Origin: Borreliella garinii | Lineage (GTDB): Bacteria > Spirochaetota > Spirochaetia > JABEVK01 | Assembly (NCBI GenBank): GCA_020720765.1 | Contig: DYOB01000013.1 | Span: 1-38,718, forward strand | DNA: 38,718 bases | Reading direction: 5' to 3' | In this document: positions 1-38,718 of the stretch, piece by piece | How the letters are laid out: each line of letters opens with the position of its first letter | How positions within the stretch are numbered: the first letter of the stretch is position 1 | The notes under the pieces: generated by a model | Told to the model about the DNA's origin: nothing | The model's input: the letters and a program-made list of their open reading frames with translations, nothing else | The model's database searches: none | Program-made: the position numbers and the translations under genes

Positions 1-57
1 CCGTGGCAAATATTAGGAACAAACCCCCAAAGAGAAAATACTGATTACCTGAAACTT

Positions 58-270
58 CGTTTCTCGTAGAGGCGCTGTGAAGCTCAGGCACGGAGGGCTG
101 GTGGTGGGGCTACAAATGGGGCGGTAAACAGGGTGGAGATAATGGATAATATGGAGATAATGGAACTTGTTCAATCCCCATAACGAGCACTGATTATTAG
201 CCACAAAGAACTCATGGAACACAAAGCAAAGTTATCCGCAGATTCCGCAGATTGACGGTTACCGCGTTTC
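58..270. repeat. Dispersed repeat unit, left copy (A)
   Basis: The stretch 134-270 reappears in the same orientation at 38589-38717 with few changes. It carries a GGAGATAATGGATAATAT-type segment, TGGAACTTG (161-169), then a CACAAAG...AACACAAAG...ATCCGCAGATT block (201-253). The left copy has CCGCAGATT twice in tandem, the right copy once, so they differ by about 8 bases in length (137 versus 129). The unit seems to begin at CGTTTC (58), and the same CGTTTC recurs at 265, giving a period of about 207 bases. The reverse complement, with CTTTGTGTTC and TTCTTTGTGG plus ATCTGCGG, resembles a degenerate intergenic repeat style seen in many unrelated genomes; that comparison is from memory. No open frame here looks coding. 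Confidence 0.85.
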
Positions 271-400
271 CCGCAGAGCTGCGGAGGGAGAGAGGCGCGG
301 AGAGCTGGTGGTGGGGGAACGAGTGTGGCGGGTACACTGTGATGATAGTAGATATAATGGTGATATTGGAACCTGATAAATCCTCACAAACCCGCCCTGT
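265..400. repeat. Dispersed repeat, second partial copy (B)
   Basis: This partial copy follows copy A head to tail. It shares CGTTTC with CG(T/C)AGAG just after it, the GCTGGTGGTGGGG segment (99-111 in copy A, 304-316 here), and the GGAAC(C/T)TG core (368-375 here). It then carries CTCACAAACC (383-392), which is absent from copy A but present in the right-hand flank at 38408-38417. The distance from TTGGAACCTG to CTCACAAACC is 17 bases in both places. It ends next to the terminator that precedes the flagellin promoter. Confidence 0.65.
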
Positions 401-403
401 GAT

Positions 404-441
404 GGGCCTGCGACAAGGCCCCAAAAATTTTTTATTTTTTT
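404..441 (+). terminator. Intrinsic terminator upstream of the flagellin operon
   Basis: GGGCCT (404-409) pairs with AGGCCC (416-421) around a six-base loop, followed by a T-rich tract with runs at 428-433 and 435-441. It sits about 10 bases before the flagellin promoter and would stop any transcription arriving from the repeat region on the left. Confidence 0.65.
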
Positions 442-451
442 AAATTTCCGC

Positions 452-479
452 TAAAGTTCAGGTATATTCGTGCCGACAA
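452..479 (+). promoter_or_regulatory. Sigma-28 (FliA/WhiG-type) promoter of flaB
   Basis: TAAAGTTC at 452-459 and GCCGACAA at 472-479 match the flagellar sigma-28 consensus (TAAA, about 15 bases, GCCGATAA) with a spacing of 16 from TAAA and a single mismatch in the -10. It lies 88 bases before the flaB start codon, as expected for a class 3 flagellar gene. No comparable site is seen before the second flagellin gene. Confidence 0.8.
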
Positions 480-567
480 TAACTAAGGAGTTCCAAACGG
501 AATTGGAATTCAATCGGATGTTATCCGAACCCCCCAGCTTGATTCTGAGTATTCACGGAGGAATACA

Positions 568-1428
568 ATGATCATAAACCACAACATGAGTGCGCTGTTT
601 GCACAGCGTCAGCTCAAGGTCACCAATGGTGACGTCACCAAGGATATGGAGAAGCTCGCCAGCGGGTACCGGATTAACCGGGCCGGTGACGATGCATCGG
701 GTCTTGCCGTTTCTGAGAAGATGCGGTCCCAGATCCGGGGCCTTAACCAGGCCAGCCAGAATGCCTCTAACGGCATTAGCTTCATCCAGACCACAGAGGG
801 ATACCTTCAAGAGTCTCAGGACATTCTCCAGCGTATGCGGGAGCTTGCCGTACAGGCTGCTAACGGTATCTATACCGCCGAAGACCGGATGCAGATCCAG
901 GTCGAAGTCAGCCAGCTCGTCGACGAAGTCGACCGGGTAGCACTTCATGCCCAGTTCAACGGTATGAATATGCTTACCGGTTCCTTTGCACGGGATGAAG
1001 GCAACAACGTGATAACCGCGTCCATGTGGTTCCACATCGGTGCCAACGCTGATCAGCGTGTACAGGTCTATATCCAGACCATGACCGCAACGGCTCTTTC
1101 CCTCAAGGGTGTGTCGGACAATTCCATGATGACCCTTGTCAGTCCCGAGTTTGCGAACCAGGCCATTATGACCTTGGATTCCGCCCTTCAAACCATTTCC
1201 AAACATAGGGCCGACCTCGGCGCCTACCAAAACCGTTTGGAATTTGCCGTAAAAGGTCTGGATATAGGCGCTGAAAACCTTCAGGCTGCCGAAAGCCGGA
1301 TCCGTGACGCGGACATGGCTCGTCAGATGGTTGACTACACGAAGAACCAGATTCTGGTTCAGAGTGGAACCGCTATGCTGGCCCAGGCGAACACGCGTTC
1401 ACAAAGCGTCTTGCAACTTCTCGGGTAA
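568..1428 (+). CDS. flaB: FlaB-type periplasmic flagellin (first copy)
   Basis: This is a core filament subunit of the spirochaete periplasmic flagellum. The 286-residue protein has only the conserved N-terminal (about 1-140) and C-terminal (about 190-286) flagellin helices, with a short variable middle and no D2/D3 insertion, as usual for FlaB. It starts MIINHNMSA and ends in the helical region that forms the filament core (SQSVLQLLG). No signal peptide is present, consistent with export by the flagellar type III apparatus. The start ATG is preceded by CGGAGGAA (555-562). Transcription most likely starts from the sigma-28 promoter at 452-479 and ends at the hairpin at 1443-1470. A close paralogue follows. 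Confidence 0.96.
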
Positions 1429-1442
1429 GGTTTTATACTTAA

Positions 1443-1472
1443 GGCAGGGCTTCGGCCCTGTCTTATTTGCTC
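1443..1472 (+). terminator. Intrinsic terminator after flaB copy 1
   Basis: GGCAGGGC (1443-1450) pairs with GCCCTGTC (1455-1462), an 8-bp stem with one G-T pair and a TTCG tetraloop, followed by a moderately T-rich stretch. It lies 14 bases after the flagellin stop codon, so the first flagellin is probably made largely from a monocistronic mRNA. Confidence 0.75.
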
Positions 1473-1491
1473 TTTGACATCAGTACTCTTC

Positions 1492-1641
1492 ATCTTGCTA
1501 CCCAAGGAGATCAGGATTGGATAAGTCCGGTCTTTTTCTCCTTGGGATCTGGGATTTGTCCGACATTCTGACGCGGATAGTGAGCGGCTTACCCCAGTGA
1601 GCAAGATTGGGCAAGGGATTGCCCTTTAAAATCAAGGAGGG
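1492..1641 (+). promoter_or_regulatory. Structured leader of the second flagellin gene
   Basis: Three inverted repeats lie between the terminator and the second flagellin. ATCTTGCT (1492-1499) pairs with AGCAAGAT (1600-1607). CCCAAGGAGA (1501-1510) pairs with TCTCCTTGGG (1537-1546). GGGCAA (1609-1614) pairs with TTGCCC (1619-1624), ten bases before the ribosome-binding site AAGGAGGG (1634-1641). A perfect TTGACA is present at 1474-1479, but no good -10 follows at 16-18 bases and no sigma-28 site was found, so the promoter is unresolved. The pairing suggests a folded 5' leader; its role is unknown. Confidence 0.5.
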
Positions 1642-1648
1642 TACGTAT

Positions 1649-2512
1649 ATGATTATTAACCACAACATGAGCGCCATTAACACCAATAGGGTTTTGGGAG
1701 TCGTTCAGGGGGATCTTTCAAGAAACCTCGAGAAACTTTCAAGCGGCATGAGGATCAACAAAGCGGGTGATGACGCTTCGGGTTTGGCTGTATCTGAGAA
1801 GATGCGCAGTCAGATTCGGGGTTTAAACCAGGCGGAGAAGAACATCCAGAACGGGGTGAGCTTCATTCAGACAACTGAAGGTTACCTTCAAGCCACCACG
1901 GACATCATCCAGAGGATCCGGGAGCTTGCTGTACAGTCTGCCAACGGTATCTATAGCGATGTAGACCGTATTCAGATCCAGGTCGAAGTGAGCCAACTCG
2001 TGGATGAGGTAAACCGGATTGCTAAGCACGCTCAGTTTAACGGAATGAATATGCTCACCGGCAGATTTACCCGTAAAGAAAGTACCGGTCCTGATGGTGA
2101 TGAGGGCGGACTCAGACTCCATGTCGGTGCCAATGTTGATCAGTCAGAGACAATCTTCATTGGTAGCATGGGCGCCGAAGATCTGAAAATGGTCTCTGAT
2201 CAAGGCACTGCGATGTCGATTGGAAAACCTGAGGATGCCAACATTGCGTTGACGACCCTGGACGCCGCATTGCTTATCGTTAACAAGCAGCGCGCCGACC
2301 TCGGAGCATACCAGAACCGGTTCGAATTGGCCGCTAAGGGTGTTGCTGTTGCTTCGGAGAACATTACCGCAGCAGAATCCCGGATCCGGGACGTGAACAT
2401 GGCTTCTGAGATGGTCGAGTACACAAAGAACTCGATTCTCACACAGGCTGGAACCGCTATGTTGGCACAGTCCAATGTTCGGGCCCAGTCAGTCATGCAG
2501 CTCTTGGGTTAA
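1649..2512 (+). CDS. flaB: FlaB-type periplasmic flagellin (second copy)
   Basis: This second core flagellin of 287 residues is clearly paralogous to the first, with near-identical N-terminal helices and the same ending ([10 protein letters not shown] versus [10 protein letters not shown]). The start was set at ATG 1649, because the motif MIINHNMSA begins there and AAGGAGGG (1634-1641) precedes it; a longer reading from 1607 would add 14 non-conserved residues. The variable centre differs from copy 1 and is slightly longer. Spirochaetes commonly carry several FlaB isoforms that co-assemble. Its leader has no sigma-28 promoter like copy 1, so the two may be expressed differently. flaG follows after 101 bases. 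Confidence 0.96.
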
Positions 2513-2559
2513 GTTTTCCAAAAGAGATTTCTGGACGTTGTCTCTTAAGGATTTGGGAA

Positions 2560-2600
2560 GGGACAGGGGCCGCGTCCCCCTTTCTCTCCTTTTTGGTTTT
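2560..2600 (+). terminator. Possible weak terminator or attenuator before flaG
   Basis: GGGAC (2560-2564) can pair with GTCCC (2574-2578) around a nine-base loop, followed by C/T-rich sequence with short T runs to about 2600. The stem is short and the T tract interrupted, so partial read-through from flaB into flaG-fliD is an inference only. Confidence 0.3.
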
Positions 2601-2613
2601 GTAGGAGGCTTGT

Positions 2614-2973
2614 ATGTCGCAAGATATGATCAGTCCCGCCATTTCGGCGGTGCAGAATGTACTTCCCGGCCAGGATTTAACCAGGGTAACTAGACCGGTT
2701 CAAAAAATCGATACCCCTTCTCCTGAGCATTTTCAGGCCATGGAAAATACGCACTCGGAAATCCGCAAGGTTGTTGAAGACCTTGCGAAAATCAGCAATA
2801 GCCTCAATAAAAGACTGGATTTCCACGTCATTCACGATACTAACCAGGTCATTGTCAGGGTTATCAATTCCGAGACAAATGAGGTTATCAGACAGCTTCC
2901 TCCGGAAGCCCTGCTTAGATTGCACGCAAGAATCCAGGAAGCCGTGGGCTTGCTTTTCGACGAAACGATTTAA
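2614..2973 (+). CDS. flaG: FlaG family flagellar protein
   Basis: This 119-residue protein has a disordered N-terminal half and a C-terminal FlaG domain (about 60-119) containing the family pattern of V-I-V-R-V-I-N, then E-T-N-E-V-I-R-Q-L-P-P-E. FlaG proteins affect filament length in other bacteria and are usually encoded beside flagellin and fliD, as here. The ribosome-binding site is GTAGGAGG (2601-2608) before ATG 2614. The fliD start follows three bases after the stop, so the two are almost certainly co-translated. Confidence 0.9.
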   Translation: MSQDMISPAISAVQNVLPGQDLTRVTRPVQKIDTPSPEHFQAMENTHSEIRKVVEDLAKISNSLNKRLDFHVIHDTNQVIVRVINSETNEVIRQLPPEALLRLHARIQEAVGLLFDETI

Positions 2974-2976
2974 CCC

Positions 2977-4977
2977 ATGTCAGATATGAGCATACCCGGT
3001 GTATCCAGCCGGTACAACACCCAGAAACTCATTGCCGACCTGATGGAGGTCGAGCGTCAAAAACTGACGCGTCTTGAAACAGAAAAAACACAATACCAGG
3101 ATATGAAGACTGTCTGGCAGGGGCTCAGCCGGCGTATGCAGACCCTGCGCGACGCTACACGAAAACTCTACGGTTTTGAGTCCCCATTCCTCAATAAAAT
3201 CGGTGAATCCACCCAAGCGGGTGCGGTGACTCTCAGTCCTACGCGAGCCGCGGTTGAAGGCCAGTGGAAACTCAAGGTCCTACAGGTAGCAACTGCTGAC
3301 AGGTTTATGAGTAAAGAACTTCCCCTCGATGCTACTGCTCCGGCGGGTGATTACCTCTTTCGCGTGGGTGATAAAGAAATCACAGTACCGTTCCGCGGAG
3401 GCAGGCTCAACCTTCTCGTGGATGCGATTAACGCCCGGGGTAGGGACTACCTGCGCTCGAGCCTTATCCGAACGACGGCTGAAAGCCAGGTGATGACTAT
3501 TGAATCCCTTAAACTGGGTTCCGCCAACAGGCTTGAATTTCTGGGACCAGCCAGGGACTGGAGCGTGCAGGCGGGCTTGATGGCACCCAACACGAGTGCA
3601 GACAGAATTGTACCCCTTAGCGCTTCAGCCTCACGAGTTTTGTCCGCACCGAATTCGGTAACTTTTGAAAACAACACAGCGGTGCTCGGCCCTGGGTCAC
3701 GCCTGACACTGCCTGTGGACGCTGAAATAAAGCCGGGCATGATGCTTGAGTTTACCGTCAGGGGCACGCCAATCACTGCACCGCCCCAGGGTGAGGTTCC
3801 ACCGGGGCTTCAACTCCCGACACCGGGAACTGTCGAGTTCCAGGATATCCGCATCCGCAACAATCCTCTCAGGACGGGTTTCCCGAATTTTACACCGTCG
3901 ACACCCCCGCCAGAGGTTCGTAATCCAAAAGTCGGGACAGTTCTCGGAGCACCTGTTGCCCTTGTACTGCCTGATTTCCCCTTGACCGCGGAAGAGAAGA
4001 CTATCCAGGTTCCTCTTGCGGGAATGACAAGGATGGAAGGCCTTCAGCTTGAAAATAAAAATACCGGCATCAGTTATACTCTGAGCAATATACGCATCTT
4101 CGACCCCAACGCGCGCGGCGAGCTTGCCCCTGTCAATGCGCAGTCGAACGCCATGGACGCTGTGTTTGAACTCGATGGAGTCCGTGTAACTCGAGGCACC
4201 AATACCATCGATGATGTTATCACTGGTGTGACTATCAATGTGAATGAAACCACCCCCGCTCCGGCCACAGTTAAGGTGACCCCGGACTATGAGAGTATCA
4301 AAGAAGGGATGATCCAGTTTGTCGGGAATTACAATAGATTCTTGGTTGACCTGCTTACCCTGACGAGCCGCAACGAATCGGTCATCAACGAGGCTACTTA
4401 CCTCACAGATACCGAGCGCGAGGAATTGCGTAAAAATATCGGGAAACTCCAGGGAGATGTCACATTGACCCAGCTCCGTTCAAGTCTCCAGCGCATCTTG
4501 ATGGATGGTTACCCGACCGGAAATCCTGCATTGAGCCTCCTCCACCAAGCAGGAATCAGTACGAACGCATCGGGTTCCACCGGAGGAAACCCCGAGGCTT
4601 CGCGGTTGCGGGGTTACTTGGAAATCAACGAAGCAAAACTCGACCAGGTAATGAGGGAAAACCTCAACCAGATAAAAAACCTTTTCGGGGTTGATACAAA
4701 CGGCGACCTGGTGATTGATAATGGTGCGGCCTATAAAATCGAAGAGTATTTGAAACCTTACCTGCAGACCGGCGGCTTCCTTCCAGCCCGTGTGACGAAT
4801 CTTGATTCGAATATTGCCAGGCAGGACCGTGAAATTAACGAATATAATAACTACCTTGTGCGCTACGAGCAGGATCTTAAACGCAAGTACGGGGCCATGG
4901 AAGGCGCACTGAACAGGATGGAGTCCACTGGCCAGGCTATTGACAACTTTTCCAGGCAAAACGGAGGCGGCAACTAG
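2977..4977 (+). CDS. fliD: Flagellar filament cap protein FliD
   Basis: FliD (HAP2) caps the growing filament and promotes flagellin folding into it. This 666-residue protein opens with the family N-terminus (SIPGVSSRYNTQKLIADLM, then a heptad-like helix), has a long variable centre with proline-rich stretches around residues 265-320, and ends in the conserved C-terminal helices rich in Asn and Gln. It is in the usual size range for spirochaete FliD. The start lies three bases after flaG without its own strong ribosome-binding site, implying translational coupling. The stop TAG overlaps the next start as TAGTG. Confidence 0.93.
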   Translation: MSDMSIPGVSSRYNTQKLIADLMEVERQKLTRLETEKTQYQDMKTVWQGLSRRMQTLRDATRKLYGFESPFLNKIGESTQAGAVTLSPTRAAVEGQWKLKVLQVATADRFMSKELPLDATAPAGDYLFRVGDKEITVPFRGGRLNLLVDAINARGRDYLRSSLIRTTAESQVMTIESLKLGSANRLEFLGPARDWSVQAGLMAPNTSADRIVPLSASASRVLSAPNSVTFENNTAVLGPGSRLTLPVDAEIKPGMMLEFTVRGTPITAPPQGEVPPGLQLPTPGTVEFQDIRIRNNPLRTGFPNFTPSTPPPEVRNPKVGTVLGAPVALVLPDFPLTAEEKTIQVPLAGMTRMEGLQLENKNTGISYTLSNIRIFDPNARGELAPVNAQSNAMDAVFELDGVRVTRGTNTIDDVITGVTINVNETTPAPATVKVTPDYESIKEGMIQFVGNYNRFLVDLLTLTSRNESVINEATYLTDTEREELRKNIGKLQGDVTLTQLRSSLQRILMDGYPTGNPALSLLHQAGISTNASGSTGGNPEASRLRGYLEINEAKLDQVMRENLNQIKNLFGVDTNGDLVIDNGAAYKIEEYLKPYLQTGGFLPARVTNLDSNIARQDREINEYNNYLVRYEQDLKRKYGAMEGALNRMESTGQAIDNFSRQNGGGN

Positions 4978-5843
4978 TGGTCATCAAAATCAACGGGAGC
5001 GAAGTTGAATGGTCGGCTCCCGGCTTTAAAGTCCTCTGCGAAGTGATCCCCGGCATCCAGGAGTGGTTGGGCCAACAGGGCTGGAGCATGAAGGGGGTTG
5101 TCTGTGACGGGATGCCGTACACAGAGGAAGACAGTCAAAAGAGTTTGGATAAATGCCAGCTTCTGGAGGTCCAAGCCGACCATTTTCCCACCCAGATGAG
5201 GGAACATATTGATCTGTTAAAGGATTTTATCGACCTGGTTATCCGGGGAATCGATAAAAAACCCGAGGAACTTCTTCTTCAAGTGCGCGAGGTATGGGTT
5301 GAACTCTCACCCGTTCTTCCCCAGGTTTTCGGGCCGGCTCTCGGACCGAGGGAAAGGTCCATCCTAGACTCTCTGAATCTGGCCATCGGTGAAGGTTGGG
5401 ACACGCTTGCAGAGATTAGAGAATCGCTGAACTCGCTTCAGGTGAGGTTAGAGCAGGTTTCAGTACTGCTGAGCCATCCTGATAAGGCTATTGTCCACCT
5501 TCGCAAAAGACTCTCGGTGCACCTCGAAAAGGCTAAGGATATCCCTTTTCTCTACCAAAGCGGACATGAAAAGGCGGCGTCTTCGGCGCTCTTGGAAACT
5601 TTAGATATCCTCGATCTTCTCTTTCTCTGGTACCAGGTCGCAGCCGTGGCGAAGGAGGTACCGGAGGAAGCACAGGAAGCCGCACGGTTTTTAAAGGAAC
5701 TCCAGGCATCATTAGAGAACGCAGACTGGATTCTTAGCGGGGATTTATTAGAATATGAGATCCTTCCCAGGCTGACATTACTTTCACAATCTGATACACT
5801 CGAAGCAAATTCAGGAGATCATGAAACTACAGGCACTGCATAA
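4977..5843 (+). CDS. Unassigned helical protein of the flagellar operon
   Basis: I do not recognise this 288-residue protein. It starts with GTG 4977, overlapping the fliD stop by one base, with GGAGG (4963-4967) as ribosome-binding site. The first 45 residues look like a small beta-containing domain (MVIKINGSEVEW). The rest is predicted mostly helical and acidic, with no signal peptide or membrane segment, so it is probably cytoplasmic. Its position directly after fliD, where many bacteria encode the flagellin chaperone FliS, makes a flagellar assembly or regulatory role plausible, but it is much longer than FliS and shows no clear FliS pattern. It overlaps the following gene by 23 bases. 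Confidence 0.8.
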   Translation: MVIKINGSEVEWSAPGFKVLCEVIPGIQEWLGQQGWSMKGVVCDGMPYTEEDSQKSLDKCQLLEVQADHFPTQMREHIDLLKDFIDLVIRGIDKKPEELLLQVREVWVELSPVLPQVFGPALGPRERSILDSLNLAIGEGWDTLAEIRESLNSLQVRLEQVSVLLSHPDKAIVHLRKRLSVHLEKAKDIPFLYQSGHEKAASSALLETLDILDLLFLWYQVAAVAKEVPEEAQEAARFLKELQASLENADWILSGDLLEYEILPRLTLLSQSDTLEANSGDHETTGTA

Positions 5844-6087
5844 CATAGAGAAAAAAAAAGAACTTCATCTGTACTACCGCAATGATTTTCTGGCAACTGC
5901 ACATTTTATCAGCAGTGATGGCCGCGATCATAAGAAGAAGATCGAGTTCAGTGTGGAAATGACCCCCACAGGCAGTAAAGAAATAAAGGTCGAATTTGTC
6001 GAAAAGATGGATTATCCGGTCCTTACCCTTGTAAAAAGTCTTAAGGAGGAAATCCGGGAGTTGGACCGAAAAGGGCTGCTTCTCTGA
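5821..6087 (+). CDS. Small unassigned protein of the flagellar operon
   Basis: This 88-residue charged protein looks soluble. The middle (about 18-60) reads as alternating beta strands and the last 25 residues as an amphipathic helix (LTLVKSLKEEIRELDRKG). It starts 23 bases inside the previous gene with AGGAG (5813-5817) ahead of ATG 5821. The strong site and tight overlap argue that it is a real, coupled gene. No family was recognised; a chaperone or adaptor for the flagellar proteins upstream is only an inference from position. Confidence 0.75.
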   Translation: MKLQALHNIEKKKELHLYYRNDFLATAHFISSDGRDHKKKIEFSVEMTPTGSKEIKVEFVEKMDYPVLTLVKSLKEEIRELDRKGLLL

Positions 6088-6113
6088 TTTTAGATTTTCC
6101 TAATCTTAGTTCA

Positions 6114-6491
6114 ATGCACCGTTGGGCGGTTATTTGGGCTGAGAACCTCCTAAAAGGCGGACTTGTCTACCTCACAGGTCCAATGGGAGCGGGAAAAACA
6201 ACACTCGCCTCTTTTTTAATCAACGCCCTTGGGAGTGAAGACCTTGTCACCAGCCCTACCTTCGCCCTGGTTCATGAGTACTCGGGTCCTCTAAAAATCT
6301 TTCATATAGACCTCTACCGTCTTCATAGTACACAAGAATTCTGGGCACTCGGTGGAGAGGATTACCTCGCTGAAGGTGCCCTTTGCCTAATCGAATGGCC
6401 GGACCGAGTCCGGGATGAACTCCCTGCGCCCCGATGGGAATTGACACTTGGTATCCAGACGAAGGGCCGAAGTCTGGAGGTTCTGCCTTGA
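6114..6491 (+). CDS. tsaE: tRNA t6A biosynthesis ATPase TsaE
   Basis: TsaE is the ATPase that works with TsaB and TsaD in making N6-threonylcarbamoyladenosine at tRNA position 37. The reading here contains the P-loop GPMGAGKTT, the TSPTFALVHEY segment, the HIDLYRL motif and the IEWPDR motif, all characteristic. From ATG 6114 the protein has 125 residues, slightly short. The homologous helix seems to begin about 10 residues earlier, but the open frame upstream offers no ATG, GTG or TTG. Only CTG 6084 or ATT 6087 (overlapping the preceding TGA) are available, so the true start may be non-canonical. tsaB overlaps the stop as TTGA. Confidence 0.92.
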   Translation: MHRWAVIWAENLLKGGLVYLTGPMGAGKTTLASFLINALGSEDLVTSPTFALVHEYSGPLKIFHIDLYRLHSTQEFWALGGEDYLAEGALCLIEWPDRVRDELPAPRWELTLGIQTKGRSLEVLP

Positions 6492-7126
6492 ACCTCCTCG
6501 CCCTCGATACTTCTTCCCCCTGGCTTATTCTCGGTACCTTAAAGGGAAACGAGACATTCATAAAGACATCTCAACCTCTGGCCTCCCATGGTGAAGAAAT
6601 TTTTAAGCATATTGATGGGATTTTGGTTGAGGCGGGATTAAGGTCCGCCGATCTGGATGGTTGCGTGGTGGGAAGCGGACCGGGTTCTTTTACTGGCACA
6701 AGGGTCGGATGGGCCGCAGTTTTAGGCTGGGCCGAAGGCTTGGGGATTCCTGCTGTATCCATTTCTACCCTAGACGCGTTGGGCTGGATGGACCTGGATT
6801 CGGGGGTGCCGGGTCTGGCGGTTCTTGACGCCCGCAGGGGTAAGTTCTACGCTGCGGTCTACGTAAAGGGAAAACGTCTGGGGAAATTCCTAGACCTCGA
6901 CCCCCTTAAGTCCGGGAATCTACCACTTCGCGTGATAGGCCCCCAGGCTAAGGATTTCATTCAAGCCGCAGGAGGCGGGGGATGGCAGGCCGTCGTTGTC
7001 TCCAGTTGGGCCCCCGGACTTTTAGCCCTCGGGGCAGATAAATTAAAGCATGGAGAGTCTATTCTAGCAGGGGAAGGACCGGTATATTTAAGGCCATACA
7101 TCGACACTCTTATAAAAAAAACTTAA
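6488..7126 (+). CDS. tsaB: tRNA t6A biosynthesis protein TsaB
   Basis: TsaB is the inactive TsaD paralogue that scaffolds the t6A-forming complex. The 212-residue reading begins MNLLALDTSS and contains GSGPGSFTGTRVGW, the family signatures. The start was set at TTG 6488, which overlaps the tsaE stop (TTGA) and has GGAGG at 6476-6480; an upstream ATG at 6434 would add 18 residues unlike the family. The tsaE-tsaB pair at the end of a flagellar operon suggests co-transcription of housekeeping and motility genes. Neither tsaD nor rimI is in this window. Confidence 0.93.
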   Translation: MNLLALDTSSPWLILGTLKGNETFIKTSQPLASHGEEIFKHIDGILVEAGLRSADLDGCVVGSGPGSFTGTRVGWAAVLGWAEGLGIPAVSISTLDALGWMDLDSGVPGLAVLDARRGKFYAAVYVKGKRLGKFLDLDPLKSGNLPLRVIGPQAKDFIQAAGGGGWQAVVVSSWAPGLLALGADKLKHGESILAGEGPVYLRPYIDTLIKKT

Positions 7127-7545
7127 AAATGTCTGCACTTGGTGTAGAGAGCCTCTTTGAAAACTCAACGAGGAAGGGTTTTCAGTAGTGAAAAATAATG
7201 CGAAAACCTCAGTTTACACGAGTAAATGAGGAATCAAGCGAGTTTTTTACGCATTGACAAAACCTCCTCAGTAGCTTTCTGAGATGGCCCGAGTTGGGGT
7301 TGGAAATGATGCGTTCATCCAGCGGCCTTTCAGGATTACAGTCAAAATTTTCAAAACGAACTTCCGGATTGAGAAGTCTGAATCCAAAAACGTTTGCACC
7401 AACAATGCCCCAGATATAAGCGCCAATAAAGATTCCAAGGAAGAAGCCTCGCAGATATCGGAAAATTTTCTTCCTTTTTAAATAAATTCCGACACAGGAA
7501 AAAACATTTCGAGACCACGAAAGAAAATACCGCGACCAAACATTG
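7127..7545. other. Convergent intergenic region
   Basis: Between tsaB (+) and the LEA14-like lipoprotein (-) lie about 420 bases. They contain a 7-bp inverted repeat, TGAAAAC (7158-7164) with GTTTTCA (7178-7184), which has no T tract. They also hold the leftward terminator at 7187-7231 and most of a doubtful small leftward gene (7209-7574). Nothing else was seen. Confidence 0.6.
7187..7231 (-). terminator. Intrinsic terminator of the leftward proS operon
   Basis: Read leftward, CCTCA-TTTAC (7231-7222) pairs with GTAAA-C-TGAGG (7217-7207), a 10-bp stem with one bulged base and a four-base loop. It is followed by TTTT, then ATTATTTTT. It lies at the end of the leftward gene series that begins at 12277, and the stop codon of the small frame at 7209 lies within the stem. 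Confidence 0.7.
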
Positions 7546-7574
7546 CTATCTAAGGCTGAATTCGCCTTCTTCAC
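7209..7574 (-). CDS. Possible small membrane protein
   Basis: This 121-residue leftward frame starts with GTG 7574, 29 bases inside the preceding gene. It encodes basic residues, one convincing membrane segment around 45-65 (GFFLGIFIGAYIWGIVGANV) and a polar tail. The stop lies in the operon terminator stem. Against it are the lack of a ribosome-binding site and no recognised family; for it are the operon direction, the segment and the near-perfect fit between the previous gene and the terminator. A TGTCAATGCG near the end, after AGGAGG, could also start a six-residue peptide, whose meaning is unclear. Confidence 0.35.
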   Translation of the reverse strand: MKKANSALDSNVWSRYFLSWSRNVFSCVGIYLKRKKIFRYLRGFFLGIFIGAYIWGIVGANVFGFRLLNPEVRFENFDCNPERPLDERIISNPNSGHLRKLLRRFCQCVKNSLDSSFTRVN

Positions 7575-8535
7575 GAAAGCTCAAAGGAAGGGGTGTAGCA
7601 AGGATTTCACGCGGAAGTTGGAGGGATGCATTACCCGTGACGAGGAATCTTGCTGTTCCTTTGCGAAAGGCAGATTGCACAGCCTGACCGAGGTTCTTTG
7701 AACTGAAAGTATTCGTCACCCTGATCAGGGTTTTATTCCCGGTTACGGCAACCTCTGTCGAACGCCCGGACACAAGCTGTGCTCCGTCCACTGTAAGGGT
7801 GAAATCGAGTTGGGGGAAGCTCAGTGAAGCACGTGCTTCATTTTCTATCTGGATGGTAAAACTCACCCGGAATGGCAGGTCGAGGTCTTCGGGGTTGATA
7901 ACGGGTTCTGCAGGCCGACCCGCAAGCATATTGGTAAACATATTCACCGCCTGGGTAGGGTTAACGTTCCGGGCCGCCTTGGAAAGCGCAGCAGAGACAT
8001 CAGCCTGTGTGGGTGGTTCAACGCGGAAATTCAGAACCTGGAAGCGGGGCTTTACTGCTGGAATGCGTACCCTGGATGTGTGGTCGAAACTGATATTCGG
8101 AGGCAGCCCGGGCATGGAGGGCAGCGGAAAAGTGATGCGTATATCCGCTTGGGTTTCCAGGTAGTCTTTCTGCAGGTAGTTGCGAATCGTTCTGATCAGA
8201 CCGTCAAATGGCAGGACAATGATAAAAGTATTCGTCTTCTGGCCATTAGCCGGAATTTGAAATGATTCCTGGGTCTGGGCTTCAAAGACCTTGGCAGATT
8301 CCACAGAATATTGGATGCGTACGCCGCTCAGAGGCAGTGCGGCGGGGTAGGGATTGGTGACGGATACATCCATCTGAAAGGTGATATCACGCAGGCTGAC
8401 GGCGGTCGGGACGAACCTTGTCACGCTGGCTGTCGGCAGTGGAGGTCTAAGATTTCCAAGGTTACCGAATTGTGCCGTTGCACAAGCGAGGGTTAAAAAT
8501 GAGAACAGCAAAAAAAATACCTTATTCATACGCAT
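7546..8535 (-). CDS. LEA14/WHy-domain lipoprotein
   Basis: This 329-residue predicted lipoprotein has a signal peptide ending in a lipobox (LTLAC, Cys18). The mature part seems to hold two beta-sandwich domains of the LEA type 2 (WHy) kind, about residues 35-165 and 170-320. Each carries the pattern of D-x-S-V-T-N-P-Y-P followed by strands ending in S-V or T-F. Proteins with this domain are found in bacterial envelopes and plant desiccation proteins; no enzyme activity is expected. AGGAG precedes ATG 8535 by seven bases. It follows the barrel-like gene by 18 bases. Confidence 0.8.
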   Translation of the reverse strand: MRMNKVFFLLFSFLTLACATAQFGNLGNLRPPLPTASVTRFVPTAVSLRDITFQMDVSVTNPYPAALPLSGVRIQYSVESAKVFEAQTQESFQIPANGQKTNTFIIVLPFDGLIRTIRNYLQKDYLETQADIRITFPLPSMPGLPPNISFDHTSRVRIPAVKPRFQVLNFRVEPPTQADVSAALSKAARNVNPTQAVNMFTNMLAGRPAEPVINPEDLDLPFRVSFTIQIENEARASLSFPQLDFTLTVDGAQLVSGRSTEVAVTGNKTLIRVTNTFSSKNLGQAVQSAFRKGTARFLVTGNASLQLPREILATPLPLSFREEGEFSLR

Positions 8536-8553
8536 CGTTGTGCTCCTATGCTT

Positions 8554-9180
8554 TTAAAGATCCCACCTGATTCCAATCAGAAGGTTGAACTGGGTCTGAT
8601 CCCAAATTTCTGTAGGTGTCCAAAGGTTGTAGACAGGCAGAAGAACCTGGGTCCTGACTGTGAACCTAAAGAGCTCAGAGAATTTCCAGGTGATAAAACC
8701 CGCACCCGACGGGTAAAGGAACCTACCCGCTAAATACCACGCAGTAATATCGAGAGCCTTTTCGCCCCCGGTTCCTACGAAGAAAATAGGAAACCTGGGG
8801 GTAAAACCAATCGTTGCCTCCCAGCCGCCTGTCACCACGTCGAGTATGTCCCACTCCATCCCTACCCAGGGAAAAATACCCACACCCAGGAGTAGTACCG
8901 AATCGAAAATAGGTTCAAGCGGAATAGCCCTCTGGTCCTGGTAGCCGTAGTGCTGATGAAAGAAGGTGAATTCCGGTCGGAAAGTGAGGTTCTCTGAGAA
9001 TCTTATGGGTAGAGAAAGACCTAGGAAACTGACAATGGGGGACGGAGCACTGTTTTCAACGGAATTGAGGATCAAACCCACGCCGCCGTGTATTTCCACC
9101 CCAGTGAAATTGACACCAAAGATATCCAATGCCTGGAGTTGCGGCAGAGTCATAAGAAAGAGGAAAAAGTGTCTCTTCAC
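8554..9180 (-). CDS. Predicted outer-membrane barrel protein
   Basis: This 208-residue protein has a signal peptide (about 1-17, ending LQA) and a mature part of alternating hydrophobic and aromatic residues, rich in Phe, Trp and Gly. It ends in a strand (FNLLIGIRWDL), consistent with a small eight- to ten-strand barrel. The family was not recognised. It starts at GTG 9180, overlapping the upstream stop as GTGA. The AGGAG before it lies only one base away, so translation probably depends on coupling. Confidence 0.7.
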   Translation of the reverse strand: MKRHFFLFLMTLPQLQALDIFGVNFTGVEIHGGVGLILNSVENSAPSPIVSFLGLSLPIRFSENLTFRPEFTFFHQHYGYQDQRAIPLEPIFDSVLLLGVGIFPWVGMEWDILDVVTGGWEATIGFTPRFPIFFVGTGGEKALDITAWYLAGRFLYPSGAGFITWKFSELFRFTVRTQVLLPVYNLWTPTEIWDQTQFNLLIGIRWDL

Positions 9181-10133
9181 TCTCCTAGTATAGCGCTTTT
9201 TTCAAAAATACTCCATGGAAGAAAAACGCAACCTTCGTGGCCTCTTCCGCCGCTGACTGTGCGTGTCCAGAAGGCTACCAGTCCTTCGGATATCGCGCCG
9301 AGTCCGGTAAACCTCATTCCAGGGTGGACGAGAATTTCACCGGTCCCGGAACTCCCGCGAATCGTGCCCGATGGAGAGAGTACCCAATGCTTGTCACGGT
9401 AAAAGAGTCCGAAATACAGAGGGCCGCCTGCTTTTGTAAAGACAGCCCTTCCGAAAGGTAGCTTTGAGTCCTCGAGGTTCAGTGTCCATGTTCTTTCTGA
9501 CGGGGCCATGTCCGTCCAGTCGGGAGGAAGTTCTCCTGAAGGCTGGGTAGCCTGGTTTCTCAGTGCCCGGAGTTCTTCCGCGGGTAATTCTCTTTCAAGA
9601 CCCACCTTGGGATGAAAAAGGGTCCATACGGCGCGGGGGGAACTCCACTGCAGAAGCCATTCCTCGCCGACGGGTAAGGCGCTCACCAATCTAGCATCGG
9701 GGGTTCCGAGAACAGTTGGGATAAGGACTTTTTCGGGTTGTGAACCGGATTTCCAGAAATAGAGAGCTTGCTGAGGTTCTGCTGCTGTAAAGAAAACCCT
9801 GTCTGTTGACCAGAGACCACGGATACCCTTAAATCCAGGATTCCAGGCTGCCCTTTCCCAGACTAAACCCTCACCGTGAAAACTGACGAGACCTACACCG
9901 TCCCAGGTTTCGGTGAGAATACCTTCATTGATGGAGAGAAAAACACCCGGCGAGGGAAGGATTTGGGTCTCCCTCTGGTCGAGTTCCTTCCATCCACCAA
10001 GAGGCCAATACCCTTCTTCGGTGAGAACGTAAAGGGTTTGGAAATTTTGATAAAGGAAGGACGAAGGTGATTGTGAACACGAGAAAAATAGCGCTGTGGA
10101 TACCGCTAGTAAGCTTTTCCAAAAAGTGCCCAT
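9177..10133 (-). CDS. Unassigned lipoprotein downstream of proS
   Basis: This 318-residue predicted lipoprotein has a signal peptide [11 protein letters not shown]... ending FFSC, with Cys19. The mature part contains repeated Trp/Gly beta-strand segments that could be a beta-propeller or sandwich, but no family was recognised. A longer reading from 10262 exists. The start was set at ATG 10133, which is preceded by GGAAGGAGG and gives a clear signal peptide. The gene begins 28 bases inside the proS end and overlaps the next gene by four bases, so it belongs to the proS operon. Confidence 0.75.
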
Positions 10134-11545
10134 ACCGTAGCCTCCTTCCCCGTACGCAAACAGGGTTCCTTGATGGGTTTCCCTAGGGTCTCCATGGGCA
10201 GACACCTGATAGTCGCCTTCGTCTCTTCTTTTATGGCCTTTTCTTCGGCTGGATCTCCGCAAAAGGGGATCAAAGCCCAGCCTCTTGCTCCTTCGCCTTT
10301 GAATATTTCAAGGAACTCTTTCCAAGTTTGAGGCCGGAAGGTGTTGGTCTCCCTGAAAGCCAGGGCTTTCTGGAAAAGATCTTTCTGAATTTCTTCGAGT
10401 AAACGCTGAACTTCCGAGTTTACCTGGGAGCGTGGAACAAAGCTTTTTTCGCCCGTGTCCCTTCTGACAAGGCACACTTGGTCCTTCTCCATATCTTTAG
10501 GGCCTACCTCGACCCTTACAGGGATTCCCCTGAGTTCCCATTCGGCAAACTTCCAGCCCGGACTGGCCGTATCGTCAAAATCGGTCTCGGTCCGGAATTG
10601 AACTTTAAGGTCTTTTACGAGGTTTTCCGCGTAACTGCGGACCTGTGCTGCGGTCTCTTTCCGGTAAATGGGGATGACGACGACCTCTACCGGAGCCAGT
10701 TTGGGAGGAATCACAAGGCCTTTATCGTCGCTATGGGTCATAATGACTGCACCGACAAGGCGGGTGGAAACCCCCCAGCTCGTGGCCCAAACCAGGTCCA
10801 AACCGCCTTCGGCCGTCTGGAAAGTAACGTCGAAGGCTTTAGCAAAATTTTGTCCCAGGAAATGGCTCGTTCCCGCCTGGAGCGCTCGTTTATCCTGCAT
10901 CATAGCCTCGATACAATAAGTATCCACCGCACCGGCAAATTTCTCCATTGCGGTCTTTTTTCCGGTCACAACAGGGATAGCCATAAAATCTTCTGCAAAA
11001 GTACGGTAAACTTCAAGCATTTTAAGCGTTTCTTCTTCAGCTTCAGCCTTGGTTGCGTGCGCAGTGTGCCCCTCCTGCCAGAGAAATTCCGTGGTACGTA
11101 GGAAGAGCCGGGTGCGTTTCTCCCATCGGATGACGTTGGCCCACTGGTTGATAAGAAGGGGGAGGTCCCTGTAACTTTGGATCCACTTCTTGTACATGGA
11201 CCAGATGATGGTTTCTGAAGTCGGGCGTAATACAAGGGGTTCTTCGAGTTTTTCGCCACCGGCGATCGTGACGACGGCGAGTTCCGGTGAAAAACCTTCG
11301 ACGTGTTCGGCTTCTTTGCGGAGGAAGCTCTCTGGAATAAGCATGGGGAAATAGGCGTTTTGGTGGCCGGTTTCCTTGAACATGCGGTCCAGTTCTTTCT
11401 GGATATTTTCCCAGATAGCGTAGCCTCGGGGTTTGATGACCATACAACCCTTTACAGGGCTGTAATCAGCCAGACCCGCCCTGACAACAACGTCGACGTA
11501 CCATTGGGAGTAATTTTCTTCTCGTGAGGTGATTGCTTCAGCCAT
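10106..11545 (-). CDS. proS: Prolyl-tRNA synthetase, archaeal/eukaryal type
   Basis: This enzyme charges tRNA-Pro with proline. The 479-residue form opens with [16 protein letters not shown], then has motif 2-like RPTSETIIW and [18 protein letters not shown]. It lacks the large editing insertion of the usual bacterial enzyme and ends in a C-terminal extension terminating in Tyr (FGKAY). These are features of the shorter archaeal/eukaryal class. The start was placed at ATG 11545; GTG 11566 would add seven residues, and neither has a strong ribosome-binding site. It lies 33 bases after the DUF2259-like gene and overlaps the following lipoprotein gene. Spirochaetes are known to carry this type. 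Confidence 0.95.
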
Positions 11546-11578
11546 AGTAAGGCAGAATATGCCCACTCGGAACCTATG

Positions 11579-12277
11579 TCAAGGCGAAATGCGCCCTGTT
11601 TCAGCCATGTAGCGGATATTCACGTCATCCGGGGTCGTGCCGCGTTCTAGACGTTCCACAATAACTACGATTTCCCTCTCAGTGGGACCGAGGATGACCT
11701 GGTGTATGCGGTAGTCCGTCACGCCCCGCCTCTGTATGGAAGGGGTTCCGATGCGGCTTGTATGAACTGTCTGACCCGCCTCGGTTTTTATCACAAGATC
11801 AATGTAAAAACTGCTCTGCACCGTACTTCCAGAAGGGGTGACGGTTTGGGTCAGTTTTAAGGAATAGTCGCGACTTGTTTGATAGTCGATGAAAGTGACA
11901 TTTTTGCCTTCGGCGTTGTCTCCATTGACCCTAAAAAAGATAGGGCGTCCCAAGCGGACAGCATCTACCCCAAGTCTGCGCCTCGTAGTGGCGGCTTGAT
12001 CCATTAAGGCCAGGAGGGCCTTGCGTCCGTCATCACCCAGGCTGGCACCGCCGGGAAAGGTACCCCTGAATGCAGAATTGGGTACAAAGGTATTCCGTGG
12101 TACTTCAACTGTGAATATCTGGGCGTAGGGGGCCTGGGTTTGGGAATCCACCCCGTATTGGCCGAATTGAAAATACCTACCATCATTAGAGAACCCGAGG
12201 TTCTGAAAGATCGCTACATCACCCGCATAACCACCAGCAGAGAGGACTGCCAGGATAGCGACGAAAAAACTCCTCAT
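11579..12277 (-). CDS. DUF2259-like secreted protein
   Basis: This 232-residue protein has a signal peptide (MRSFFVAILAVLSAGGYAG) and a mature part starting GDVAIFQNLGFSNDGRYFQF, which matches my memory of the DUF2259 predicted secreted family found in spirochaetes. The function is unknown. The start was set at ATG 12277, because GGAGGG lies about eight bases upstream and a signal peptide begins there; the frame is open to 12301. It heads the leftward operon with proS, and is divergent from the membrane protein at 12347, only 69 bases away. Confidence 0.8.
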   Translation of the reverse strand: MRSFFVAILAVLSAGGYAGDVAIFQNLGFSNDGRYFQFGQYGVDSQTQAPYAQIFTVEVPRNTFVPNSAFRGTFPGGASLGDDGRKALLALMDQAATTRRRLGVDAVRLGRPIFFRVNGDNAEGKNVTFIDYQTSRDYSLKLTQTVTPSGSTVQSSFYIDLVIKTEAGQTVHTSRIGTPSIQRRGVTDYRIHQVILGPTEREIVVIVERLERGTTPDDVNIRYMAETGRISP

Positions 12278-12311
12278 GGTTCTACCCTCCATCCTTACCA
12301 TTATCGAGGGG

Positions 12312-12340
12312 TTTCTTCAAATCCTAAAATTTTACATAAT
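12312..12340 (+). promoter_or_regulatory. Possible sigma-70 promoter of the membrane-protein gene
   Basis: TTTCTT (12312-12317) and CATAAT (12335-12340) are separated by 17 bases. The -10 matches five of six consensus bases; the -35 is weak. Transcription would begin at about 12347, exactly at the ATG, so the mRNA could be leaderless. Confidence 0.35.
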
Positions 12341-12346
12341 AGGAAT

Positions 12347-13108
12347 ATGGGTATACCCGCGCGGGCGCGCTTTCTCCTTGCCGGACAGTTTCTTTCGTTT
12401 CTCTTGTTGATTTCATCGTTCTATCCTCTTGCCCATTGGATAATTGTAATCCAAGCCGGGGAAGTTTGGCAAATCATCACCCTTACTGCATTAGCTGTCT
12501 ATGGAATCCTATGCCAGATCATTCTCTTCGACACAAGAAAATTGGGTTTGAGAACCAACGCTCCGGAAGTTTTCTATTTTTCTTTTTTCCTTATACTCTC
12601 AACATTCGAGGTCCTAAGAATCTGGTTTATTTGGCTAAATGAAAATCAGCTGCTGTATTTCTGGGGCGGATTTCTGACTAGGACGCTCTATTTTGCAAGA
12701 CTCACTTCTGTCATGTCGCTTTTCGTAGGTGCACTGTACCCACTAGGATGGAGGTATAAAAGGTCGAGCCGGATCGGTGTGGTTATTTTTGCTTTGAGTC
12801 TTTTTATTGTTATGGGGATTCCTGTCAATTCCAACAACCATCAACCCAATGGTTTGTATCTCATCGGCGAAGAGCCACTTTTCCTTTTTGCACTGGGAAT
12901 ATTTTTTCTTCTCGCTTTTATAGCTCAGTTTGTGGCTTATTTTCAGAATCAGGACAAAGACAGGTTGAGTATCCTTGTGATGACATTCCTACTCGCACCG
13001 TTCTGGATTATGAACCTTGGGGTTTGGAACGTCTTTATGACACCCTTCCTTGGTTTCATCCTTATGATCATGCTTAAATCTTTGAAAAAAGAGTATGAAT
13101 GGGCTTAA
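12347..13108 (+). CDS. Seven-helix membrane protein of unknown role
   Basis: This 253-residue protein reads as about seven hydrophobic segments (roughly residues 9-28, 38-58, 72-95, 103-130, 145-162, 176-197 and 207-240) with short loops and a basic C-terminus (KSLKKEYEWA). The frame is open further upstream to 12140, but that part is antisense to a signal-peptide gene and has no membrane pattern. ATG 12347 was therefore preferred; AGGA sits only two bases before it. No family motif was recognised. It converges with the kinase gene, leaving four bases between the stops. It resembles seven-helix sensor domains only in topology. Confidence 0.75.
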   Translation: MGIPARARFLLAGQFLSFLLLISSFYPLAHWIIVIQAGEVWQIITLTALAVYGILCQIILFDTRKLGLRTNAPEVFYFSFFLILSTFEVLRIWFIWLNENQLLYFWGGFLTRTLYFARLTSVMSLFVGALYPLGWRYKRSSRIGVVIFALSLFIVMGIPVNSNNHQPNGLYLIGEEPLFLFALGIFFLLAFIAQFVAYFQNQDKDRLSILVMTFLLAPFWIMNLGVWNVFMTPFLGFILMIMLKSLKKEYEWA

Positions 13109-13112
13109 AGGT

Positions 13113-13664
13113 TTAGGGAATAACCAGTGAAACTCCAAGGCGTTTCTGGGGGAAGAGTTTCTTTACGGCGATGGCATTTTTTGCATTATTAAAGATCACA
13201 CCCTCTGTCCAGTATTCGAGAGCTGCAAACATAGCGTTTCCACCGTCGTGGTCGTCGCTCTTGATGGTCCGGTAACTGACGTAGTTGCCGAGTTCGTCGA
13301 AGTTCTGTTGAAGGAAACACTCTACTCTTTTGCGGTTAAACACGTTCCATTGTTCCAGGTTCTGAAAACCTTCTCCCTCGTCTTGGACTATGATGTGGGC
13401 TTGGGTCACCGAAAAGCTGTACCAAACCCGGACCTTCTTTTCAGGATTATTCCCGTTTCCATGTTTTACAGCATTTTTAATGATCTCGCTGATCTGTTGT
13501 TCCAGCAAGTTGATTTCTTTTATTTCGGGGGGGGCTTTTTGTACAACCAGTAGGGTGAAGTACCGGATTTGACGAAAATCACTGGGAAATTCCTTGTAGA
13601 ACATCCCCGTCTTGTCAAACAATACGTGATTTTCATCGACTTTGAGTTCTTTTATTTCGCTCAT
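13113..13664 (-). CDS. Anti-sigma factor-type serine kinase (HATPase, RsbW/SpoIIAB-like)
   Basis: The 183-residue protein carries a GHKL ATPase domain: N box EIIKNAVKHGN (Asn64 region), G1 DEGEGF (95-100) and a G2-like HDGGNAMF (139-146). Such kinases bind and inhibit a target, often a sigma factor, and phosphorylate a STAS partner. It is encoded eight bases after the STAS gene (13673-14011) and in the same operon as a SpoIIE-type phosphatase, giving a complete partner-switching set. No sigma factor gene lies nearby, so the target is unknown and may not be a sigma factor. Confidence 0.88.
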   Translation of the reverse strand: MSEIKELKVDENHVLFDKTGMFYKEFPSDFRQIRYFTLLVVQKAPPEIKEINLLEQQISEIIKNAVKHGNGNNPEKKVRVWYSFSVTQAHIIVQDEGEGFQNLEQWNVFNRKRVECFLQQNFDELGNYVSYRTIKSDDHDGGNAMFAALEYWTEGVIFNNAKNAIAVKKLFPQKRLGVSLVIP

Positions 13665-13672
13665 TGACTTCT

Positions 13673-14011
13673 TTACCCCTCGATTTTCAGAAGGGCTTCA
13701 TCAACAGTTGCAGCCATGGGAAAGTACCCCATGAGCTTTGTCAATTCGATGACTTTTTTCACCGATCCGTGAACATTGGAAATAAAAAGTCTCAAGTTCA
13801 TCTTCTTAATGGTGGAGCAGATAAAAATTAAGGCCCCAATACCCGAACTATCGATGTAGTCGACGTTTTCCATGTTGATGACGAATTGATCGACCTTTTT
13901 CTCAAGCATTTTCATGACGAGCTCTTTAAGCTTGTAAGAATTGTAAAGGTCCATTTCACCGTTGACGTCAATGATGTATGTTTCTGTATGCTTTCGGATC
14001 TTCAGCTCCAT
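13673..14011 (-). CDS. STAS-domain anti-sigma factor antagonist
   Basis: The 112-residue protein is a single STAS domain of the SpoIIAA/RsbV kind. It contains IDSSGIGAL (53-61), where Ser55, after the Asp, aligns with the known phosphorylation site. When dephosphorylated by the SpoIIE-type enzyme upstream it should bind the neighbouring HATPase kinase and free that kinase's target. It is separated by eight bases from the kinase gene and 28 bases from the phosphatase gene. Confidence 0.93.
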   Translation of the reverse strand: MELKIRKHTETYIIDVNGEMDLYNSYKLKELVMKMLEKKVDQFVINMENVDYIDSSGIGALIFICSTIKKMNLRLFISNVHGSVKKVIELTKLMGYFPMAATVDEALLKIEG

Positions 14012-14039
14012 CCGTAACCCCTTTCAAAAGCGTTCATTC

Positions 14040-16034
14040 TCAATTATCCACCTTCATCACTAATAATGTTTGGTCATCCTGCCGTACCGATTTACCGCAA
14101 AAGACGTCGAGGTCTTTTTTGAGAGCCTCTTTTATCCTTTCGGCCTTTTGTGTGGCGTTGCCTATGACAAGTTTTTTAAGCCTGTCCAGGCTGTATAACT
14201 GGCCGTCTTCCGCAACAGCTTCGGTCACACCATCAGTATACAACATGATTATATCATTTTTTTCAAGTTTTGTGCGGATTTCTTTATATTTCGATTTTTT
14301 TTCGAGACCTATCGGAATTCCTTCGCTGTCAAGTTCTTCTATCACCCCTTTTTTTGAGCGGAAGACGAGCATGGGGTGGTGGGCTGCGTTCGAATAGACG
14401 GTTTTACCGTCGAGGAATTGGTAATGAACGAGCGTCAGGGTAGCAAATCTGTCTAGGCTTACCTTTCCGGAGATGCCCCAGTTGATGATTTCCAGGAGTT
14501 TTGAAGGCGACATCCCTTTCTGGTGGGCAAAAAGGTGGAGGATGGTCCTGATCATAACCATTGCCATACCGGCCGGAATCCCCTTTCCGGCGACGTCCCC
14601 GATGACGATCAGGATTTCACCCTTGCGAAGTGGGATAACGTCGTAGAAATCCCCGCTGACGCCGCGGGCGGCTCTCGACATGGCGCCAAGGGAAATACTG
14701 GCGAGCCGGGGAAGCCTCTGCGGAAGAAGAAGTTCCTGGATTTCCTTGATTTGCGTGGCCTCGATATCGATTTTCTGGCGTTCGAGTGTGTGAAGACTAC
14801 CAAGCAGGCCATAATAAAATTCACCTGTCCAGCGCGAAATGTCCTTAAAACGCCGCATCTGTTTAGGGTGGATCATTTTTCCGGTTCTTGAAAAGGTAAT
14901 AGCGGTGACCCCGAGAAGCCGGTCCCTGGAAACTAAGGGTGCGGTCAGTAAATTTAGGTCTTCCCAATCGTTTGAAAGATGGGAATTCAAAAACTCATAG
15001 GAAGTGGCTACAGATTCGAAATAGCTGACTTTTCCAGCCCGGCACGCTGGGTTGAGCAGAGAATTATCCAGGGGGAGATCGAGACCCATAAACATGGCCT
15101 CCCGTTCTTTTCTTGTGTGGGTTCCCGAGTCTTGAATAGGTACGAGCGGAGGAAAATCACCCGTGAAACAAGCGGGTTTTAGCACGTCTTCGTACTCGTC
15201 GAGCAGGAAAATTGCCGCACCAGCGCAACCCATAAAACTCATAAGTTTTTCGGCTGCGTGGACCAAGAAGTCCTGGGACGGCACGGATTCTGCCAATTGT
15301 CCTGAAAAGTCTTTTAAAAGCGTACGTAAGGTTTCCCTTCCCCAGAGAAGTTCTGAGTAGGCCCGCTCTTTTTGGTGGGCGCTGTCCGATGTAAAATGTG
15401 CCCAAACCATCATGAGGGAGAACCAGTTGAGAACAGTAAGGAACCTTGAAATTGTCCCTGAAAAATCAGCGGTTTCCCCAGCATTGTTTCCAGAGGTTGA
15501 GAGGATGAAAAGTACCGCATTAAAAAGGAGGATCAACCAAAGAGGAGGCAAGAGTGTGGTTGCAAGACGTTTTGCGTTTTGGCTTCGCTGACCGTCTAGA
15601 AGAATAAAAGTCAGTGTGACGGAGGAAAGGTTAAACAGACTCCAGATACTGAACATTTGGACGAGAATCTCCGGCGTCCATAAAAAAGGATTCACAAAAA
15701 AGATGTACAACATGCCGGACCCCAAAAGAAGGTTCCCGATAAAGAAAACAGGACCCGGATGGGGTCTTCTCCCCCACCTGCCGGCCAGTCTAAGGAGTAA
15801 AGCCGAGACTAGCATAAAAAACACAGCAATGACCGTGGGGTGAACCACTATAAGGTGGACCAAAGGCATGATAAAGTAAAGAACAGCTAAAAATATAAAA
15901 GTATGACGCAGAGCCTTGGGTATAAGCCAGGATGTCCTTGAGGAAAAAATAATAAAGATTGCTAGAAAAAGGATGTGAAGCCAAAAATGCGGAGAGGAAG
16001 GAAGAATCTTAAGTTGATCAAGAACGGGGGGCAT
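14040..16034 (-). CDS. Membrane-anchored SpoIIE/RsbU-type serine phosphatase
   Basis: The 664-residue protein has about six hydrophobic segments in residues 17-215, a GAF-like sensor region at roughly 230-420 and a C-terminal PP2C phosphatase domain (about 435-664). Metal-binding motifs are visible as GDFYDV (~460), GDVAGKGIPAG (~476), LYTDGVTEA (~597) and RQDDQTLLV (~652). It most likely dephosphorylates the STAS protein encoded next, in response to a membrane or small-molecule signal. ATG 16034 is preceded by GGTGGAGG at a very short distance (one base), with a possible AAGG farther back. Na/Pi-type gene stop lies nine bases upstream. Confidence 0.92.
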   Translation of the reverse strand: MPPVLDQLKILPSSPHFWLHILFLAIFIIFSSRTSWLIPKALRHTFIFLAVLYFIMPLVHLIVVHPTVIAVFFMLVSALLLRLAGRWGRRPHPGPVFFIGNLLLGSGMLYIFFVNPFLWTPEILVQMFSIWSLFNLSSVTLTFILLDGQRSQNAKRLATTLLPPLWLILLFNAVLFILSTSGNNAGETADFSGTISRFLTVLNWFSLMMVWAHFTSDSAHQKERAYSELLWGRETLRTLLKDFSGQLAESVPSQDFLVHAAEKLMSFMGCAGAAIFLLDEYEDVLKPACFTGDFPPLVPIQDSGTHTRKEREAMFMGLDLPLDNSLLNPACRAGKVSYFESVATSYEFLNSHLSNDWEDLNLLTAPLVSRDRLLGVTAITFSRTGKMIHPKQMRRFKDISRWTGEFYYGLLGSLHTLERQKIDIEATQIKEIQELLLPQRLPRLASISLGAMSRAARGVSGDFYDVIPLRKGEILIVIGDVAGKGIPAGMAMVMIRTILHLFAHQKGMSPSKLLEIINWGISGKVSLDRFATLTLVHYQFLDGKTVYSNAAHHPMLVFRSKKGVIEELDSEGIPIGLEKKSKYKEIRTKLEKNDIIMLYTDGVTEAVAEDGQLYSLDRLKKLVIGNATQKAERIKEALKKDLDVFCGKSVRQDDQTLLVMKVDN

Positions 16035-16043
16035 ACCTCCACC

Positions 16044-17720
16044 TTAAGACGTGGAAGGTTTCCAGTCAAGGGCGTGTGAGATTTCAAGACATCTCAGCCC
16101 TATTTGTTCTATATACCCGATGATTTCGAGAAAAGCCAACTCGGCGCGCGGGTCTGCGTCCGATTTTTTCACGAGGTATTTTCTTGTACGTTTTTTTAGT
16201 TTTTCCCTGACCTGTTCGATGGCCGCTTCCATCTTTTTGGCTATTTCCTCATCAGAAACTTGAATTTTACCCCTGAGAAAATCACCATTGAACCGGACGA
16301 AGTCGAGAACACGGGCTATAAGATCGTAGAGTTCTTCCCTTGCCGTATCGTGGTACTTGAGGTTTTTATGCGCACCTGCGCAATAGACCTTAACCGCTCG
16401 GGCAGCGGCCTGGTAACTATCCCGGAGTTCGTTGGCGAGCCTCTGTTTTTGCTGGATTAATGAGGCGTGGCGCCGGGTCTCGACCATGGGGGTGGCTTCA
16501 AGAAGGGTCTCGTCGATTTTCCGGTAAAGCTCTTCGATCTCGTGCCCCAGGTCCAAGGCTCTTTTTTCCAAAGTTTCGTCCGGTTGGACTTCCTGGGTTA
16601 CATTCATAAGGATCATGAGAAGCTCGAAAATTTTGTCGTCGAATCTTGCTACGACGTTATGGAGAAGAAGGAGATTGGATTCGAGGGCGTCGGGGAGACT
16701 GAAAGGAAGGGGAGTAAATGATTCTGAAGGATTTATTGATTGGTACTTGCTTTTTGAAAACCTCGAACTGATTGTCAGGAGGATAGGGATGAGAGGAAAG
16801 ACCACAAGGGTGTTCAGTAAATGAATCAAGGTGTGAAAGCCTGCCAGCTTGAGAGGAAGAAAATCTGGGTGGTTTCCGCCCCCCGGAAAAATCAAGGTTA
16901 AAAAAAATACAAGGACCGGAAGTAGAACCATTCCCCAAAGACAGGCGATGAGGTTGATGAGTATGTGGAGAAGGGCTGTTTGGCGCCCACTCTCACCCAT
17001 TCTCCGGCTGACAAGAAATCCCGTGAAGGTAAAACCCAAATTGCTTCCCAGGACCATAGCGGCAGCGGGTGCTATTCCAAGCCAACCCTGGTATCCCAGT
17101 GTCATTGCCAAAATCAGAATTCCGAAAGATGAACGGAAGAGTCCCCCGAGGATAGCCCCTGAAATAAAGGCTAGCGGCAGACCGAAGGGACCGCCAGCCA
17201 AGCTCTGTAAGGCTGTCAGAGTCGGAAGGTCTTGAGAGACAAGGGGTAAGCCGCCGTTGAGGAGTTCTACTCCCAGAAGAAGAAGACCCGCCCCTGTGAA
17301 GAAATCACCCTTGGCGTATTTCCCTAAGGTTAAACTGAGTTGGAAGGGCAGGGCCAGCACAAGAAAAATCAGCGCGAGAAAAGAAAGTTCTGTTTGAAAA
17401 CCTGCAAGCGATAAGAGCCATCCTGCAAAGGTCCCGCCAAGATTGATGCCCAGGAGGAGCCAGGGGGTTTTATCTGGTGCAATGATTTTAAGCTCGCTGA
17501 GGGAAATCATAAAAACGACGCTCGACGACTGGGAGAGGGTCAACCCCGTACCACCGGCGGCATAGAGGTAACTTTTAAAGTGACTTTTACGGTTTTTACT
17601 CAGAAGTTTTTTGAACCAGGGGCCCATCCTCGTAAGAAGGCTTGCGGATAATTGGTTGAACCCTACTAGAAAAACAGCAAGAGGTCCAAGGATACTTAAA
17701 AATGTCAGAAAAATATTCAT
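16044..17720 (-). CDS. Na/Pi cotransporter-PhoU domain protein
   Basis: The 558-residue protein consists of an NptA/YjbB-like transporter (about 1-340, with two inverted halves) and a C-terminal PhoU-like helical domain (about 345-550). The first QSS motif is intact (TLSQSSSVV, 64-67). The corresponding second motif reads FRSSFG (195-200), so the Gln is replaced by Arg. The family imports or exports phosphate with sodium, and the fused PhoU domain often senses phosphate state. It overlaps the Fic-like gene as ATGA. The altered second motif may change or abolish transport; the protein could act as a sensor in this signalling operon. Confidence 0.88.
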   Translation of the reverse strand: MNIFLTFLSILGPLAVFLVGFNQLSASLLTRMGPWFKKLLSKNRKSHFKSYLYAAGGTGLTLSQSSSVVFMISLSELKIIAPDKTPWLLLGINLGGTFAGWLLSLAGFQTELSFLALIFLVLALPFQLSLTLGKYAKGDFFTGAGLLLLGVELLNGGLPLVSQDLPTLTALQSLAGGPFGLPLAFISGAILGGLFRSSFGILILAMTLGYQGWLGIAPAAAMVLGSNLGFTFTGFLVSRRMGESGRQTALLHILINLIACLWGMVLLPVLVFFLTLIFPGGGNHPDFLPLKLAGFHTLIHLLNTLVVFPLIPILLTISSRFSKSKYQSINPSESFTPLPFSLPDALESNLLLLHNVVARFDDKIFELLMILMNVTQEVQPDETLEKRALDLGHEIEELYRKIDETLLEATPMVETRRHASLIQQKQRLANELRDSYQAAARAVKVYCAGAHKNLKYHDTAREELYDLIARVLDFVRFNGDFLRGKIQVSDEEIAKKMEAAIEQVREKLKKRTRKYLVKKSDADPRAELAFLEIIGYIEQIGLRCLEISHALDWKPSTS

Positions 17721-18394
17721 TTAGACCCGACTCCCTGCAAGAACCCTTCGCTGACATTATTCTTGAGAAATTCCTGGAATCTTTTTCGGTGTCCGGGCAT
17801 CATCCATGCTGACTGAAGGGAATTCTCCTTATTGGTATATTTGATATCACTGGAGAGGTCCAGGTATTGAAGCGCTGTTTGGGCAGAGATGATATAAGGT
17901 GGGGTTGCGGCGCTGACCAGCAGGTAATTAAGGATGATATTTCCAGTCCGGTGGTTCCCTTCGATAAAGAGCTGGGGCTGTGAAAGCGCCCTCGAATAAT
18001 ACCCTGTGGCAATCTTAAATGGATCCTTTTCGTTTTTTTTCTCAAGAACCCATTCCTTGATAGGGAGTATTTTTTTTATAAAGCCCTTCCTCGTTTCGTT
18101 GAGATGGGAGTAATAGTCGAGCCGGGTCTGCTGGTCTGTTCCGCAGAGGACAATATGGTTCAGTTCGAGGAGGTTATAGAGCCCAGCGGGGGTGAAAAGG
18201 TCCATGTTTAGACGGAGGAGGGAGTTTAAAAACGTGTAGGATTGAAGAATCTGGCTGATCATGGTGTCCGTTACGTCTTCTCGCCTCACTTCAAGGCGGC
18301 TGTTGATTTCGGGAAAAGCTGTTTGAAACCCTTTTAGTGCGTTAGAGATTTTTTCCAAGTCAAATAACCTTTTCGTTAACATGGGAATAAACAA
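17717..18394 (-). CDS. Fic-like protein with degenerate motif
   Basis: The 225-residue helical protein contains QLFIEGNHRTGNIILNYLL (141-159), which lines up with the Fic motif HPFxxGNGR followed by T-G-x-x-x-x-N-x-L-L. In this alignment the catalytic His is Gln141, Pro is Leu142 and the last Gly is His148; Phe143, Gly146, Asn147 and Arg149 are kept. Active Fic enzymes use the His to transfer AMP to proteins, so this one is probably inactive or acts by another chemistry. The start may be TTG 18394 or ATG 18382; neither has a strong ribosome-binding site. It follows the glycosyltransferase and overlaps the next gene as ATGA. Confidence 0.65.
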   Translation of the reverse strand: MFIPMLTKRLFDLEKISNALKGFQTAFPEINSRLEVRREDVTDTMISQILQSYTFLNSLLRLNMDLFTPAGLYNLLELNHIVLCGTDQQTRLDYYSHLNETRKGFIKKILPIKEWVLEKKNEKDPFKIATGYYSRALSQPQLFIEGNHRTGNIILNYLLVSAATPPYIISAQTALQYLDLSSDIKYTNKENSLQSAWMMPGHRKRFQEFLKNNVSEGFLQGVGSK

Positions 18395-18409
18395 TTTACC
18401 TGTATCAAT

Positions 18410-19516
18410 TTACATTTTTACCGATTCAATAAAACGGGTAAAAATCTCCTGGCTGGACTTCCAGGATGCCAGGTGTTCGTAATTTTCAAGACTCTCCAGA
18501 CTCATGGTATGAAGTCGCTCCCTGCTGAGGAGGACTTCGAGAAGATGGTCGTTTATGGCTTTTAGATCACCGAAGTTGACAAGCCATCCGTTGCGCCCGT
18601 GGGCTATGATTTCTCCTGCGCCCCCTTTTGCGGAAGCCAAACAGGGAAGACCGAAACTCTGGGCTTCCGCATAGGCTATTCCGTAGCCTTCGATATCGGA
18701 AGGAAGGGCGAAGATATCCGCTTTTTCGTAGTAGGAGCGCATCTCTGTGTCGGGTTTTAAACCGTGGAATTGGATTCTCTGTGCCAAAGGCTTACCTGCG
18801 TTGTCGGGTTTTTTAAGCAAGGAAAAAATGGATTTGACATAGGTTTTATCGGCCGCCAGGCTTCCGATAACTGTAAATTCCCAGTCGAAGTTTCCGAGTT
18901 CCTGGAGAACCTTGATCAACGGCAGAAGACCCTTTCTGGGAATGATATTTCCGACGAAGAGGATCCGGAGCGGGCCCTTCGTTAAGGCTCTTTCAGACAC
19001 TGTTTTCGGTTCAAGCGGTGGGCCTAGCCTGTCTTTTCCCGGGTGTGCGACAGCCCAAGGCCTCGATAAAATCGGGCTTAAGGCATCGACGCTCAAGCGG
19101 GTGTGGGAACTGTTAAAGGAAAAAGCGTGTACACTTTCTAGGTAGGACTTTTCAACGCCGCGATAGAGAACTGAAAAGGGCGGGAAATGTCTTTCCGAGG
19201 ATCTGAGGTGGTGGATCAGGGCGACAATGGGGATTTGGCTCTGCTTTCTCAAACGCCGGTTGAACCAGAAGAGGGAAGGGTGATTGAGTTCGTCTTGGAC
19301 AAGGATATCGAGGTCGAGGTCCAAGGTCTCATAGAGAAGGTCGTTGTCCCAATTATGCGTCACAGCGGAAAACCATGGTACGTCGGGGAGTGAAATGACT
19401 TCCACTTTATGACCGGCGGCTCGTAAACCTTCCACCATGATCCTGTCGTAAAGGTACCCCCCGGACATCGTCCCTAAAGAGCCATAGATCATCCAGCCTA
19501 TGCGTAAAGGTGTCAT
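18410..19516 (-). CDS. GT4-family glycosyltransferase
   Basis: The 368-residue protein is a retaining GT-B glycosyltransferase (family GT4). It has an N-terminal acceptor domain starting LRIGWMIYGSLGTMSGGYLYD and a C-terminal donor domain (about 185-360) with FVGNIIPRKGL and the EX7E signature in DIEGYGIAYAEAQSFG (Glu274 and Glu282 region). It probably transfers a sugar to a lipid or polysaccharide of the envelope; the substrate is unknown. It heads the leftward operon with the Fic-like, transporter and partner-switching genes. The ATG has only a weak upstream A/G stretch. It is divergent from the cyclase gene (62-base gap). Confidence 0.92.
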   Translation of the reverse strand: MTPLRIGWMIYGSLGTMSGGYLYDRIMVEGLRAAGHKVEVISLPDVPWFSAVTHNWDNDLLYETLDLDLDILVQDELNHPSLFWFNRRLRKQSQIPIVALIHHLRSSERHFPPFSVLYRGVEKSYLESVHAFSFNSSHTRLSVDALSPILSRPWAVAHPGKDRLGPPLEPKTVSERALTKGPLRILFVGNIIPRKGLLPLIKVLQELGNFDWEFTVIGSLAADKTYVKSIFSLLKKPDNAGKPLAQRIQFHGLKPDTEMRSYYEKADIFALPSDIEGYGIAYAEAQSFGLPCLASAKGGAGEIIAHGRNGWLVNFGDLKAINDHLLEVLLSRERLHTMSLESLENYEHLASWKSSQEIFTRFIESVKM

Positions 19517-19578
19517 GGTTTCATTGTAATCTATTTATTCTGCTTGTGAAATCCCGAAGATTAAAGTAAGATCAAAAG

Positions 19579-20664
19579 GTGAGCGCTGATAAAATAGTCT
19601 ATATTGGGAAAGAAAAAGAAATCGACGGTCGTTTTATGGGCGAACAACTTACATTGATGAATAATACTGAAATCCAGTGGCATTCGGCTCCTACTGTCGA
19701 AGAAGCCATGGAACATTTTTTTTCAAGCGACCATATTGTCCTTCTCCTGGTGGAACACGGCCTGGATGATTTAGCGACGTTTATCATGGACATCAAGACA
19801 GACGAGGTCTTTCAATTCCTTCCCATCATCCTTATGCTACCGACGGTCGATCCCGATACGAGAAAAATTTACTTTAATTTGGGGATCGAGCACTTTCTGG
19901 AACTGGGGTGTGATCACGACGAGCTGGTGATGTCTTGCCACAGCGCCATCAGGTATAAGATTAAAATCGACAGTGTGATGGAGAAACTCCGGGTCGTATC
20001 CGAGGAAAACATCACGCGTTCCATCCAGCTCGATATCCTTAAACGCTACCTTCCCCTGACTATCTGGTATAACAGCGAATTTCTCGCAGAAGCCCAGGAT
20101 TATGAGATCCCCGAGGAAGAAAAAGAGCTGGCAATACTTTTTGCTGACATCAAAGGGTTCACCACCCGTTCGGAATCCATGACACCGCATGAAGTGATCG
20201 AAATGTTGAACAGGGTTTTCGATGTAGCTACCCGTGCTGTGGACGATTTCGGAGGCGATATCGACAAGTTTATCGGGGACGCCATCCTTGCAGTCTTTCC
20301 CAGTGCTTCGACAGCATTAAAGGCGGCACTCCGAATCCAGAGGGAGCTTTGTGCCGGAGGCGTCTATGATGATGATAACCAAGTTCAGCTCCGTATCGGC
20401 ATCCACTTCGGTAAAGTCATCCGTGGAAGCGTGGGCGGTAACCAGCGCTGGGACCTGACACTTATCGGGGACACGGTGAATACCGCACAGAGGCTGGAAT
20501 CCCAGGCACCGGCGGGTGGCATCCTTATAAGCAAAGCGGCCCTAGTTAACGCAGGGATAGTTGATAAGCCGCTTTTCAGGTTTAAATCCTATTCCCTCAA
20601 GGGTAAAACCCAAATTCTCGAGGCTTCAGCCATAGTTCCAAAATCACTGAGGAAGGTAAGATGA
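19579..20664 (+). CDS. Class III adenylate cyclase with receiver-like N-terminus
   Basis: The 361-residue protein carries a class III cyclase domain (about 180-355). It has metal-binding Asp190 (FADIKGFTTR) and Asp234 (DKFIGD), purine-specifying Lys230 and Asp292, and transition-state residues Asn301 and Arg305 (GDTVNTAQRLES). The Lys/Asp pair points to ATP, so the product should be cAMP. Residues 1-125 look like a response-regulator fold but lack an obvious phospho-acceptor Asp at the end of the third strand (LLLVEHG), so it is probably a pseudo-receiver. The start GTG 19579 is uncertain, with only AAAAG before it. The stop overlaps the next ATG. Confidence 0.9.
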   Translation: MSADKIVYIGKEKEIDGRFMGEQLTLMNNTEIQWHSAPTVEEAMEHFFSSDHIVLLLVEHGLDDLATFIMDIKTDEVFQFLPIILMLPTVDPDTRKIYFNLGIEHFLELGCDHDELVMSCHSAIRYKIKIDSVMEKLRVVSEENITRSIQLDILKRYLPLTIWYNSEFLAEAQDYEIPEEEKELAILFADIKGFTTRSESMTPHEVIEMLNRVFDVATRAVDDFGGDIDKFIGDAILAVFPSASTALKAALRIQRELCAGGVYDDDNQVQLRIGIHFGKVIRGSVGGNQRWDLTLIGDTVNTAQRLESQAPAGGILISKAALVNAGIVDKPLFRFKSYSLKGKTQILEASAIVPKSLRKVR

Positions 20665-21806
20665 AAATTTTACTAGCCTTCTCAATGTTCGCTTTCACTC
20701 TTTTCGGACTTGAAGCGCAGGGGAACCTCGTGCTGACCTTCGGCGGCGACCTGATGGCACACGATGTGAACTATAAGATGCCGGATTATAATAATATCTA
20801 CGACGATGTCCGAGAGTTTCTCCATACCGATGACCTAAGTTTTGTGAACCTCGAATTTCCAGTGGATGACTCAAAGCCCTTTTCCTCGTACCCGAGTTTC
20901 AACACCCAGAGTCCCTATGTTGAAGCCGCTATTCGAGGCGGTTTCGACGCATTCAGTTTAGCGAATAACCATTCGAACGACAGGGGTATCTCGAGCATCA
21001 TTGCCACCCAGAATGCCATGGACCGTTTTAACCGCGCCTATCGTGTGATGTCCGATGGGTTGAGAAGGAATACAAGTCACAGTTTCAATGTTGTAATGCG
21101 CAAGGTAAAGGGGACCTGGGTTGGACTTATGGCGGGAACCAACCTTCTTAACCAACCCGCAGGCCAGGAGTACATCAGGTTTTTGGGCTGGCGCAATCAT
21201 TTCAACGGGGTCACCAACCAGGAAAGGGTAGAGGCTTTTCTCCAGGATGTCCGCGATGCCGCGGTGCGGGTGGATTTTCTGGTGGTCAGCATCCACGACG
21301 GCATCGAGTACGGCATCAGCCCTCTTGAGGGACAAAAAGCTTTTTATAAACGCATCATCGAGTCCGGGGCCAATGTGGTCTGGGTTCAACACCCCCACGT
21401 TTTAAACCCCTGGCAGAAGGTGGGTGACGGCCTCATCCTCTATTCCATGGGCAATTTCATTTCCGGGCAGCGCCACATGCTTTCACCTTCCCAGTGGAAC
21501 GAATACCGGGCGGAAAGGGGAGACGGAGCGCTGATCAGAGTCCGTTTCTTCAGGACGGGTTCCCTGTGGAGGATGGAAGAACCTCAAACCCAGTTTATTA
21601 CCCACTACCGCCAGAATGGGCAGGGCTGGGTCGTCAAACGCCTTCCCCAACTCCTAAGCACCTTACAGGATAATGACCCATGGAAGGATTACTATACCAG
21701 ACGTTATGGGGAAATGGTAAAAAGGTTCGTCTCTATGCCGCGGGCTTGGATATGGGAACAAACCCTGAGGCGCGGTTTAACCTCGAAACGCTTCAGTCGG
21801 TTGTGA
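20661..21806 (+). CDS. CapA-family (PGA_cap) periplasmic protein
   Basis: The 381-residue protein has a signal peptide (about 1-20, ending LEAQ) and a CapA-type metallophosphatase-like fold, with FGGDLMAH (28-35), VNLEFPV, SLANNHSNDRG, QHPHV and YSMGNFI. CapA proteins support polyglutamate capsule synthesis in some Gram-positives, but family members are widespread and mostly unassigned, so a capsule role is not claimed. It begins with ATGA coupling to the cyclase gene, and its stop overlaps the YigZ-like start as GTGA. No polyglutamate synthase genes (capB, capC) are nearby. Confidence 0.88.
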   Translation: MKILLAFSMFAFTLFGLEAQGNLVLTFGGDLMAHDVNYKMPDYNNIYDDVREFLHTDDLSFVNLEFPVDDSKPFSSYPSFNTQSPYVEAAIRGGFDAFSLANNHSNDRGISSIIATQNAMDRFNRAYRVMSDGLRRNTSHSFNVVMRKVKGTWVGLMAGTNLLNQPAGQEYIRFLGWRNHFNGVTNQERVEAFLQDVRDAAVRVDFLVVSIHDGIEYGISPLEGQKAFYKRIIESGANVVWVQHPHVLNPWQKVGDGLILYSMGNFISGQRHMLSPSQWNEYRAERGDGALIRVRFFRTGSLWRMEEPQTQFITHYRQNGQGWVVKRLPQLLSTLQDNDPWKDYYTRRYGEMVKRFVSMPRAWIWEQTLRRGLTSKRFSRL

Positions 21807-22411
21807 AAATACCTTTGGCAGCCGCTTGCGCCGAACTTGAGGTTCATAAAAGCAGGTTTTTAGCCGAACTCGTTCCCATATTGGATCCGGAGGAATCAAA
21901 AAGCACTGTGAAAGCTTTTAGAAAACTCCATCCACGGGCCCGGCACGTTGTCCACGCTTTTACCTTAAACGCTATAGGAAAAACCCTTGAAGGAGCATCC
22001 GACGACGGGGAACCTTCGGGCACCGGAGGTCGGCCGATTCTTGATATTCTTCATGGAGAAAAGATCACCAACTGTCTTATAGTCGTCATACGGTATTTCG
22101 GAGGAGTCCTCCTCGGAACAGGCGGACTATCACGGGCTTATGCAGAAGCGGCGAAGAGAGTTGTCGAAACCGCCCGTTTCCAGGAATTGATTCCCTGCCA
22201 GTTTTATGAGGTGATTATGGATTATCCCCTGCAGAACTCGGTCATGCGTATGGCAGAAAACCTGGAAGTGGAGATTTTTGGGAGGATATTCGGGGAGGCA
22301 GTCCGTTTTCAGGCAAGGGTTCCCGATAAATCTGAAGAAATTTGGAAAAAATCCCTGGAGGAATATAGAAGCCGGGGCTTTTCCGTGGATTTTTTTAAAC
22401 CACTGGTTTAG
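21803..22411 (+). CDS. YigZ/IMPACT-family protein
   Basis: The 202-residue protein belongs to the YigZ (UPF0029, IMPACT) family, with DDGEPSGTGGRPILD and IRYFGGVLLGTGGLSRAYAEA, both diagnostic, and a C-terminal ferredoxin-like domain (about 135-200). The biochemical role is not settled; in eukaryotes IMPACT acts on translational control. The start is set at GTG 21803, overlapping the CapA stop (GTGA); the frame is open from 21680, but the usual KSRF element then lies at the family's expected distance from the N-terminus. The next gene starts nine bases after the stop. Confidence 0.9.
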   Translation: MKIPLAAACAELEVHKSRFLAELVPILDPEESKSTVKAFRKLHPRARHVVHAFTLNAIGKTLEGASDDGEPSGTGGRPILDILHGEKITNCLIVVIRYFGGVLLGTGGLSRAYAEAAKRVVETARFQELIPCQFYEVIMDYPLQNSVMRMAENLEVEIFGRIFGEAVRFQARVPDKSEEIWKKSLEEYRSRGFSVDFFKPLV

Positions 22412-22420
22412 ACTGTATCT

Positions 22421-24208
22421 ATGATGCGATCCAAATTTTTATTTTTAATTTTCTTTATGGGCTGTTCAAGCCAAGCCCAAGGTCCATCAATGTTGAGTCA
22501 GGACGATGTTCGTCCGAGATCAACGGTTGAAGGAGCTTCAAGACGCGTTGCTGAAGAATCATTTCTAGGAGATACGGAAGCTCCACCAGCACCATCCAGC
22601 TCCGGGGAGGCTTCTAAAGCGGCAACAGACTTACCCACAACGACTGTTCCTGGCGGAGCACGGCCAACTCCAACCACTACAGCTGCACCCGCTCCCACTT
22701 CTTCCGGGCTTCGAGCGGGCTTTAGTGACGATAATAAAGAGTACAACCGTTTCCTTCTCTTTCTGGAAAGATTTTCTGGAATCGCCAAGAGGGAGCTGGG
22801 CATTCAAAACCGCTTTGTGCTCAACTACCAGGATAAGGCGGGATTACCGGCCTCAAATACAACTGTGAAAATCTACACGGGTACGCGTCTTATCGAAGAA
22901 GGTAAAACAACCCCGGATGGCCGATACCTTTTCTTTCCCGATCTGGCCCAACTGAGTTCGAGGATGCGCGTAAGATCCGAGTGGCAGGGACAGTCGGATG
23001 AGGTAGTTCTTGAACTCAACGGTCCACGTTCCTTCACCAGGACTTTCAACGCAACAAAATTGGTACCTTCACAGCCTACCATTGATATAGCTTTTATATT
23101 TGATACAACAGGAAGCATGGGGGACGAGATTGCCCGTCTCCAAGATACCATCCAGATTATTCAGATCAACCTCGCAGCCGTGACGGACCTCAGGCTCAGG
23201 TTCGGTATGGTCCTCTACAAGGATATCGAAGACGACTATCGGACCCAAACTGTCCCGTTTACTTCAAATCTCGATGAGTTTCAGAAAACTCTGAACGAGG
23301 TCTCGGCCGATGGCGGAGGGGATATCCCCGAAGATCTGGAAGCTGCCCTGGAGCAGAGCCTTAAACTTGACTGGAACCGCGACGGGGTGAGGATGAGTTT
23401 CATCATTACCGATGCCCCTTCCCAAATGTACTCCGATCAAAGAGTCACCTATGCCGCTTATTCCCAAGAAGCAAGGCGCAGAGGAATCCGAACGCATTCG
23501 ATCGGTACCGGCGGGCTTCCCACCCAGGGTGAGGTCATGCTTCGCCAGATCAGCCAGATGACCGGCGGCCGGTACATCTTTTTAAGCTACGGCGAGTCCG
23601 GAGAGTCCGAAGGCGGAACTGCGGGTTCGGTGAGCCACCATTCCGGGGCAAACTTCCAGACAGACAAACTCGAAAGCATTATCATCCGGTTTGCGCGCGA
23701 AGATATCGCTTCCCTGACCGGACGCTCACTGGAATCAGGCGAGGATTTTTTCGAGGCTAAACGCATTGCTGAAGAAGAAAAGGAACGCACCCTCCAGACG
23801 CTTTTCACCCGTGCCTTGGAACAACTTGCGGATTATTCAAGTATCAGTGTCGTCAAGGGCACTCCGACGCTTTACCTCCCCTTCACAAGCAACGAAGCCG
23901 ACAGAAGTACGGGAGAATTTTTTGCGGCAAGCCTTCTCCAGGCTGGAACTCGGGCCGGATTTTTCCAGCCGGTCGAACGCGCCGATCTCCAAACCCTTCT
24001 GGGCGAGATGGAGTTGAGTTTGAGTGCGGCTTTTGATGCCTCGCAGGCTCCACGCATAGGAAATCTAGTAGGTGCCAAGTTGATTATCACGGGCCAGGTT
24101 CAGGCGCGTGAAGACCGTTGGGATATATTTGTACGTTTGATCCGTGTTGAGACTGGTGAAATACTTTCGGTCAGCCGTGCCAGGCTAGATAAAAATCTCG
24201 GACTATAG
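22421..24208 (+). CDS. VWA lipoprotein with FlgO/CsgG-like C-terminal domain
   Basis: The 595-residue protein has a lipoprotein-type signal peptide (MMRSKFLFLIFFMGC, Cys15). It continues with a low-complexity Pro/Ser/Thr linker (about 45-97) and a small beta-sandwich (about 125-205). A von Willebrand factor A domain (about 222-430) has a complete MIDAS start DTTGSMG (228-234). The C-terminal module (about 470-595: SISVVKGTPTLYLPF... to SVSRARL) resembles FlgO/CsgG-type outer-membrane lipoprotein domains. VWA domains bind protein partners through a metal ion. The combination looks unusual, and is discussed under findings. No clear ribosome-binding site precedes the ATG. Confidence 0.82.
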   Translation: MMRSKFLFLIFFMGCSSQAQGPSMLSQDDVRPRSTVEGASRRVAEESFLGDTEAPPAPSSSGEASKAATDLPTTTVPGGARPTPTTTAAPAPTSSGLRAGFSDDNKEYNRFLLFLERFSGIAKRELGIQNRFVLNYQDKAGLPASNTTVKIYTGTRLIEEGKTTPDGRYLFFPDLAQLSSRMRVRSEWQGQSDEVVLELNGPRSFTRTFNATKLVPSQPTIDIAFIFDTTGSMGDEIARLQDTIQIIQINLAAVTDLRLRFGMVLYKDIEDDYRTQTVPFTSNLDEFQKTLNEVSADGGGDIPEDLEAALEQSLKLDWNRDGVRMSFIITDAPSQMYSDQRVTYAAYSQEARRRGIRTHSIGTGGLPTQGEVMLRQISQMTGGRYIFLSYGESGESEGGTAGSVSHHSGANFQTDKLESIIIRFAREDIASLTGRSLESGEDFFEAKRIAEEEKERTLQTLFTRALEQLADYSSISVVKGTPTLYLPFTSNEADRSTGEFFAASLLQAGTRAGFFQPVERADLQTLLGEMELSLSAAFDASQAPRIGNLVGAKLIITGQVQAREDRWDIFVRLIRVETGEILSVSRARLDKNLGL

Positions 24209-24216
24209 GAGTGATG

Positions 24217-25155
24217 ATGCGTAAGAATTATGTAGTTTTGTTTTTTGTGCTGTTAGCATTTGTTGCTTGTGATCAGCGAATAACCCGCTCGGAGCTAAAA
24301 CTGGGGCCTGTTGAACTTCCCCAAACCGCAGACGGCGCCGGTGGAATACCCGATCCCTCGGCAGAGTATGGAATCTTAGCGGATATGGACGGGGACGGAG
24401 TTGAGGAATGGGTCCTCGTGTTTTTCGAGGGAACCCAAGAGATTATTGACCACTACGCCATAGTTCTCTATACAAAAAAAGACGGTGGCTATGTCCGTTC
24501 CGACTGGCTGGACAGTCTGGATCCGCTGATGCCAGCTTATTTTAAGGAATTGACACCCGATCTGCCGCCGAATCCTGAAAACCTGCCTGAATCCTTAAAG
24601 TATTTCCCTTACCCGCGCGGACAGGATTGGAAAGGGGGAGCACTCAACCTTTGGAATGCCAACCCAGCTTCTGCGTTGCCATTAGCACAAGTTGATAAAA
24701 AACCCGGCTTTGAGGTTCTGATACCTATGACGGGCTTCGATCAATGGCGCATTACCTTTCTCAGCCTTTCTAAAGGACAGCTTCAGATTATCGGGGATGT
24801 GGAAGGACTTGAATTTTCTGGTGAGTTTGGCGGAAGCACTGTATGGACAGGGAGAAAAACCGGGGGTGCTGGACTTCCTGTTTCTGAATCCCAGTGGTAT
24901 ACCGAGTACAGGCTCGACGAAACTGGTCTGTTGAAAAGCGTTGAACCGCTTTCACCCGATGTACAAAAGGTTTTGTTTGACTTGAAGAAATCAGTACTTG
25001 AGAAAACCCGGAAGTTCAGTGCCCTGGAAGAACTTGCCTGGTTTCACAAGTTATACCTGGGAGTGGTTCCTCAGGAACTCCTTATTGAATGGAGCCTTCT
25101 TGTGGATGGTCTAGACCAAGAGAAGCTCTTGGTACTTTCCGGAAGCTTGCAATAA
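24217..25155 (+). CDS. Unassigned lipoprotein with DxDxDG motif
   Basis: The 312-residue predicted lipoprotein has a lipobox FVAC (Cys18 from ATG 24217). AGGAG (24207-24211) is five bases upstream, so this ATG was preferred over GTG 24211 or ATG 24214. The segment LADMDGDGVEEWVLVFFEG carries an Asp-rich calcium-binding-like loop as in FG-GAP/dockerin repeats; the rest has beta-strand character and a helical C-terminus. The function is unknown. It follows the VWA lipoprotein by eight bases, suggesting they act together at the envelope. The next gene appears to start 67 bases inside its end. Confidence 0.75.
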   Translation: MRKNYVVLFFVLLAFVACDQRITRSELKLGPVELPQTADGAGGIPDPSAEYGILADMDGDGVEEWVLVFFEGTQEIIDHYAIVLYTKKDGGYVRSDWLDSLDPLMPAYFKELTPDLPPNPENLPESLKYFPYPRGQDWKGGALNLWNANPASALPLAQVDKKPGFEVLIPMTGFDQWRITFLSLSKGQLQIIGDVEGLEFSGEFGGSTVWTGRKTGGAGLPVSESQWYTEYRLDETGLLKSVEPLSPDVQKVLFDLKKSVLEKTRKFSALEELAWFHKLYLGVVPQELLIEWSLLVDGLDQEKLLVLSGSLQ

Positions 25156-25955
25156 ATATAGACCTGGAAGAGATTCGAGCGATAAGTAAAAAAGACCTTT
25201 TGGAAAGACGTTTGGTAGAAATCGGGGAGAACCTTGAAAAGTCCGGGAAAGCTCTCGGACTTTTATCCCTTGGTTCGGTAGGGATCGAAACTACAAGGCT
25301 GGATGAGTGGAGTGACATTGATTTCTTTGCAATTGTAAAGCAGGGTGTGAAACAAGACTTCCTTGAGGAAACATCTTGGCTTGATACCAAGACTTCGCCG
25401 ATTGTTTACAAGTTTAGAAATACCGCTGACGGGTTTAAGCTTCTGTGGAAAGACGGTGTTTTCGGGGAGATGGCGATTTTTGAGCCCCATGAGCTGGATA
25501 CTATCCCCTACGCTCCCGGCCGTTTTATTTGGGCTGGAGAAGGACTAGACCACGGTGTGGCTATTCCTAAAAAACAAGGCCAGGCTCCCTGGGTGCCCGA
25601 TTCCGCAGAATGGGCGGCCAACGAGCTTATCACGTGCCTGTATGTGGGTATGTGCAGGTATCGGAGGGGGGAGAAAATTTCAGCATGGCGTTTTATCCAA
25701 ACCCTCTGTTTTGATCGGTTTCAGGAAATAATCGCCTTGACCGAGACTCCGCACGCAGGTGTTTACCAGGATTTCTATTCGCGCGACCGCAGGTGGGAAT
25801 TCCTTTATCCAGATCTGGCGGGTTGGACTTCCAGCTTTCTAGCCGGTGTTGAAAGAACCCCGGAAGCAGCTTTGGCTTATCTCGAGTTTCTTGAAACCCG
25901 TAATTTGTCCCATCCTTCTATGGCGGAAGAAATACGTAAGCTCAGTCTTCTATAA
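25089..25955 (+). CDS. Nucleotidyltransferase-fold protein
   Basis: The 288-residue protein has a polymerase-beta-type nucleotidyltransferase core: LGSVG (61-65), then DEWSDIDFF with metal-binding Asp76 and Asp78, followed by a helical C-terminal domain (about 165-285). The layout resembles lincosamide or aminoglycoside nucleotidyltransferases (LinB-like), but the substrate cannot be told from sequence. The ATG 25089 start overlaps the previous gene by 67 bases, and AGGA lies 12 bases upstream; a later non-ATG start cannot be excluded. It is soluble and converges with the phosphodiesterase gene, with a 14-base overlap of the 3' ends. Confidence 0.75.
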   Translation: MEPSCGWSRPREALGTFRKLAINIDLEEIRAISKKDLLERRLVEIGENLEKSGKALGLLSLGSVGIETTRLDEWSDIDFFAIVKQGVKQDFLEETSWLDTKTSPIVYKFRNTADGFKLLWKDGVFGEMAIFEPHELDTIPYAPGRFIWAGEGLDHGVAIPKKQGQAPWVPDSAEWAANELITCLYVGMCRYRRGEKISAWRFIQTLCFDRFQEIIALTETPHAGVYQDFYSRDRRWEFLYPDLAGWTSSFLAGVERTPEAALAYLEFLETRNLSHPSMAEEIRKLSLL

Positions 25956-26682
25956 GTCTAACGTCGGTTCTCAGGCCCTGGGGAAGGATATCGACTACAC
26001 GGATTCCTGGAAGCCTGTGGTCCATTTTAAAGTCCACAGCGTCTGGGTCGATCTGATAGAGAAGGCTAGGAGTAAGAAGAATCGTCAACGAATTATGGCT
26101 GATCACCCTGTCCACGTGGTAATGGCCGCAGAAGAGCAAGGCACCACCGGCGTATTCGAGTATTTTCAAAAACCTCTGGGCATTTTTCAGGCCGTAATTC
26201 TTATCCATAAATCCGACACCGGTTTCCAGAGGTGAATGATGGATAAAAACCATGCGGGGAGAACGGAGTTCTCGAATCTTCTCCTGTACCCATTGAACCT
26301 GGGCCTCGCTGAGTATGCCCAAGGCTGAATCTAAAAATAAGGCCTTCTGACCCGGGAGGACCTCCGCCTCATAATACAATTCACCGTTATGGAGAAAATT
26401 TTCCAGCCCGAATACCTTTGCCAACATCGTAGAATCATCGTGGTTCCCGGGGATAACAAAGGTAGGAATCCCGGTTTTATCGACTTGAGCTTTAATATAC
26501 AAGTAGACTTCGAGGTCGGGGTCCTCCATGGAGAGGTCTCCGTTTAAAACAAGTGCTTCAGCTTTCAGTTCAACAACCATGGACAGAGCCGCTTCAAAGC
26601 GCGCCCGGATATCAATTTCCTTAGGTTTTACCTTAGCTGGACCAAGATGCGGATCTGTAATAACAACGATTCTGCCGGGCAT
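25942..26682 (-). CDS. CpdA-like metallophosphoesterase
   Basis: This 246-residue calcineurin-type phosphoesterase has the complete metal motifs: DPHLG (10-14), NGD, PGNHDD, IHHSP and FCGHYHVDR. Length and motif spacing fit class III cyclic nucleotide phosphodiesterases (CpdA-like), which hydrolyse cAMP, and an adenylate cyclase is encoded 5 kb away. A role in other phosphate-ester hydrolysis cannot be excluded. No clear ribosome-binding site precedes the ATG. It ends inside the convergent nucleotidyltransferase gene, and follows the kinase-like gene by 28 bases, last of the long leftward run. Confidence 0.82.
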   Translation of the reverse strand: MPGRIVVITDPHLGPAKVKPKEIDIRARFEAALSMVVELKAEALVLNGDLSMEDPDLEVYLYIKAQVDKTGIPTFVIPGNHDDSTMLAKVFGLENFLHNGELYYEAEVLPGQKALFLDSALGILSEAQVQWVQEKIRELRSPRMVFIHHSPLETGVGFMDKNYGLKNAQRFLKILEYAGGALLFCGHYHVDRVISHNSLTILLTPSLLYQIDPDAVDFKMDHRLPGIRVVDILPQGLRTDVRLIED

Positions 26683-26710
26683 ACGTTCATTATCGGCAAA
26701 AGATGATGAA

Positions 26711-27847
26711 TTACCAAGAAGGGCGGGTGAGAAAATCGATTTCCAGGCTTATTTCCAGGTTTTTTTTCAAAAGTTCAGCCATAGAGGTGCAAGATTTAAA
26801 GTCTCCGTTCTTGTGGTAGTGTGCGAGACCCTGTTTGAGTTCGTTGATTTTTCCAGGGGTGCTTAACTGGTCGTGTTCCAGGGTATCAAGGAGTTCCACG
26901 AGCCTGGACCAAACGCTTTTCACCCTTTTTGCCATAAGGACCCGTTCTTCCTTTTGGTACTGGCGGATATTCTCAGCGGTCAGAAGTTTCGTCACTAAAT
27001 CCACAACAGGCCGGTTTTCTTTATGGAAATGGGGAAGGTAGACCTTGATATCCCCTTCGTAGCACTGCTGGTCGAAGTCTATGGCACGAACGCGGTACTG
27101 GTCCTGGTCGAAGTCCATGGTAACGTCCACGACATAGTTGTAAGCCCGCATGTCGCCTAAGAGCCTGATAAAACACCTTTCGTTAAACTTAACAAATTCC
27201 TTAGCTAACCTCACAGGGTTGATCTTCTCGGGTTCAACATAATCCTGCATGTAAGAGTCACCAGGAATTCCGGCTATGTGTTCTTCCGCCAAGGTGTTTT
27301 CATGAACAAGGAAGTTGATACTGTTGGGACTGAGAAGATGCTCCAATTCAAGACCGTAGACCCTGCTGGCATCGGCATTTTTAATATAGAAATAGTCGTG
27401 GTTATCGTTGAATTGATTGACTACCCTGATACGGAAAGGAAATGAATTGGCAAAGTTGCAGAAATCAATCCGGTCGATAACCAAACCTTCCACGAAACTC
27501 AGATCCCCGTCGAGTTTAAGCTGGCAGTATATCTGGCAGAGTTCTTTATCGAGTTCCTGGCGGTAGGATTGGGAATAAACAATTGTATCCCAAAGGGTGT
27601 TCCTTCCAAGACTGTCCTCCAGGGGAACAGCATCCTGCCAACTCTTCAAATCTGAATAAGAAAGCGAAAATGTCGCCTCTCTTTCAAAACTTTCCAAATA
27701 CAGTTGGAGACGATGCGATACAGGAAAGGCCGGCTTTTTCCGGCTTATCTGGGCAAGCCCCTCCTGGGGATCAATGGGTGTCACAGCCTCCGCCGCAGCC
27801 TCCGCAACCTCCCGAACAGTCATGGGCGGGGGCCGTGTCGCTGACAC
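26711..27847 (-). CDS. Unassigned protein with kinase-like motifs
   Basis: The protein, 378 residues from ATG 27847, matches no family I can name. It has an order of segments that recalls a kinase fold. DYFYIKNAD (Lys156) could be strand beta3, and GLELEHLL (Glu167/169) the following helix. RLLGDMRAYNYVV (Asp232, Asn237) resembles a catalytic loop with the D-x4-N spacing, and RVRAIDFDQQ (257-259) resembles the metal-binding DFG/DFD. No signal peptide or membrane segment is seen. The true start is uncertain (ATG 27847, ATG 27823 or GTG 27784), because the gene overlaps the slyD end by up to 77 bases. Confidence 0.7.
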   Translation of the reverse strand: MSATRPPPMTVREVAEAAAEAVTPIDPQEGLAQISRKKPAFPVSHRLQLYLESFEREATFSLSYSDLKSWQDAVPLEDSLGRNTLWDTIVYSQSYRQELDKELCQIYCQLKLDGDLSFVEGLVIDRIDFCNFANSFPFRIRVVNQFNDNHDYFYIKNADASRVYGLELEHLLSPNSINFLVHENTLAEEHIAGIPGDSYMQDYVEPEKINPVRLAKEFVKFNERCFIRLLGDMRAYNYVVDVTMDFDQDQYRVRAIDFDQQCYEGDIKVYLPHFHKENRPVVDLVTKLLTAENIRQYQKEERVLMAKRVKSVWSRLVELLDTLEHDQLSTPGKINELKQGLAHYHKNGDFKSCTSMAELLKKNLEISLEIDFLTRPSW

Positions 27848-28256
27848 TCAGTAAGGAACAATCGAAATGAAGGGGGACACCTGCTAAAGGATGGTTTGCA
27901 TCAACCGTGATCACCTCACCATTGACTTCTGAAATGTAGGCATCGAGCCATTTGCTGTCGAACTGTACTTGAACTCGATCACCCACCTCGGCCTTTTTTA
28001 AAGAAAGCTCTTTTAGGTTGGTAACTTTTATTAGAGTCTCGTCTTTCTGCCCGTAGGCTTGTTCAGGGGGAATGACGAACACCAGGTTTTCACCCTCTTC
28101 GTGGCCTTCGAGGTGAATATCCAAACCCTCGATAACTTCACCAACACCAAGTTGGAAACTTAAAGGGCCGCTATGGGAGGAACTCCCGAGCAAAGTACCG
28201 TCAGGAGAGGTAAAATGGTAATCCAGGGTTACAAATTTCTCTTTTATTGCAGTCAT
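27771..28256 (-). CDS. slyD: SlyD-type FKBP peptidyl-prolyl isomerase
   Basis: The 161-residue protein is a SlyD-like FKBP with an inserted chaperone (IF) domain. It begins with VTLDYHFTSPDG, has the LGVGEVIEGLDIHLEGHEEGE segment, and ends in a Cys/His-rich tail (HDCSGGCGGCGGGCDTH) that should bind nickel or zinc. SlyD isomerises Xaa-Pro bonds and assists metal handling and folding. It lies 51 bases after the Wzi-like gene, with no clear terminator in between. The next gene overlaps its end, in another frame, by up to 77 bases. Confidence 0.93.
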   Translation of the reverse strand: MTAIKEKFVTLDYHFTSPDGTLLGSSSHSGPLSFQLGVGEVIEGLDIHLEGHEEGENLVFVIPPEQAYGQKDETLIKVTNLKELSLKKAEVGDRVQVQFDSKWLDAYISEVNGEVITVDANHPLAGVPLHFDCSLLSVSDTAPAHDCSGGCGGCGGGCDTH

Positions 28257-28307
28257 ACTTTAAATTAAACAAATTTCCCACGTTTCGTCTAGTAGTAGAG
28301 GCGGATT

Positions 28308-29978
28308 TTACCATTCAATAAAGAGTGAAAGCGCTCCCTGGACCCGCCAATCCTGAAAAACAGGACTCAAATCCCAGGTGAGAACATTGGCTGCCTCAAG
28401 ACGGATAAACCAGGCTTCGGGGAGACCGAGAAGGGAAAGACTGAGTTTGGACCAAAGGTTGGACGAGACCGTCAAGCCGGGTTCCTCACCTGGAGGCGGC
28501 GGTAGGGCTGGGTCTAAGGAATCGGGCCTGCTCGGGTTACGGGTTCTGAGGTTATTCATGCCTTTTCTTATAAATCTGTTTTGCATTCCCGCCTCAAGGA
28601 AGCCGGGATTTTCCCATGAAACCGAAAGATGAAGGAGAGCACTATCAGGGCCGAGAACGTACCCGAGGGGCTGTTCCATAACGGCCCGCCCGCGGATCTC
28701 GGCGTAGTCGGAAAGGTTTCTTCTCCATAAAACCCAGTTGAAGTTTCTATCCGTGTAGGTGAAAGGGTCGATCCAAACCGCTTCGAAATTTACCCGCAAA
28801 AGCGAGGTGCCCTGGGTGATCAAGGTTTCAAAACCCGCCTGCCAACCCAAAGCGAGGGGCATTGTGTCGCTGAATACGGCTTGTTTATAAGAAGTCGTGA
28901 CATAATCTGCAAGAAAGGCTCCGTAGACCGTGAAACCCCGCATGGGTGTCCATTCTAAATCAAGTGCGGCGTTAGAATCGGAGTTTTGGGAAAGAAACCA
29001 GTTATGATAAACATAGAAAGGATTGAGGAACCGAAAGTCAAAACCTTTTGTTTCCACAGCGCCGGCTTCGGTTAGGGAAAGTACGAGTTGTGGATTTATA
29101 CGGAATTCAAAACGGTGAAAAGTGTGGAAACGCGAGACTTCCTGTGCGCCTTCCGATGCGTTCATCCAACCCGAGGGGTGAAACGAAAGATCACCCGCAT
29201 AGGAATAATAATCCTGGTTGATGATCAGCGTGTGGAATTTAAACCCCTGCCAAAAGAAACTTAAAGAAGCAAAATCAGCAAAATCTCCGGCGTCGGAAAG
29301 CAAGAGATTTCCGGTTCGTCCCGGTCCGTAGGTAAGTTCTCCTCTACCGACTTGAAACGACCAAACCTCACCACCGAAAGAAAACCAGCCTTCGAAAGGG
29401 AAGTACTTATTCCATTCACCCAGGCTTGTAATAAGACTACTCGTCACAGGCCCGTTTTTTTCAAGTACGGCAAAGGGATCCTGGCTTACTGGGACATCGA
29501 AAGCAAATGCAAGGTTGTCGCTCCCCCAAAATCGAAAGAGTGCATTATAGGCTGGAGGCCTGTTGGGGTAATCCCAAACCCACTCATTACCCGTGTCGGC
29601 GTTACCCACATAAAGTTCCGGGTAAAGAGTTTGACGCAGAGAGAAAAGGAATTTTTTTTCTGTAACCCAGGGTTTGGGCGTGAGGTCGTTAAGGAGATCG
29701 TTCCTGAGTTTTTCCTCGACTGGACTTAAGGCGAGAGGCAGTGTAGAGAGATAAAGGAAAATCTCCTCCCTGGTTATTGGTCCGACCGAACTGGGAAGGG
29801 AACGTCCTGCAAGGATGAAAATGTCCCTAAGGCGACCAAAGGATGGTCTTGAAGAAAAAACGAGGTCCTGGTGGTTTCCTTCGTATAAGGGCCCTTCCAG
29901 GGGTAGAGGGCCAATGTCCTGGCCGCAAAGGAGTACCGGTAAGGCGAGACTGATTAAGAGGGTTAAGGTCTTTTTCAC
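28308..29978 (-). CDS. Wzi-like outer-membrane barrel protein
   Basis: The 556-residue protein has a signal peptide (about 1-19, ending CGQ), an N-terminal helical segment (about 48-108) and a long barrel region to the C-terminus, which ends in Trp (FIEW), as expected for an outer-membrane barrel. A VGRGELTYGPGRTGNLLLSD segment and its total length recall Wzi-type capsule-assembly proteins, but the match was judged by eye. Wzi anchors capsule polysaccharide at the surface of Gram-negatives. It follows the TolC-like gene by 12 bases. A role in polymer attachment or passage is inferred. Confidence 0.65.
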   Translation of the reverse strand: MKKTLTLLISLALPVLLCGQDIGPLPLEGPLYEGNHQDLVFSSRPSFGRLRDIFILAGRSLPSSVGPITREEIFLYLSTLPLALSPVEEKLRNDLLNDLTPKPWVTEKKFLFSLRQTLYPELYVGNADTGNEWVWDYPNRPPAYNALFRFWGSDNLAFAFDVPVSQDPFAVLEKNGPVTSSLITSLGEWNKYFPFEGWFSFGGEVWSFQVGRGELTYGPGRTGNLLLSDAGDFADFASLSFFWQGFKFHTLIINQDYYSYAGDLSFHPSGWMNASEGAQEVSRFHTFHRFEFRINPQLVLSLTEAGAVETKGFDFRFLNPFYVYHNWFLSQNSDSNAALDLEWTPMRGFTVYGAFLADYVTTSYKQAVFSDTMPLALGWQAGFETLITQGTSLLRVNFEAVWIDPFTYTDRNFNWVLWRRNLSDYAEIRGRAVMEQPLGYVLGPDSALLHLSVSWENPGFLEAGMQNRFIRKGMNNLRTRNPSRPDSLDPALPPPPGEEPGLTVSSNLWSKLSLSLLGLPEAWFIRLEAANVLTWDLSPVFQDWRVQGALSLFIEW

Positions 29979-29990
29979 AGGAATATCCTA

Positions 29991-31289
29991 TCATAATTTA
30001 ACCACAGCGTCACGGATAATTTTCTGTTTCATACGGATAAAATAGAGCTCTTCCCTGAGTTCATATAAATTATCCAGGGCCAGGTGGTATTCCCTTTCAG
30101 CTTGCAGGGCTTTCATTTTTCCTCCTAGGCCCTCTTTTTCCTCGTTTTTTCGTCGATCTGACAAGATTTGTAGCAGACGAACCTCGTTTTCCATTGATGC
30201 AATCCGGATTATGAGTGCATTCTCGGTGTTTTTCATGTTCTGGAGCAACCTAGCGGTTTCTCTTTCTGCAAAGACACGTTTCGCTTCCGCAAGGTGAAGT
30301 CGAGTGAGGTTACGCGGGGTGGAATCGGCCTCACCATAAGGAAGCTCAACCTGTAAGGTAAGTGAACCTGAATGCATCGGTTCCGCGGTAACAGGCGAAA
30401 AAGGAGCCGTCAGGGTTTCCCAATTGATGGAGGTAAAAATGCGTGCCCCCTCCTCGGCAAGCTGAGAATCAATATCCGCCTCCAAGAGCTTTTGCTCCCA
30501 ATACTCACGGAGTATCATCTCACCCCCTTGCGGAAGGGTAATGAAGCCGAGTGCAGGTTTTCGGGAAAAATCATTCCATCCCTCTGATTCCAACCGAGCT
30601 TGAAGGCTGAGTAGCGATCTGAACCTCACCTCAACGTTTACTAGGGACCTATGAAGTTCCATTTCCTGGACTTCAACCTCTTCTTTAGAGAAGTACCCTT
30701 CCTCGGCCATGGCTATAGCAGAGTCGTGTTCGACAGTTTGCCACACCAAAAGCTTGCGGGCGGTGGCGAGTTCTCTTTCTGTACGTATCCAGTCCATAAA
30801 AAGAGAAAGAGTTTCCATCTTCCACTGCGCTTCCAAGTCGCGGCGTTCGCTTTCCCACAACCCCCATTCTAAAGACTTACGTTTTTCCTGGTTGATGACA
30901 GGATGAAGATACCAAGTCAGCCCCAAATTCCCTTCGAGGGCTAACCCTAGTTTTTCAACATCACTTCCAGGAATTGTTCCAGAAGCAGAAAAGGCGAGTT
31001 CTGAGACGAGACCTCCATCACGGTAAGCCAGAGTATTCTTTAGAACCGGGATGGTGAAAGGGGAGGAGTTCCAAACCGGCTTTCCTTCTTCGACGTTTGC
31101 TTTAATGGTAAAGAGACCTGAAAAATATTTCGACTCTTGAGGTCTGAGTGCAGAGACATTTTCCCAAAGTACCTCAGCCCTTTTCCCATAGAGTAAAGTA
31201 TCGCACCATTCCTCCCATTCGATATTTTTTTCCTGAGCACCAAGTAAGAAGCCAATAAAAGTAATTATTGGGACTAATAGATTTTTCAT
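29991..31289 (-). CDS. TolC-family outer-membrane efflux protein
   Basis: The 432-residue protein has a signal peptide (about 1-18, ending GAQ) and two long stretches of charged helix, around 150-250 and 315-420. These are separated by strand-like segments, matching the TolC architecture of helical tunnel plus outer-membrane barrel. Sequence conservation with classical TolC is low. The start is ATG 31289, overlapping the HlyD-like stop as ATGA; the open frame from 31301 adds four residues. It probably forms the outer channel of the ABC-HlyD exporter encoded upstream. Confidence 0.82.
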   Translation of the reverse strand: MKNLLVPIITFIGFLLGAQEKNIEWEEWCDTLLYGKRAEVLWENVSALRPQESKYFSGLFTIKANVEEGKPVWNSSPFTIPVLKNTLAYRDGGLVSELAFSASGTIPGSDVEKLGLALEGNLGLTWYLHPVINQEKRKSLEWGLWESERRDLEAQWKMETLSLFMDWIRTERELATARKLLVWQTVEHDSAIAMAEEGYFSKEEVEVQEMELHRSLVNVEVRFRSLLSLQARLESEGWNDFSRKPALGFITLPQGGEMILREYWEQKLLEADIDSQLAEEGARIFTSINWETLTAPFSPVTAEPMHSGSLTLQVELPYGEADSTPRNLTRLHLAEAKRVFAERETARLLQNMKNTENALIIRIASMENEVRLLQILSDRRKNEEKEGLGGKMKALQAEREYHLALDNLYELREELYFIRMKQKIIRDAVVKL

Positions 31290-32317
31290 AGGTCGAACCA
31301 CCTGTCGAGTACTGGGCGGGAGGGAAGTTCGATGCGAGCTGTTACGCTTAAACCCCAGAGTTGAGAAGGGTCAATACCTGCTTCCTGCATATAGAGTTCG
31401 AGGTACTTTGATTCGGGTTCCACCACGGCCCAGAAAAGTCCCGGCTGCGGGGAAGGTTCCATGGACAGGATTAACCCCGACAATTCCCGATGACGGCTTA
31501 CCGGGTATCCCACGGGCGAGAAGGTAACCCTCAAACCTAGGGCCGCTCTATCGCGGTAAAGTTCCGGGATGGTGAGTCGCAGCCGGAGGGCGGAGTTCCT
31601 GCCGAAGTAACCTAGAACCTCGCCGGCTTCACAAAATTCACCAGGTGCGGGAGAGTGGCCCAGAAAGGGCTTGGAAGGTTCCATCATCAAGTTACGGATT
31701 ATCTTGCCGTTATAAGGGGCAACCAAGGATGACTTCCTGATTCGTTCTTCGAGGAGCCGTGACCTTTCCCGGTTGGTTTGAACGATAACATCAAGGTTTT
31801 GGATTTCTTTGCGGAGTTCATTCCTTGCCCGAACAGATGCTTCCCCTTCAACTTGTCTGATCCGAAGGAGGTCTTCGAATTCTTTTGAACTTTTTACCCC
31901 GGCTCGTACCAACCTCTCCATACTAAATTTTTCTCTCTGAGTGACTTTTTGAAGTTCACGGGCCCCAAGGTCGAGGTTATCAAGTTCCCTGATCAATCTC
32001 TCCTGATGGATTTCAGCGCTCTTTTTCTCTTCTTCGCTGTGTACCAGTTCCTCTTCGAGTTGGTGCGAGTCCCGACGAAGAATCAGATCCCCCTGTTCCA
32101 GTGTCGAGTTGAGAAGAAGCCTTGAAAAATCAAGAACGCCTGATTCCGGGAACGATAGTGGAAGAAATTCTGCGGGTTCCAGAACACCATTGACGTAGGC
32201 CATTTCAGGCATCAGCACCCACCCCGTAAAAAATAGTATACCAGGCAGAAGCAGAACCAAGGGAAGTTTCGCTGAAAAGGGTACATGTTTGGGATAACTT
32301 CGGCGTTTTAGTTGCAT
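31286..32317 (-). CDS. HlyD-like membrane fusion protein
   Basis: The 343-residue protein has an N-terminal membrane segment (about 17-36) with a short cytoplasmic start. A split lipoyl/barrel-sandwich motif follows (about 45-85 and 205-260, including SSLVAPYNGKIIRNL), with a long coiled coil (about 87-200) in between. This matches adaptors of type I secretion or drug efflux that link an inner-membrane transporter to TolC. GGAGGG lies ahead of ATG 32317; the gene overlaps the ABC gene end by ten bases. Confidence 0.88.
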   Translation of the reverse strand: MQLKRRSYPKHVPFSAKLPLVLLLPGILFFTGWVLMPEMAYVNGVLEPAEFLPLSFPESGVLDFSRLLLNSTLEQGDLILRRDSHQLEEELVHSEEEKKSAEIHQERLIRELDNLDLGARELQKVTQREKFSMERLVRAGVKSSKEFEDLLRIRQVEGEASVRARNELRKEIQNLDVIVQTNRERSRLLEERIRKSSLVAPYNGKIIRNLMMEPSKPFLGHSPAPGEFCEAGEVLGYFGRNSALRLRLTIPELYRDRAALGLRVTFSPVGYPVSRHRELSGLILSMEPSPQPGLFWAVVEPESKYLELYMQEAGIDPSQLWGLSVTARIELPSRPVLDRWFDL

Positions 32318-34029
32318 AGGATTCCCTCCGGTTCTGAGGTGCTGTGGAGTCTAGAATACAGTCCGCCTAACCCGAGCAGGGAACCGTGGTTACCTGTTTC
32401 TACAATGCGGCCGGATTCCATAACATAAATGCAGGAAGCCTCTCTCACCGTTGAGAGCCTGTGTGCTACGGTTATGACGCTAGTATTTTTATCCAAGGCC
32501 GCAAGTGAATCTTGCACAAATGTTTCAGTGAGGTTGTCTAATGCGCTGGTGGCCTCATCGAGAATGAGTAGACGGGGTTTCCGCAAAAAGGCCCGGGCTA
32601 AAGCCAATCGCTGTTTCTGTCCTCCCGAGAGTTTGACCCCATTGGCACCATAAAGGGTGTGGATGCCTTCGGGGAGGTCTCTAACTGTTTCCAAAAGTCC
32701 AGCCCGCTCAAGGGCTTCTTCCATTTCAGGGATGCGGTAGCTCCGGTCTCCGAGGGTGAGGTTGTGGGCAATCGTGTTGGAGAAAACGGCGTTGTCCTGA
32801 AGAACCACCGCCATCTGTTTTCTTAGGTAAGAAGGCGAGACCTGGGAATATTCGATTCCGTCCCAAAGTAGTCTACCGCCTGTGGCTGGGTAAAGGTTGA
32901 GGATGAGCTGAAGCAAGGACGATTTCCCACAACCCGATGGGCCTACAAAGGCTATCCTTTCCCCTGGCCAAAGGGTGAGATCCACACCGCGCAAGGCTTC
33001 TGCCCCCGTAGGATACTTTAAAGAAACTTGACGAGCCTGCACGAGAGGAGGCCGGCCAGCGATATAGAAAGCCGGTGTGCGCCTCTTTTCTATTTCTACT
33101 TTAAGCAGATCAGAGTAGCGGGCTTTAGGGTTTTGGGTTTGAAAGAGGGTTTTAGCAACACCCAGGAGTCCTCCGAGGCTGAGAATGCCCTGGGCGCTGA
33201 GGACTTGAAAGGCCATAAACCGGCCGAAACTCAAATGGTTGTTCGCCATCATCCAGGCCGCAGTGAAAAACACAAGGACCGACCCGAACTGTGCGAGCAG
33301 CTGGGCGGAAAAGGACCAGAAGGCGTTCCAATTCCTTCTTTCACCAGCCTTCTCTCGCACATTCAAGAGACTGTACCGCAATTCCCTGAAAACTGTATTT
33401 TCAGCAGAAAGGGCCTTAATATTCCTCAGACCTTCGTAGGCTTCCTGGAACTGGGTGTGGAAGAGGTTGCTTCTCTCCCAAACCGCACGTTCCATCTCTT
33501 GGTCACGGCTGGCGAAGGCCCCCCCGAGTTTCCAGTTCAAAGGAAGGAGTGCAATCCGTAGAAGGGCCAGTGGCCAGGCGACAAGAAACATCATGGGGAT
33601 GGCTGTAACGGCACCCGGTAGATACTTGGCAGAGAGCGCACCAAGAGCGTGTCCGCGTCCTGCAAGGTGGGCGGCATCGTCGAGACCTTTGAAAAATTGG
33701 CCTATACCTAAGGAGTCCAGGGCCTTCTGAGGCCAGTTCAACACCCTTTCTATCAGGTTGCTTTTTAAACCTTCCTCAAGCCTCTCGGATCTCAGACCGC
33801 CTAAGATATCGCCGAGACCCGATGCGAGGGCCGTAAAAGTTTCAGCAAGAAAGAGAAGCCCGAGAATGAGAAATAGATTGAGGGAGTTGCCTGAAGGGAC
33901 GGCCCAGTCAAAGAGTTTTTGATGGAGCAGGGCTGGGAAAAGCGCGAGGACCGCCTCGGCCCACCCCGAACTCCAGAGGGCGGGGACTTCGGGTTCCCTG
34001 TGACGCTGCCATTCGTGAAACCATTGCAT
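32308..34029 (-). CDS. ABC exporter, fused permease and ATPase
   Basis: The 573-residue half-transporter has about six membrane segments in residues 20-300 and an ATPase domain from about 335. It shows Walker A GPSGCGKSS (362-370), Q-loop VVLQDNAVF, signature LSGGQKQR (~467), Walker B LLILDEATSALD and the H-loop AHRLS. No C39 peptidase domain precedes the membrane region, so it is not a classic double-glycine-leader exporter. AGGAGG precedes ATG 34029. With the HlyD- and TolC-like genes downstream it makes a full type I-like export system. No RTX-like or small-peptide cargo gene was found nearby. Confidence 0.93.
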   Translation of the reverse strand: MQWFHEWQRHREPEVPALWSSGWAEAVLALFPALLHQKLFDWAVPSGNSLNLFLILGLLFLAETFTALASGLGDILGGLRSERLEEGLKSNLIERVLNWPQKALDSLGIGQFFKGLDDAAHLAGRGHALGALSAKYLPGAVTAIPMMFLVAWPLALLRIALLPLNWKLGGAFASRDQEMERAVWERSNLFHTQFQEAYEGLRNIKALSAENTVFRELRYSLLNVREKAGERRNWNAFWSFSAQLLAQFGSVLVFFTAAWMMANNHLSFGRFMAFQVLSAQGILSLGGLLGVAKTLFQTQNPKARYSDLLKVEIEKRRTPAFYIAGRPPLVQARQVSLKYPTGAEALRGVDLTLWPGERIAFVGPSGCGKSSLLQLILNLYPATGGRLLWDGIEYSQVSPSYLRKQMAVVLQDNAVFSNTIAHNLTLGDRSYRIPEMEEALERAGLLETVRDLPEGIHTLYGANGVKLSGGQKQRLALARAFLRKPRLLILDEATSALDNLTETFVQDSLAALDKNTSVITVAHRLSTVREASCIYVMESGRIVETGNHGSLLGLGGLYSRLHSTSEPEGILCN

Positions 34030-34062
34030 ACATTCCTCCTATGGTGAATAAGGAGGAAAAAT

Positions 34063-34956
34063 CTAGTTTTGCTTGTCTTCTGGAATATTTTTTTGTTTTT
34101 CCGGGCGATTTCCAAGAAAAAAACCTAACAGTACACCCAAGAGAACCGCAACAATGTCGACTAGCAGGGTCCAGTCACCCAGAGTTGCCCGCGTAGTGGT
34201 TTGAGATGTTGCAAGAAAAGACTTTTGTAGAAGTGGAAAAAGGCTGCCAAGGACGAGGCCGAAAATCACCCCGTAGGCGAGATCCGGAACTTTTTTGAAG
34301 AGCCAACTCATCAAGCGGGAGGCAATCCAGATTCCCAAAACTGCTCCGAGACCGAAGGGTACGAGAAGAAGGAAATCAAGAGAAACGACCGAGGAGAAAA
34401 CTGTCGTGTAGTAGCCCAGCATTATGAGAAGAAAGGACCCGCTGATGCCGGGAACGACCATGGCCGAAGCAGAAACCATCCCCGCGAAAAACATTATAAC
34501 TAGAAAGGGCCAACTTCGGTCCGTGATGATTTCCAAAGAGTTTTTATCCGGTGCTGTGATGAAGGAAAACGATGCCACGATTAGTAAACTCACAATCAAA
34601 CCTATCCACGCCCGGACGCCAGGGTTGGAAGACTTGAGAAGTTTCCACAGGAAGGGAATTCCGCCGGCCACCAACCCGACGAAGAGAAGCCCCGTTGGTT
34701 CGGGAACTAGTTCAAGGGAGACAAGGATGAGTTTAGAAAAACCGAGGATACCGACAGTAACCCCAGCAAAGACCGGGCCCAAAATGGGAACCTGTTCGCC
34801 CCATAACCGGGGGCGGTTGAGTTTTCCGATGGAGGCAACCAGGTCTTCATAAACCCCCGTAAGCACGGCCATGGTTCCCCCGCTTACTCCGGGGATAACA
34901 TTGGCCAAGCCTATAAGGACGGACTTTAAAAAACGCTGAAAGGCTTGAAGCAACAA
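34063..34956 (-). CDS. DUF368 / PopT-type polyprenyl-phosphate transporter
   Basis: The 297-residue membrane protein has about eight to nine hydrophobic segments. It carries two equivalent P-G-x-S-G motifs, IPGVSGGT (21-28) and VPGISGS (168-174), in the two inverted halves typical of DUF368. This family was shown in other bacteria (PopT) to move undecaprenyl phosphate, the lipid carrier of wall and surface polymers, back across the inner membrane. The start is TTG 34956, three bases after the FecR stop, without a visible ribosome-binding site; coupling is likely. Its place in an envelope operon fits lipid-carrier recycling. Confidence 0.9.
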   Translation of the reverse strand: MLLQAFQRFLKSVLIGLANVIPGVSGGTMAVLTGVYEDLVASIGKLNRPRLWGEQVPILGPVFAGVTVGILGFSKLILVSLELVPEPTGLLFVGLVAGGIPFLWKLLKSSNPGVRAWIGLIVSLLIVASFSFITAPDKNSLEIITDRSWPFLVIMFFAGMVSASAMVVPGISGSFLLIMLGYYTTVFSSVVSLDFLLLVPFGLGAVLGIWIASRLMSWLFKKVPDLAYGVIFGLVLGSLFPLLQKSFLATSQTTTRATLGDWTLLVDIVAVLLGVLLGFFLGNRPEKQKNIPEDKQN

Positions 34957-34959
34957 AGT

Positions 34960-35613
34960 TTAGTCTATGATGACTTTTATCTTACTGGAACCGCCGAATC
35001 CTGCATCGGGTCTCCAGCCTATTTCTCTGAGCCTTCTTAACCGGTTGGGGCCGAAGCGCAGAAGAAACTTCTCATCCAGCGAGTCCTGTGCCGGGGTAAC
35101 TTCACCCAAACCTGCTACCAGGCTGTAAGAACCGCCGGGAATGGACTGGGCACCCTGTCCTAAGTCATAATCAACTAGTCCTGCGTCAACGTGGAGTCTG
35201 AACATATCCATATCAAAATCAGTTCCCCTCACAGATGCAGTTGCCTGGGGTGAACGAACGGTGAAACGGATCTCACTTGCCTCGGTTCTTCGGACTTCGG
35301 CGTTGACCCTTCCGACGTTGAGCCTTAAGTCTGTTGTTTCCATGCCGTTTTGTGTGGTCAGGGTTTCAAGGGCCACACGGGTCATAGCCCTCAGCCTTAC
35401 AGTGCTGGCGTTAACACGGATACTGGCCGAAGAATTAAAACCCGTAGACAGGATGGCATTGAGAGGAACCCTCATGCCCTGGGTCGCGGCCTGCCACTGG
35501 GTCTGGCCGGGTAGCTGGATTTCCACCTTACCCCGGAGTTCGGTGATTGTTCCCTGCGCGAACACGAGAGAACCCGCGAGTGCAAAAGCACCCAATAATA
35601 ATAAACGTTGCAT
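34960..35613 (-). CDS. FecR-domain periplasmic protein
   Basis: The 217-residue protein has a signal peptide (about 1-19, ending FAQ) and a FecR-type domain from about residue 22 to 150, including LRGKVEIQLPGQTQW, NASTVRLR, NVGRVNAEVRR and SPQATASVRGTDF. Classical FecR relays iron-citrate sensing to a sigma factor, but this one has no membrane anchor and no such partner here, so it is more likely a structural or binding domain in the periplasm. AAGGAGG precedes ATG 35613. It follows the barrel gene by ten bases. Confidence 0.88.
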   Translation of the reverse strand: MQRLLLLGAFALAGSLVFAQGTITELRGKVEIQLPGQTQWQAATQGMRVPLNAILSTGFNSSASIRVNASTVRLRAMTRVALETLTTQNGMETTDLRLNVGRVNAEVRRTEASEIRFTVRSPQATASVRGTDFDMDMFRLHVDAGLVDYDLGQGAQSIPGGSYSLVAGLGEVTPAQDSLDEKFLLRFGPNRLRRLREIGWRPDAGFGGSSKIKVIID

Positions 35614-35623
35614 GAAAGCCTCC

Positions 35624-36988
35624 TTAAAACGCGATACTTAAAGTGAAACTTGTCTGTTGTTCCATATCGGGACGAATCCCTTCAAACACACCATCGCTGG
35701 CTACCGCTGGAAAAAAGAATCCCAGGTTTAGCGCTAAACCAAGGTCGGACATGGGTCGCCAATTAACACCAGCGTCAATCTCCGTTCCTAAATAGGATGA
35801 GACCGAAAGCGGGTTGGTGTTTGCGGCGCTGATAGGACCCGTATTGGACCTAAAAAAGCTTGCCACCTCTGTGGAGTACATCAAACCCTTTGCGGCGTCG
35901 TCCGAACTTGAAATCCAAGGCTGGTGAGAAAATCTGAGTTTAAAAAGCGAGAGGTTGCCGGGCTTGGGGTTGAAAATCTGTGAAAAAACGGGGGCCGAGG
36001 CCGACTTGAAGGTTGACAGAGTTGTGAGTTCTTCGTTGATGGTTGCTCCCTCGTCAAACTGCAGGCGTTTGTTGGTATCGCCTGAAGAGTGAAGGCCGTT
36101 GAGGGAAACCCTTAACGCCTTATCAGAGGAATCCCACGAAGACCCGAGGTAAAGCATATAACCAAGGTGGGGAATCAACTTGTACTGGTCTCCGGCTATG
36201 TAAGAAAGGCTTGCGCCTTGTCCCAGAACACCTCCGAGATTAAAGCTGAGACCCCAGCCGAACTCGAGAAACCTATAATCGACCTGGAAATAGTTGGTGT
36301 GAAAGAGACCGGATTTGGAAGGATCGAAGACAAAATCACCCTCGGCCGGAAGCACAAGGTCCGGCTGTGCAACGGCACGCAGGTCCTGCTGGCGGATATA
36401 ACCGACATAGAGTAAGTGGTTTGGGTTGGGTTTCCAGCCTGTCCAAAACCAAGCGAGAAGTCTGGGGCTGGATAAATAGCGGGTTGTGTCGTTTTGATCA
36501 GCTGAATCCGTCAGGTTATAACCCAGGTCCGAGGTGTACTTACTGATAAGTCCATTGTACCCTGTCCCAATTCTAAAAGAGAAATCGGACAGTTTCATGG
36601 TGAAATCCAGCTGGTCAAGGACCGAATCGAGAAAGAGCCTGCTGGGGTCGCTGGTGGACAATCTTCCAAGGGCAAGAAGTGCCTGGTTTCCCTCTCCGGG
36701 AAAGCCTGGAAATGCTAATTTAAGGTAGGCAAGGTCGAGTTCTGGAATCAGGCGGTTAGTTGAGGATTCCTGGAAATACTGGTACGTGAAGGTGCCTTGA
36801 AGCCTGACAAGGAGGGTCTGGGATTCGTAGCCCGCCCAGAGTTGAAGGCCCAGGCTATCACGGGTGTCGGTGAGCCCCTCGGAGCCTGCGTCCAGAACAA
36901 GGCTATTTTTTAGGATTCCGCCGAAATCTTGGGCACCGAGACTGGACAGCCCAAATAAGACCAAGGAAGCAAGGATGATTTTATTCAC
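35624..36988 (-). CDS. Predicted outer-membrane barrel protein
   Basis: The 454-residue protein has a signal peptide (about 1-19, ending GAQ), a mature part of alternating strand pattern rich in Tyr, Phe and Ser, and a C-terminal Phe (FTLSIAF), all signs of an outer-membrane barrel of perhaps 16-18 strands. The family was not recognised. The start is GTG 36988, with GGAGG at a good distance (seven bases); it overlaps the previous gene by eight bases. A pore or scaffold role together with the FecR-domain protein is an inference. Confidence 0.8.
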   Translation of the reverse strand: MNKIILASLVLFGLSSLGAQDFGGILKNSLVLDAGSEGLTDTRDSLGLQLWAGYESQTLLVRLQGTFTYQYFQESSTNRLIPELDLAYLKLAFPGFPGEGNQALLALGRLSTSDPSRLFLDSVLDQLDFTMKLSDFSFRIGTGYNGLISKYTSDLGYNLTDSADQNDTTRYLSSPRLLAWFWTGWKPNPNHLLYVGYIRQQDLRAVAQPDLVLPAEGDFVFDPSKSGLFHTNYFQVDYRFLEFGWGLSFNLGGVLGQGASLSYIAGDQYKLIPHLGYMLYLGSSWDSSDKALRVSLNGLHSSGDTNKRLQFDEGATINEELTTLSTFKSASAPVFSQIFNPKPGNLSLFKLRFSHQPWISSSDDAAKGLMYSTEVASFFRSNTGPISAANTNPLSVSSYLGTEIDAGVNWRPMSDLGLALNLGFFFPAVASDGVFEGIRPDMEQQTSFTLSIAF

Positions 36989-37442
36989 TGGCGGCCTCCT
37001 TTCGGCTGGCTTGTAGTTCCATAGCCGAGTTCAGGGCTTGAATGGCTTCGTAGGGCTTGAGAACTCTTCCCGCGGAAAAACCCGCCGGGTACCAAGACCG
37101 GTAACTGGCCTCTTTATACCCGTACCAGCCGCCACCGAAAAGGGAGTACATCAACCCACCGTTGATCCCCAGTCCCTTAAGAAGCATGTGTGCCCAGGTC
37201 CCTGCATCGAGGGGTTTGGCGGCAATAGTCTCTGTGATTCCCCAACCTGCTTCAAGAGCCTTCGCTCTTGCCTCTGCGGGGGTGGCTGTTTCGGGCAGCT
37301 GGCCCGAACCCACAAATAATAAGTAAGCAGCAGTATCAAAGTCGGCAACCTCGCGGGCCAGGAAGCCATCCACTACATGGTTATTCTGGGCAGTCAGGAT
37401 GCCGGCAACCGCCAGCAGAAAGCCCACCATCGCTTTTTTCAT
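36981..37442 (-). CDS. Unassigned secreted protein
   Basis: The 153-residue protein has a signal peptide (MKKAMVGFLLAVAGILTAQ) and a small helical mature domain, with the sequence LAREVADFDTAAYLLFVGSGQ and EAGWGITETIAAKPLDAGTWAHMLLKGLG, which has the look of an SLH-type or related helical domain, but no family was recognised. The start was placed at ATG 37442, after an AAGGA; the frame is open from 37496. It is the first gene of the long leftward run, and has a perfect 6-3-6 palindrome 29 bases upstream. Confidence 0.75.
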   Translation of the reverse strand: MKKAMVGFLLAVAGILTAQNNHVVDGFLAREVADFDTAAYLLFVGSGQLPETATPAEARAKALEAGWGITETIAAKPLDAGTWAHMLLKGLGINGGLMYSLFGGGWYGYKEASYRSWYPAGFSAGRVLKPYEAIQALNSAMELQASRKEAASE

Positions 37443-37470
37443 ACACCATCCTTCATTCAATTTAACGGGC

Positions 37471-37485
37471 GCATCCGACGGATGC
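37471..37485. promoter_or_regulatory. Palindromic operator-like element
   Basis: GCATCC and GGATGC, three bases apart, form a perfect inverted repeat upstream of the leftward envelope run. No T tract follows in either direction, so a terminator is unlikely. It could be a regulator-binding site or a small hairpin in the mRNA leader. Confidence 0.4.
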
Positions 37486-37522
37486 ATACACTTCAAGGTA
37501 ACACTTAGAAAACCAAATGAAA

Positions 37523-37551
37523 AGTATATTTTCTAGTTTAATTTTTAACCC
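37523..37551 (-). promoter_or_regulatory. Possible promoter of the leftward envelope run
   Basis: Read leftward, TATACT (37528-37523) is a good -10 element, and GGGTTA 17 bases upstream is a poor -35. If used, transcription would begin just upstream of the palindrome at 37471-37485. It also lies just after the stop of the lipoprotein gene at 37557. Confidence 0.3.
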
Positions 37552-37556
37552 ATACC

Positions 37557-38228
37557 TTAAATAATTGTCATTACATACATGTAAAAACCCCCTACGCCAT
37601 CGGGAAACCGTATTCTTAAGACAGTGGGAAAAGGTGAGTATGTAATATCTATATTATATTCACCATTTTCTACTTCTTTTGGAATCCATGAATTACCATT
37701 AATACTATAGGAACTTCCTAGGATAGGATCTGAAGTGGGGGTAAAGTAAAGCGTACCCGGACTAGACATAAATACAGCTCTAATTTCCAGGCCTTTCGTG
37801 GTAACAGTAGCTCCATCAAATGTATCATGAAGATTTCGCAACCCTGCCATCAAAGGCATCCTAAGGGTTTGTTGTGTTCCGTCAAGAAAGACAGTGCGGT
37901 AGTTAAGCGCTAGCACAGTAGGTTCAGAATTAAATGCCTCGATTTTAAGCAAGTATGGCTTTCCGGATTCTAAATCCAGATTAAATTGGGAAGGAAAGGT
38001 GGGGTTAAGTAGGGTGGATTCTTTTATCACATCACCGTCCGGGTTCATCACGGTGAGAACCAGCGTCTCCACTTGCTCCAGGTCGGTAAACCGGGTTCCC
38101 GGGAAGCTGACCGCTCGGGAGTCATCGTTGCCGATGGTGAGACTCAGGGGTGTTGAAGTTTCATTTTCCTGCAGAACACAAGATAAGTTTAGCAAAAATA
38201 CCGCAGTTAAGAAGAGTACATTTTTCAT
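37557..38228 (-). CDS. Unassigned lipoprotein
   Basis: The 223-residue predicted lipoprotein has a lipobox LNLSC (Cys17), then a polar linker and a mature part of beta-strand character (VETLVLTVMNPDGDV, PYLLKIEAFNSEP), probably one or two immunoglobulin-like sandwich domains. No family was recognised. CTAGGAG precedes ATG 38228. It is separated from the leftward run by 114 bases and is probably expressed separately or as its leader gene. Confidence 0.75.
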   Translation of the reverse strand: MKNVLFLTAVFLLNLSCVLQENETSTPLSLTIGNDDSRAVSFPGTRFTDLEQVETLVLTVMNPDGDVIKESTLLNPTFPSQFNLDLESGKPYLLKIEAFNSEPTVLALNYRTVFLDGTQQTLRMPLMAGLRNLHDTFDGATVTTKGLEIRAVFMSSPGTLYFTPTSDPILGSSYSINGNSWIPKEVENGEYNIDITYSPFPTVLRIRFPDGVGGFYMYVMTII

Positions 38229-38588
38229 AATTTCTCCTAGGATAAGTCTACATCAGGTTCATAAAAAAAACAGGGTTTAAATGAAAAAATTCATAAAAAT
38301 GAGGGTATGGAAGAAAGAATATCCGTTTAAAAATGAAAGGGATAAATTGCGGGCGGGAAATGGATGGAGATAAATGAGTATTTAGCGATTTTGGAACCTG
38401 TTATATGCTCACAAACCAGCCTCCCGGGGGAGTGCGTTGGTCTCTTACCTGTACCTCTGGGCTCTGTGCGCGGCTAAGCCGAAGGCGGGTGTGTGCAGGC
38501 CATGTGACCTTTGCGAAGCAAAACCCGTGGCTAAAATTCTAAAGCCTGCGCGGGTTTATGATCGGGCGGGTGATGGGGTGTAACACTC
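38229..38588. other. Gene-free region with partial repeat copy (C)
   Basis: No gene is supported here. The first 100 bases are A/T-rich and must hold the promoter of the lipoprotein gene, though no convincing pair of hexamers was found. A partial copy of the dispersed repeat follows, with TTGGAACCTG (38391-38400) and CTCACAAACC (38408-38417), spaced as in copy B. TTTGCGAAGCAAA near 38510 is a small inverted repeat. Confidence 0.55.
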
Positions 38589-38718
38589 TGGAGATAATGG
38601 ATAATATGGAGATATTGGAACCTGTTCAATCCATATATCGAGCACTGATTCAATAGCCACAAAGAACTCATAGAACACAAAGCAAAGTTATCCGCAGATT
38701 AACCGCTACCCCGTTTCA
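38589..38718. repeat. Dispersed repeat unit, right copy (D)
   Basis: This stretch runs to the window edge and matches 134-270 in the same orientation. It carries the GGAGATAATGG tract, TGGAACCTG (38616-38624), CGAGCACTGATT, CACAAAGAACTCAT, AACACAAAGCAAAG and TCCGCAGATT, and ends in CGTTTC (38712-38717). CGTTTC begins a new unit in the left array, so this right-hand array probably continues beyond the window. Confidence 0.85.

Follow-up and report, generated by a model that had tools for sequence, protein, structure and literature searches.

The protein encoded at positions 26711 to 27847, reverse strand, of the window (the whole 38,718-nucleotide stretch of DNA analysed here) belongs, with a probability that we put at about three in four, to an undescribed family of the protein kinase-like (PKL) superfamily, and it would act as a cytosolic, ATP- and Mg-dependent phosphotransferase; this reading rests on a modelled fold together with the pattern of sequence conservation. 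The genes concerned are the following.

27771..28256, reverse strand: slyD, FKBP-type peptidyl-prolyl isomerase, upstream neighbour (Pfam FKBP_C, E 1.6e-15)
26711..27847, reverse strand: gene of the kinase-fold protein as its longest ORF (378 codons, 378 amino acids, GTG start); the conserved part is residues 34-378
27782..27784, reverse strand: most likely start codon, a GTG at residue 22 of the longest ORF, which would leave a 14-base overlap with slyD
25942..26682, reverse strand: calcineurin-like metallophosphoesterase, downstream, 28 bases past the kinase-fold gene (Pfam Metallophos, E 3.4e-13)

Judged by sequence comparison, the ORF 26711-27847 encodes a real protein under strong purifying selection: over residues 34-375, differences from a congener (L002) amount to about 14% at the non-synonymous and about 91% (saturated) at the synonymous level. 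Residues 1-33 of the longest ORF, which lie mostly over the Gly/Cys-rich tail of slyD in another frame, are unconserved in the same comparison (ps 0.45, pn 0.37). The GTG at 27784 is also a GTG in the congener, the N-terminus that results from it matches the length of the relatives, and it is probably the true start. The sequence-only reading had given the same coordinates for the ORF and for slyD and the same numbering for K156, E167/E169, D232, N237 and D257/D259, all of which we recovered, and the overlap with slyD in another frame does exist; its figure of up to 77 bases is the upper bound set by the longest ORF, because a start at GTG 27784 would reduce the overlap to about 14 bases.

An AlphaFold2 model of the window protein (pLDDT 87, pTM 0.84, from 61 sequences) has its strands and helices in the order of a kinase. 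It comprises beta1 (122-130), beta2 (138-144), beta3 (149-157, with K156) and alphaC (160-172, with E167 and E169), followed by beta4 (179-182), beta5 (185-189), alphaD (196-202), alphaE (211-228), the GDMRAYN segment (231-237), beta7 (238-244), beta8 (249-255), the IDFD segment (256-259) and further helices. When the full model was compared with the PDB by Foldseek, all 50 of the 50 matches listed were kinase-fold proteins (best E 2e-4), and a viral library returned mostly viral kinases. A Hymenobacter relative, trimmed to its core and modelled separately (pLDDT 84) but drawing on the same set of relatives as the full-length model, gave 235 PDB matches at E<=1e-3, of which the 50 listed were all kinases, with a best E of 1.6e-5 and TM-scores of up to 0.49 among the matches listed. 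The kinase fold that had been proposed from the letters alone is thus borne out by both models, in the two-lobed form and standard order; since the E-values and TM-scores are modest, the predicted structure is a divergent version of that fold.

The positions on which catalysis by such a fold would depend are all occupied, and the relevant segments are these.

27437..27457, reverse strand: beta1-beta2 turn NFANSFP, residues 131-137, consensus xFGNSxP, at the place of the glycine-rich loop
27380..27382, reverse strand: Lys156, end of beta3 (149-157), predicted ATP-phosphate lysine, 61/61
27341..27349, reverse strand: Glu167-Leu-Glu169 in alphaC (160-172), predicted salt-bridge partner of Lys156, both Glu 61/61
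27137..27157, reverse strand: predicted catalytic loop G231-D232-M-R-A-Y-N237 between alphaE and beta7, D232 and N237 61/61
27071..27082, reverse strand: I256-D257-F258-D259 after beta8, at the DFG place, D257 predicted Mg2+ ligand; D257, F258 and D259 61/61

Invariance was counted in an alignment of 61 family members, in which the relatives' identity to the window protein ranges from 47 to 78%, and K156, D159, R162, E167, E169, E188, H190, D232, N237, D257, F258, D259, Q260, Q261, Y263 and E264 were the same in every one of them. For the residues named at the outset, such constancy goes far beyond what chance would give. The beta1-beta2 loop has G at position 133 in 56 members and A in the other five. 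The catalytic lysine, the alphaC glutamate, the loop aspartate and asparagine and the aspartate at the DFG position are therefore all present in the 61 aligned members, and the layout first noticed in the window (Lys156, Glu167-169, Asp232 and Asn237, Asp257 and Asp259) is common to all of these. Because all canonical catalytic positions are filled, an active enzyme is more likely than a pseudokinase.

Which branch of the superfamily this protein resembles most is a separate matter. With the PKL superfamily as a whole (PMC1821047; KINtaro, PMC10870513) it shares the predicted bilobal fold, the order of secondary structure and the Lys / alphaC Glu / D-x4-N / DF motif, but it differs in that its sequence matches no known family significantly, and it has features of its own, namely an N-terminal extension (residues 34-121), a helical C-terminus and IDFD-QQxYEG in place of DFG. 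No sequence-level match was found to any known kinase family among those searched, and profile-profile comparison with sets of HipA, APH and PI3K/PI4K sequences gave no significant score. When the trimmed core was compared by hhalign, GDMRxYN was aligned with the catalytic loop in each of the HipA, APH and PI3K sets, again at non-significant scores; this alignment agrees with a kinase fold, yet it cannot pick a branch of the superfamily. The affiliation with APH- or HipA-type kinases suggested by the sequence-only reading did not hold up, the profile comparisons being non-significant (hhalign P 0.14-0.62). APH and choline kinase-like proteins (PF01636; no Pfam match, hhalign P 0.27 and 0.14) share an H/G-D-x4-N motif and an ID loop in the same register, but the GD of the family is preceded by LL, whereas that of APH is preceded by H. 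HipA (PF07804, HipA_C; no Pfam match, hhalign P 0.49 and 0.62) has a D-x4-N loop that aligns on GDMRxYN in the trimmed-core comparison, but its Lys-Glu spacing is 19 (K216, E235), as against 11 or 13 residues here, a shortness that had been remarked on at the outset. The PI3/PI4-kinases (PF00454) share with the family a K-x2-[DE]-x2-R segment after beta3, GD-x4-N and I-D-F, as well as a small distance from the lysine to the alphaC acid (K-x2-[DE]-D-L-R-Q-[DE] in PI3/PI4 kinases), and among the full-model matches listed none had a higher query TM than Vps34 (2x6j), at 0.37. PI3K, however, has GDRH and HIDFG where the family has GDMR and AIDFD, there was no Pfam match to PF00454, and the hhalign P values of 0.79 and 0.64 come from a small PI3K/PI4K set of five sequences, of which the PI3K-gamma one is identical to PDB chains. 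A search for bacterial PF00454 homologues that would make a better set found none in 61 Bacteroidota genomes.

The family itself is tight, because a search gives either a very strong match (E below 1e-110) or none. Identity to the window protein is 78-80% within the genus, about 62% within the taxonomic family and about 50-57% in relatives from Bacteroidota and Verrucomicrobiota. Carriers made up 53 of 198 sampled genomes of Bacteroidota (the phylum of Hymenobacter), 36 of 195 of Verrucomicrobiota (the phylum of Opitutia) and, in a patchy distribution, 16 of 198 in the window's own class (Spirochaetota); a draw from the window's phylum, for which the one protein served as query, had 3 carriers among 149. 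Nearly all carriers have one copy per genome, and no relatives were found in the plasmids, phages or viral contigs searched. In the tree, the window protein joins its own taxonomic family and then two Spirochaetaceae. The copy of a further spirochaete from the window's class (L086, genome G135) falls inside Bacteroidota, which suggests horizontal transfer, although its branch is long. A locus labelled Saccharospirillaceae, Gammaproteobacteria (L040, CATLPG010000010.1), comes from a genome (G156) that was drawn with Hymenobacter in one phylum sample, and the kinase-fold protein it encodes clusters with Bacteroidota; since sample and grouping both contradict the label, this is probably a mislabelled bin. 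Two further loci (L090, G234; L093, G352) have one in-frame TAA inside the listed match, which may lie at the end of the gene.

The genes around the kinase-fold gene are lineage-specific: clustering of the neighbours at 86 relatives' loci revealed no conserved partner; as to a HipB-type antitoxin next door, the analysis covered the conservation of neighbours in general. Several neighbours are housekeeping genes by sequence (topoisomerase subunit A, dnaX, RNase R, lepA). The earlier proposal that SlyD assists the folding of the kinase or works together with it draws on the same strand, the small overlap and an adjacency that recurs in the congener, but among 117 loci (some of them duplicates) slyD adjoins the gene in the window and this congener only, that is, in one genus, and three other members of the window's taxonomic family have an acyltransferase, a decarboxylase, a histidine kinase and an MFS transporter as neighbours. 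SlyD is thus not a conserved neighbour, and a SlyD-dependent kinase is the least probable of the alternatives that we considered. The downstream metallophosphoesterase was discarded as a partner because the two genes are not adjacent even in the congener, nor do they lie side by side in any other relative. Near the kinase-fold gene, a gene for a TPMT-like methyltransferase is found repeatedly in Verrucomicrobiota (L043, L050, L053, L058, L061) and Flavobacteriales (L009, L015), as a divergent neighbour in Puniceicoccaceae and further off in Flavobacteriales; a partnership was judged weak because of these differing distances. The window also holds, at 25089-25955 on the forward strand, an ORF of 288 aa that matched neither Pfam nor NCBIfam and whose text GSVGIETTRLDEWSDIDFFAIV resembles, by eye only, a nucleotidyltransferase motif (GS...D-x-D).

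Other explanations concern the fold and the reaction. TM-scores below 0.5 and the non-significant profile matches to known kinase families could mean that AlphaFold2 and Foldseek were misled and that the protein does not have a kinase fold, but two models of different members and different lengths show the same order of strands and helices, all PDB matches listed have the kinase fold, and the invariant motifs sit at the right places of the model, so we regard this as very improbable. The short lysine-glutamate spacing might instead indicate a pseudokinase, a scaffold or sensor that binds nucleotide without catalysis; the five canonical positions (K, E, D, N, D) are, however, retained in 61 of 61 members, which is unusual for a pseudokinase, and such a role seems very improbable. 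Unlikely, though less so than either of these, is a kinase-fold enzyme with another nucleotide-dependent reaction such as AMPylation (SelO), glutamylation (SidJ) or RNA/nucleotide transfer (NiRAN): PKL proteins are known to perform such reactions (PMC10870513), and near the active site there are invariant residues peculiar to the family (Q260, Q261, Y263, E264), but its complete set of normal phosphotransfer residues is what one would expect of a kinase rather than of a repurposed pseudokinase.

For the phosphotransferase that we prefer, we infer, beside the computed fold, residue invariance and distribution, an activity, a role for each residue and a single fixed substrate. K156 of beta3, held by E167 or E169 of alphaC, would position the ATP phosphates, D232 would be the catalytic aspartate, and N237 and D257 would hold Mg2+. 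The phosphate would then pass to a substrate bound by the helical C-terminus and by the family-specific invariant residues, which are N144, N147, D148 and D151 before beta3 and Q260, Q261, Y263 and E264 after IDFD. No membrane-length hydrophobic stretch was found in the protein. Rather than many proteins, the substrate may be a single fixed one, either a metabolite or one macromolecule; a fixed housekeeping substrate is favoured by the single copy in nearly all carriers, the identity of about 50% across phyla, the strong purifying selection and the absence from plasmids and phages. Taken together, the single copy, the very high conservation, the want of a conserved neighbour and the absence from those mobile elements that were searched speak for a function in housekeeping or metabolism more than for a toxin or resistance kinase.

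As to novelty, the statement that no such family has been described holds for the libraries searched, since Pfam, NCBIfam, PADLOC and PHROGs gave no credible match and a Pfam scan of the 61 members gave none at the level scanned. PDB sequence searches returned only weak, unconvincing matches (the best, with E 0.012, was an unrelated chain of 124 residues), and in the papers searched we found neither a description of the family nor the strings IDFDQQ and LLGDMR. Of the 72 PKL families in KINtaro, 32 have no association with the superfamily in established databases (PMC10870513), and the present family may have been catalogued earlier. The chances are about even that this is an unrecognised, catalytically competent PKL family that performs a phosphorylation or other nucleotide-transfer step performed by no known kinase family. 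Bacterial kinomes would gain a family with a complete predicted kinase active site, carried by roughly one fifth to one quarter of the sampled Bacteroidota and Verrucomicrobiota genomes, which annotation based on the libraries searched would leave unnamed, and its carriers among named strains (Hymenobacter, Coraliomargarita) open the way to knock-outs and substrate searches.
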